From Opisthocomus hoazin (taxonomy: Eukaryota > Chordata > Aves > Opisthocomiformes > Opisthocomidae): a stretch of 64,000 nt of DNA. Positions within the stretch are counted from its first letter, which is position 1. Each line of letters begins with the position of its first letter. This document shows, piece after piece, positions 1 through 64,000 of the stretch. The stretch is taken from positions 81,272,504-81,336,503 of the forward strand of contig NC_134414.1 of assembly GCF_030867145.1 (NCBI RefSeq), written 5' to 3'. The position numbers and the translations under genes were made by a program. The notes beneath the pieces are model-generated. The model was given only the letters and a program-made list of their open reading frames with translations. It had not been told where the DNA came from and searched no databases.

Positions 1-3000
1 GAGAATATGCAGGTGGCCAGAGGAGATGAGTCTGATCACCTCCAGGGAAGAGAAAATTTGCAGTGTCTTCTGCATAACTGTGACCAAGTACATTTTACTG
101 TTGAGTGAGGCTTATGTGATAGAGTGTAGAAATGACTAAGTAATGGCTTGCATGCCTAATTCTCATTTTTAGAAGAGGCTTAGAGCAATATTCTCAACAT
201 GACTTCAGTGCTGCCGTGTACAACAGAGCAAGAAAAAAAAAGTTATTTAAAGGAACAGCATCCATTGAAGTCTGGACAGGCATTTGTTGTATATACAGTG
301 TATGATGCTTTTATGCACAGGGGGTCTCTAGGTGAAAGTCAGGCATGCTGGAACATCAGGAGTTATGTCCTGTGCGCGTAAAAACTCTTCTGCCCCTAAA
401 AGCCTGTTTCCTTTGGCTGGACATACTCATTCGACTGAAAGGTATTTCTGAGCCTGAGCACTACTTAAAACCATTAGCCTGAAAGCTAGTAGAGGCCAGT
501 TCCACACAAGAGCACAGGCGGGAGCACAGGCTGCCTTTGGGGAGCTGGCATCTCCATGCTGAACCCGAGGTGGCACCCAGGCTCTCTGCATGCAGGCGCG
601 GGGGCATCACCAGTCCAAAGTGGATTCCACCCACCAAAACAGCAGGCTGAGAAACAAAACATTTCCAACAATTTGCAACACCAAATACAGACCCACATTT
701 TGCACCCTTCTCCTTTTTTTATGAATTAGAAAAAAAGTCTTGGACATATATGCATACATGTCCTTTCCACAGCCTTGAACTCTCTTCACCTAGGCATGTA
801 TGTGTTTTATTTTAGAAAACCTTACAGGGGAGGGAAGTGTTACTCCCTGCATTTGGGATGTTGATAGAGGAAGAGAAAATAGAAATGTCACTAACGTACA
901 CTTTGATACAACTGTTTCATAGCTCAAGCACCCAGATGTGGTGGTATTTGTTTAATCTCCTCTTTAAGAAGAGATACATCCAGGTTTTGAGCATAAAATG
1001 TGTCAAAAGTCCACACAAGCTAGAAATTGTATTGATCTAGTCCATTCTTCTCAGCAAAGCTGATCCAATAAAGCAGGACTTGACATGTTAGCGAGCCTGT
1101 GCTCCACAGACTTTTCCGTGGGAGATGCATGAACTACATAAATGACTTTAGTAACAAGGACCAGACCTCAAAGTTGACCAGCTCTCAGTGGATGGTGGGT
1201 TTCAGAAATAGATTTCTTCTTAGATTATTACTTAGATTATTACTTAGAAGGCCTGGTCACTCAGATCTTGGATTCCTTTCAGCAGAGTGGTCCAGCTTCA
1301 CCAAAAGGACTGGAAAGAGTATACATCCCAGCCATGTGCTTAGGGTATTATCCCAAAAAGTGGGAGTAGGGAGCCTAAACCTGTCCAGACTGAGGGGTCT
1401 TCCACTGCCTGGGCCAGCATTCTGGATTACTGCCCCAGGACCGCCTTGCCCAGCACTGCTCACGGCCACTCTGCCTCGTGCGGAGACCACTGCTGTGCCC
1501 GTGTGGGACGGGGCGCCGGTTCCTCCGGGCAGGCAGACCTGGCAGGGTGCTGCCTCATTCCCCCATGACAGCAGGTGTGGTACCCCAGCCCGCAGCCTGC
1601 AGAGCTTCGGGGCTGGCAGAGGGACCATGTGTTTAGGTTATCCAAGACAAGGGCGGGGTTGTCTCACCCAGCTCTGTGCATTTGCACTGCAGATGTCTGC
1701 ACCAGAGCTAGTCATTCAGGGCACTCTTGAATATAGGCAATGGAGAAAAACAGACCTTTACCTTTACCTACCTTTCTTTATCTAGGAGTTTTAGCAGCCA
1801 AGTAAGAGTTCCTTTTGCTGTACATCTGTAATAGATATACATGCTTGCATAGTTTTTTATGCAATCAAGGTTTAAAAAAAAATAAAGAAATAAAATCCTT
1901 ATTGTCTTGAAGTTAAGTTCCTCCACTGGCTTCCCAGGGATTATTTCCAGTGATAATGACTCCCAAGGCGTGCTCCTGAGAGGCACTGAGGAAAGCGTGA
2001 TCTGCACTTGGTGTTCGTCCTTTCACAGTCTACCACAAAAATAATCCGGATACTCTGGATACTCAGTGTAAGCAGGTGCTTAGTTGCTTTATTTGAATGG
2101 TGGCAAAAACATTCAGATGATTCCTTAAGCTAGGGCTACTTATTAGATCATTTCATATGTAGAAGCATCAGGGAGTTTTATATTAAACATAGTTGCAGGA
2201 TGGAGACTCAACTTCTTCTTGCCTTGACTCCTCTCACTTTCACATACAAAAACTGAATCAACTGTCAGTCTTTGTCAGCTGCCAGACTCGCTTCTCACCA
2301 TGAGCCTACAGGTAAACAGGAAGGAGTTTCAGTCTCACAACCTCAAAGCACGCAAAAAATATTGAATCAGACCTCCTAAAAACTAATCAGATTTGGTTTG
2401 CTTCCTAGATTGCTATTTTTTTAACAACAAACTTCTTTCAGTTCAAATACAGCAGGTTAGAAATAGAGCTGTTTTCCACTTATTGATCCTTAAGGCTACA
2501 AATATTTAAAATTTTACAACTTTTGCTCACCGCCATCTTTTAAGAACCTTTCCCTTCTAAAACTGGGGAAAGGAACTTTAAAAACAAAAAAAGTCAGCAT
2601 TTACTTTTTGTAAAAAAATACAAAAATTGACAGCCGTGGAGTATTATGTAATATAATGAGTATAAGCAGCAATTAATGCTGCTGTACAATATATTATATC
2701 GCAACATAATATAATGAAAAGAAAGTGGTGATTATTATTATTACTTCTACTTCTACTAAGTAATCAATTTGATGGGACTCATTTGGCCATGTTAACTATT
2801 TCTCAGCAATTATGCTCTAAGAAAACATCACTCTGAAGACCAATCATGTCTTTTAGAATTATTATGAGCAATGCTGTGAATTTTTATAGATTATTTTCCT
2901 TTGGGTGAAGTTCTTGGCCTCTGCAAGTCCACAGTCAGCTTCATACTGATCTCAATAAGGTCAGGAGTTCATCTTGCGAGTCTTCCCTGGAGCCGTCTCA

Positions 3001-6000
3001 AGCAGCCTGTGAGTATTTTGGTTCCTGCCTCTGTTGGTAAGAATCTGCACTTTGACTATATTCTCCTGGGAGACAGGGACATGACTTCAGGACATACCAA
3101 CCCCTTGCATAAAAATAGAGACAAAATAAATGGTCTTGGGGAGCTGCACTAAGGCTAAATGTGGTTATTTATTAACAGCAATGTTCTTCCCAGAGAAGCA
3201 AACAGTAACTTCTCTTCTGCAGCTCAGGAGAGTCGGTTAATGCACAATTGCAGGCTAACTACAGGACCTGCTTTGGGTCCCTCTGATGGACCAGCCTGGC
3301 AGTCAATGAACAGAGGAAGGTCTAACCACCGGAGGGCATTGCACAATATTAGCTGTGACATGAAAACAAGTGAGAAGCAAGCTGCCATTGCACTCTTCCC
3401 AAGGTACTTCACCTCAGCTTGAGGTGCATTGGGACACAAAAAGAGCTTGCATAGGTGTTGTTGGTGGTGGAGGGCTCTGTAAGCACAGTGACATGGGAGT
3501 GTGAATAGGGTGGTGGAGAGTGGGCAACCTTAAGAAAGAAGTCCTGTGCTTTGAGAGTGAGAAAATGTAAAGGCAAATCTGTATGGAAAGAAGGAGGAGC
3601 TGGGAGGACTGGAGAAGTGAGGGAAGGTGGTAGGAGCGATGGAGGCTGAGAGAAAGAGTCCCAGAACTGTGGGAGGAGGGCAAGCAGAATGGAGGGGAGG
3701 GAAGATGGTCTGGTGTTGTCCATCCTGTATCACAGCAGAGTGCAAGGAAAGGAGAATAGTTCTGCTTCTCTGTCATCCAGCACCAGGAGGTCTTGGACAG
3801 GTCTCCAGGGCTCAGGCTGGTAGGCAAGATCACCATGGCATGAAGTGTCCCCCAGCAAGGTGAGCTTTGCAGAGGGATGGAGGGAAGGCAGGAAACCAGT
3901 GAAAAGAAAGACGACTCCTGCCTCACAGCCAACCTGATATCTCCAAGCTCCCTAACAACCACCCACTTTCAGAGCTCAGAACTGAGTTGTGATGCCAACA
4001 GTGACAAGGACAGACAGAACACATTACTTCAGCGCTCCGTGTCCAGATGGCAAAACTCATTTTTGCCCATGCCGTTGAGCTGGCTGTGCTATGATGCCAT
4101 TACACATCTGATGAAACTCCAGACCTCAGCTATGACTGATTGTCCATTTCACTGCTAACACGCAACCACCTGTAGAGCTCTCCAGAAAGAAGGCGTTCCT
4201 CTTAACTCTCCAGGGAACAAGCGGACAACCTTCGTCAACTACTTCTAAAGGTAGATTCGGTATCCAGATGTGCTAGGCCCACGAAGAGGCAGTATGGTGA
4301 GAAAGAAAACCTGCCTAAAAGTTCTTCCTTGCACCAGGTGTGACCTGCTTCCTTGTCCAATGGCATGCACTTCATAGGGTCAAAGCATTTCAACTGATAG
4401 TTATTCATCCCCAAATATTCAGGTTCATGTAGTTTCGCCCAAGAGAAAATGAAGGGAAAAAACTCAAAGCCAGAAAGATTCATTTCAGTGTTTTCAAATG
4501 GCGTATTTTAATTTCAGCATAGGAAATTTCTGTCATAGGAAACGTCATAAGAGATGAGTGCTGTCTAACTCAGCGGCAACAGCAGTAGTACATGATATGG
4601 GTCTTTGCTTTGCTTGAGACTGGCCTTCCATTTCCTGGGGGACCATTTCAGTCATTGGACTGCAGCATAGTTTGGGGTGAGGATCTCTCCAACTATATCT
4701 ATTCTATCACATTCAGGGAAACTTCTTACTTTTACACTGAGGTGAGTGTCCTGGTTACACTCCGGAACCGAACTGTCTCGAGAGTTTGAGACTCTCAACA
4801 TCTCCTCCCCCTCCAAACGCACTCACACGGGCCCCTTGGTTACTACGCAAAACTGGAGGCATTCTCCAAGCGAGACTCCTGGCATGTGTTTTTCTTGCAG
4901 TCTGAGCAAGGGTTCCTGTGCTGTGTGGAGGGAGAGTGGGAACAGGTGAGTGAGACCTGTGCTGCGTGGAACAAAGGTGATGCTTGGATCGAGAACCAAG
5001 AGATGCCTCAGTTTCCTGCAGCTGAAACTCAAGCCCACTTTGTGAAGCACCAGAGCTCTGCTTCCAGGTCTGTGGCTGCCACCTCACAGCACTTCTCTGA
5101 AGCTGACACCGACATTTTTAGAAAAAAAAAGCCCAAGTGAAAAGATGTATTTGGGCTGAAAATAAAATTTTCATCAGCTCAAAATAAAATACGCATTTCT
5201 TGATTCACTGAAAAATTCTTGAAATTTTCATCCCCAATCCTCAGCACGCCAGAAGTTTTAAGGTTTTGGCCACCCTGTCATTGCAGTTTTGATCACTGCC
5301 TCCACTGCAGACTGCCGTGCAGTGCAGCAGTACACAAGCTCACTCTGAATAAACCACCTGCACAGCACAAGTGGCTAAAGCCTTAGCTCGAATTGACTCA
5401 GCTTTGAGAAAACTAATAACTGCTTTTGAAATCGCTTCAAAAACTGCGTGTTTGCTGACTGATTGCTGGTCTGACTAACCCCTACTAGGCAGATTTCAGT
5501 TTGATAATCCCAATACTCAGTCAGACTTTAAAAGTGACTTCCCTGTGCTATTATCTCTATTTTAGGGTATGAACCCCACATAAGTGGGTCTCGCTTAATT
5601 TTCCTGGGCAGTGTAAAGGGGCCATTAGATAGACAAAAAAGAATTAAAACAGGGATCAGAATTTCTTCCTTTGCATTTAATTACTGGAGGAATTTTCCCA
5701 CCAGCCATATAAAATCCTATTCTGTTTGTCATTTGTCTTTGTTAAAGATACATTTAAATCCCAGCCTAAGGACTGAACACTTGAGCACCTCCAGTGTTAT
5801 ATCTGTGGGAGAAGGGTTGGGAGGAGGCAGGATCCAGACCTCGGTCCGTCGAGTAACTTCATTTTGCAGAGGGAGCTTTCTCCTAGTCAGAGACAAGCAG
5901 AGTGATCAGAAGCTCCCACTGTGTTGAGCTGGAGGAAATGCACCCACTTGTTGCCGTTCTCCAGGCACCTGCTCGACCTGGGCCCCCAAGATTAGACAGA

Positions 6001-6520
6001 CACATGCTCTCTGTGGACATGGCCACACATCCATTTCTCTGAAGCCCTCTGAAAGAGTGGGTCAGCTCAAGCGACAAATTGCTGTGGTTCCGCAGAAGGC
6101 AGCAGTCTGGTGGTCGCTTGACACCCTTACAGTTGAGGCAATTGAGTGCTGGTCCAGAAGTGAGCTCTGTCTTGGTCCTCTGCCCCATAGTTCCCAGGAG
6201 ATGCTAGTAAGATTTCAAATGAAGTTGTCCCAAAGTGGACATATTCTTGGGTGTCAATTTCTAGGAGCATGCCTTGAAACCCCTGCGGACCCCACGAAGA
6301 CAGTAGCGGCAAGGTTTTGGTCAAAAACTGTGTTACTAGGGCCGTATAGGTTCCAGCAACACTTCTACTCGTGGTCATCAAGGTTGTTTGGTTACCTTAG
6401 CCACAAGCAAGGCTTGTTTCCTGCCAGACCGCAGCCAGCCCAGACACTTGAGTGAGCGGTGGGCAGACGGGCAGGAAACCAGTGCTTCCTGTCTGCCTGT
6501 TCCCTGATTAACCAAGTTCG
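1..6520. other. Non-coding flank, no gene recognised
   Basis: I see no exon set, RNA gene or intact mobile element here. Open frames are short and lack recognisable domains. A GC-rich patch lies at about 1.42-1.62 kb, a 12-bp unit (CTTAGATTATTA) is repeated about twice at 1,219-1,246, and simple ATT/ACT-rich sequence lies at 2,730-2,760. If synteny follows mammals, this stretch lies on the P2RY8 side of AKAP17A, but no P2RY8 coding exon (a single long GPCR frame) is present. Confidence 0.5.
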
Positions 6521-6524
6521 TGGA

Positions 6525-6590
6525 TATATCACTGAATGGTTTGGGTTGGAAGGGACCTTTAAAGATCATCTAGTCCAACCCCAGATGAAG
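6525..6590 (-). mobile_element. CR1 LINE 3'-end fragment
   Basis: The stretch reads GAATGGTTTGGGTTGGAAGG followed by a run close to 'GACCTTTAAAGATCATCTAG' and 'TCCAACCCC'. That is the reverse complement of the CR1 3' end. Only about 60 bp is recognisable, so this is a severely truncated relic in minus orientation. Confidence 0.8.
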
Positions 6591-9500
6591 GATGAGCAAG
6601 CAGGAAAGCCTTTCTTCAGGCTGTCCAGCTTCCTAGTTCCTTGTAACTGTGCTCTCTACCTCTCGGACAAAGCAGGCAGAAAAATGTCCGGCTCCTGTAA
6701 AAGTCAATACGCTCATCTCATGGAAGCAAAGTATTTTTCTGTCATTAAGATTAATGACTTTTAATGCTTTGGGTTTGGTTTTGCTTTTTTTTTTTTTTTT
6801 TTTGACAACTAAAGTGTTTCAGTTTTCTTTTGCACCTATTTGGAAAGTGGGCTTTTTTGGTTTTGTTGCGCAGATGTAGGATGTGACAAATTGGAATATG
6901 CCAAGTAGATGTTTCGGAGCAGCCATCAGCTCTAGCGCAGGAGCAGCAGGTGCTGAAGAACAAGTCTCTGGCTGTCTCGTACAGGACGATGGGTTCCTTG
7001 TGGGCTCTTGTTGTTCTTTTTTCCTTCTGTCCCCTTCTTGCACCACATAGCTACTGGGAAAATATATTCCCCCATGTTTCGGTAAGCAGATGCTGTCAGG
7101 TCTTGACTTCCACCAAAAATCGCTTGAAGACATGTTTGCTTCTACCCCCAGCACTAGGTGTGCAAGAAACATGACTTCCAACTGAACAAGCAGGGAAAGC
7201 AACAGGTGAAAGGGTTCTCAGCTGGCCAAGCACCAGCAATTCCACCTGCTGTCATCCAGGCCTTTAAGGACACCCCAGACTAGGCCTACCTGGAAGGTGG
7301 GAGAGCCTTTCTTTTTTTTTTCTTTTTTACTGTCACAAGTTGTTTTTCAGACGTTATGTAAGACGTCCTATTTGTCTCAAACTTCTCACTGATTACAAAC
7401 GGATTACAGGAAGGAAGCACTCCACCCAGTTTCTTAACTTATCATGCACCGTTGCTTAAAGGTGTCATCTGTGTCTCAACAGAAAACTGTTTTTTCCCCT
7501 TCTTTTTAAGAAAAAGAAAAGGGGTGGGGGGAATAAACCAGATGCTCTTACTGCTCATTAATTATTAATTGCATGGCAGTTACACCCAGAAAAGCTTCTG
7601 ATTTTTCCAGCCGCACATTTGCTAAGAAATCCTTTCGGCAAGGTACAAAAAGATTTAGTGTTATTTCTTGCAGAAAGGAAATGGAGTGCAAGAGGGAGAA
7701 GTCAGGTAGTGCACAGTTCCAAGGGGCTCCCTGCGGCAGCTCAAAGCAGAAATCTGGATCCTACAAGCATCAGTCAGTACTTTTAATCGTGTTATTATTC
7801 CTGCAGACCATCAGATAAAAAAAATAGGGTCAAACTGTGTTCCCATGCCTGCTGAGGTGGCACTAAAGCCATTGCAGCTCCTGGAGTGGTTCCACGCTTA
7901 CTGCCGTCCTCATGGGGTTACAGCTTTGCTCCTTACATCCACGTTGCTTTTTCTTGCAAAGCTGTGTGTGCAAAAAGCTCCCACTCAGGGCAGCAAAGGT
8001 ACTTTGGGGTGACTTGGGGAAGAACCCGGTCCATGCACGGCTCTCGGGGTGCTCGGGGCGCACTGGAGCAGGTGAAGAGGGAAAGCGAGGGGTACAGCAA
8101 CCCAAGAAGCGAGGAAAGAAGGTGGGCGCTGGGGAAGCCTTCATGGGAGTGCCCAGGGCAGCTGGGCGAGGAGAGCCGTCCCAGGGCACTTGCCGTGGCA
8201 GGGCTCCGCTCAGCTGCAGCTTGGCAGAGGAGCAGCAGCCTTGCACGCAAACCCACTGGCTTGGCTGCCCGGCACTGCTCCGGCTGCCGCACGGCTCGGG
8301 GTCCCTCAGGGCACAGCCAAGGCCCCGGAGCCCCTCTGGAGCTGGTGCTGCTCGGCAGCGGGCACGGGCCAAGTGCCAAACTTTGGGCAGCAGGTGAGGC
8401 GGAAAGGCCGGTGCCCGGAGGGAGAAGAGGTGCAGAGCACCAGGCTGATTTTCTGCTGGGCTATGCTTTGCCATATACTGCAGATACTAGGGGCTGCGCA
8501 AGAAGATCAGCCTTGCCCAGAAACGGCTGATAAGGGCACCGACACCATCAGAAAACATGCATACAATGTGTTAACACTGAACCCAGCAACAATGCAAATA
8601 CTGATGGCAAAGAGGAAACCGAATCCACGCAGACAGATTAAAGCAAATCTGTGGGCCTCTCTGCCATTCAGTTTTTAACTGCAGGCGCTGTCAACTCATC
8701 TGCACTTATCCTTGACCCAGGCGACAATGAATTCTGCTCTCAGTCCAGATATTTCTTTGCTGCATGACTGAATGTTTATTGTATTGTGTTCAGTCATTTC
8801 CTTTAACAATGCAAATGAGAAAGAAGCTTCAGAAGAATTTTTCTTAAGCCCAAGAAATGTGGTCCAGCAGGGTGCAGGGCCCCTGCACTAATGCATATGT
8901 TGCATTTCTAATTCAAAGACACTCATACGCAGGAGTATTCTGATGCCAAGGAAGGTCAGTTCCTTTCTTGCTGTTCACACTGAGCTGTATTTAGTGCCAA
9001 TAACTGTCCCCCAAAAGAAGTTCCAGTCATGTTCTGGCAGAGAGCAGTGCACACTCTTCTGTGGTTTTTGCAATCTGAGCTCCAAAGTAGCCGTCTGTTC
9101 AGGTCTCAAATAAAACTGTAATGTGTATCTATTCCAGATTAAATGTATTTTCAGTTCTGCAATTCTTCTCTCAGGAAGTTCTTGGCATATCTTCATTTCC
9201 ATTGCATGTCTCAGGAATGCATCTGCATCTCTTCATTTGTGCCTTTTGTTGAAACTCTTTGCAGCACAATAACAAACAATGGGATCAAAGCGGAGACTGT
9301 TTAATGCCAGCGAAAGCTTGTATAACCCCAAACAAACTCTTCAGTTTGGCAATATAGGCTAACTGGATTACTGTTATCACTGTACCAAGCATATAGCACA
9401 TCATAAAAATCTTCCACAAAACAAACTTGAAAGCACTAGTTTGCTTTTTGGTTTCCCCAAATTGAATACGAGGGGAAGTAGGAAGTTTTCAGTAAGGAGT

Positions 9501-12500
9501 TTTTGAATAATTGCAATGCCATTGCTAGTGAGGGGGGACAAAGCACAAAAAGACCTGTGAGCCAAAGCGGCGCCTCCAAGGTAAGCAGCGTTTCTCAAGG
9601 AAAACATCGTTCAGGGCAACAAACGCACCAAAGTGAGCTGCTGTCTGCCATCCCTGCGCTGAAAAGTGCGGCGTATCTTCCTAAGCGGAAGCAAAGAGTT
9701 GAAGAAGACGCACACCAGAGGAGCAGTCCTGAACATCTCAGACATTGGCAGCAGCGAGTGGCCAGTTCCCAGGCAGCGGCCGAGGCTACTGCGTGTGGCC
9801 TGAGTTGGAGCATCGCCTGCTCCCGCAGAAGGCAACAGCCGCAGGGTGACAGCGACTGAGGCCAAGGAGCCGGCTGCGTCCTGGCGACGGGCAGGCAACG
9901 CGAAAGGGGAGCCTTGTGCTACACAGGGCAGTGTCAGGCGAAAGGGGAATTTCACAGAGGGAGACCAAGGCACCCAGCAGCGACAGGGGACCTGCCCGGA
10001 GCCGGGGCTGGTGGGGAAGTGAGCAGCCGGAGAGCTGGTGAGACAGCACACAGCGGTCACTCCTGGGCATCTCCCCTGGTTTGGTAGCTAATGCTGCCAC
10101 AGTGGCAGGCTGCGCTTGGTGATCTCTTCTGAAATTACCCTGCTAGATAAGAATAGAAGACCTTTTTCAAGAAAGAAGGCTGAATGGGTAAAGAATAAAC
10201 CCTTTTCTTTTTCTTTTAATTTATATATATATATATATTACAGCAACAAGTTCCCTTACGTGTCAGAAGCCCTTTCACTTATTTATTTTCATTTCAGTAT
10301 ATACTATGTACTTTCATCCATAAATCAAAATTTTTAAGTTATCGTCTGCAATGTTAAGTATGTCTTCCACTCGTAATAGCAATTTCGGCATTTGCATGTA
10401 ATGCATCAGGAAAGGATGTTCTTTTAGGTACTCTGAATAGCTGTTCCACCAAATAAATGTTTCCATTAATGTACGTTTTTACCCCCACTCGATTATTATT
10501 CCTCTCTCGTCTCCGAGTCCCACCTTCTCTTGTTACTCCGCATTCAGTCCAGTTCTTGCTCACAGGATTCTGGTTAGAAGGTGATTTACATGTTTAGATT
10601 GCTTAAATTTAGTGGGATTTAAACCTGTTGGTCCTTTTTTTTGATAAGGCATATTGTCTCAAGTGGGGGCAAACCCCTGGTTGTTGACAGAGGAAGGGGC
10701 TCTTGTGTGCTTTTCATGGGTCCTGGTTTGCATCACCAGGAGGTGAGGTGCCTCTCCCTGCCTCTCCCACCCATGACCAGGGCATTTACAGCTTGCAAAA
10801 TGGAGAGGCGGCGGGGGGAAACACTCAGCCCCGGCATGGGCCTGTTCTGGGGTCTTGCCAGTTAATGTCGTGGTGGGGAAGCACTGGCTAAGGCAGCCGT
10901 GAGGAACACCTTTACAGCACTTATGCCACAGGGGTCATTCTCGAGACCAGAGGTGGGGGCCATCAGCCTAAAGACAACCTCTGCTTTTCGGCCACCCCGC
11001 TCCTCGTTTTCAGCGGGCGGCTCAGCCTTGCTGAGTCCCGTCACCCCCGTGAAGGCGGGGAGGTCACTGCTTGCTGCTCCTTGTCCCGTGCTCCTTGTCC
11101 TTCCCAGCGTGAACACCGCGCAGCTCCCGCCTTCCCTCCCTGGGTTTCCTCCCTGCATGCTACGTGGGGTTTCACTTCTTCGTCCCTCACCCAAGAGGAG
11201 CCACTCGCCACCTCAGAAAAACGAATTTTGCACCTGCCACGGCTACTGCTGTTGCCAAGTTACGGAGGTGCGAAGCACGAGGGGAGACGGGGAACAGTGC
11301 CTCCTGCTGTCCTCTGCCATGGTGCCAGGCTCCCGGAGCAACCAACACCTGCGTCCTCAGTTATTTGAGGGGCACTGCAGTCCTCCGGCAGGCTGTTTGC
11401 TGTCACACACTGATACTACAGCCCTGACGGCAGCAGCCACGCGCCACTGAACCCCCTTCTCCCTCCGCTGAAGGCAAGGGAACAGGGCGCCGAGGGGGGC
11501 TCACACCTCCCTGGCCGGCAGCAAGTGTGGGAGCATCCGCTGTATCGGCACTGAAATACACCCATGAGTGAGCAAAGGAACCTGAAGACATTTGGGGGAA
11601 GGCCCCAGCATATTTTTGTAGCTCTGATGGAGACACCGAAAGCAGCTACAGCTATCCCAGCAGAGGGGGCCAACCTGCTGGTCTCCTGCCAGCCGCTTCT
11701 TCTCCTATGTGACCTGGAGCCCTCTGGGGAAGCTGGATCCAGTGGCAGAGAAACAAGCCTGTTAGGCTGACTGAGAGTGAAAATTCAGTCCAAAAGCATC
11801 TGCAGCAGCATTTTCCTTGGTCCTCACTGTCCAATTCAGCACTGAACAAACTCCTAAGAAGCAGCTAGGAGCCACATGAGAAAAATGCAAAATTTATAAA
11901 AGTATATAATTAATTCCGAGGAATTCTTCATTTCCTATGTTGTTTGGCACTATGGCTGTGTGAAAAGGCCACTGCTAGGGCCTGAAGCAAACTTTCCTCT
12001 GGGTTTGAATTCTTTTTCCCCATCTAATGTCGAAGTATCTTTAACCTCAACTTTAAGGCCTTGGAGGGAAATGCAAGGATTTTGAACTTACAGTGGCAGC
12101 TAGACGGCAGGCAGCTTTTCAAGTCTCTGACCACATGTAAGCCTCCAGAAGACCAAAATATTTTGTGTTTCCCCAGTTCCCACAGCATGGACTAATTTGT
12201 ACTGGATTTCTTACCCTGCAGACTCCTCCTGCCCCACCTCAGATATGGGGGATATCATTCACCTTCCGTGTTGCCTCCCACAAACATAGACGAGGGGCAG
12301 CCTCAGCTCTTATGAATATGTAGCGACCTGTTTGTAGTTTCTGATTCTAGAAACATAGCTGCAAATGTGAGAGGCTGAGTCTTTAACGAGCCGGTGGCTG
12401 GAGATGATAAGAGCTACTTCCTGCAGGTTTCAGCTCCATCTATTGTTTTTCGTAACAATGGGGAAAAATGAAATGTGTTTTCTAAATCAGCAATTTTATG

Positions 12501-13560
12501 ACACAGTTTGTTTGCATTCTTATAACTTATAAAGGAGAAAGAATTTGAGCAAACAGGATAAAAATTAAGGCTAGTACGTCAATAATTGCTGCTCACTGAG
12601 CTAGATTGAATGCATTTAAATGTAGTTGTTCAGTAGGCTGATTTTCTTCATCACACATGTAGAAGCCTTGGTTGGCATCACCTTCCCTCCCCATATGAAG
12701 GCACACACCTTCACAACCGTGGAACCCTGAAACCGTGCTCCCACATGCAGCGAGATCCTCCTCCAAATCAAAAGTCCCTGGCCCCCCTCTCTCGAGGTGA
12801 GCTGTGCTGCCTCTTCCCCAAGAGCAACAGCCGGCACCACAAACGTCCTCCCGCTCGCTCCTACCAGCAGGACAAGGCCAGAGCAAATAACTGGTGTCCC
12901 GAGGAGGGGGAAAGAAGCAGCAGGAGGGACAGCCAGCCTGGCCCCTAATCTGAGTGCCTGCAACGCTCCTCTGTGATTGTAACTTATGCCAGGAAATTCA
13001 GATTTGCTGATTTCCAGGTCTCTGCTCCTTATCCCCCCTCTCCCCAGCTTCTTTCCCTTCAGCAGGCTCTGGCTTGATGCAGCGCGGGGCTCTGTCCCAG
13101 TAAACACATTTTCAAACTGCTGCAGAGTATGCACAGCCCCACCGACCCAATGCAAAACTGAAGCGTGCTGCTCCCAGGGCAGCTGAGACTGCGACTCGGG
13201 GAGCCTGGGAGGTCTTTGAGGACCTGTCCGGCCTCTGTTTTGGCTGTCAGATGCAACAGAAACTGGAGAGCTGTGGCCAGCATCAGGGACTTGCCACATC
13301 TTGGCCAAAGCCCAGACACAAGCTAGCACTGGACGGCAGATGTGCAGGAGCAATTGCAACGCAAACACGTTCCTCAGCCTCCTCTTCACTGTCGCCGCTA
13401 CTTTACTTGGCTCCGACTTGGCCACTGGCATAAAACGGTCGGATTAGCCATGAACAATGTCTCCCACGTTCAGCTACCGCTTGTACCTACTTTCACCCTT
13501 GTCTTGTTAGCAAAAATACCATTTCCTTTTCATCTTCCTCCACACCATCAGCCCAGATAA
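6591..13560. other. Gene-free stretch with GC-rich, CpG-containing patches
   Basis: No gene is recognised. Three patches are much richer in GC and in CpG than their surroundings: about 8,020-8,440, 9,570-10,070 and 10,870-11,550. They contain long open frames in several phases, as expected from stop-codon depletion in GC-rich DNA, so those frames are not evidence for proteins. A (TA)9 run lies at 10,222-10,239 and a 19-nt T run at 6,785-6,803. The patches could be enhancers or an alternative upstream promoter of a neighbouring gene; nothing in the sequence decides this. Confidence 0.4.
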
Positions 13561-16500
13561 GTGTGAGTTTAACGCTCAAGTGCTAACCAACTGGCGCTGC
13601 AACAGTTTTGTGGATAAGAATCACATTAGCTGTGTAAAAGCTGCCAGCCCTCGCTGGCTAGATTTCTGTCCTTGAAGAGGGAGGCATTGCCTGGAGGGGG
13701 GTCTGTCCCATCTCTCTAAAATGGCTGTCCTGGAATAAAATTAAATCTCTTTCTAGAAGTGCCCATCTCTCCCTCCAGCTGACGAGATTAAGCCAGTCAC
13801 CTACATTTTAGACTAATTTACACGAGCTGAATCCCATCCTTTGTGACTTACGCCGGAAAGGCAAGTCTTAACTCGGGGGCAATTTAAGGAGTTAAGCTCA
13901 TTGCTGCCATTGCTGAGGATATATTCAGCATGCAGCTTCCCAAAACCGCCCTTGGTATACTCAGTATATGAAACTAAATTATTTTAGAGTGAAGCTTAGA
14001 TGAAACATGATAACGGATGAGTATAAAAGTGATTTTCACCTCCACCCCCCATTTCTCATAAAGACATATAACCATTTCTGTGGGTGTACAGGCTAGAACA
14101 AGTGAAAACGTGAGTCCAAGTTAGCACCAGCTGGTGCAACTGATGCTCTAGCAGTCTTAGGTGTTGTAAGCTATGCATACAGATCTTTCAAATTAAATTA
14201 GAATGAATGCTTAATTTCATTAGAGCACGGGACTAGAAAGTAACACTCTATTTTTATTCTTTAACACTTATACCTGGAGGTCCTACCGCCAATCTCATGC
14301 ATCTAGGAATCATAAATGTGAGAAATACCAAGAGATTGTTTAAAAATCAGATTATTTCTTAATTATTCACTTTATGGGTTGTCATTCACTGAGATTTATA
14401 TTTTCAAACTTTTTTTTGCAACAATGGGGTGAAAAACTTTCTCTTAAGAGCAAAAAATGGGGAAGAAAAATATTCAAATCATAATTAAAAGGAATCAATT
14501 AACACAATTAGAAAAGGATCTGAGGTGATCTGGAGTTGAACCTAAACTACTTCCATTTATCCTCAAAAAAATTCCCTCCAGGGAAAAGAGACAAGTCCAG
14601 CATCATCAGCCATTTTGAATATAAACAGGTGGAAGAACCCCAGGCAGCTACACTGACCAGGAGGGAGTCATGCTGCTGGTGCAGGATTTAAGTGAATCCT
14701 TCTCTGAAGGGTATTGTTGCAGCTGCAGCATGGAGATACAGGCTGCTAGTTAAATGTATCTGCATCAACAGCAAAAGCCAAAAGGAAGGCAAGCATTTAT
14801 TAAATGTAAAATGACATTTTCAGAAGTAGTTTGGAATGTCAAACTTGTGGAAACTAGGAGATAATAGCACGAAAATCACTCTCTATCGCACAAACATTGT
14901 GAGACAGTTTGCTCTTTAACTGCATAAGCATATTCCCCCTTTTCCCTTGTGCATCTGCCTCAGCCAGAGGACAGCTATTGCTAGGCTACCCCAGCTTTCC
15001 TTGCCTGTATGGATGTAGAGGACTACTAATGCCAATTACGTACGCTAGAAAACCAGGTTTTGTTGATACTGTTCTTCGAAGCAGGAGCTCGGTTTATGCA
15101 CTCCCAGCCCCATTTCTTTTGTATCTGCACTTTAGCCTAGCCGCAGCTCTGGCTCAGTGTTTATGGATAACCAGACTCAAACATTTGCAAGGGGATGAGC
15201 TTGAAGGACACCTGACCTCACCTGTGCCCCTTCCTTCTGAAACCCAGCGAAGGGAGGGACACTGGGGCAAAGTCTTGGAGACTCCGTTACGCCTGTGCGT
15301 GACCATGGGCTGGGGTATGGGTGCATCTGGCCTCGAGCGCAAGTCCAACTGTAGACAAAATGCAAAAAGCTTGTCCAGCAATTGCCATCGCGTGCATAGG
15401 ATTTGGGAGCTGCAGTGATGTGGAGCTACCCACCAGGTGGTGCCGTGCAAACACAAGAGTTACCATCACTGGTTTACAGCTGTACCTCCAGCAAGGATCT
15501 TGCGCTCCTCCAAACTCTGTAGAAACTCTTTTTTTGTTGTAGTAGAAATCCACCCTAGGAGACGATTCTTGCGATTGTGTTTCTACCCTGCTCTTTCGAG
15601 TTGTATTCTGTTTTTCAAGAAAAAATGTAAAGTAAACATGAAGAAAAGAACAAGAAAGAAATTAATGATATAACTCATACATTTTTTGACACTGTCTCCA
15701 CTGACTTTTCTTGCCCTCAGTGTTGAAGAGTCCTGAGATAAAAGTTTCAGTTGATGTCTCAGTGCTGAAAAGATTGTGCTTATCAGCAATGAACAGGAAA
15801 ACTGGTGTCACAATAATGAAAAAGTTTTGGGTTTTGTTCAGCAGATATCAAGACTGACAGCACACAGCTTGGGATGGAAATCTGCAGATCTCCTCTACTA
15901 GAGTGGGAGGTGAGCTCTGTCATCCAGTAATAGTGTCTCTTTCTTCCACTTGCCCTCACAATTACTTTTACTAGCGTGCCCTTTCCCCCACACATATCTT
16001 AACAATCTTTTTTCGATAGTAAGAAACTGAAAAGAAGGTTATCTTCATCCCTCGGTCTTCCACCTCCTTCCTCAACTCCCTATGAGGGACAGTTTACTCA
16101 TCTATACCAAGTGTTTGACTTCCTTTTGTCCCTTTTCCTTTTGACTCATTCCTGCCGAGATATCTACTGTGTCTGACTTCCCCTTCTGGACAGAGTTCAT
16201 CTGCAGGGCTGAGGAGCCGCAAGCAGCAGGAAAATCTAGCACTTTTGGAGGCAGGATACAAATAATGCACCATAGGCAGAAGGTGAGAAGGGATTCTCCA
16301 CACACCCGACTTTTGGAGGGCTCTTAGGGCTGTTCGGTGCTTTTATGCAAGTGAGAGCAAGAGAGCTGGGAAAAAATTGTTGAGTCCTGATAGCTTTGCC
16401 CAGATAGCCCTGAAGTGTAATTCAAAAAGCTTTAAAAAATTCTATGAAAAATCTTAACGCCCAAGATGCAATGGCCCACAATACAGTTATCAAAGCTCAG

Positions 16501-19500
16501 TACTGTCCAAGGAACAACTTCAAAACGAGCCAGTCCTGTTTGCAAATGCTACAAGGAGTTGGTCCTCATGCAAGGCATTGGGATAACGTGAACATAGCCA
16601 TTTCGAAGTAGGATCCTAAAATGTCCAGCTGAGGGGTGACACAGTTAGCAGATACTGGAAGCAAAACACCCTCAGGGCTCCTGGGACCCGATTCCAGGAC
16701 TGGGGCTCAGCACAGATGACTTGGCTTCACGTCAGAGGAGATCCTTGGATGAAGGTGCCTGAGACTTCAGGTCAGAGGGGCCAGAGCACTCATCTCAGCT
16801 AGGAGATCTGCCTTGGGTTGAGCGGGGTCATAGCAATACAGAGGCTGCTGAGTCAGCTTTGGATTCCCGAGGCTGAGGCAGTGGCACTCGCTGAAAACCC
16901 CTGTTGTTCATTTCCAGGGAACTGCTGCCGAGACAGGGCAGGAAGAAAATGTTGAATGCTATGGCTTTGATCTATGACTGAAATGGCAAGCTTCCGACCC
17001 CCAAACGGGGGATTGTAACTGAAAGCTCATTCCCACATTACTGTTCTGTGACAGTAATGAAGCACCTGAAGCACCTCTGAAGAAAGGGACTTTTTTGCTC
17101 TTACTACGTGTCATAAGTCTTTTCATCTTAGCGCCATGGCTTCATGCTGATTTTATGCTGAACTTTAACCTCATAAATACAACACAAGGCAAAAAGTAGC
17201 ATTTGTCTTTCCTTTTGCTAGGCATTCCTCACTAGTAAGGATCATGAGCATTTTTTCAGCAGATTTTGAAAAATGGACTTTGCATCTTCCACAAGGGAAG
17301 GCAGAAAAAAAGGGAACACTAAATTGCAAATTATTCATCGCTTTCCTTTTCCCTTCCTTGTGTTTCAGCAATGAGGTCTTTGAGCTCTACAGCTAGCTCA
17401 CGGCTTGTCTGTAAATTGCAGCCAGGACCTTTATTTACTATCAAGTCAGTTCAACATCCAACAGTTAAAAACTTCAAGCCATCCTCATCTCTGAGCAGCG
17501 TCACTGGCACAGAACCAGTTTCAAGCTGTTCCAAGAAAGGACATGTAACAATTTGACAAGCTCATCGTTCAATCAATTTATTTAAGGCAGGACTTATTTC
17601 CTACTGTGTACACAGAAAAGGTGCTTTCCACCGCACGTACACAGATGTGGCAATAGAAAGCCAAGTCTATTGGCTTTCATTATATGGCATGGCTGGATCA
17701 TGTTCTCAATCCATAAATGAAACTGCACTTACACTGTCAACAAAGCTCTATTTTCTCCCTGTAGGATCTCACCAGAAACCAGACACTGTTAATTGTTACT
17801 TTGTTGTGCCCAGCTGAAGCTAAACCCATCTTCTTGTGTGGAACTGCCAAAAGTAAAAGCAATTTAAAGGGAGTCAGCAAGACTATAAAGACCAGTTCCT
17901 TGACTCCATTAAGACTTTTATATTGAGATGGTTTTGGCAAGGCAACTGGTATTGCCCAGAAGATTTAGTTCCTACACTTGCCTGTGAATGGTGAGGCAGT
18001 GATAAATAAATTAAAAAAAGAAAAAAGCTCCTCTGATGACAAGTGGAAAAGCTCTACATTATTCAGCTTAGACCTTTTACCTGTGTGTAACCTGAGCTAC
18101 ATCACTGCCTGGAAAGACACTTTAATATCTAAAACAAGTGCTATGAATCTCATTTGCATGCTTATGTCAGTAATATCCTTAGCAATATTTTTAGTGCATT
18201 GAAGTATCAAGCAGTGCATTGAAACTTCATACTGAAATACAAATAAGCCCCGCTGTTATCAACTAACATTTCTGTTATGGTCTAACAACTGCCTGTAGAG
18301 AGAAGGATTTCAAAATTGTCTGCCTGTATCCCCTCCTGAGAGCAGTAAGACCACAGCACACTACAAAAAGTCATTATCTTTGTGGCTGTACGAAGTAAAT
18401 GCAAATAAGGGTGATATTCTCAATGTTCAAGGCTTTTACGTGCTCCAATCTATCCTACCTCATTACAGCTGTAGACTCCTCTCTCTTATGTACTGTGAAA
18501 GTCTTTTTTTAATGTTCTGTTCTGAAAATTTCAGCCACCGCCACAAGAGAACAAAGTGCTTCCTGAAAAAGACTTGTGCAGAAACCACCTTTCTTTCAAT
18601 AAGGAACAAAATGGCAAGCGGCAGAGCGAGCCTCCTTCCAGAGATGATCAGAAAGAGTTCTGAGGTTTCTGGGAATTTCGGGCGCTTTCAAGATTCGGAT
18701 TTGGTCTGAGTCAGAACAAAACTATATGCACAGACTTTTTTTGTTTTTCAGTTTCTCACAAACCAAAAATTCCAAGAAATGATGATGTTTCCTCAGATAA
18801 AACACACCGTGTGTGCTGCCCCTGTTCCAGGAGATTGATGTTTCTGAAATTTTCATGTTTATTTGGTGCAGCAAACCCTCAAGGATTTTACTGAGTTACT
18901 GAGTGTGCCCATTGCCTACTGCACAGACAAATACACTGCCAGACCCTAACAGCTTTTTCACACTGCTGGTCCCATGCTCCAGGACCCCGAGAGCTCCGGT
19001 TGGGACCCAGAAATTTTGTTGATCATGCAATGTGCTTCCAAGAAAACACTTTATGTAAAACAACAGCATTTCCCAGTGGTACTTGCAGGAAAAATTCAGA
19101 CCAGCTCTGCTGCTGAGCCCCTATGCTGCCAGGCCCCGAGTGCAGCCCCTGGCTCTGCTGTCTTTCCCCGCTCCTCAGGTCCAGGCTGCCCCGCTCAGCC
19201 CAGCCCTGCCGCAGCCCGGCTGGGCAGCCTGGGATCACAGCACCAGGAAAGAGCCGGGGCAGAAAGAGCTGCGAGTATCGCTGGGGCAGCTTTACGTCTC
19301 CCATCTTCTCAGGAACTGCATTTGTGAACAGATCCTCAGCCTTGGTCCTTGGCTGAGCTACAGCACAGCCTGCACCCACCCTCGTACCTGCCGACCACCA
19401 CTTACTGCTCCATCGCTGTGGCCTTGCCGGGCAGTTGCAGGGCCCTGGACTGGCCTTGGTCACCGCCCCTGTCCCATCCCTGCTGCCTCGCTGGGTGCTG

Positions 19501-19574
19501 CTGGATGGACCCTGGCCAGGGAGGTCGTGTATATATACATATATATATATATATGTACATATAGCTACTATGTT

Positions 19575-19608
<34 letters not shown>

Positions 19609-21160
19609 GCTACTATGTGTGTGCATGTGAAGATGGAAGCACTTGATAAAAAAAGCACAACTGCACAGAAAAGGAAGTATTTTGGACACTTCTCATTAGG
19701 AGTTATCCTTTCAGTAGGGAGGTACAGGTATCAGGCTATGATGTTGAAATCCCCAGCTACAGCATCATATCAAACAGAAGCGGAGAGGAAAAGCTATAAG
19801 ACTTCAGGCTCTGCTTGAATCCTTTAATGGGACTTTCTACAGAGGATGTCAATTCCCTTAAACAACATGTCATCCTTCTCAAAAAAAGTCATATAGAAAC
19901 TGGTGAAAACCACTCCACTTTTCCAGTGGCTTCCTGGGGTTTATCCTAAGATGTCAAGTAAATGCCCTGTGAGGAAAACAGTGGAGGGAAGACAGAAACT
20001 AGACTTTTTCACACTCACTGTTGCACAGGAAGAAAACACGCAAAAAAACCACTTCTGTAATAGCCTTTCTCTGTGGAAAGAACCTTTTGCCTAATTATAT
20101 TTCGTTGGCTTTACGTGAAATACTTGAAAAGCTCTGTATATTGTCAACCTGAGTATTCATAAGCTCCAAATGCAGTGAGTATTAATTCAGTAACATCTTC
20201 ACCAGCTCTGCACAAATGTGCAGACACCTCTTCACAGCATCTAAAGCCACAGATGTCTGTCCAGGACAGTGAAAGCTTTCTGCAGAAAACTCCATTTTCT
20301 CCCAATGTCTACTAGCTGGCCACAGTGCATCAACACCAGCCCAGGTCACCTTCCTCTGCTCCGATGTCCCTCCAGCGTCCACATCTCACCCACCTTCCCT
20401 CACTCTCACCACCATGGTTTCACTTCCCCTCTCAGCAGCTCGCTGAACGCATGTGCACGCAGATGGACAAGAACAGTCCCTCTCCCTGCAGCAAACCCCT
20501 GAAACACAAGGGAAATTACCTGAGCAGCCATCTGACTTTTGGTGTTTGTTGTTATGCTGTCCCCATCCTACGCACTTGTGCTGCTGTGGGCACCTCGCTC
20601 ACGTGTCACACCAGCAGGCCTTTGGATAGGGATGCGGAGTCAAATGTTTCTTTATGAAGTCTGAATTACTTCGGAAGGCAAAGCCTGACTTGGCTCTTAA
20701 ATTACGTATTAACTTGGCATCATAAAACACAAGCGAAATTACACAACTGAGCAAGAGCTAAATATATATGTAGCTAAATCAATTATCTAGATCAGCAGAT
20801 ATAACATTGAAACCATGTTTTCAGAAAAAAAGCTGTTGGCTTAAATATGCAAGGTTTTCACACCTTACTTAACCATAATCAGGCCTGAATCCCATACAGA
20901 CATTTTCAATAAAATGTGGCTTGCTATAGTACCCAGTTCAACACAGTTTGACATAAATATAAAATTAATATAGCAAAATAAAAGCACATCAGTTATAACC
21001 CATAAGACTTTGGTGAATTTATAAATTAAATACTTGTCTGGGGGCTTTTACTCTTCTGGGATTTGTCTCACTGACAGACAAAGTAAAGGTAGATCAAAAC
21101 CTGGATTTAGCCTTGTGTAACTCAAAATACAACGTAAGAAATAGCAATCACAGTTTCACA
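13561..21160. other. Non-coding stretch, no gene recognised
   Basis: AT-rich intergenic or intronic sequence with no coding exon I can support. The only structured element is the duplicated (TA)n tract at about 19.53-19.62 kb, listed separately. A GC-rich patch at about 19.1-19.5 kb has open frames in several phases and no recognisable domain. Confidence 0.5.
19530..19621. repeat. Duplicated (TA)n minisatellite unit
   Basis: Two adjacent units each contain a long TA run followed by (A/G)TAGCTACTATGT. The first unit spans about 19,530-19,576 and the second about 19,577-19,621. The shared non-TA core shows a duplication of about 45 bp rather than one uninterrupted microsatellite. The TA runs are likely to be length-polymorphic. 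Confidence 0.8.
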
Positions 21161-21164
21161 AAAC

Positions 21165-21480
21165 AAGTAGGGCTGGATGGGGTCTTACTTATTTCCCTAT
21201 GGCAGAATCAGTTAAATTTCTGACATAAAATGTTCATCTAACGTCTTCTTAGAAAGAATGAATGGAGTATGATTTCCTCAGGCAATTTGTTCAAGTGCCA
21301 CCTTTAAAGTAGAAAAAAGAAATAATCTTCCAGCTGTGACTCTTCTTTACTCAGTCTGGAGCCTGGGACTCCTGTCTAACCCACCCTGAACCAGAGAATG
21401 AGCTCCTTCCTACCTAAGCCCTCCGAACACTCTTCTTCTCCAGGCTAGACAAACTCAATCTCTTCAGACTACAAGGACTG
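21165..21480 (-). mobile_element. Ancient CR1-like LINE relic
   Basis: Blocks in collinear order resemble the reverse complement of the CR1 3' region: GGGCTGGATGGGGTC near 21,170, a 'CAGGCAATTTGTTCAAGTGC' block near 21,281, and 'CTTCTTCTCCAGGCTAGACA' near 21,432, which is the counterpart of the 'feature GLFSLEKRR' end of the CR1 reverse-transcriptase frame. Divergence is high, so this insertion is much older than the CR1 copies at 31 and 35 kb. The family is probable from the block order; the exact ends are uncertain. Confidence 0.55.
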
Positions 21481-22225
21481 AACAAATACTACCACACATC
21501 AAAAACTCCCACCAGTGAAACAAACTGCGAAAATAGTTACTTCTGCTCTTAATGACTTTATAAATTATTAAAAAATAAATAATTTTCTTACCTGATTTTT
21601 TAACACACATTGAATTTCTTCAGTCTTATCTCACTGAATGCATTTCTGCTGTAGGATGCCAATAAAAACATGTGTTATACTGTAACACCTACTTCCTCTT
21701 TTCATTTCTTTCAATCACTGACAAAGCTATTTTAGAATGTTTGCTAAAAGGATACGTATTTTTTCCTCAGTTCAAAAATCTATTCTTGGAAGTTGCACCC
21801 GTTACTCATGGAGCACTCTACGTCTGTTTCTCTCACCTTGCATCACAAATGCTGTAGTCACCACCAGAGGTATTTTTCCAGAATGAACATACAGTTTTGC
21901 AATGCTGACATTCCAATGTATACCTAACTTCTTTTTAAAGCAAGGAAAGCTGCAAAGAATTTATTAAAGTATGAGTTCATTCCAAGTAGAAGATGAACAG
22001 AAGCATGAGGGAACCAATATGTTTGTCTCCGTGTTACCAGCCTGATCTGTCTCTGTCATTCACCCATAAGATTAGTTTTCCACAAAGGAAAAAAAAGTAA
22101 CCTATTTCAATGGTGCTACTTCTGTGAGATTAGCCACATGAGGATGTCCTAAACTGTACCAAGACTATGTTTTGTAGCTCGTCAGACAGACGTCCAGTGC
22201 AAGCTGGCTCCAATAGGTCACAGAG

Positions 22226-22529
22226 CAGTCGTCTCCAAACCTCTTTGATCATGCACCCTTAATTCTAAAACATATTTGAGCACCCCCCCAGCATATGTAT
22301 GTTTATTTATAAGTTATATACATGTACTACAGTATTAATATTAACTACATTATAAAACCTACAAAAAATGGAAGTGAAAAAGAATGAGAAAAAGATGAAA
22401 TAAAAATTACTTTTAAAACTTCCATTTTTATTTTATTTATTACTGGTACAAAAATATTTTCTTCCTGCACCTCAGTGGATTGTCTTGCACACTCCTTGGG
22501 GTGTGTGTACCCTTCTCTGGAGACAACTG
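22226..22529. mobile_element. Possible hAT-type non-autonomous element (terminal inverted repeats)
   Basis: The left end CAGTCGTCTCCAAACC and the right end, read on the other strand, CAGTTGTCTCCAGAG match at 11 of the first 12 bases. A CACCC block lies further inside each end. The termini have the CAGNGGTCTCCAA look of hAT/Charlie elements. The interior (about 300 bp) is AT-rich with no transposase. The flanking octamers (TCACAGAG and ACATAGGT) match at only four positions, so a target-site duplication is not demonstrated. Confidence 0.35.
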
Positions 22530-23975
22530 ACATAGGTATCACATTAAGTAATGTCAACAGTGGCTACAAGTTCCTTAGCAGACCTTTGTTGTCGCTGTAA
22601 AATCCATTTCTATGCTAAGCCTTCTTCCTAAAAGACAGCTTTTGCATTTCTTTTCCTCTTTTGTTAAACCAGAGAACTTGTCTGCATTAGCAGTAGTGCC
22701 CTATGCTAATCACATCGGGTAAGAATCACTCCTGACTGGTGCAGACATTGGACATCCTGACTGGGAACAGGATGTCCTCTTCAAGTTCTAGCCAGGATGC
22801 TGTAAGAAATTATTATTTCTGCTGTTCATTTGCTCCTCAGCAGATCAATTGTTTAACACAAGCTTCTCTAAAAGAACTTCATATATTAAGCAGCAGAAGA
22901 TAGCAGCAAAACAAATTGGGGTAGTAATACACATAGCAGCTTTCACAGCATCAGTAAAAATGAAAAAGATTACATATATCCAGCTTGGCTCTGTTCATGC
23001 TAATAGGAAATACAACAACCTGAAAGCATCAGAGGTGAGAAGATTCAGAAGTGAGAAGTTAGGTGGGGTTTTCCAAGAAGTACAAGTCAGAAAGTGTGAT
23101 GATTAAAACCAGCAGTTATTCAGAGTTCTTTATATAGAATAGAAAACTCCATGTTAGTTGTAGGTATATTACTCCTGATAACAATTAGGAATACGTGGTA
23201 AAAATAGCTGTAATAATAATAATAACTTGCTCTAATTAATACAATTCTGATTTAGTAAAAAAGGTGAGGAGAGGCTTGGAGATATGTCCCTCTCTCTTGC
23301 ATTGGGCCAGTGTCTATGCTACAGTGCCCATGTCTAGCACTCCTCAAGAACCTCCTTGAAGTTCAGTCTCTTAGTTGAAGTTACATTTCATTTTTCTTCT
23401 TATTAATCTGTTCTCCTGTTTGTGATCTTCAAGATGAAACTTCAGTTTTGAATATTAATATTTGTTTTCTTGCTTGGTCATTATCTATAGAAGATAAATT
23501 TTATACTGTGAATTCTCTGTGCATTGCCTGTATTTAATTACTCTTCTCTGTCTTGTTTTATCATGTCAGACACAGCTCTTTTCACTTCTTGCTGTGAAAG
23601 CCTGGTTACTCTGGGTCACACTGCTTGAACTCTTGTGTCTTTTAGATTATAAATGGAGGTCAACAAAGAGCGAAACACATCCCATATACAGAAGTCTTCC
23701 TAAAAGACACTGATCTATACAAGCAATTTTCTTTGCTTTGGCACAACGTTAAAATTTGTAGCCAGTTTCCTGCACAGGGAAGTGGTGAGAGGGAGATGGA
23801 GAAAGAACCAGGTAAGTTTTGTCTTTCTGCTGTTTCTCAGATCCGCTTCAAACCAGTGTGCAAATTTAATTAAAGTGATTCTGAATCTGGCAGCAGTGTA
23901 GAACCGAAGGTCACGTACAGAAGCATTGACCTCAATTACTCCATGTCTAGTTTAGTGCACTTCTTGTGTCAAGAC
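22530..23975. other. Non-coding stretch, no gene recognised
   Basis: AT-rich sequence with a short (TAA)n run near 23,211-23,226. A strong plus-strand splice-donor match, CAG|GTAAGT, lies at 23,811-23,817, but the frame before it has no recognisable domain, so I do not call an exon. Confidence 0.45.
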
Positions 23976-23979
23976 TTAC

Positions 23980-24263
23980 CAATGACCTCTTGCAGCATTG
24001 GCATTAAATGTGGCATTTGCCCCCCAGCTCCTGCATAGTCAAATAAGTTGGGCTGGGCATCAGGGCACCAGAGGTGTGAACGAACATTGATTTTTCCTAC
24101 CTCTCCGATGTGGTAACTCATCTCCAGCAGAGGAGACAAACAGATGGGTGCAGCTGATAACATCTGAAACTGAGGCAGCAACTTCTGAACGACTCTGTCA
24201 GGGGAATTAGTTGCCATCTGCACACTGCCAGCGGGGGAAGGAGAAGGCATGGGACAAGAATTC
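23980..24263 (-). CDS. Possible internal exon of an unidentified gene (minus strand)
   Basis: On the minus strand a frame of 94 codons is open across the whole interval. It is preceded by an acceptor-like TTTGGTAACAG at 24,264-24,274 and followed by a strong donor, CATTG|GTAAGTC (intron starts 23,979). Splice phases would be 2 in and 1 out. The peptide (for example SYHIGEVGKINVRSHLW near its middle) matches no family I recognise, and I found no partner exons. It may be a chance combination of an open frame and splice-like sites, or an exon of a non-coding transcript. Confidence 0.2.
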
Positions 24264-26885
24264 CTGTTACCAAAGATAAAATCAATTGGGTCAGCTAGGC
24301 TGGAGCTGGCATTTGCCTTCTGCGTGGGAGGGCGCTCACAGGAGCTGCTTCACTGACAGATCAGTGGACATGGTTGTCTTTGACCAGCGTCACTGAATCC
24401 AGCAGAGGATGCCTGAATTTGGTCTAAAATTAAATACCTGAATAAGAGACGATGCCGATGTGAAAATAATTGGAAAACACCGTGTATGCAAATGAAAATT
24501 TCCCTAACTATTTCTTACAAGCAGCGTCACATGGATTTCAACCTCAGCATCACACAGGCTGTAGAGTATCACCCACTGATTCACGCCTTGAGGTCAGTAA
24601 CTGCTGGCTTAGCAACAGGCATTCACAACAAATTTTTCCTAGTGGCCAATTTAGATGCTAAATCCAATTTCCTTTATCTTTTAAACTCATCAGTTTGAAC
24701 ACCAGTAAACACTATAACATTTCTGGTGCCCAAAGCCTGGACAGAAAGGTAGAGCTTGCTAGAAACTAAACACCTCATGTTCATAACAGTGAACAATTTC
24801 TTCTGAAGAAGAAACCTTTGTGAAGGTCCTGTGACCCAGCTCTGTAGGGAAGGATGATAAAAGTATAGATAATCACTTATGCAGAATATAAATTCTTCAA
24901 GTGTTCTTACAATACCGCAATCCACTACAAACAATGAGCCATATATACATAAAATATTTAAACACATAATCCGAAGGAAAGAAACACGAAAAAAATCCAG
25001 CCCTTACCTCAATAAGCGAAGGCTTTCTGAAAGAGGTAACAAGTGCTCCAGAATCCTAGCAAGCTTGTGAAGCCAGAGAAATATCACTGAAATCTAGCGG
25101 AGATACCAGTTTATTATAACACCTATGTTTACCAGCAAAGGGTAGAATGGGCAATTGAAGTTACAGCCAAGAAGTTTTCAGGCTTTGCAGCTTTGCCCAG
25201 ACAAACTTATGTCCTACAAAGTCTTCTAAACAAAACAATCTGGCTGTTATCGTGACTTCCCCTTTTTATAGGTCAAAGGATCTTGCAATCATGACATTTT
25301 CCCTTTCTAAATCATGTCCTATGACTCATAATTAGGTCCCGTTGCACTAACTTAAATAACTTTTCTCGTCCTTTGGTGGCAAGCTTGCTTGATGTGGTTA
25401 TTTTATACCAAATTAGAAGAGAGAAAACAACTAGACTGTAGCGTATGTAGATGAAAATACACTGTTAAGTTACATTAAATTTTTTCTTTTATTAATAAAA
25501 TTACTTTATAAGAATCCTTTTATTCTCTCCCCACTTGCAGAAAACTGTCACTTTATCCTTCAAATAGGACTGTCGTCATATCAGAGGTTATTACTGCCCA
25601 AAGATATGAAACATAAGGCAACCTATAACTTCCTTCTCCTTCTGGCTCCTCTTTCCATCATGCCTATAATTTTATTGCAAAAAGAATAAGAAAGTACAAG
25701 TTAAATAGAAAACCACTGAAAAAAGTTTTATTCCATTCAGTCATTGCAGAATCACCAATCAGGAAAAATAGCTCACCTGCAGTGATGTTGTGAGTCTTGC
25801 AGCCAGAATACGGGAAACTCACAGGATTTATGTATCTAGACATTGGCAGAATAAGTAAATCCTACACAGAGAAATCCCACACCACAGATTTTCCTGTGGT
25901 GCAGGTCAAGACAAACTACACTACACCTGAAGTTGATGTCACTAGAACAGAGTTATTCGCGTTATTTCTCCTTGCTTTTACATTTTCTGCCACTTCCTGA
26001 TAACACATAATTTCTAAGTCAGATTAGTTTTTACAGAACTCCTATCTTTCTTTATAGTTCTGTCCCATGGTAAAGATGGCTAGCAATTAATGATTTATAG
26101 GCTTCAGTATATTACTGACTGCTGCAGGAATTGTTGCTTGGACATGCAACGGCTGATTTCTCATGTTCTATTATACAAATCTTGCAGAAATGCCTTCATT
26201 TATTTGTTAGATACCCATTTTACTTTTCATTCTGATTATGCATTTCAAAGTAAGCTGCAAAATGAAAATACATGCCTCTGCCTAGCATCTTTCAGGTCTA
26301 CTCTCATTGATAAAGTCAGTAAGAAACAGTCCTCACACAGGCAACTATTTTACCCAAAGCCACATGAGAATCAGTTGCAAAACAAGGAACAGAATCAAAG
26401 CTGCTGCTTTAACCATAGAAATGAGCAATTTTGGAAAATCCAGACTACAGTTTCTTTGTTCTTTGGACTTGTAACAGAAAGCCGTAAGCGAAACTGAAGA
26501 GACTTGAATCAGCAACAGTAGTGCAAAAAGAAATTGAAAGGAAGAGCCTTTAAAACATCTCAGCAAAGAAACAGCTCATACTATGGGTACCAAGGACCAC
26601 TGCACTTATATGCAATATATCCTACAATATGCTTTTTAAACACATAAGTGATGGCATTTACACTAGATATCAAATACAAGCTATTTTCTTCCATAGTCTT
26701 CATTGAACGATGGCCACAGAAAGAAGGAAAGAAATTCGAAAACATAGAAAGGAAATGGAAGATAAGCTTTTCTTCTCACAGAAAATGACATTGCCTGACG
26801 TAGAAGGAGCACTACTACTGTTAAAAATCAAATCAAATACAAAAAACCAAAACCAAACACCAGATTATAACTAACTGTACTTTAG
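24264..26885. other. Non-coding stretch, no gene recognised
   Basis: AT-rich sequence. Open frames are short and carry no recognisable domain. I see no repeat family I can name. Confidence 0.45.
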
Positions 26886-27959
26886 TCATTGGGGTTTAGT
26901 AGCATGTATAAGAACTATTTTATGTACAGGGGTTTGGTAGAATAGTACTCCCACTTTGCAGAATCTTCTGCCATTCTCAGTAAATGTCTTTCTGTGATGC
27001 ATGGTGCCAGTGTCTTTGAAATCTTTAAAAAACGCCACAAACTGACACAGAATGAAGAGCCTGCAGTTATTTCCTTTTGAAGTTGAGGTAGCCAATGTTA
27101 ACTCAGACCTCAAAGGCAGGTAGAGTCCTCATTGTCCTGTAGCACTTGAGCATGGTCAGGTTGGGGAAAGGTTCCTTCAACTGTTGAGTGACCATCAGAC
27201 AAGACAAAGTGGGTGTTGCAAAGTGGTTTTGCACTGGGAAGAGGCCCATGACCTCCTTCTGAAATGTGGCTGTGAACTCCTCTGCAGGATGCTGTCCGAG
27301 AGGCCACAACATCAAAGCGTTGTAGAAAGAATCAGACAGTTCATTGCAACTTCTTGGGGGAGGTGCGAGGGTGAAGTGACCCACCTTCGTGAAATAGGAT
27401 GACTCCCTGCAAGAGATACAGACCTACTATGGAATCCACCAACACATGAGCTACTAAGGACAGCTGGGACTGGGGAGGTGCTTCAAGAAACTTCGTGGTG
27501 CTTGAGGAGGCTATGGTGCCAGCACTGGAGTCACAGGCCCAAATGAACTTTGCCACATCTGTCCATACTACAGGCCACCAGCAGGTCTGGCTAATTAGGC
27601 GTTGTGTCTTCCAGCAGCGCCCATGGCTAGCTGCAGGTTGATCACAGCATCGATGTTTGCAATGGTCCCATGGGGATGTTCTTCCAGACTGGTGGAGGCT
27701 GTGCCAGCATGATGTTGTGCCAGGTGGAGGTTACTCAACAGCCTGGTGAACTTCTACAGTGAGCTCATCCTCTGCTGTTAATGCAGTCAAGCACCCCAGA
27801 AAAGAGAGAAGGGTTGCACACAGGTAGTGTGCCACTGAATCCAAGTCCTCCTCCATGACAAGGCATTTACCTTGACTCTCTACATGTGAATGTGAAGTGT
27901 GAAATAGAGGAGGCCCACCAAGCAAGGTGGAGGCAGGAGGAGGCACTTCACCCCTTCCT
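26886..27959 (-). pseudogene. Frame-broken relic of an unidentified protein-coding gene
   Basis: Read on the minus strand, this interval gives long protein-like stretches in shifting frames. Examples are AHYLCATLLSFLGCLTAL, then LLSNLHLAQHHAGTAST after a frame change, then NIDAVINLQLAMGAAG and VAHVLVDSIVGLYLLQG, continuing towards 26,886. Composition is leucine- and alanine-rich and looks helical, with several stops and frameshifts. A further 13 codons in the same sense (STVVLTIYQNLEC) occur just beyond the CR1 at 27,960-28,224, as if the CR1 inserted into the relic. I do not recognise the family. The relic could be a retrocopy or a decayed exon cluster. Confidence 0.35.
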
Positions 27960-28224
27960 CGATATGACGAGAGGCAATGGCCTCAAGTTGCATCAGGGGA
28001 GGTTTAGATTACGTATTAGGAAAAATTTCTTTACTGAAAGAGTGGTCAGACATTAGAATAGGCAGCCCAAGGGGATGGTGGAGTCACCATCCCTGGAGGT
28101 GTTTACAAAACGTGTAGATGTGGCACTTTGGGATATGGTTTAGTAGGCAGGGTGTTGTTGGGTGGATGGCTGGACTTGATGATCTTAGAGCTCTTTTCCA
28201 ACCTATGGTTCTATGATTCTATGA
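27960..28224 (+). mobile_element. CR1 LINE 3'-end copy
   Basis: The sequence runs from a block reading AGGCAATGGCCTCAAGTTGC through the GTCACCATCCCTGGAGGTG and GTGGCACTTTGGGATATGG blocks to the tail ATGATTCTATGA. It is a 5'-truncated CR1 of about 265 bp in plus orientation. It belongs to the same subfamily as the CR1 part of the histone chimera in ASMT intron 3, which makes it a useful internal reference for placing the junction there. Confidence 0.93.
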
Positions 28225-31200
28225 CTCCTAGCATTCCAGGTTCTGGTAGATGGTCAGCACCACTGTGGATCCTTCTCATTCTTTGAGAAGATGCCACCAC
28301 TCCTCATCAGCAGCTTTGATCACCAGATAGTTACACTGCCAGTTCAGAAAACTGCTGAATCCTGTTTTATCTCACCTCCTATTTGGAATCACCTATATGT
28401 GGGAAATATATCAAAGATCATAACGAGAGCTGAAAAGAAAGTAGTCTATGAAATTGTTATCACAAATAAGCATTTAGCAGAGTCATCGCTTCATGCTGTT
28501 CTCAATAAACTGAAGGCTCAGAAGACATCTTCAGCTCACCATTTTCATCCAGTACTCTGTAGAGCTTATTCAGAAGACTATCAGCAGTTGTGAAATTCAC
28601 TAAATACACACTTTTTCTGTCACAGCTTATTTTGAGAGCACTTACCAGAATCTTTATTTACCTCAAACACAAGGCTTGCTACAGCTGTCAGGAACAGCAA
28701 GACTGGGGGTTTCTCCCTGAGGCAAGAGGAGCCGCGGGTGCCTGCAGTGCTGGCGGGGCATCACCCTCACTGGTCCGGGCACTGTCCCACCGTGCCCAAG
28801 CAGGACCAGGTTGGTGACAGGGACGGGCTCCTCTGCTGCTTGGTGATCATCGCACCAAGTGAGGTGCCAAGCCCAGTCCAAGGTCAATCCAGTCAGCAAG
28901 TCAGGACTACCTACACAACGGCTCAGATGGGGTCCTTGGGCAGAAGATGTGCTGGTGGGGGACCCAGGTGATGCTGGTCAGGCCAGCTAAGGCTTGCTGG
29001 CACAATCCAGCACCTTGAAAAAGACTATCTGAATTTCATAAATTCCTCTGTAAGGTTTTTTTGCTTGATGGCCAAAGCTGCATCACATTTCTTTAGAGTC
29101 TTCACAGCAGTCTTTTATATAGACAGCATTGCTGATGGCTTCTCATGAGAAAATACAACTATTACACAGACCAAAAAATGTGCAAGAAGCTTTGCCCTAA
29201 ATTGAATCTTCCAGTTCTCCTACAGTCCTTGACTGAGTTTATCCTAACCGCTTATGAAGAGGCAACTCACACAGAGATTGTCACTTGTATGTATTTTCAC
29301 TCCTGAATCACGATTCTCCTCCTGCAAAACTGGTGAGAACTTTGTAGCTGCCTTCCCCAAAACTCTGTCTGCTCTCGGTGTATGCAGCCTCAGTTATCAC
29401 TTATTTCTTCCTATGATTTAATGGGAAGACCTAGAACAGGAAGGCACGTGAGGATCTTTGTAAGTTCTCACATCCTGGTGGCAGATTAAACTTCCATGAC
29501 ACTTTGAGTGTGGTTCAGTGTAGATCCACACTACCAGCACCACATTTACCAGCCTGATCTGGCATTTACTAAAATCAAAGCAAGTGGAGATAGGAAACTG
29601 CATCAAGTAGTTATTACGGGATGAATGTCCTGAAATAACCCAAAATTAGAAGACTGCTGCTGAAAACATGTGGTCTGAACTCCATCCAGGAGCATGATGG
29701 AGGCTTTTCAGGTGTAGGAAATTTAGGCTGCCTGATATCCACTGAGAAAGATGTGTTCAAGCAACAGTACCTGAGTATCTGCTCGTTTGCGGCAAGTTCG
29801 GTTGCTGGTTGGAAGCTGATTGCTGTCCAATATTAGCCATATGTGGTACCTACATAGCTTAAGAGTTTTGTTCTGTCAAGGCTTTTTTCATATCTAAACA
29901 CTTCAGAAGTGGTCTCTCTACCTGCTGACATATCTGGGGAGAGATATGTATTTACAAATTCATTCTAGGGTGGCTTGTCATCCCCTAGCATGGAATCACC
30001 AGCACACCTGAGTGCTTTCCTACACAGACTTGTGTGTCTCTGCTGGCTGCAGCAGGAGCTTAGGGGGCAATCAGCTCCCATAGTATAGTTTGTATACATA
30101 CACGTATGTGTGCGTATATACAGATAGATGTATAGAGATAGATATAGAAGTATATACATATTATGGGCCAGAAACAAACTTTGATGAAAATTTGTCAGCG
30201 GTCTGGGCCACCTGATGATTATTTCAGCTCTCTTCATCTGCCTCTTAGTATAAACCCACAGGTCAGTCAACTGAAATGACTGTAAGACATTTTTTAAGAT
30301 GTAAAGCTTAAAATGAATGAGCCCTGGCAGCACATTCTGAGACACACTGACAGTATCTGTCAGTATGAAAAGAGCAGTGTTATGAGCAAATCAAATGTGA
30401 TCTGGCTTGGTCATCCGCCCTTTGTTTAGCTTTTCAGATTTCACTATCAGACCCTGGAAAATGAACAAGATGGATTGCCAGGAGCAAATAGCAATAATAA
30501 TGAGAACTCAGCACAGCATTGTGCCACTGACTCCCCCCACCTCCCCGATGTGTGTGCTGGGAAGCAAGGCTGGGCTACAGGCATTGCTGCTGAAACACGG
30601 AATTGACGCCACAGTCACTTATACTTATGCCAGATCTACCAAAATACCTCTGGTCTTTCTTTGTAAGCGGGGAGATCAGGATGAACCTACAGAGCGGATC
30701 TGGTCTGCTTAGCAGCTCTTCAGAAGTTCATAGTTCTACAATTGTAATAATGCAGTTTCACGTCTTTTAAAAAAAGTCTTTGGGGTGTCAACAGTTGCAC
30801 TAGTACTGGATCTTGTGGAATTCTTCCCTTTGTTAGAAAAGAAATATACTACTGAGGAAGGTTATCGGTATTAACGCGTTGCTCTTCTCTGCTTCAGAAA
30901 CAGACAAAGACAAATAGGCCAACAGCTCTTGCATTTCACTTCATAAATTGCTAAGAAAAATTTTGGATTTAAAATGTGTACATAAAAACATAAGATGCTT
31001 TTATGATTGGTATCAATCTGTAACATGTAACATTGTGGAGGAAATACTTCATTTTAAGATGTTAATTTGAATAACTTTCAAATATTTCCCCCTGGAAAAA
31101 ATATTTTCCCTTGAAATAAAAGTAGAAAAAGCTCCTGATTTTTTGGATTTGGACTTATTTTAAGTGATAGCTACTGAAATCTGGCAGTATGTGAAAGCAT

Positions 31201-31385
31201 CTCACGGGTGTCTGTACAAAACCTGAAATCATCAGTAATGCATCTGACAGCATGGTACTACAACTATTTAAAACATACAACTTGCTAGGTAGTACAATGT
31301 GTCTTTGCAACTTAAATCTAATTTTTAATTTTTATAGGCTACAGTACACTATGGTTTGACCAGACAGTTCACAAATCAGTACGAC
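28225..31385. other. Non-coding stretch; start may continue the minus-strand relic
   Basis: The first 50-100 bp continue the minus-strand reading of the relic at 26,886-27,959. The rest shows no gene I can support. A GC-rich patch lies at 28,690-28,980. A TATACA/GATA-type simple repeat lies at about 30,091-30,162. Confidence 0.4.
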
Positions 31386-31828
31386 TGAGGGCTACGAGGA
31401 TGGTGAGGGGACTGGAACATCTCTCCTATGAGGAGAGGCTGAGGGAGCTGGGCTTGTTCAGCCTGAAGAAGAGAAGGCTGCGAGGGGACCTTATAAATAC
31501 TTACAAATATCTGAAGGGTGGGTGTCAGGAGGATGGGGCCAAACTCTTTTCAGTGGTGCCCAGTGACAGGACAAGGGGCAATGGGCACAAACTGCAGCAC
31601 AGGAAGTTCTGTCTGAACATGAGGAAGAACTTCTTCCCTCTGAGGGTGACGGAGCACTGGAACAGGCTGCCCAGGGAGTTTGTGGAGTCTCCTTCTCTGG
31701 AGATATTCAAGACCCGCCTGGACAAGGTCCTCTACAGCCTGCTGTAGGTGACCCTGCTTTGGTGGGAGGGTTGGACTAGATGACCCACAGAGGTCCCTTC
31801 CAACACCTACTATTCTGTGATTCTGTGA
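31386..31828 (+). mobile_element. CR1 LINE, 3' end of ORF2 plus tail
   Basis: A 115-codon frame is still open (31,400-31,747) and encodes the C-terminus of the CR1 reverse-transcriptase protein ([18 protein letters not shown] near the start, [17 protein letters not shown] near the end). It is followed by a short 3' UTR and the tail ATTCTGTGATTCTGTGA. Preservation of the frame suggests a fairly recent, 5'-truncated insertion. A close copy lies in the opposite orientation at 35,120-35,606. Confidence 0.95.
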
Positions 31829-34800
31829 CTGCAGATGCTAATTCCTCCTCAGTGAAAGCAAAAAGGAGAAATTTTGCCATTTATGTTTAGTGTAAGACAG
31901 ATGGCAGTGGGGACAGTACAGTGAGATGTATTAGTAGAAAGGGCCTGCTCTGCGTTGCGTGCTCCTAATCTTTGCTAATAAGACTTATTCTTTGCTATAA
32001 GAATGAGTTAGGGAGAGTGAAAATGTATCTGTATACCATCATATTCCACCCCTTTAAACAGCAGACAACAATTAAGCCTGTGGAGAACCAGCCACAGGAA
32101 GTGGTGCTTAATTCCAGTTAATTGAAATTGCCCTGCATCAGCATGTGCATTGCTTCTAATGTTAACTGTTCCTTCTAAGGCAGACAATCCATCACAGCCA
32201 CACACTTCATTGACACATGGCATTCAGACAGGAAAAAAAAAAAAAAAAGTAGAGCTAATGAAACGAAATGGAATGATTTGTGGAGCCGTTTCTAACCATG
32301 GGAAATAAAACAATATATTCCAAGTTCATTCCTCTGTTCCTGCCCACTTCAGGGATTAATTTTGTTTTGTGGGGAGAGGCTATTTAGAGTCTGAAAACAA
32401 CATTGTAATGGCTCTTCAACAGTTACACAGTCTCTTCATTCGAAAGACTCTTCTGTGCTGCTGCCTCCACCTTCGAATACCATTCATAAACTATTCAATT
32501 GCACAGTGAATCATTTTGTGTTCCCTCAGTGTGAGAGAGAATAAAAAGATGTCCCCTGTTCAGTGGCAACAGAAAATAGAAATCACATTGAAAGTAACCA
32601 CAGGGTGCCATGTGCTCTAACTGTTTCTGAAAAGATATGTACTAGGAGTATTTCTGGATATTATACAGTATGAAAGATTTAGATGAGCATGGGAAATAAA
32701 TCATTCTCCATTAGATACAGTAAATTTTTAAACTAAAAAGAGTTTTTCTTCTTCTTTGGTGCGTTCTGGAGAGGAAGGAAGATGGACGGAAAGGAAATGG
32801 AATTATATGGGGTTGTTGTTTTATTTTACGTAAACAACCACAAAACATCTTGCATGCATTACCACAAGTGACCTTTAAGGTCAAGAGAGCAGTGCATTTC
32901 AGGAAGAGCAGAAGAAGTACACAGATAAGACCATGCACACTTGGGAGAATTATATCCTCTTCCAAGAAAGGAAGAGTGGTCTGTATTATGGCACGAATAC
33001 AAAACCTAGTATCTGCTGTTTATAGCCTATCTTAACTGTGTTTATAAATAGATCTATTGTACCTATGTAAATAACAAGTGCTCCCTCTAGTGAACTTCTG
33101 TGGGATTCAGTGTTGTAACTACTGAAGGTACAGATGAGAAAGTGTAAAGGCAGAACTGGTATCTTCTGTTAGACTGTTGAAATCAGAAAAAAAGTATAAG
33201 CTTTTAGAGGTGCTACATGTTTTTTAATGTCGGTAGCACAATGTATTGGTCAGAGTTGGGGAGAGACAATATCTTACAGTAAAAAAAAAGATTTACATAC
33301 ACTTTTGCACTTCCAATACCTGTCCCTTACTGATGTTTACTTTGCCTGTTCATCCTTCCTCTTCCTGGTAGGTTGATACCCTCGCTTTGCTGACCTTCGC
33401 TTCAGACTGCAAAACCTGAGACATTTCATTTAGTCATTTAGGTATCTCACCGTAGTGAAACAATAATAATAGAAATGACACATCTGCCCAGTGCAGAGGA
33501 CTGCATTTGAGCAGAGACACCGTTTACCCTTGCCACACTGCGGTACTGATGCTTGATTGCATCTTTTAAAAGTTCTGTACATTATCATTACGTCTTCTTG
33601 CCCATACGTTTTACAATATTATTTAACGTAATGCTTGTAACATTTCTTTCAACTTCGAGTATATCAGAACAATAGCCTATGAAAGATGCCACATTGTGGC
33701 TGATGTCATGGCATGGGTACCCTCAGTTGTGGCATTTTGTAGCTTTTCAGAGTATTAATTTACTCTTTTAGTTTGAAAGTGCAGAATATTTGTTGCTGGC
33801 ACAGTCTCGGGGAGCGGGGCTACCATTTCTGTGCAGCATTCAAAAATCTTCACCATATGCAGTGTCTCACTGCGCTGCTACTGAAACTCTCTGGAACGTA
33901 ACTAAATCTGCTTTGTGCGCTCCCAAGTGCAAGTCTGCAGGAGAAGGTGCGGCACACTATGCAGGGGCTCTCAGACTACAAAGCACGAGCAATTTCAAAC
34001 TGTTGTATGGCAGCAGTAGTTCCCAATTCTGCCTTTACACTACTACTTAACTAAAACATAAGGGAAACAGAGTAGGTCCAGCAGTTACCAGCATCTGTGA
34101 CGTGAAATAGCACCTCTGCACAACAGTGTGGTCTCGCTGCAGCTGCTGGACTGACGGTGATCTCCTGCACTGGATCGATGCTTCAAAGTCATTGTTTCCA
34201 CACAGTGGTTAGCCTGCCGCTGAAGGTTACCGCAGTCATGGTTTCTCAAGCGGTGGGAGTTTATCCAAGGTGGGACCTGGTGCCTCTTTTAAAACGCTGG
34301 AACAGGGGCAGGAAGGTGCTGCAGCGGGTAAGTCACTGTGTGAGGGCAGGAGGTTGGCAGCAGCAGCAGGAACAGCTCGTGGGCAAGGAATGAGCAGCAG
34401 AAAATTGAAAGAGGTAGGTGGAGGCACGCAACTACTGTCACAGTGTAGACACTGGGGTTCTCTGAGAATGTGGGAGCACGTATCTGGAGGGTGGTGGTGC
34501 AGGGAACGTAGGCAGGTCTTCTCCTGCGTGTACGTGGCAACTTCTGCTTCCTGCACTTGCGGGAAACCCAAGCATAAGGAATCCGCCAACGATAAAGCTG
34601 CAGTGAGGAGCTCCAATGTGTTATCCGCAAAATAGTACAAGATCATTTGAGAACTGTACTGGAGGATCTGCTGGCCTATCAACTACTTTGTCACATTTGT
34701 ACAGCGGGCAAAAGAGACATAAAGAGGAAACAAGCACAAAATGGACAACTGCCTCCTGTCCCCACTACTTCAGCTTAACCCCCCTTTTTTCACTGATAGA

Positions 34801-35118
34801 AACGGAGGACCAGTGCAGGATGAGATCACATTCAAAAGACGTGCTTTGTTGTGCCTTAAATATTTATTCGTGAACAATTATGTAAACACACACCAGTACT
34901 TTCCATATTTCTCATTCTTGTCCCTAAGCAGATGGAAAGAATAAAGGGAAACCATTTCCCAATGCCAGCTGGTTAACCAATTCCTGCATATTGAGAACAC
35001 CAAGAATATCATCCCGCTAAAGACTCGGACCTCTGAATTCATGTGTCTGCATGCCGATAGCTACTTGTAAACTAGAAACAGGATTCAGCTTCCTGGCATA
35101 GGGGCTCAGAATCTATCA
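31829..35118. other. Non-coding stretch between two inverted CR1 copies
   Basis: No gene is recognised. A poly-A run of about 16 nt lies at 32,233-32,248. Open frames near 34.2-34.6 kb occur on both strands without a recognisable domain. Confidence 0.45.
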
Positions 35119-35119
35119 G

Positions 35120-35606
35120 GATCACAGAATCACAGAACGTTAGGGGTTGGAAGGGACCTCTGTGGGTCATCTAGTCCAACCCCCCTGCCAAAGCAGGGTC
35201 ACCTACAGCAGGCTGCACAGGTCCGCGTCCAGGTGGGTCTTGAATATCTCCAGAGAAGGAGACTCCACAACCTCCCTGGGCAGCCTGTTCCAGTGCTCCG
35301 TCACCCTCAGAGGGAAGAAGTTCTTCCTCATGTTCAGGTGGAAATTCCTATGCTGCAGTTTGTGCCCATTGCCCCTTGTCCTGTCGCTGGGCACCACTGA
35401 AAAGAGCTTGGCCCCATCCTCCTGACACCCACCCTTCAGATATTTATAAGCATTTATTAGGTCCCCTCTCAGCCTTCTCTTCTTCAGCCTAAACAAGCAC
35501 AGCTCCCTCAGCCTTTCCTCGTAGGAGAGATGTTCCAGTCCCCTCATCATCCTCATAGCCCTCCGCTGGACTCTCTCCAGTAGCTCCTCATCTTTCCCGA
35601 ACTTGA
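35120..35606 (-). mobile_element. CR1 LINE, 3' end of ORF2 plus tail, inverted relative to 31.4 kb copy
   Basis: On the minus strand a 117-codon frame (35,203-35,556) matches the 31.4 kb copy at about 90% of residues, by eye. The tail GATCACAGAATCACAGAAC sits at the left end, as expected for a minus-strand CR1. The truncated 5' end stops about 80 bp before the AKAP17A CpG island. Confidence 0.95.
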
Positions 35607-36099
35607 AATATTCTGTACTTTTAAACTGGAAGAGTAAATTGTGATGCCCTGGGGCACTGGAGAGGTCAGCTAAGGTGCAGGAGGTTCAGCCCGGGACCCG
35701 AGAAGACCCACGCCCTCCCGGAGCAGCAGCCCAAAGCCAGGCGGGGCGCGGACCCCACAGCCCCCGGGCTGACGGCGCAGGCTCGGTGCCGCCGCCCGGC
35801 TCGCGTGCCTGCAGCCCTTCGGGGGCGGCAGCGCGCCCGGCACCGCCCGGGCGGACAGGGCTCCGGGGCTGCTCCCTCGCAGCCGGCGCCCTCCCACAGC
35901 CCCGCTCCAGCCCGGTGGCAGCGCGGCCTCCTCCAGCGCTCCCGTCCGCTCCCGGCCCGCGGCCGCCGGAAAGAAACGATACCGGCCGCGTGCACACCGA
36001 CCGCCCCGCGCGCCGCCGCTCACGCCCTGCCGTAGCCCCGCTCTCCTCTCTCTCCCGCCCCACCGCCAGGCGCCGCCCTCGCGGCGCTACCATAGAGAG

Positions 36100-36237
36100 G
36101 GCTGCCGTAGAGAGCGCGCCCGCCCCCGCGCCGGCCGGCGAGCGGTTCCGCCACGCAGAAGCGGAAGCGGCCCAGGCGGCGCGCGGAGAGGTCGGCGGCA
36201 GTTGCTTGTGGGGCCGAGCTCAGCCCGCCGGCTGCGG
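36100..36237 (+). other. AKAP17A: Probable non-coding first exon of AKAP17A
   Basis: A good donor, GCGG|GTGAGG, lies at 36,238 inside the CpG island. An acceptor with a pyrimidine tract, TTTTTCTCTCGTTGCAG, ends at 36,627. I infer a 5' UTR exon ending at 36,237. The left limit given is only a guess. The next exon must begin at or before 37,008, because no AG dinucleotide lies between there and the start codon at 37,091. Confidence 0.4.
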
Positions 36238-36268
36238 GTGAGGCGGGCGCCGGGAGGTTCCCGGCGGC

Positions 36269-36293
36269 GGAGGAGGAGGAGGAGGAGGAGGGG
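36269..36293 (+). repeat. (GGA)n trinucleotide repeat in the AKAP17A 5' region
   Basis: Seven or more GGA units follow a GGC-rich stretch, immediately downstream of the putative donor at 36,238, so the repeat would be in the first intron. It is purine-rich and probably length-variable. Confidence 0.85.
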
Positions 36294-37074
36294 AGGCTGG
36301 CGGGGCGCCGCTGGGCTCCGGCGGCCGGGGAACCCGTAGGGGAGCCGGCGGCGGAGGGCGCGGGCAACCCCGCTCGGCTCGGCCCGGCCCGGCGGCCTTC
36401 CCCGCCGGCGTCTGTCCGGGGTCTCGCCCCGCCGGCCGGGCTCCTCCCGTCGGGGGCAGCTGCCGGCCTTGCCTCGGGCGGGTCGGTGGCGGCGGCTGGC
36501 TCCGGTGTGGCTGACGGCGCTCACCGGCCTTGGTGCAGCTGAGGCCGCTGGGCGCTGCTCGGAGGGAGGGCGGCGGGGCGGGCTGCGCGCTGTTCAACAA
36601 CACGGGGCGGTTTTTCTCTCGTTGCAGACGCCTCGCAAGCCTTTCCGCTGGAGAACGTGGGATCCGCCTCGGCGCTAGCGTGCTGGGGTTTACTGGTTGT
36701 TAGAGTGGGCTGCGAAGCGGTGTGACGTTGCTCCGCCAGTCCCTTCCTTCCTGAGAAAGGGTAGCTGCTTTCTGAGCCATAGCGTGCCAGCTTCGTGTGT
36801 TCCTAAGATTGTCATCGGCTTCCTGGGGTTTTTTTTTTTCTGAGGCCTTACCGAGGTTTGATTGCTTATAGGCTCTAGTGGTTATAAAGTAATTTAATAT
36901 GTTTGTACTACTCGGTTTTAACTCTCTAATTGACTCTTGTATTAAGAGATGTTGTTTTAACTTGGGAATGGTTAAATGGCCAAAGAATTCACTTGTTTAC
37001 GGATAAGGGCTATTTTATTTGACTACTGTTGGCCTGCAATTTAAACTTGCATCTTCTATTTTTTTTTTTATCCT

Positions 37075-37116
37075 ATGCTTTTTCTGTGTTATGGCTGCTG
37101 CAACAATAGTTCATGA
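37075..37116 (+). promoter_or_regulatory. Short uORF overlapping the AKAP17A start codon
   Basis: An ATG at 37,075 in weak context (CCTATGC) opens 13 codons plus a stop at 37,114-37,116, in a different frame from the main start at 37,091. Because no AG dinucleotide lies between 37,007 and 37,091, no splice acceptor can remove it. It must therefore be in any mRNA that uses the main start. It could lower translation, but leaky scanning is likely given the poor context. Confidence 0.5.
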
Positions 37117-37852
37117 TACATCAGAAGCTGTAGAGCTCTGTGCTCCCTGTGGTTTATACCTTAAGCCCATTACAAAAATGACCATCAGTGTGGCACTTCC
37201 TCAGCTGAAACAACCGGGAAAATCCATTTCGAACTGGGAAGTGATGGAAAGATTGAAAGGGATGGTGCAAGCTCATCAGTTTTCCACTCTGCGGATTTCT
37301 AAAAGCACAATGGATTTCATCCGGTTTGAAGGAGAGGTTGAGAACAAAAGTTTGGTTAAATCTTTTCTGGCATGCCTTGATGGCAAAACAATAAAGCTGA
37401 GTGGCTTCTCTGATATTTTAAAAGTCCGTGCTGCAGAATATAAGATTGACTTTCCTACCAGACATGACTGGGACTCCTTTTTCCGTGATGCGAAAGATAT
37501 GAATGAAACTTTGCCAGGGGAAAGGCCAGACACAATTCACTTAGAAGGCTTACCTTGTAAGTGGTTCGCAGCAAAGGACTCTGGCTCGGAAAAGCCAAGT
37601 GAAGAAATCCTTATAAAAGTTTTCAAGAAATTTGGAGAAATACGTAATGTGGACATACCCATGCTGGACCCTTACAGAGAAGAGATGACTGGCAGAAATT
37701 TTCACACGTTCAGTTTTGGGGGCCATTTGAATTTTGAAGCTTATGTTCAGTATCGGGAGTACGCAGGTTTTATTAAGGCCATGAACGCCCTGCGAGGGAT
37801 GAAGCTGATGTATAAAGGCGATGATGGCAAAGCCGTGGCTTGCAATATAAAG
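37091..37852 (+). CDS. AKAP17A: AKAP17A coding exon 1
   Basis: This exon encodes residues 1-254 and ends at ATAAAG|GTGAGA in phase 0. It contains the most conserved part, including SISNWEVMERLKGMVQ, FPTRHDWDSFFRDAKDMNE and the RRM-like segment ending in AVACNIK. Reading through the donor adds 25 codons to a stop at 37,928-37,930, which would give a 279-residue protein without coiled coil or RS domain. Confidence 0.96.
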
Positions 37853-40800
37853 GTGAGAAACTGCAGGCTTTTTTGTGGGAACCTGTGTGAAAGACCAAGT
37901 GTGACTAAATGTTATTTCCCTCGCGCTTAAAACCGACGTCTGCATACTGTGGCGATGACAAGTGACATTAACAGCACTAACGTAGTTTTGTGGAACAGCC
38001 ATAATGGAATTGTAAAAGGAAGATGATAGAAGAAAAATGTGTTGTTGGGCTATGTGAACAGAGTGGGTAGTGGTTTGATTTTCTTATCAAGATGGTTCTA
38101 GACATGGTAATAGCTTAATGGAAAGACCAAGCATGTGAATATGACCTGCTAAATGGTTTCTAGAAAGTAATCTTACTTACAAATCTTTTCATTTCACTTA
38201 AAAATTCTAATTCTGAACAAGTTCTGACATATTTTACCAGAAGGCTGACTTTAAAGTGCATTGTTCTCTTTTGTGTTCACTACAAATAGAAATTTTGGGG
38301 GAGTTTCACAGCCTGTGTTTTCGGTCCCTGCGGTGATAATGAGGTCTACCAGACAAGTGTCGGTACTGTGGAGTTTAATAGCATGTGGCCTGTAAGGCCT
38401 GCAGAATACGCAGTTAATCATTAGTGTACTTCACATACAGAAAGGCCCCACAAAAATTTAAATGATAAACTGTAGCACACTTTCCTGTGAATGCAGTGTG
38501 CTTAATTCATAATATTTACATCCTGAGTTTTCCAGATCTTTTTTTCTGTCACCTCATAGTCTTAGAAAATACGACTGTGACAAGAGAGGACACATCATGC
38601 CTGCACAGGCATTGGTATCTAGAATGGGAGATTAGGACACCAGGGCTGTGATGTCTGCTGGTGTCCTGCTCCAGTGCGCAGCTGGATGTGCCCAAGGTGT
38701 GCCCATGTGTCCTGGAATCAGAGCGTTTTCCCAGGTCTCATTGCTCAGATGCGTGTAACTTCCCTTTCTCTTGTGTTCCCAGTCTCAAACTTGGAGCTTC
38801 AGCCCAGTGTACCTCAATTTGGGAATCTTGGTGTTAGCATTGGTGGGGAGGCACTTGCTTAAACCAGGTGCTGAATGTGTTAGAACTGTTTCTTTTGATG
38901 AACTTCAGGATCACAGTGTTAGACAGAAAGGGAGGCCTTTGCTCAGACCCATTTCTGCCTAGTGCTGTACACTAGTAATAGTAATCATGAGTTGAAAGAG
39001 TTCTGTATGTTCTTGTTCTGACAGGTTGAAAACATTGGACACCCAGGGCTGAAACCACACTAGGGTTTACTTTTGGATGTCAGACACACACAAAAGTGTA
39101 AACTGGTACCTGCTTGTGCTAGTGTGCAGGCATTTAGTTCCCAGTTACCTGGTTGTAGTACTCTGGGCACATAGAGAATTTCCCTTTGTTTTAAAAAAAA
39201 ATTTTATATTTCCGCTTGTACTTACATTGTGATTTGGATACCTTTGTGTTAGGTTTAAATTGTTACGGATTGTGTAGGTTATTGGGGATTTTTGTTTTTT
39301 TTGGCTACTTAAAACTGTTTTCAATTGTATCCTGTAAAGGTTTCTTTTGACTCAACAAAACACCTCAGCGATGCATCAATTAAGAAGCGTCAGCTTGAAA
39401 GGCAAAAGCTTCAAGAGCTGGAAAAACAGAGAGAAGAACAAAAACGTAAAGAGAAAGAAGCTGAGGAAAAACAAAAAGAGGAAGAAAGGTATTTATCGCT
39501 CCTTGCTCAGTTATATTTTTAGCAATCAGGCATAACAAAACTGTAGTTGCCCCTTCATATCAGCATCAATAGATAAAAAATAACTGAACACAGGTTCTAT
39601 TTCAAAGTTTGACTTCTATAGCTAAAGTGGAGCGCTTAAAACTAAGTGAGAATATGGGGGTTCTTTTGAGGAAATAGCCTTTAGGGATTATGAGATTTTG
39701 ATAAGACGACTGTTTTACAGCTTTTTTTTTTTTTTTTTCCTTGAACTGTAATTCCAAGAACTAGGAACTTGCATGATGTGTAGTCATTCTGATGGAAAAA
39801 TGTACATTGTAAATGGGGAATAGAAAATTATGCACTAGTTCTACGAGTAAGTAATTTTGGTATTATAAAGCTCATTTCCTCTTAACATCAGTATTTTTCT
39901 GGAAAGGGATGGGATGCAAGCATATCTGAACACTGACATTTTAAGAAAATGTATATAGGTGCAAATGTCATAAGACAGCTACTCAGAATATTTTCAGGTG
40001 AACTGCGAGGTCCTGCACCTGGGTCAGGGAAACCCCTGGTATCAGTACAGGCTGGGGGATGAAGGGATTGAGAGCAGCCCTGTCGAGAAGGACTTGGGGG
40101 TTCTGGTGGGTGAAAAGCTGGACATGAGCCAGCAATGTACGCTCACAGCCCAGGAGGCCAACCATATCCTGGGCTGCATCCCTAGCAATGTGGCCAGCAG
40201 TTCAAGGGAGGGGATTCTGCCCCTCTGCTCGGCTCTGATGAGACCCCACCTGGAGTCGTGCGTCCAGCTCTAGAGCCCTCAACATGAGAAGGACATGGAG
40301 CTGTTGGAGCGGGTCCAGAGGAGGGCAACAAGGATGATCAAAGGGCTGGAGCACCTCTCCTATGAGGAAAGGCTGAGACAGTTGGGGCTGTTCAGCTTGG
40401 AGAAGACAAGGCTGCGGGGAGACCTTATTGGAGCCTTTCAGTACTTAAAGGGGGCTTACAAGAAAGATGGGGACAAACTTTTTAGTCAGGCCTCGGTTAA
40501 TGGTTTTAAACTGAAAGCAGGTAGATTTAGAGTAGACATAAAGAAGAAATTTTTTACAATGAAGACGATGAAGCACTGGAACAGGTTGTCCAGAGAAGTG
40601 TGCTAGATGGCCCATCCCTGGACACTTTCAAGGTTAGGTTGAATGGGGCTCTGAGCAACCTAATCCATTTGAAGATGTCCTGCTCATTGCAGGGGGTTTG
40701 GCCTAGATGACTTTTGAAGGTCCCTTCCAACTCAAACTGTTCTATGGTTCTGTGATTCTAATATAAACACAAATGGAGCAAATTGTTTCAGAGGTTGTAT

Positions 40801-43800
40801 GGTGTCTAGTTGGCTTGATGTGTGTAAATTCTCATTGCTTACAGTTCCTGAAACTGTAACGTTATTTAGATTATCACCAATGCTTACATTGGGTTCAACA
40901 TATTAAATCTGCAAGATACTCAATTTCTGAAAAATCATGCCTTTAGACACCTGATCTCAGAAACCATTGGTCTTTTACATAAGCTACCGTTTTGTCCTAA
41001 TAACTGAAACAATAATCACCAGCCCATGCACACAATAACTGGCTTGGTAATTTTCTCACCGTGATGACTGGCTGCCCAGCTGCCTGATGCATTGCTATTC
41101 TCTCTGATTGAATTGATTTAAAAAAAAAATTGTTGTAGACATATTTTGTGTTTAGATTCCAACTTGTTTTTAAATATTGACAGGCCGGTGATTGTTTGCT
41201 ATCACAATTAATGGTTAAAATGTTCACTGTTTTCTGCCTCTGTGTTTCAGTAATCAACAAGACTTACTTAGAAACAAATTTACTCAAAGAACAAAGTATA
41301 TTTTTGCATAGAGTAGGAGTTTGATATTGTACCTGCCCTAGATAAGGTAAAAAATGTTAATCTTTTTTTAGGAAACAGAGAGAGCTTGAAGAATATGAGA
41401 GAGAGAGAAAAAGAGAAGAAAAGTTGCGCAAGAGAGAACAGAAGCAGAAAGATCGTGAACTTCGGCGAAACAAAAAGCAACTTGAAAAGCTTCAAGCCGA
41501 AGAGCAGAAAAAACTACAAGAGAAGATAAAGTTAGAAGAAAGGAAGCTCCTGTTAGCTCAGAGAAATCTTCAGTCCATTAGACTAATTGCAGAACTGCTA
41601 AGCAGGGCAAAGGTAACGTCAATATTAATTTCAGAAGCTAAACAAGAACCCAGCAGAACAAAGCCTTTTACTGACTTGAGAGGGGGTGGGGAGCACTGCT
41701 CATTAAACAAGAGGTGTGGTGCCTCTCCAGATGCTATTTCTTAGACCAAAAATTCAAAAAAGTGCAATAAAATAGTATTTCTCCCTTGGCAAAATACACA
41801 CATATAGGTAAATGGAAGAGTGAACTTGAACCTGTGGTCCTGAATAGCATTTTTTACCTGTAAACTAGTTGGCAGGCTTGCTCTTAAGTCCTGGAAAAGA
41901 ATGTGTAAGTGTGATAAAGTGAACTAAACACAGAGGATAAGATGCAAGAGTCCTTAAATCTAATTCCAGTTTTGATGCTGTTTCCCTTCTGGCTTTCAGC
42001 AATTCTGTCAACTATTCTTTGCAGTTTTAGAGAATGAGCTTTCATTATTTGATGTTTGAAAATTTGCAGAATGATTTCTCTGTAGGAAAAGTGCTGTCAG
42101 CTAGGGTTTTGGATGTTAGATCCTGTCTCTTTAGTAGTATTGTTATTTTTCACTGAAACAGGATATCACTTGCTTAAGACTTGGATAAAGTCATGTTAGG
42201 GTGTAATGTAATGTATGCGAAGTATTTTCTGTAGAGATGAAAAACTGTGTGGCAAAGCACAGTTTTTTTTTTTCCTTGATGCCAGTGTACCTCAGGAGCA
42301 TTTTTGAACTCATATAGTGCTATGCGGTCAGTTATATGCTAGGAGAAGGGAGCAGTACTTCTTGCAGGCTTTTTAACTTTGCAGCTATGAAATAGAATGG
42401 TTGTCTGGTAGAACAGAGTAGTGTGTTTCTTTGAATCCCAGAATTCTGAGGTCTACACTAAGTCGTTTTTCTGGGTCAGAAAAAAAAAGTTTTAACCATC
42501 TTTTTCAGTATCATGAGTTTCTAAAGTGATTGACAAAGAGAATCAGTTCATACATGATATGTGTGTATTTAATTCTTTGCTGGTTTTTGTGGTCTCATTG
42601 CAAAGTCATCTATGAACCACAGATTGCAATAATCTGAGAAGTTTATGTTTTAAATTTGACTGAAACATTCAAGTATGCACCCTCATAATGTCTTTAAATA
42701 CTTCAGATTTCACATGTTGTTCTAGCTTGTGTGTTACTCTCATCATATTAAGGAGCCGCAAAGACCAAGCTTTGTTTTTGCCTTGTGAAACAGCTAGGAG
42801 AAATTAGCAATCAAAAGAATTTGTGGACTAATACTAATGTTTCACCTTACAACAGTTGTGTATTAGCGGGGTTTTTTGTTTGGTTGTTTTGGTTTTTTTA
42901 CCTTTAAGAGGGAAACAACTGTTTTATTTTGGGATAGTTAAGTTCTGTTTGTTAGATTTTATTTCCTTGCCAATTACTGCTTCTGTGTTATGATATAACT
43001 TGGAAGCATGAGTGGGTCTATAAATATTTTCTTGTTTACCCTTACCTTCCCTTTGACTGCCTTTCAGACAGTAAAGCTTTTGGAGCAAGAGCATAATGAA
43101 GAAAAGATTCGTCTTCAGCAGCTAGAGGAGAGACGAAGGCTCCAGGAGGCTGAGCTCAAACGTGTGGAAGAGGAGAAAGAGAGAGCACTGGGGTTGCAGA
43201 GAAAAGAAAAGGAACTGAGAGAGAAACTACTGAACAATCTTCTGAGCAAGAAAATGGATACAGTTAATCAAAACAAAGAAGAAACTGGAGCATCTCAGTC
43301 TGACACACTGAAAACCCCAAGTGGTGTTCCACACACCGTGTCATCCAGCTGCATCACTTCTACCTCAGCACAGGCTGTTACAAGCAAACCGGCTCCCGGT
43401 TCTCAAAGAGAAGTAGAATCCTCGGAGAGTGTAAACACTCAATGCAAGTACTTGAATGGCAACATTCATGACAAAGTTCATGTCAAAGAAGGTCAGAAAC
43501 TTCATGCCACAAACTCTGAGAGGTGTTCTGAGAAAGGAAGTTCCGGGGTACTTCCGTGTGTTCCTGCCAATAACCAGCAGCAGAAGAGCCTCTCTAGCTA
43601 TGACCAGAATACCTCCAGGAAGGAGTCACGCTGCGAGCAGGGCAAACGTAGCACAGAGTCAAGAAGAAGAAAGAGCCGTTCATGTAGCAGTGTAAACACT
43701 GATGAGAGTAAGGGTAGACGAGAGAGGAGCAGACACAGAAGAGATGTGAGTTACCAGGATGAAAAGCGCAGGAAAGAAAGGAGGTATTATAGACACTCTA

Positions 43801-43979
43801 GCAGAAGTTACAGTCCTCGACGGAGAAGTGTAAGCCCCAGACGTTCACGTTACAGAAGAACTCGCAGTAGCGAACGTAAACGAGACAGAAGAGAAAGAAG
43901 TCATAGTCGCAGAAGCGTGAGCAGGAGACGAAGGCACCGGAGATCCCTGAGTAAGCAAAGGAGTACTTGGAGTGGGTAG
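37091..43979 (+). CDS. AKAP17A: AKAP17A: PKA-anchoring, RS-domain splicing factor (four coding exons)
   Basis: The joined exons 37,091-37,852, 39,340-39,488, 41,372-41,612 and 43,068-43,979 give 687 codons, against 695 in the human protein as I recall it. The family acts in nuclear speckles: it influences splice-site choice and anchors protein kinase A regulatory subunits to splicing factor compartments. Seen here: a highly conserved N-terminal half with an RRM-like region (about residues 145-254), a long charged coiled coil rich in E, K, R and Q (about 265-450), a divergent low-complexity linker (about 460-600), and a C-terminal arginine/serine domain (about 605-687, with SYSPRRRSVSPRRS). 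All introns are GT-AG and the frame joins exactly. The start ATG at 37,091 is followed by the conserved MAAATIVHDTSEAVELC. A TTG-initiated upstream extension is open but unsupported. Confidence 0.97.
37853..39339 (+). other. AKAP17A: AKAP17A intron between coding exons 1 and 2
   Basis: 1,487 bp, GTGAGA...TGTAAAG. No repeat or gene is recognised inside. Confidence 0.9.
39340..39488 (+). CDS. AKAP17A: AKAP17A coding exon 2
   Basis: 149 nt with acceptor TCCTGTAAAG|G and donor GAAAG|GTATTT, leaving two bases of an Arg codon. It encodes VSFDSTKHLSDASIKKRQ followed by the beginning of the E/K/Q-rich coiled coil. The following intron (39,489-41,371) carries a CR1. Confidence 0.95.
39998..40760 (+). 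mobile_element. CR1 LINE in AKAP17A intron 2
   Basis: A 5'-truncated CR1 in the same orientation as the gene. It covers the C-terminal part of the reverse-transcriptase frame (ASSSREGILPLCSALMRPHL, then EERLRQLGLFSLEKTRLRG) with an in-frame stop and frame changes, followed by the 3' UTR and the tail TTCTATGGTTCTGTGATTCT. It is more decayed than the copies at 31 and 35 kb. Confidence 0.94.
41372..41612 (+). CDS. AKAP17A: AKAP17A coding exon 3
   Basis: 241 nt with acceptor TTTTTTTAG|G and donor GGCAAAG|GTAACG, ending in phase 0. It encodes continuous coiled coil (for example EEKLRKREQKQKDRELRRN) ending in LIAELLSRAK, nearly identical to mammals. The following intron (41,613-43,067, 1,455 bp) holds nothing recognisable. 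Confidence 0.95.
43068..43979 (+). CDS. AKAP17A: AKAP17A last coding exon with RS domain
   Basis: The acceptor is GACTGCCTTTCAG|A, and 303 codons precede the TAG at 43,977-43,979. The order is: end of the coiled coil (TVKLLEQEHNEEKIRLQQ), a Ser/Thr-rich poorly conserved linker where a PKA-binding helix is expected by homology, then a block rich in Arg-Ser and Arg-Arg ending STWSG. The human protein ends STWNR, so the terminus is conserved. Confidence 0.96.
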   Translation, partial: TVKLLEQEHNEEKIRLQQLEERRRLQEAELKRVEEEKERALGLQRKEKELREKLLNNLLSKKMDTVNQNKEETGASQSDTLKTPSGVPHTVSSSCITSTSAQAVTSKPAPGSQREVESSESVNTQCKYLNGNIHDKVHVKEGQKLHATNSERCSEKGSSGVLPCVPANNQQQKSLSSYDQNTSRKESRCEQGKRSTESRRRKSRSCSSVNTDESKGRRERSRHRRDVSYQDEKRRKERRYYRHSSRSYSPRRRSVSPRRSRYRRTRSSERKRDRRERSHSRRSVSRRRRHRRSLSKQRSTWSG

Positions 43980-44995
43980 TGGAGGCCTTGGCTCCTTGGA
44001 AAGGCTATGGTTGGACAAAAGGGCCAGAAATTTGTAAACGAGACCTCATTGGTGTGACTGCAATAGAAAACACGTTTGTTTCAATCAATGCTTAACTCTG
44101 AAATCAAGGAAATAGATGCCTGATTTTTCTGACGTTGCTTCGTGCTTTGTTGTCTCTTTCTAGGTTTCTGCCACAATGTTGGTATAACCACCTGTGCTTG
44201 TGCTCGAGTTCCTGCAGTGCTAAAAGCCAACCTGTTTTCTTGATTTTCAGTTTTCTAAACCGTAATTTTAGTTGATTTAGTTTTTATCTCTTTATCACCT
44301 AATTTGGCTTGAGAAGCACGTGGGTGCCAGTTATAGACACTGCAGACGTGACAAGCTGTTGCATACAGATTTTATTTAAAATGCTTTCTGATGCATTCAA
44401 TGAAATCGCATTTAACGAAGTAGAGTTTTTGCTGATTGAGATGGGTAGCAGAACTTTCATATAGTTCTTAAAACTGACTATAAAGGTATGCAGGATATCT
44501 TTTAAACTGCTGTGATTCTTTCATATGTCTGTATGTTGCCAAGCTTTGTGGCCCAAATTATTCTGGCATGTAATGCCATTTGTAAAATAATACTTCCCGT
44601 GTAAGAGAGGCACACTGATGTCGGAAGTAAGAAGCAGTGGGGAAATGGTTGAAAAGTCATTCTGTTATTTTGTTGACATTTTTAGCTTTGTAATTACTTC
44701 AGGTGGCATAGAGCAACCTGAAGTATTTTTTCAGGTACATACAGAGCTAGCCATTGATTTTTTCAAAAGAGGCCTTCTCGCTAAATTATTTTTACTTGTG
44801 TTGAAAAGTAAGGCTGCAGTGTCTCTTGTTAAATCCATTTAAGAATACTCTTGCTTCTAAAATGCAGCTCAGGAATATTAAAAGCTATGGCATTACAGTG
44901 AAGAGTTTATTTTGCCTTTTTATGGTAAAATTAAAAGAAAACTGTTTCCAGTGAACTGACGTTGCTGTTTTCATATGTCAGTGTATTAAAAACTG
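43980..44995 (+). other. AKAP17A: AKAP17A 3' UTR and candidate polyadenylation signals
   Basis: AT-rich sequence follows the stop. ATTAAA variants occur at 44,930-44,935 and 44,985-44,990, and the second is followed by GT-rich sequence (GTTTGTTG). These would give a 3' UTR of about 0.95-1.0 kb. No perfect AATAAA lies close after the stop codon. The right end is approximate. Confidence 0.45.
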
Positions 44996-45499
44996 CACAG
45001 TTGTTATATGAGAACCCGTTTGTTGAAAAGATCACTCAACACATGTGAAGAATGAAGCTCAGCCACCCTTCTTGATTGTCCTGTTATGTACATCTGTGTC
45101 AACTGTTAATTTAGCAGGGCGTGTGCTCTTTACAGCCTTCAGATGCCATTTTCCTCACACTGATGCATCCCTGTTGTGAAGTGCCTGAGGAGCTCATTGG
45201 TGCTGCAGCTCAGCTGGCTTCCTGGCTGGCTGAGTTTGTCTGCGTTGCTTTCAGTGAATCCATGCGGGGTTTGTTTCTTACTAGACCATGCTGCTGAAAT
45301 CTTTGTGATTACCATCTATGGAAAGAAAAGGTAGATGTTCTTTTCTCTTCCTGTCAATTCACTTTTTTAAAGATCTCAAATTAATTATGTTACTTCTGAA
45401 GTTTTTGTGAGTTCTGTTGCGAGTTTCACCATTGTCTTGGGGACTGAGACCTAGGCTGATTTATGTAGTAATCTCAACACCACTAGTCTCTTACGGGGA

Positions 45500-48414
45500 T
45501 GAGCCAGGGGCTCCTCAGGTAATAGGGGCCGACAGGGAAACACTGGTGAAATACCGCAAAAGAATTAAGGGGTGTTCCTCTAAGAAGGTGGCACAGCTTA
45601 CAGGTACTGAAGTACCTCTGCACCAGTGCGTGCAGTATGGGCGACAAACAAGAGGAGCTGGAAGCCACTGTGCTGCTAGAAAGTTATGACTTAGTTGCCA
45701 TTACTGAAAACTGGTGGCACGAATCCCATGACTGGAGGATGGCTATCGATGGCTACAGGCTGTTCAAAAGGGACATGCAAGGAAGGAGAGGCAGAGGCGT
45801 TGCCCTCTACATCATGAAGTCAATACAGTGTGAAGAGCTGTTTTTGAAGAATAGCCATGAGCAGATAGAAAGCTTATGGGTGAGAAGCAGAGTGAGGCAA
45901 CAAAGGGAATTTTGTGGACGGTGTCTACTACAGGCTGCACGATCAAAGGTAGCTTACTGAAGCCTTTTTACTCCATGGACAGGAGACTGTGCTCACAGGC
46001 TCTTGTCCTGCTGGGGGACTTCAGCCACCCCAACACCTGCTGGAAAAGTAGCATGGCGAGCTGTAGGCAATACAGTAAACTCCTGGAGTGTAATGAGGAC
46101 AACTTCTTAAGCCAGGTAATAGACAGCCCTACCAGAGGGCATGTGATACTGGACTGCTGGTCACTAACACAAGTGAGCTCATCGGTGGCATCAAGATTGG
46201 AGGCAGGCCTGGGCTGCAGTGGTCACGCGTTGGTGGAGTTCTCAGTCCTGAGGGATAAGGGCCAGGCAAAGCGTAAAGTCAGGACCCTGAATTTTAGGAA
46301 AGCAGAATTCCAGCTGTTCAAGTAGTTAGTCAACAGGACCTGTGGGAAGCTGCCTTCAGGGACAAGGGACCAGATCAGAGCTGGCAGATCTTTAAGGATG
46401 CTTTCCATGGAGCACAAGAGCTCTTGATCCCCAGGTGTAAGAAATCAGGCAGGGAAGGCAAGAGACTGGCATGGCTGAGTCAAGACCTGCTGGTCAAACT
46501 AAAGGGCAAGAAGGAAATGCACAGACAGTGGAAGCAAGGGCAGGTATCCTGGGAAGGATGTAGGGCCGCTGCCCGGTTGTGTAGGGAGGGGGTCAGGAAG
46601 GCCAAGGCACATACGGATCTGAACTTGGCAAGGGATTCAAAGAATAGTAAGAAAGGCTCCTACAGGTATGTCAACCAGAAAAGGAAGGTCAGAGAGCATA
46701 CCCCTCATGATGATCAAGACAGGCAAACTGGTATGAGGAGAAGGCTGAGGTACTCAATGACTTTTTTGCCTCGGTCTTCACTGGCAACCTCTCTTTCCAC
46801 ACCTCTCAAGTGGATAGACCTCAAGATAAGGTCTAGGGAAGCAAAGTGCCTCCCATTGTAAGAGAAGATCAATTTTGTGACTACCTGAGGACCCTGAACA
46901 TATAAAAGTCTATGGGACCTGATGAGATGCATCCCAGAGTCCTGAGGGAATTGGCTGGTGTAGTTGCCAAGCGACTCTCCATGATACTTGAAAAGTCATC
47001 ACAGTCAGGTGAAGTTCCTCATGACTGGAAAAAGGGAAACATTTCACATCTTTTTAAAAAGGGTAGAAAGGAGGACACTGGGAACTACTAACTTGTCAGC
47101 CTCACCTCTGTGCCTGGTAAGATCATGGAACAGATCCTCGCAGAGCTATGCTAAGGCACATGGAGGACAGGGAGGTAATTCAAGACAGCCAACATGGCTT
47201 CACCAAGGGTGACTCCTGCCTGACCAACCTGTTGGTCTTGTATGAGTGGGCAAGGGAAGAGCTACGGATGTCATCTGTCTGTACTTCTGTAAGGCCTTTG
47301 ACACAGTCCCCCACAACATCCTTCTCTGTAAATTGGAGAGATATTAATTTGATGTGTGGATGAGGAATTGGTTGAATGGTTCCATCCAGAGAGTAGTAGT
47401 CAATGGCTCAGTGTCCAGATGGAGATCAGTGATGAGTGGTGTCCGTCAGGGGCCTGTACGGGGGCCAGTGCGGTTTAATATTTTCATCAATGACATAGAC
47501 AGTGGGATTGAGTGCAGCCTCAGCAAGTCTGCAGTCAACACCAAGCTGAGTGATGAAGTTGACACACCCGAGGGACAGGGTGCCATCCAGAGGGACCTGG
47601 ACAAGCTTGAGAAGTGGGCCCATGTGAACCTCATGAGGTTCAACAAGGCAAAGTGCAGGGTCCTGCACCTGTGTTGAGGCAATCCTTGGTGTCAATACAG
47701 GCTGGGGGATGAAGAGATTAAGAGCAGCTGGGCCGAGAAGGACTTGGGGCTGCTGGTGAATGAAAAGCTGGACATGAGCTGGCAACGTGTGCTCACAGCC
47801 CAGGCAGCCAATTGTATCCTGGGCTGCATCAAAAGAAGCGTGGCCAGCAGGGCGAGGGAGGGGATTCTGCCCCTCTACTCCACTCTGATGAGACCTCACC
47901 TGGAGCCCTGCGTCCAGCTCTAGAGCCCTCAGTGCAGGACAGACATGGAGCTGTTGGAGCGGGTCCAGAGGAGGCCACAAAGATGATCGGAGGCCTGGAA
48001 CACTTCTATGAGGAAAGGCTGAGAGAGTTGGGGCTGTTCAGCCTGGAGAAGAGAAGGCTCTGAGGACACGTTATAGCAGCCTTTCAGTACCTGAAGGAGG
48101 CCTGTAGGAAAGATGGGGAAGATATTTTCAGCAGGGCTTGTTGCAATAGGAGAAGGAATAATGGCTTTAAACTAATGGAGGGTAGATTTAGCCTAGATAT
48201 AGGGAAGAAATTTTTTACCGTAAGGGTAATGAAACACTGAAACACGTTGCCCAAAGAGGGGGGCCCCATCCCTGGAAACATCCAAGGCTGGGTTGGATGG
48301 CGCTCTGAGCAAGCTGGTCTAGTTGAAAATATCCCTTCTCACTGCATGGGGGTTGGGCTAGATGACCTCTAAAGGTCGCTTCCAACCCAAAGCTTCCAAC
48401 CCTATGATTCTATG
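45500..48414 (+). mobile_element. Decayed 2.9 kb CR1 LINE with endonuclease and RT remnants
   Basis: A long CR1 missing the 5' UTR and ORF1. The remains of ORF2 run from MGDKQEELEATVLLESYD (45,637; AP-endonuclease region, with ITENWW and SHDW motifs) through the reverse transcriptase ([44 protein letters not shown]) to the C-terminal [17 protein letters not shown], followed by the 3' UTR and the tail CTATGATTCTATGA. Several frameshifts and stops break it. The catalytic F-A-D-D of the polymerase reads S-A-V-N near 47,528-47,540, so the copy is inactive. It lies between AKAP17A and ASMT in the same orientation as both. Confidence 0.95.
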
Positions 48415-51400
48415 AAGGAGTTCCGATAATCCACCCTACTGTTCATGTTTAATTACTAAACTTACAGTGCTTAAATCACACTGCTGTCACAAGTTCTGGT
48501 ATAAATGTTAAGGAAACTGAAGAGTATAGGATTTAGCAACTAATACTTATCAAAGACATACCAAACTAATAAATGCTTCTGAAACATTGAATTTATGTTG
48601 GTATGGTTGAGTATTGGGTAGAGTCTGACTTGGCTACTAGGCTGCCTCTACTTTCAGACCCTTAGCTGCTAGAAATCCAGTGCACTGAGAATGTCTGCAA
48701 AGGTATATTCCTTTTTATTTCTGAAACTGGTCAGTGAGGATTATGTACCAGTAGTAACCTGACTCTGTTTGCCTAGACTTATGTCCCATTGCGTTGAAGT
48801 TGCATACCTTATTACATTTGTCTGTCAACATTCAGGGTTTGGTTTGGTTTTGAGGGCTTTGTTGCCCTGGATTGTAAGCAGGAAGAGAGATTTATTTACT
48901 CTTTTTATCAGAACATAGAGGATCTGAGTGAACAAGACTGTGAGTCTGTGTTTCTTCTGCATTAGACTATATGAAATGTTGGAGCCTGGATGTCAGCTTT
49001 GATGTTGACTGAACACATGGCAGCCCCAGGCATATAGGGGCTGTGGTGGAAAGAAATCCATGAAGATGATGGAAGAATTAGAAGTGTTGAGCTTATCCCA
49101 TGCATTTGACTTCATTTTTCATTCTGCTTTCAAACTCTGGAGCTCTTCCCATGCCATTGCAAAGCCAAGAACTCAAATAGTTCCCAGCTTCTTGCTCTGT
49201 GTCAGGCAGCCATACCCATCAGTTAATTTTAAACCTACTCAGCCTTTGTTGCTGGGGAAAGCTTAGGTTCACTTTTTATTGGTGTGGTTTCTTGCTTCAG
49301 CAGTGGAAAAATGTTCTTAGTGAGCAGGACTGGTGTTGTGTAAATATGGGGTGTAAATCCCATTAAGCCATGGATCGGGCAACTCCACAGTACATCACTG
49401 TGTTCATGCCTGCTGGAAAGCCTTGGCAGCAATGAGAGAGACCCCTGAGTTCTATTCCATTTACTGAGTCCAAAGAAGTGCCCAGGGTTTCTTCTGATGT
49501 TCTGTCTCTGTTCTTGAGTATTAAGTCACACGATGAGATGGGAAGAGACTTTCCTCCGTTGTGAGGATGCACATCTCTTCTTGCACTCAGCTCCAGGAGA
49601 GATGTCACATCTGTCACCACAAAACATAATGTCTGCCTTTTGTCCTCATAGAGGTGCCAGGAGGATAGGATGGAGCCAGTGGGAACCCACCTTGCTCTTC
49701 TGGTTGTGTAGGGTTGAGAAGGGTATTAGTGTTCCAATGATACAAGGCAGCGTGTGGCCTCTTCCTGTTTGAGGATGAGGACCCTGCTCGCCACAGACGG
49801 CTTGCAGCAAGGTCCGAGCTGAAGGGGGTGGGAAGGTTGTGGGCTGACGTTCCTGACGCTCCCTGTGCTGTGCGGGAGCTGAGGCATGCTGTCCCTGTGT
49901 GTGCTGCTGCCTCACCACGGCTGTGGCACTGGCAGCCAGGAGTGGTTTTCCTGCAGCTCCACTTAAGCCAAGAAGAACATGAGCCTCGAAAGGGTAAGAA
50001 ATCCAAGTTCCTGTTGCTGTTGACAGTGTTACTGCATAATCCTGGTTCTGATCCTTAAAGAAGAATGCCTCCTCCTGTTGCTGTCTGGGGACTGAGGAGC
50101 CTCTGCGCTTACAGTATTTTAACCTGCAATTTTCTTTTTATCTCTTGGACTCAGCCTGCACTAGGTGACTCAGGAAGCAGCTTATTCATCCGAAACAACA
50201 TCTTCTCTACAAGGGCAAAGCCAAGCCCTTCAATATGATTGCTGTGGTGCTTTCCATCTGCTTACTGCCTGCTGTGGTAAAGTAATTTTGATAATGTAAG
50301 AGTCATATTGCCAGAAGTAATTGATATTAGCAAGAAGTGGTTACCAAAGCTGTGACCATATCCATGTTTTCTTCTAATTGACTCTACCTTTATGGAGGAA
50401 TTTGTTCAATGACCTAGAATAAGAGCATATACATGATTAGGTATGCATATAAAAAACATTTGAAATGTTATTTGGAAGCATCATCTTGAAAGGTGTTAGA
50501 GAAAATGGGAATTTTTTCAGTGACTTCCAAAATTATGAGCACAGGACGGTACCAGGGACCACAAGGCTTTAAAGGCAAACCAATGAGAGCTAATCACTGA
50601 TCAGTGCTACCTGGACATCACACCAGTGTCAGCTTTAGGGCAGTTCTTGAACATGAATAGGATCATGTAACAGACTATTGCAACTGCTCATGTTTGATAG
50701 TAGAGGTGGAGGTGTTAGATTCTGTATAAGACAGCAATTTAACCAACGGGTTTGGCAGATGCCTTAATTCATAAAAGAGTGAGCAGAATTGACCACTGAT
50801 GTCTTGTATTGCTATAGAAGTTAAGGAGATAGTTTTATTGTAATTAAGAGGAAATATATTTATTGCCTGTGTTTTGATCTGGTATCCTGCCTTTGAGGTT
50901 TGGTTATAATCTGGATACAACACCCAGTTCATTACCCTTATGTTGCATTCTGTTCATCTGGTCCTTCCTCAGGCCAGGGAACGTGTTATTTGCAGAATGT
51001 ATCTTTTGCTGCCTCACAACAAATTTGCACAGTTCTCTCTAGTGTTTGTATAAAGCAGCAAGTTAGTTGCAGTTGATCCTTCAGAACTGACTGTGCTGAA
51101 CAGATCTATCTAGTGTCTGACATTCCTACACATGTAGATATTATTATTGTTAAAAGGAAGTGTACCTCTTACTTTTTTTGTATTTAATCTGACACCGGCC
51201 TCTTGAGGCTTATCTGAAATGGCATGCACCACCATCCTTTCTTCTTTAACCACAGCACAGAAGATTAATTTGATCTAGTTCCCCCTCACATGCTACATCT
51301 CCTGAATACATCTCCTGCTGCCTCACAAAAAAAATTCATAGGTTAGCTCAAACAAATGCTTTTACACTTGCACTGTGGCACCTGTGAAGTGTCCTTGAAA

Positions 51401-54400
51401 CTGGACTGGTTATCCAGTTTGTTTGGATTGATGACCCTCACGCCAGGTCTTCCCCAGAATTCTGCGTATGATCCCAAATATCTGCCTGTAAGGGCACTGC
51501 GGAATTGCCTAGTGGTGTCTGTTAGTTTCTACTTTAACTGGAAAAGGGAAGGACTGGCAAAGTCTTTCTCTTCTGCGCACTCCACCTGACGTGGCTTGCA
51601 AACAGCATACGACTGTAAAAAACATTTGAGGAGAGTCACCAGGTAAAAGGACTTGAGGACTGCTTGCCCACGCCAAGCCATAGGGACACTTCTTTCTAAA
51701 GCTCTCTTTTTGAAGAAGTGGAGGAGAGGATTGTCAGATTAGCAAGTGTAAAATGGCCTGTGCAAGGCAGTTACGTGACCACTGATTGCTGTTGTGATGC
51801 TTAATAGAGCAGTAGTCATTTCTGGCATGAGGGCGTGCCTCAGCTGCTGTTCATCTTGGTTTTCTTTCTGCATCTCTCTATAAAAAATAAAATCAGGCTC
51901 TACAAATAAAATCAGGTGCAGTCAAAAACTGACAGAAGCGATAGTTGTGTTACTAAGGAAACGCGTCTATTCTGAAACATGAGGCTTAGAAGTCATAAAA
52001 AAGAAAATGATCTTTTCAATGAAACTGGATGTTCTGTTTCAAAGAATAAGTGTGATACTGGATGTCTTGGCTTTGTAGGATTCTTTACAAAAAAAGGCGA
52101 GGGGGGGCACAAACCGTATTATCTTCATGCACTTCCAGGCCACTGATGTAAACTGGGCATACTTAGAGGCTTAATAATGGTAGCAAGGGACAGTTGTTTC
52201 CATATTGGCATTACTGAAACTCATTATTGTAGTCACATCCCTGAGATCTGTACTTGTTGCTTATAAGGAAGGTTGCATGTGTGAAAATAGTGTCATCTGC
52301 CATTTCTTACTGGCAGACATTAATTTTACTAAATCTGCTTTTCTTATAGATCATTTCTTACTTTCAGATGTTATGCAAAAATGATGTAGATATTTTTTTG
52401 TGTAGTATTTGTCTGTAATGAGTCATTTAGGCAAAGAAAAATTCATCACCAAAATAGAACTGTGGAGGTAAAGTAACAGCCTTAGTCTATGCGTGGTCTA
52501 AGCTCTATAACAAAAACCTTGATGAGGTTTTTAGAGAAAGCAAGCCATTGCAATTTCATCTTCATGAATGCATTTGTAGCTTAAAAGGAGCTTAGACTTT
52601 AAGCCTCACTAACAATTTACTTGGAAACAGCAACACACTGTGTGGCTTTGCATGAATCTGCTGTGGGTTATCTGCAACTCTCCTCCCCTACATCTTGCTA
52701 CTGGTAGTAATCCCATTAGATGATTACATCTAGTGTCCTCAACAGACAGATTTAGTCATAATTTAAAAAGTACTTCGAGTGGGTTTAATTAACTGTGTGG
52801 TCATTTTATTACCAGAGCATCTCATACCCTATAACTTTGCCTTAAGTGAAGTCAATTTATGTCCCATTAGGACATGCTATTCTACAGTTTTGCAGATAAC
52901 CATCTGTTATTTAGTCAAAACTACAAGAACCAAGGGTTAAGCATTTTCATACTAATGAGTCTTTAATGCAGCTGTGCTAAATGTCACTGTAATATCTGAT
53001 ACCAATCTGTGGCTGAGTCATTTGAGGGAAGTGGTTCATGAGCTGGTGAGCAGCAGCTAGCTCTTCCTAGAGTTGTTTTGTTTAGCTCAACAGAAGAGAA
53101 ATGTATACATCAGGGTGGCGAGCATTTGCTTCCACTGTGGCTGATGGACTGGATCTGAATAGCTGTCATGATCCTGGGAGCGGGAAATCTTTATGCTTGG
53201 GCAAAATTGCACCAATTTTCTTGTCAGTAGCAGGCAGGCAGAATTGGCCTTTAGCAGAGAAATATTCTTATTTTCCTACAGCTTTCTAATCTTTCAGCTA
53301 ACAATATTTGTCTTTGACTAGTGATATTTATCTATGTATAATTTGTTTTTATATTTTAACCAGAGGAGAGGGAAAGCTGTTGAGGGAAAGAAGTTAGCCT
53401 GGTCTAACTTCTAACTTTAACTAACATTAACATATGGATGGAGACTGAATGAGAAGTTTTTGAGCTTTCTTTCCAGTTAAACTGTCTTTGGAATGGATGT
53501 GAAGAACTGAAAAGCTCTGTAGCATGTTCACTAAGAGTGGGTCTAGATTTGGGCAAGTGAATGAACTCTGTAGACTTGCACTTAGTACATAGGCAGATGG
53601 AAGTTCCTAAATAGAAAACGAGATTGTGCGCTCTCCTGGAGGTGGGGATAGCAGGGGAAGATGTCCATTATGAATGTAGCTGAGTCCTTGGAACCTGTTG
53701 TCCAGGCTTTTCCTTCAGAGAAACCATGTCTTGTTAGATGCAAGCTGTGCAGATCCACAGTCACTTTGGCAGAGAGGTGTGTTGTGATTTCAGCCTCCAT
53801 GTTCTGCCAAACAGAATATTAGTGTCTAACCTGTACTGAACAGTGAAGTCTGGTGAGGTAGCAAGTCGATAACACTGTATCTACGGGCAGCGTTGGCCAG
53901 GATGAGGAGGTCTAAGTGTTTCTACGGTTTGGTGTTTGCTGTAACTTTTGTATGTTCAGGCATAGTGTTTTGGTAACACAGGACACCCCGTGGTGTGAGA
54001 ACCTGGGGAATAGATCCTGTTTCTGAGTTGTGTACTGAGGGGAAAAAGGCTGATAACTGCAACATCTGCCTACTAACTTGAACAACTAACTCTTAAAGTA
54101 AGTTGCTGTTTCACTAGTGGCTAAAAGAAATATGACATCTTTTGGCTGAAGTGTAAGGATCTGAATGGAAAACACAGATTCACAGAAGGATTGTACAGTG
54201 GAGCTTTTCAATTGAGATGGTTACACTGCATCCACAAAATGGTCAGAAGGAACATGTGGAAAACTTTATACTGGCCTGTTTCTTCTAAAATGAGGCAAGT
54301 TTAAAAGAGAAGCACAGAACTAACCTTCAGCAGCAGCGTACAAGTATAACCCTACTTCCTAGGAAGGAAGAGAACATTAAAATGTTGTGTTGAGACAGAT

Positions 54401-55985
54401 TTGTAAAATGCAGTCTCTAAACATACACCAAGCTAATGTACACAAAATGTTGAGCTGTGTGTTGATAACTGTATTGCTCAAGTTTTGCCCATTAACTTCA
54501 TTGATGAAGCATGGAGAAAGCTGCAACTGAAAAAAATGGTATTTTGTAACATTTTGCCATCACTGTATTTCCTAAATCAGGTCACATTTAAAGTTGCCTG
54601 AAGGGTCACTGAATGTGTAGTGTAAAAACTGTGAGTCTTCCCTTGGTGGAAAGGGTCTTTTCTCACCTGAGAGTTGCAGCATCTGCCCAGAAAGGCAAGA
54701 TGGCAGGCATCTACAAGCTGGAGCAACGGACAGCGGGGCAGAGAGTTTTCAGGAAACTAATCCAGGGTTTTGATCTTCCGATGAAAACTGGCACTTGGCG
54801 GTCATTTCATTGTTTCTTCCCAAGGACTTTCTGCATGATCCTGGTTAGTTTTGCAGAGAAGGGGAGGAAGACTGTGGCAGCCAGCTGGAAAATGTAGAAC
54901 ATTTTTTCATCCCTCAGGACCCTGCTCTGCCAAAACATGGCAAAGCACAAGTAGGACATCCCTGCCCATCATCACTGGCAGCTATCAAACAGGCATTGCT
55001 GTCTAAGCCAGAATGTGCAGAGACCTGCAAAATATGGAGAAGGGACAAAAGTAGATTTAATTCCTTGTAGACTTCACCTGAGTAATCATTGTCAGAGCAA
55101 ACTAGTCACTGCGACAAAGCAGCACAGCAAATAGACTCTTACAGCTTCTCTTCAGACTGGCTGCTTCTGCCCTTAGGGATGGGGTGTATCCTACTGCCAG
55201 CCCCAGGGTCATCTGGAGCTGTGTCCATCACAGTAGTTTCAGCTCCCCTCTGGCAATGCCCCTGTGTTTCTTTTATCCTTTCTGTGGGTACAGCTTGAAA
55301 ACCAGGCCAGGGAAGCACACCCAAGTTTTCCACACCCGGGTGGAAAGCATTCCAGGCACAGACTGTGGTGGAATGCTTTCTTCAGCTCGTTGGGTGGACT
55401 CTGCTCTCAGATTATTTCCTCTGCAGCTCTTGCCTGCTGTATAGTAGTTGTGCCAGTCATTTTCCTTGCACGAGTGAGATCTGAGGCCCTGGGCCCATGA
55501 CCTGGACCCAAGGTTGAGCAAATCTTTGTTTCAGCGTAGTGAAGATAAGTGCAGTGGATACGCTTGAGTGAGGGGTGAGTGGAATTAGGGCCGTGGGAGA
55601 TGCCAGGCTTGGCCAGGAGTATGCCGTGGCTGCTTTGAGCTGAGCTGATACTCGTTCACTCTTAAATCCCTGTGAATGTCCACATCTCACTTGAAGTGAA
55701 TTGCCGAAGTGTTGTCTTTCTCTGGGGTCACGTCATTGGGCTGACTGACATATGTAAGAATTTCTATTCTTGGGAAGTCTTCCAGCGTCAAAGTGCCAGG
55801 CTGATGGAGTAGGGCTGCTTTTGAACAAGCGCCGAGTAACACTCTGCTTTGGTTTATGAACTCCTGGTGCATTGCACTGAGTTCAGGTTCTTGATGCTGC
55901 TCTGTAATGATTTCTGTTTTGCCTGTTACAAGCTTTCGAGCGCTTCTGCAGCACCTGTGTGTTAATCGACCGCTGAACTGACAAT
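48415..55985. other. AKAP17A-ASMT intergenic stretch, no gene recognised
   Basis: No coding exon or named repeat family is recognised across about 7.5 kb. Open frames are short and without domains. The last part before ASMT is expected to hold its regulatory sequence. Confidence 0.5.
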
Positions 55986-55993
55986 ACAAGCTT

Positions 55994-56186
55994 TAATCTG
56001 CGGTGCTTCTTCAGCCTTGTACTTGATGATGGAAGAGCCAAAGAAACAGCTAAACCTGGTGGAAAGACCCACTGAAGCCAAATAACTTAGCTAACACGGT
56101 TTTGTAACCAGCATGTTTCTCAGAAGCAATAAGATTAAGTGGGTCAGGTGGTGTGCTGTGTGCCTGGTGGAAAGAAGCTTATTTAA
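55994..56186 (+). promoter_or_regulatory. ASMT: Putative ASMT promoter: two TTAATCT sites and a TATA-like box
   Basis: A TTAATCT site lies at about 55,993-55,999 on the plus strand. A second copy lies on the minus strand at about 56,132-56,138 (plus-strand AGATTAA). Both fit the K50 homeodomain (CRX/OTX) core TAATC(C/T). A TATTTAA box at 56,180-56,186 would place transcription start near 56,210, giving a leader of about 20 nt before the ATG at 56,229. The chicken HIOMT (ASMT) gene is known to be regulated by CRX in pineal and retina. That these particular sites are used is inference. Confidence 0.5.
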
Positions 56187-56228
56187 ATGAAGAGAGGCAG
56201 AGAATCTGTGCCTCAGTGCAGAAAGAAG

Positions 56229-56300
56229 ATGGGTTCCACAGAAGACCTTGACTACCCTCAACTCATCTTGCAATACAACAGTGGATTTTTAGTCTCAAAG
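56229..56300 (+). CDS. ASMT: ASMT coding exon 1
   Basis: 24 codons, [15 protein letters not shown] to GFLVSK, then the donor CAAAG|GTAAGA. The start has a good context (AAGATGG) and matches the known N-termini (human MGSSED). An in-frame ATG 42 nt upstream (56,187) would add 14 residues but directly abuts the TATA-like box, so it is probably not transcribed from the promoter inferred here. Intron 1 (56,301-58,049) has no recognisable repeat. Confidence 0.93.
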
Positions 56301-59300
56301 GTAAGAAATACAACTCAGTCTTGGACAGATGTCTAAGAGTATGTAGACAGAAATATTCAAGGATCTCACTTTGAGTCCTGAATGTAAGTCTTTGGAATGA
56401 AAAACATCTCATACAAAAGCATCCTGTCTGCTCATCTAGACAGGAAGGAAATTTGAAAAGTAAAAGGATTTGAAAATGGCCTGACCCCTCAGGATAGATT
56501 TAGCATTTGTTGAGACTTCTCTGACCTTTGGAGGCTTGGATGAGTAGACCTTGTCTCTGCATGAGACTTTATAAAAAACACAGGGATTTATAGCTGAGAG
56601 CTTGCTGTCCGAGTGCCTTAAATGTGGAAGGTTCCTTTGATGGTGGGATTTCTTCTCACTTTTCATTTCTGGAGTTTTAGAAATAGAAGGCTGCCTGGAA
56701 TTGCCTTTTGCCCTCCCTGTTAAGCCATACAAAGAACAAGATTTTTCAAATATCTTCTCAAAGAATTTCCTTCCCTCTCCCATGGTTTGTCTGTAAGTAT
56801 TATGCAGAAGCCTTACCTTAAAAACTTCTGTCATTGCCTTTTCAGGTGAAAGAAAGAGTCTGGTAAAATGACAGTTATTGCAAACAGCATTTGATTAAGG
56901 CACAAAGGTAGAACTAGTAGTTCCACTTTCCTTAATATTTACTGATGTTGTTTGGTTTTGTGTGTTTGTAAGCACATAGGCATAAAATTATAATATCCAA
57001 TGCAGTGGAGAATTTTTCCTCATTTACTATTTAGTTACCTTTCCTGTTGTCCCTTGCTGCACCTTTGGCCAACAACAAAGGAATGCTCTTTGGGTTGTGC
57101 AAATACTGCTGCATCCTAAGGCTTCTGAAAGGCTGAGCTGACAGTAAAGGGTGCCCAGTGCTTTCCAGTTAACACTGGTACTGTTTTTGTGAGAAACAAT
57201 CTCAACTTTGGTTAAACCATGTTCTTAATGAGGGTAAAAGGAGCTTCCCATGGACTTTATCAAATCATTGTAGAGTTGATGCCTTTGTTACTGTTTTAGA
57301 CATGTTTGTGTGGCCAGAGAAATAACTAATACTTGTAAATTTGACGGTGTCCAGCTAAAGAAGGATGTTTTTCTCATGTATGGTACATATGTCTGTCTGA
57401 AGGTTGAGGGTTGTTCCTGGAGATATTTCACACCTTCCTTCTCTGTGAAAAGACAAGGCAATTCTTCTGGCTTGAATGAAGCACTCCTTTTGGCTGTGGT
57501 GAACCTCCCTGCCTCAGGGAGACCACTGTAGTCATGCATGTCAGTGTCTGAAAACAGGGTCCATAGCGTGAGATATTCCCCTCTGCTGCAAGCCACAGGA
57601 GAGTCTCCAGGGTTCATTGGAGCGTACATTAGATGCTTTGTCAAAGAACAAAAACAACAGCAGAAAAACCCACCACCACCCAGTCTTGACTTTGTGCTCT
57701 CCAGGCAGAAATCAAGAGAGACTGTGAGAACGTTCTCTGAAGCTAAGGAAGAGGCAGGAACATTCACACCCGAAACCTGGTCTCTAAATGTGAATCTTTG
57801 TGAGCCAAAAACATTGGTTGGCTTCACCAGAAAAAAAAAGTGAAAAAAATCTATGCTAGAAGCACTGTATGGTATTATCGATGTCCACAGAAGCTTGAGT
57901 TTAATCATTGGTCTCATTTATATGAAATATGGATTTACCTGAAAAAAATATTATTATGTGTGTATTTTCTCCAACAAAGCAGCTTTAGAAATGCAATAGG
58001 CATTGGTGCTATCACCTGATCTCTTGCTCCCACCTTTCCTTACCCCCAGGTTGTGTTCACTGCCTGTGAGTTGGGGGTGTTTGATCTTCTGCTGGAATCG
58101 GGAGAGCCTCTGTCTTCAGATGCCATTGCTGCGCGCTTGGGTACCAGCACCACGGGCATGGAAAGACTGCTGGATGCTTGTGTGGGGTTGAAGCTCTTGG
58201 CAGTAAAGCTGACACAAGTAGGAGGTAATAAAGGGCAGAAGAAGGGGAAGAAAATAAAAGACTTAAACCTGTGAGGTTTTTGAAAGTGAGGTGAGGTGTG
58301 TGGGGGGAGGTGATACCTAGTGTCAGGCCAGTTACTGTAGCTGGAAGGAGGAGGGAATTGCTTGAGAACACCATCCGCTCTTCAACTGGATGAGAAGCAG
58401 CAAATGTCAACAAGATGTAAAGTGAAGGTGAAGGGCTCTATATCCCTAAACTTCTTTGTGAAAGAGCCTCAGGTGACCTTGGAGAAGATATTCAGAGTCT
58501 CTGCAGAGCTGGTCTCAAGAAAACTCTGAGGTTGGTCATGATTTTAAACCTTAAAACAAAATGCCAGGGTGGATGGGCAATAGCATGATTTAAAAACACG
58601 TTTTGGTTTTCTTTGGGGTTTTACCACTGCGTGAAGTATTTTGTTAGGATGCTGATCTGAGCTGAGAGGTAATGTAAGTTTGCCCTTGCTTCACAGATGT
58701 TGAGTCCATGTGGTCAGAAGGGTTCTGTGGTCAGGACTAGCCAGAGTCTTAAAAGTTGTGTCACCTGCTCTGGCTTGTGTTGCCTTGCCGTGTTTTAGGG
58801 CTTACAGTATTTGCCCAGTGAGTTCAGGGAGAACAGGCTCTATCTTTAATTTTCCTTTTGTATGCCAGTCCCATGGGCGAGTGATACCCCTGCAGATGCA
58901 TTGGAGGCAGTGGGGGAGATTTCTGTGAGTCCTTTGGGTGTTCATCTGTCTGCAGAAGGTCCTGCCCTAGTGAACAGAGAGAGGGTAGGTGTGGTTGGCA
59001 TGCTGTTTTGGGAACTTGTCTCCCAGTTGCTGACCTTGTTGACCGGAAACGTCTGCAAGGGCTTCTCATTTAAATAGAGCATACAAAAAGCTTCCTCTGG
59101 TGGTAGAAACCTATAGGTAAATTATGACACTTGTAATGCATTCCTCTTGCTGTTCTTGAAGGAAATTCTTGGTGCTGGAGTAAGGGCAGGCAGATAGTGT
59201 TTACTCACATTGAATGGGGCAATGCACATTTCAGCAACCCTCACCCACTGCTCATTGCAGTGGAAGGATTGATTGTAGAAGCAATGTGTTTCTCTCTTTG

Positions 59301-62300
59301 GTCATATAGACATCTTCTGGTGATAAGTACCATACTGTGTGATAGGCTAGGTGAGGTGGTATATTGTAGATATTAGTAAGTAAATATATTTCACCCTTTA
59401 GCCCTTTACAGAAACACAGAAATCTCCAACATCTACCTTACAAAATCAAGTCCAAAGTCTCAGTATCATATTATGATGTATTACTCCAATACAGTCTACT
59501 TGTGCTGGCACTATCTGGCTGATGCTGTGAGGTAAGGAGGAGTGTTGTGCGCTGTCTGTTGCAGATGGCTTTGTGGCATCTGTGTGGCTGCTCTTAGAGT
59601 GGTGTGTTGCTGGGGAAGGGCATAATGAAGATGGTGGCTGGTTCTCAGAAAGAAAATCCAAGAGATCATTTTGGCTATTAACACATAGCCAGTATTTGTT
59701 CTTGGTTTTTTCTTTTTTTACCGTTTGTGTGTATTCTTGTTTTCCATTCCTTCTGATGGTGGAGATGATCTAGGAATCGTAATCTGTGTGTTTGACCTTC
59801 AGGAAAGCACTTGATCATTACAGTGGCTGTTACCTGAGGAGGCATCAACAAAGTGAATGATGAGTAATGATGGCTAAGGATACTTCTGTTCCAAAGGTGT
59901 ATAGCAGTAGTTTAATATGGGGCTGGAGTCTCAGTTGTCCCAGTCAGATCAATTGATGATCACATATGGTTGTGATGATTGCACCAGTCTTGCACCTTTA
60001 CCTGAGATGTGTTCCCATAAATCATAGAATCATAGAATAGTTTGGGTTGGAAGAGACCTTATAGATCATATAGTTCCAGCCCCCCATGCCATGGGCAGGG
60101 ACACCTCATAGAATGAGAGAATCATAGAGTGGATAAGACTTTTAAGATCATCAAGTCCAACTGTCAGCCCAACACCACCATGCCTACTAAACCATGTCCT
60201 GAAGTGCCACATCTACATGTTTTTTTAACACCTCCAGGGACGGTGACTTAACCACTTCTAGTGGCTCTGAAAAGAGCCTTTGGGTTCTAAATACATTAAC
60301 CTATCCCAGAAATTGAAGTTTAGCCACCAGAACTGTACAGGGTGTGTCTCTGGTGCTTGAGGGCATAGACCACGTCCATGGCCGTGACTGTCTTCCCCTT
60401 GGCATGCTCAGAGTATGTGATGGTGTCATGGAACACATTCTCCAGGAAGACCTGCAACATCCCATGCATCTCCTCGTAGATGAGCTCCAAGGTGTGCTTC
60501 ACGCTGCCGAGCCACGCGGCGGGTGGCTGGCTTGGTGATGCCCTGGATGTTGTCACACAGCAGCTTGTGGTGGCGCTTGGTGCCCCCCTTGCCGAGCCCC
60601 TTCCCACCCTTGCATCTGCCAGACATGGTCTCATCCCACTTGACACAAGCAACCTTCCACTAGACCACGTTGCTCAAAGCCCCATCCAACCTGGCCTTGA
60701 AAAGAACCAGTCATTCTTCTGAAAGGTTGCAAAATATATCGGCATATTTTGGGGTGGCAAAAGAGGGTGACTTTACAGCCATTATAAACAGGGTGGCATA
60801 ATATTCTGTAAAAAGTTGAGCACCTTCCACAGTGATGACCTAGCTGAAACTACAGCGCTGAGGTGTGTTTGGGTGAAAGAAATCCACACTCATATGCTTT
60901 TGTTGGTTGCTATTTTAGAGAAGGAAGAAACCAGTATGAAAGAGTTTTTGGTGTTTCATCTAAAGACCCTTTTGGAGCAATGTACAGGTAATCATTAGTG
61001 TATTTATAGAAATTTTATTCTTATTGTAGAGCAAATTAATGTTTTTAATTATGGCTCAGGATATTTAAACATGATGATGTGAGAATCACCATCATCAGAA
61101 CCATCATGCAGCATTTTTCTTTCTCAACATATCCATTACTGGGACAGTGTCTGATATTTTGAATAGAAATGCATCATTTCCCATTCTGAATAACATATCA
61201 CAGGTCTCTGGCACAGAGGCAATGGTAGTTGAAGGAAAAAAAAATCCCTTGGAAGCCTGAGAATTAGCAGCATAATACACTCTTGGAGTTCGCTAGTCTT
61301 AATTCCCTATTTAAATGCATGAATGCGTATCTGTACCCTTCTGCTATGGTTAAGACTTGAGGTAGGTTTATATGCAAAGAGAATGTATTCAGTGTCAATA
61401 AAACCAGAGATTAGTGTTTGAGTTAAAACTTGTAATAACAGTTATATGATCAGAATCACCAAGGATATTGTAAGTTACCCTTTCTATGTGCTGTGTCTGT
61501 TTGCATTATTAGATCAGAAGAAGAAATGTTGAAATTCATGGCTGGACAGAACTCAGTATGGAGTATATGTGGCAGAGATGTTCTTGCTGCATTTGACCTT
61601 TCCCCTTTCACGCACATTTTTGACCTGGGAGGTGAGAGTCAGTAGATTGATAAGCCTCTGAACTGTTGTCTTTTACAAGCTCTGAAAAGAAAAGTAATTC
61701 CGATGTTGTATGATGGACAGAGTAATGGAAAGCAGGACATATCTCAGCAATAAAAAGAGCTTTTTACTGTCTTGGTTGGATTAAAAAGAGAAATGTGAGA
61801 GTGGTGAGAGCATTAGGAAGCTGAATGCTTTTCACTAGAGTCTCACTTGCGTGAGTAGTGGCTTATCCCCTTGTGTATGTGTCAGGTTTGGCATAGTCTT
61901 GTCCCTTGCTTGATACATTCTTCCAGTGCCAGTCTCTTTCCCTCCTCTACTTCAGTTGGTGTCATTGAGATATTGTCTGCAGCCTTTTACCTTGCAGCAC
62001 TCCACTGTCCCAGTGCTGCCAGGATTCATGGAATGTGTCATGATCCATCACTGCTTCCCCAGCACCTGTTTAAGTGGCTCTGTTTTTCGTTTCCCACCTT
62101 CCAGCATCCACAGCTCGGTCTGGCTGAGGGGGTGCGTAGGAGCTGTGAGAGCTGGGGCTGACCCCATAAACCTGTGTGCTGGGGGCCCTGAAGCTTCCTT
62201 CCTGAAGAGCAAATGGAGACGGTGGCCTCTCCTGACCCTCCTCTTACCTTTTAGTAACACCTGGGAAGCAAATGTACCTTGCCAGCTGCCATGAGGCTGA

Positions 62301-63939
62301 ACGCCCTGTTGCCTGCATCGCTTCATGGGGATGTTGCTGAACAGGTTTGCTTTGTGTCAGAGCTGACCTTCTTTTGCTCTCCCCAAAGGAGGTGGAGGAG
62401 CTTTGGCCAGGGAGTGTGCTGCTTTGTACCCAAATTCCACCGTCACAATTTATGACCTGCCGAAAGTTGTGCAAATGGCCAAAGAACATTTTATCCCCCC
62501 TGAGGAGCGTCAGATCGCTTTCCACGAAGGTAGGTGCAGACAGAGTGTAATGTCATCCCAGCTGTTGCTCCTGAGCTCCTTGTCTACACTTAGAGGTCCC
62601 ATACTGGAGGCTTAGGTCTCCAGATGCCCCTTACGTGGGCAGAGCTGCAGACTGCATCTTCCCCAGCCGAGGTCTGCAATCCATTGCTACCGCAGGGCTG
62701 TTCCAGTTGTGCACCTGCAGCTGCCTTCTCTCAGAGACAGGACTCAGTTATTCAGCAACCCAGAAGCTCTTTACTCCTGAACAAAACTATTTGATTTCTT
62801 CAGAACAAGGGTACTTTAACAAAAAAAAAAAAAAAAGTCCTGAAATTTTGAAAAACTTCCATGCTGTGTTATGAATCTTCCTAGCACTCCCTTTTCTCCT
62901 GTGCAGACCTCCTGGCAGATGTGCGGGATGCCAGGCCTGCTCTCAGCCAGGGGGTTTTCCTTCTCTGGTCATGATTGATTGACTTTCAAATCCTAAGATA
63001 TTTCAGGCTTGGAATGTGGGCGAGATAGCCCGTATTCCTGTTGCCCAGTCGTCATGGTCTTTGCACCATGTATGATGAAAATTAATGTAAGGGCATCTAC
63101 TTTTCAATGTTTTCAGAAATCTTCAAAGTGTTGGAATGACTTAATATTTCTTGAAGCTCTGAGAGAGGAGAGAAGCCTTTGAGGGAGGAAGGGAGTGTAT
63201 AAAAACAAAGCTGGAGAAACACAGGAAATGTTATGTGTGCCAGTGATGCAAATAAATGGGAGCAGAAACAACAAAGTAAGATGCGGAGGGAAAACTATGA
63301 ATTCAGTACACCAGGTGCTGAACAAAAGGCATGATGATGAAGCTAGTGGTAGGAGGTGAGAGAGCTGTATTTTTTCCTTATGGATTTATGATGTAGCTCT
63401 GTGGTTACTGAAGGTTTTTGAAAATTTGCTTAGATAAGAGATTTTTTTTCCCTTTTATTCCATGGCAGTCTATCACAGAAAACATGAGAAACTGTCTTTT
63501 CTTTTTAATGCTTTTTGAATCTGAATTCCCATCATTGAAGAAAACTGAGACTCAAATGTTTTCCATTGCATCAATGGCTGTTCTAGATGAGCTACTGCTT
63601 TTAAACATTTCAGACCTTCTGGAGACTGAACAAGAACAAAATCCCCTGTGCAGTGCCACAGAGGACTTTTAGCTGGTAACTATGTTGTTGTTTGATGGGG
63701 GTAATGGGCATGGTCAGCCCAGAGTCTTTAGAACTGAACAGAACTGAAAATATTTGCTTAACTTGGCCCTCTGTGTTTTAGGGGTTTTGTGTGATACATG
63801 TATTCTTGCTTTACAGGAGACTTCTTTAACGATTCAATTCCAGAAGCTGAACTCTATATTTTATCCAAGATACTGCACGACTGGGATGATGACAAATGCA
63901 GGCAACTGCTGGTGAAAGTCCACAAGGCTTGCAGACCTG
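56229..63939 (+). CDS. ASMT: ASMT: acetylserotonin O-methyltransferase (3'-truncated by window)
   Basis: This enzyme transfers a methyl group from S-adenosylmethionine to N-acetylserotonin, giving melatonin, mainly in pineal and retina. Seven exons join in frame: 56,229-56,300, 58,050-58,224, 59,402-59,531, 60,919-60,987, 61,513-61,631, 62,389-62,529 and 63,817-63,939. They give 276 codons plus one base. The chicken protein has about 346 residues, so about 70 C-terminal residues, including the third catalytic-site residue (Glu), are off the right edge. Seen: the dimerisation/winged-helix N-terminus ([17 protein letters not shown]), the SAM motif DLGGGGGALA (residues 186-195) and the catalytic His-Asp of LHDWDDDKC (His256, Asp257). 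All introns are GT-AG and the gene appears intact. Confidence 0.97.
58050..58224 (+). CDS. ASMT: ASMT coding exon 2
   Basis: The acceptor is CTTACCCCCAG|G and the donor GGAG|GTAATA, chosen over CACAA|GTAGGA because it restores the conserved spacing before the (A)xYRNTE of the next exon. It encodes [18 protein letters not shown] through [13 protein letters not shown], the helix-turn-helix-like dimerisation domain of plant- and animal-type O-methyltransferases. Confidence 0.95.
59402..59531 (+). CDS. ASMT: ASMT coding exon 3
   Basis: The acceptor is ACCCTTTAG|C and the donor GTGAG|GTAAGG. It encodes [18 protein letters not shown], then [20 protein letters not shown], which is very close to chicken. 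Chicken has AFYRNTE where this copy has ALYRNTE. The exon is too short for simple frame searches and was found by homology and splice sites. Confidence 0.95.
60019..60106 (-). mobile_element. Left part of the older (host) CR1 in ASMT intron 3
   Basis: The CR1 3' tail (AATCATAGAATCATAGAAT) and adjoining 3' UTR are read on the minus strand up to GGGCAGGGACACCT. The continuation expected of this CR1, starting ACCTTCCACTAGACCACG, is found at 60,652-60,702. The element is therefore split by the 545-bp insertion 60,107-60,651. ACCT is present on both sides and could be a short target duplication. Confidence 0.88.
60107..60260 (-). mobile_element. CR1 3'-end portion of the CR1-histone H4 chimera
   Basis: On the minus strand the CR1 block GAAGTGGTTAAGTCACCGTC is followed by CCTGGAGGTG, the GTGGCACTTCAGGACATGG block and a tail ATGATTCTCTCATTCTATG. 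It is collinear with the independent copy at 27,960-28,224 and belongs to the same subfamily. Upstream CR1 sequence is absent: instead the histone H4 3' end joins it at about 60,260. It lies 3' of the H4 sequence and in the same orientation. Confidence 0.88.
60261..60651 (-). pseudogene. Histone H4 retropseudogene, near full-length mRNA copy
   Basis: Read on the minus strand: about 25 nt of leader, ATG at 60,626-60,624, [20 protein letters not shown] and [16 protein letters not shown], then a net 5-nt deletion at about codons 40-44 where H4 has RRGGVK. After the shift come [42 protein letters not shown] and TLYSSGG, with the stop at 60,322-60,320 in its normal place. Coding length is 307 nt against 312 in intact H4. 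A 3' UTR of about 40 nt and the histone stem-loop follow. Many substitutions (G4C, R19H, R23C in mature numbering) show it is not functional. It sits in ASMT intron 3, antisense to ASMT. Confidence 0.94.
60263..60278 (-). terminator. Histone mRNA 3' stem-loop, perfectly preserved
   Basis: The minus strand reads GGCTCTTTTCAGAGCC: a 6-bp stem with a TTTC loop, preceded by ACCCAAA and followed by AC. This is the canonical element that is bound by SLBP and defines the 3' end of replication-dependent histone mRNAs. It lies 41 nt after the H4 stop. CR1 sequence begins within about 3 nt of the stem, where the mature histone mRNA would end, and no purine-rich downstream element follows. Confidence 0.95.
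60652..60702 (-). mobile_element. Right part of the older (host) CR1 in ASMT intron 3
   Basis: ACCTTCCACTAGACCACG is followed by the TTGCTCAAAGCCCCATCCAA block and CCTGGCCTTGAA. This is the CR1 3' UTR sequence expected to follow directly after the fragment ending at 60,106. It shows that the chimera entered a pre-existing CR1. Confidence 0.85.
60919..60987 (+). CDS. ASMT: ASMT coding exon 4
   Basis: 69 nt with acceptor GCTATTTTAG|A and donor TACAG|GTAATC, phase 2 in and 2 out. It encodes (R)[18 protein letters not shown] then GAMY, the conserved EGRNQY block. The exon begins about 216 bp after the end of the host CR1. Confidence 0.94.
61513..61631 (+). CDS. ASMT: ASMT coding exon 5
   Basis: 119 nt with acceptor TTGCATTATTAG|A and donor GGGAG|GTGAGA. 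It encodes [20 protein letters not shown] then [19 protein letters not shown], the start of the Rossmann-like methyltransferase domain. It ends inside the glycine-rich SAM-binding loop. Confidence 0.95.
62389..62529 (+). CDS. ASMT: ASMT coding exon 6
   Basis: 141 nt with acceptor GCTCTCCCCAAAG|G and donor GAAG|GTAGGT. It encodes the rest of the SAM loop ([19 protein letters not shown]) and [18 protein letters not shown], where the acidic residue after beta-2 (D in YDLP) binds the SAM ribose, then EERQIAFHE. Confidence 0.95.
63817..63939 (+). CDS. ASMT: ASMT coding exon 7
   Basis: 123 nt with acceptor GCTTTACAG|G and donor CCTG|GTAGGT. It encodes [19 protein letters not shown] then [20 protein letters not shown], containing the catalytic-site His-Asp pair. 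A second donor-like GTATGA at 63,944 would shift the frame and lose the conserved GGG that follows in other species, so I prefer the first. The last coding exon is outside the window. Confidence 0.94.
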
Positions 63940-64000
63940 GTAGGTATGAGCTCTTGAAGGACAGGGAGGCTCTCGCCTAGCAGTTATATGAAGCACACCA

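Follow-up and report, generated by a model that had tools for sequence, protein, structure and literature searches.

On the minus strand of the window (the whole stretch of DNA analysed, 64,000 nucleotides, C1:81272504-81336503 in a genome of 1.48 Gb), a unit of about 545 bases joins a decayed histone H4 copy, ending where the mature mRNA ends, to the 3' end of a CR1 element. The unit was probably produced by one retrotransposition event, in which target-primed synthesis on CR1 RNA was carried on, end to end, along a mature H4 mRNA.

Layout of the nested unit and its host site

The unit reads, in order on the minus strand, H4 leader, coding region, stop, 3' UTR, stem-loop and CR1 3' end, and it interrupts an older CR1, one part of which lies on each side. 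The features are given below with the evidence by which each was placed.

60652..60710, minus strand: 5' portion of the older CR1 that the unit interrupts; it aligns with other CR1 copies and resumes at 60102 when AGGT is counted once; the upstream limit of about 60710 is approximate
60652..60655, minus strand: left AGGT target site duplication, from direct reading and flank alignment; its GT possibly also belongs to the H4 leader
60627..60651, minus strand: H4 5' leader, an ungapped match to the leader of H4 gene L003
60320..60626, minus strand: H4 coding region, from ATG at 60626 to TAA at 60322-60320, decayed and frameshifted; protein matches in two frames and alignment with eight H4 genes
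60261..60319, minus strand: H4 3' UTR to the mature mRNA end, with the stem-loop at 60278-60263 followed by AC; Rfam Histone3 and gene alignment
60259..60260, minus strand: TA at the joint, compared with the eight H4 genes, H3 genes and the CR1 consensus
60107..60258, minus strand: 5'-truncated CR1 3' end with ATTCTATG-type tail, from matches to other CR1 copies and to a 19-copy consensus; the limit at 60107 is approximate
60103..60106, minus strand: right AGGT target site duplication; A60106 is possibly also the last base of the inner CR1 tail
60019..60106, minus strand: 3' portion of the older CR1, its own tail included; it aligns with other CR1 copies

The protein, DNA, stem-loop and CR1 matches all agreed with the first-pass annotation, which had described a minus-strand H4 copy joined to a CR1 3' end. 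Its further claim that the unit interrupts an older CR1 also held, since the older element was seen on both sides and read on continuously with one AGGT. The host gene lies on the opposite strand, and the unit is thus antisense to it. An open stretch at 58020-58271 matched the Dimerisation domain of Pfam, and two others (62367-62612 and 63795-63977) matched Methyltransf_2; the stretch at 62367-62612 also matched residues 188-238 of hydroxyindole O-methyltransferase (E 1.1e-12), which we take to be ASMT. These stretches would form exons of a single gene, and the unit would lie in the intron that separates the first two; the matches bore out the ASMT intron context proposed earlier. Together with the CR1 content and the genome size, ASMT points to a bird. 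Elsewhere in the window, pieces resembling a CR1 reverse transcriptase were observed in translation at 46906-48415, with a CR1 3' end at 48283-48415, and a plus-strand CR1 3' end at 28076-28223 shared 83% identity with the inner CR1 in the chimera.

The H4 half, the CR1 half and their joint

Protein comparison matched H4 residues 1-41 in a first frame (E 3.9e-16) and residues 44-102 in another (E 3.5e-21), the two frames being separated by a 5-base deletion that causes a frameshift. The DNA match to H4 spanned positions 19-391 of the 545-base query, at up to 83% identity. In Pfam, the first H4 piece matched no family, and the second matched CENP-T_C above the cut-off (4.9e-07) and Histone below it (0.0025). 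The stem-loop scored 28.3 bits against the Rfam Histone3 model (E 7e-6, with 701 bases searched), short of the gathering score of 34, and a search of the whole window at that gathering score listed no histone stem-loop; about half of the 46 positions of the model lie past the stem-loop, and in the H4 copy that stretch is CR1.

Comparison with the eight intact H4 genes of the genome revealed 48-49 differences in the coding region from each of them, which does not single out a parent. The 3' UTR was identical to that of L002 and L003 at 44 of 59 positions with no gap, and to those of the other six genes at 33-38 of 53-56 positions with gaps. The leader was identical to that of L003 at 18 of 26 positions, ungapped, over 60652-60627 (6, 11 and 6 for the three other genes shown), a resemblance common to L002 and L003; the match is modest, and outside the anchor it was 11/19, a level reached by 67 of 20000 random 19-mers. 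Leader similarity ended at G60653, the start of the older CR1. In L003, a TATA-like ATATA begins 35 bases before this point, and the H4 copy therefore appears to begin at or near the likely mRNA start; on this reading of the sequence, it likely runs from or near the mRNA 5' end. Both the sequence that precedes the gene leaders and the flank that follows the gene stem-loops were absent from the copy. As in a processed pseudogene, the H4 half thus ends as a mature mRNA does, lacks gene flank and promoter and has a decayed reading frame. A functional H4 gene was ruled out by the frameshift, by changes at all codon positions (17/102, 12/102 and 20/103 at positions 1, 2 and 3, with no sign of constraint) and by CpG decay.

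Positions 394-545 of the query matched 32 CR1 sequences at 86-91% identity, the best 40 of 2539 candidates having been scored. This part differed at 11/153 sites (K2P 0.076) from a consensus of 19 of those 32 sequences, taken from the top of the list, which themselves lie 3.3-8.4% from the consensus. The CR1 part reaches its tail, where an octamer of the ATTCTATG type is present, and such a 3' end fits target-primed synthesis, which requires it. CR1 reportedly needs a 3' hairpin, as attributed to Suh in 2015; among 200 shuffles, 191 folded as well as or better than the 3' end of this copy, and 135 did so for the consensus tail. Taken together, the protein, DNA, stem-loop and CR1 matches ruled out chance similarity.

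At the joint, the copy reads GAGCC-AC-T-A and then CR1 GAAGTGG. The eight H4 genes read GAGCC-ACC and continue into flank; CR1 copies read GCCCAGG-GAAGTGG, and the consensus of 19 has GG at T60260/A60259. The 31 stem-loops found by pattern in 140 kb of the histone cluster all run on into gene flank, and they are followed by ACC in 27 cases, by ACT in 3 (two H3 with ACTA and one H2B; no H4) and by CCC in 1. The TA may represent H4 (a changed C, an added U or a parent with ACTA), changed CR1 bases or untemplated bases. The junction, which the first-pass annotation had proposed to fix to the base, was reached by the H4 and CR1 alignments on its two sides, save for T60260 and A60259, which may belong to either or to neither. 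Whichever assignment of these two bases holds, the H4 sequence extends 2-4 bases beyond the stem. In the cytoplasm, histone mRNA has its end 3 nt beyond the stem once 3'hExo has trimmed two nucleotides, and TUT7 adds U if more are lost (PMC10388802). A precursor or gene copy would run into flank, and the stop at the mature end therefore points to a processed mRNA that was copied from its end; this stop is the strongest evidence for the copying of processed mRNA. T60260 might also be a fossil of cytoplasmic uridylation, in which an exported, trimmed H4 mRNA was given a non-templated U and was copied in an end-to-end jump by CR1, a LINE with stringent template requirements. If so, the H4 mRNA and the CR1 particle would have been together in the cytoplasm. 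We regard this reading as doubtful, because 3 of the 31 cluster stem-loops have ACT in the gene itself and the parent could have had the T.

Insertion, source genes and possible origins

One AGGT pair encloses both the H4 and the CR1 parts; at 4 bases, it is short, could be due to chance and is weak alone. Five other CR1 copies were compared at the insertion site: two aligned ungapped, one had a one-base gap just past the site and two more distant ones were without six bases just before it, and none of them suggests that bases were lost there. At non-CpG sites, the H4 coding region differed from L003 at 17/229 positions (K2P 0.078). With CpG sites included, 49/307 positions differed, far above the CR1 half, an excess explained by CpG decay, since 32/78 CpG bases had changed against 17/229 others. 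The like decay of the two halves (7.8% for non-CpG H4 and 7.6% for CR1) argues for one event, although the match depends on omitting CpG, gene L003 has itself changed and both yardsticks are rough. At a substitution rate of about 2e-9 changes per site and year, a divergence of 7.7% corresponds to near 40 million years. As is characteristic of template-switch chimeras, the copy of the donor RNA lies 5' of a truncated LINE 3' end on the same strand. Like decay and the common target site uphold the earlier view of the two parts as a single unit.

The eight intact H4 genes all lie in one histone cluster (C8:19.19-19.29 Mb). Three inverted pairs were observed there (L002/L003, L005/L006 and L007/L008), whose members score alike as matches to the query, as though conversion or a recent palindromic duplication had kept them similar. 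The CR1 half gave no match at E 1e-5 in 140 kb of the cluster. An H4 gene flanked by the same CR1, which had been named as evidence of a DNA source, was not found in this genome, where none of the eight intact genes adjoins it. When the H4 half plus three bases was used as query, the nine candidates, all scored, were the chimera's copy and the eight genes. A SINE family was rejected, as this query was found once outside the eight H4 genes; the unit is a single copy and shows no sign of function. With the H4 protein as query and all 24 candidates scored, 14 matches were obtained, namely the eight genes, two pieces of the chimera copy and four old, decayed copies at 44-63% outside the cluster:

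L057, C1:69.10 Mb
L058, C12:20.66 Mb
L059, C4:89.12 Mb
L060, C1:98.07 Mb

At the 3' joint of these four copies, blastn with a threshold of E 0.01 detected no CR1; near L060, CR1 pieces lie about 220 bases before the copy and 455 after it, the latter on the other strand. These four old copies, which lack any recognisable CR1 tail, show that another route has also given rise to H4 copies; CR1 fusion was seen in one of the five dispersed H4 copies found. The H4 copy recognised in the first pass was confirmed, with the correction that four older ones exist elsewhere in the genome.

The stem-loop pattern, with at most one mismatch, occurred 51 times: the histone cluster accounts for 40 (31 of them in the 140 kb analysed), the chimera for one and other parts of the genome for 10; the reversed pattern, used as control, occurred twice. 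The 10 places elsewhere were compared with whole H4 and with the first 60 residues of H2A, H3, H2B and H1, which revealed one H2A and one H2B gene and eight places that match no histone query. Blastn at E 0.01 detected no CR1 behind the stem-loop in these eight; L050 has a 23-base CR1 match about 450 bases before its stem-loop. No histone-CR1 joint but this one was found by the H4 protein query and the stem-loop scan, which covers intact or near-intact loops and misses decayed loops and 5'-truncated copies of other histones. Among the eight places without a histone match is L048 (C217:144220-144237), where the stem-loop is perfect and the preceding 500 bases match none of the histone queries. 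The scan also brought up a second small histone locus (L046 and L047, C33:4.149-4.151 Mb) with one H2A and one H2B gene and their stem-loops.

In the origin that we consider probable, the CR1 endonuclease would have nicked the older CR1 in the ASMT intron, and the first strand would have been begun by the CR1 reverse transcriptase at the 3' end of CR1 RNA. The enzyme would have left the CR1 template after about 152 nt and resumed synthesis at the 3' end of a mature H4 mRNA, continuing to or nearly to its 5' end, and the cDNA would have been joined to the target over a 2-base GT overlap, giving the 4-base duplication. The switch would thus have taken place during reverse transcription, by CR1's own enzyme. 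Template jumping in vitro is known for the R2 enzyme of Bombyx, which needs untemplated bases to be added first and works best with a +1 and at most a +2 nt overhang (PMC8857657).

An identical DNA product would be yielded if an H4 mRNA and a CR1 RNA fragment had been ligated before reverse transcription and then copied in one go, the main rival, which we judge improbable. RtcB joins cyclic-phosphate ends, whereas processed histone mRNA ends in a 3'-OH. This stands against ligation, RtcB being the ligase named for such chimeras (PMC13174262), as does the position of the joint, which coincides with the natural 3' end of the mRNA and includes two unassigned bases, the pattern that an end-to-end jump predicts. 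On the other side, L1 chimeras in human cell assays were attributed to pre-ligated RNA in the paper cited for R2, according to whose authors jumping is perhaps unneeded by such elements (PMC8857657), and both ligation and switching were considered possible for human U6-L1 chimeras (PMC13174262).

Two independent insertions, with an H4 copy later landing exactly at the CR1 5' end or a CR1 landing directly behind the 3' end of an H4 copy already in place, would be in keeping with a site that already holds a nested CR1 insertion, but the single AGGT pair round both parts, the lack of a tail of H4's own, the like decay and the joint at the mature mRNA end make them highly improbable. If an H4 gene followed by a CR1 had been duplicated as DNA or transcribed by read-through, H4 would likewise stand before CR1, and that source gene could have been lost; with no CR1 adjoining any of the eight intact genes, and with both the gene flank downstream of the stem-loop and the gene sequence upstream of the leader missing from the copy, we consider this origin extremely improbable. 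The template switch proposed in the first-pass annotation is therefore supported as the best fit, RNA ligation giving the same DNA and being only less likely.

Significance and comparison with known chimeras

The reason usually offered for a deficit of retrocopies is that CR1 requires its own 3' end. In chicken, retrocopies are few (78), and the deficit has been ascribed to CR1 (PMC3136929). The present locus suggests that a cellular mRNA without a CR1 end can still be copied when synthesis begins on CR1 and the enzyme then moves to another template. H4 is a useful donor in this respect, as the position of its mature 3' end is known with nearly single-base precision and the joint thus reveals the form of RNA that was copied. 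The locus also illustrates the type of fusion from which CR1-tailed SINEs could start, although here it went nowhere, and more such joints would make a jump testable against ligation for CR1.

No histone-CR1 chimera appeared in titles and abstract starts of the open-access literature among the matches listed, nor, among the matches listed from that literature, did any CR1 chimera whose joint to a non-polyadenylated mRNA is resolved to the base. The first impression of an undescribed locus stood within that scope, whereas the class of event is known (U6-L1, U6-L2 and tRNA-CR1); further related literature includes PMC3747384 and PMC8665684. Template-switch chimeras of LINEs with U6 have been reported for L1, L2 and RTE, duplications of 1-9 bp were present in 72.5% of 40 platypus U6-L2 chimeras, and a 5'-truncated U6 beside a CR1-like element in turkey was left unsettled by a gap (PMC4476161). 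Like the H4-CR1 unit, the U6-L2 and U6-L1 chimeras carry a cellular RNA 5' of a truncated LINE 3' end within one target site, and U6-L2, made by a stringent LINE, shares with it the same orientation and a short duplication (PMC4476161). They differ in that the H4-CR1 donor is the mRNA of a protein-coding gene and the element is CR1. Template switching by stringent LINEs had been inferred previously, and H4-CR1 is hence less surprising.

Other known systems resemble the unit in one part each. In a catalogue of 2026, 17 mRNAs were found in mammalian LINE-1 chimeras, six with joints precisely at splice donors, for which trans-splicing was proposed (PMC13174262); these also join an mRNA to a LINE but involve L1, and in the text of that paper the three occurrences of "Histone" all refer to chromatin marks. 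In human, 51 tailless, 5'-truncated histone retropseudogenes were attributed to L1 (PMC5322556); like the H4 half, they derive from non-polyadenylated histone mRNA, and they differ in that no LINE fusion is reported in the available part of that paper. PittSINE of passerines consists of a tRNA-Asp with a CR1-derived tail, for which a template switch by the CR1 enzyme was proposed (PMC5729268). It resembles H4-CR1 in being an avian chimera that carries a CR1 3' tail and a target duplication, but it involved a switch from SINE RNA to tRNA and became a multi-copy SINE, while the H4-CR1 unit is present as one copy (PMC5729268).
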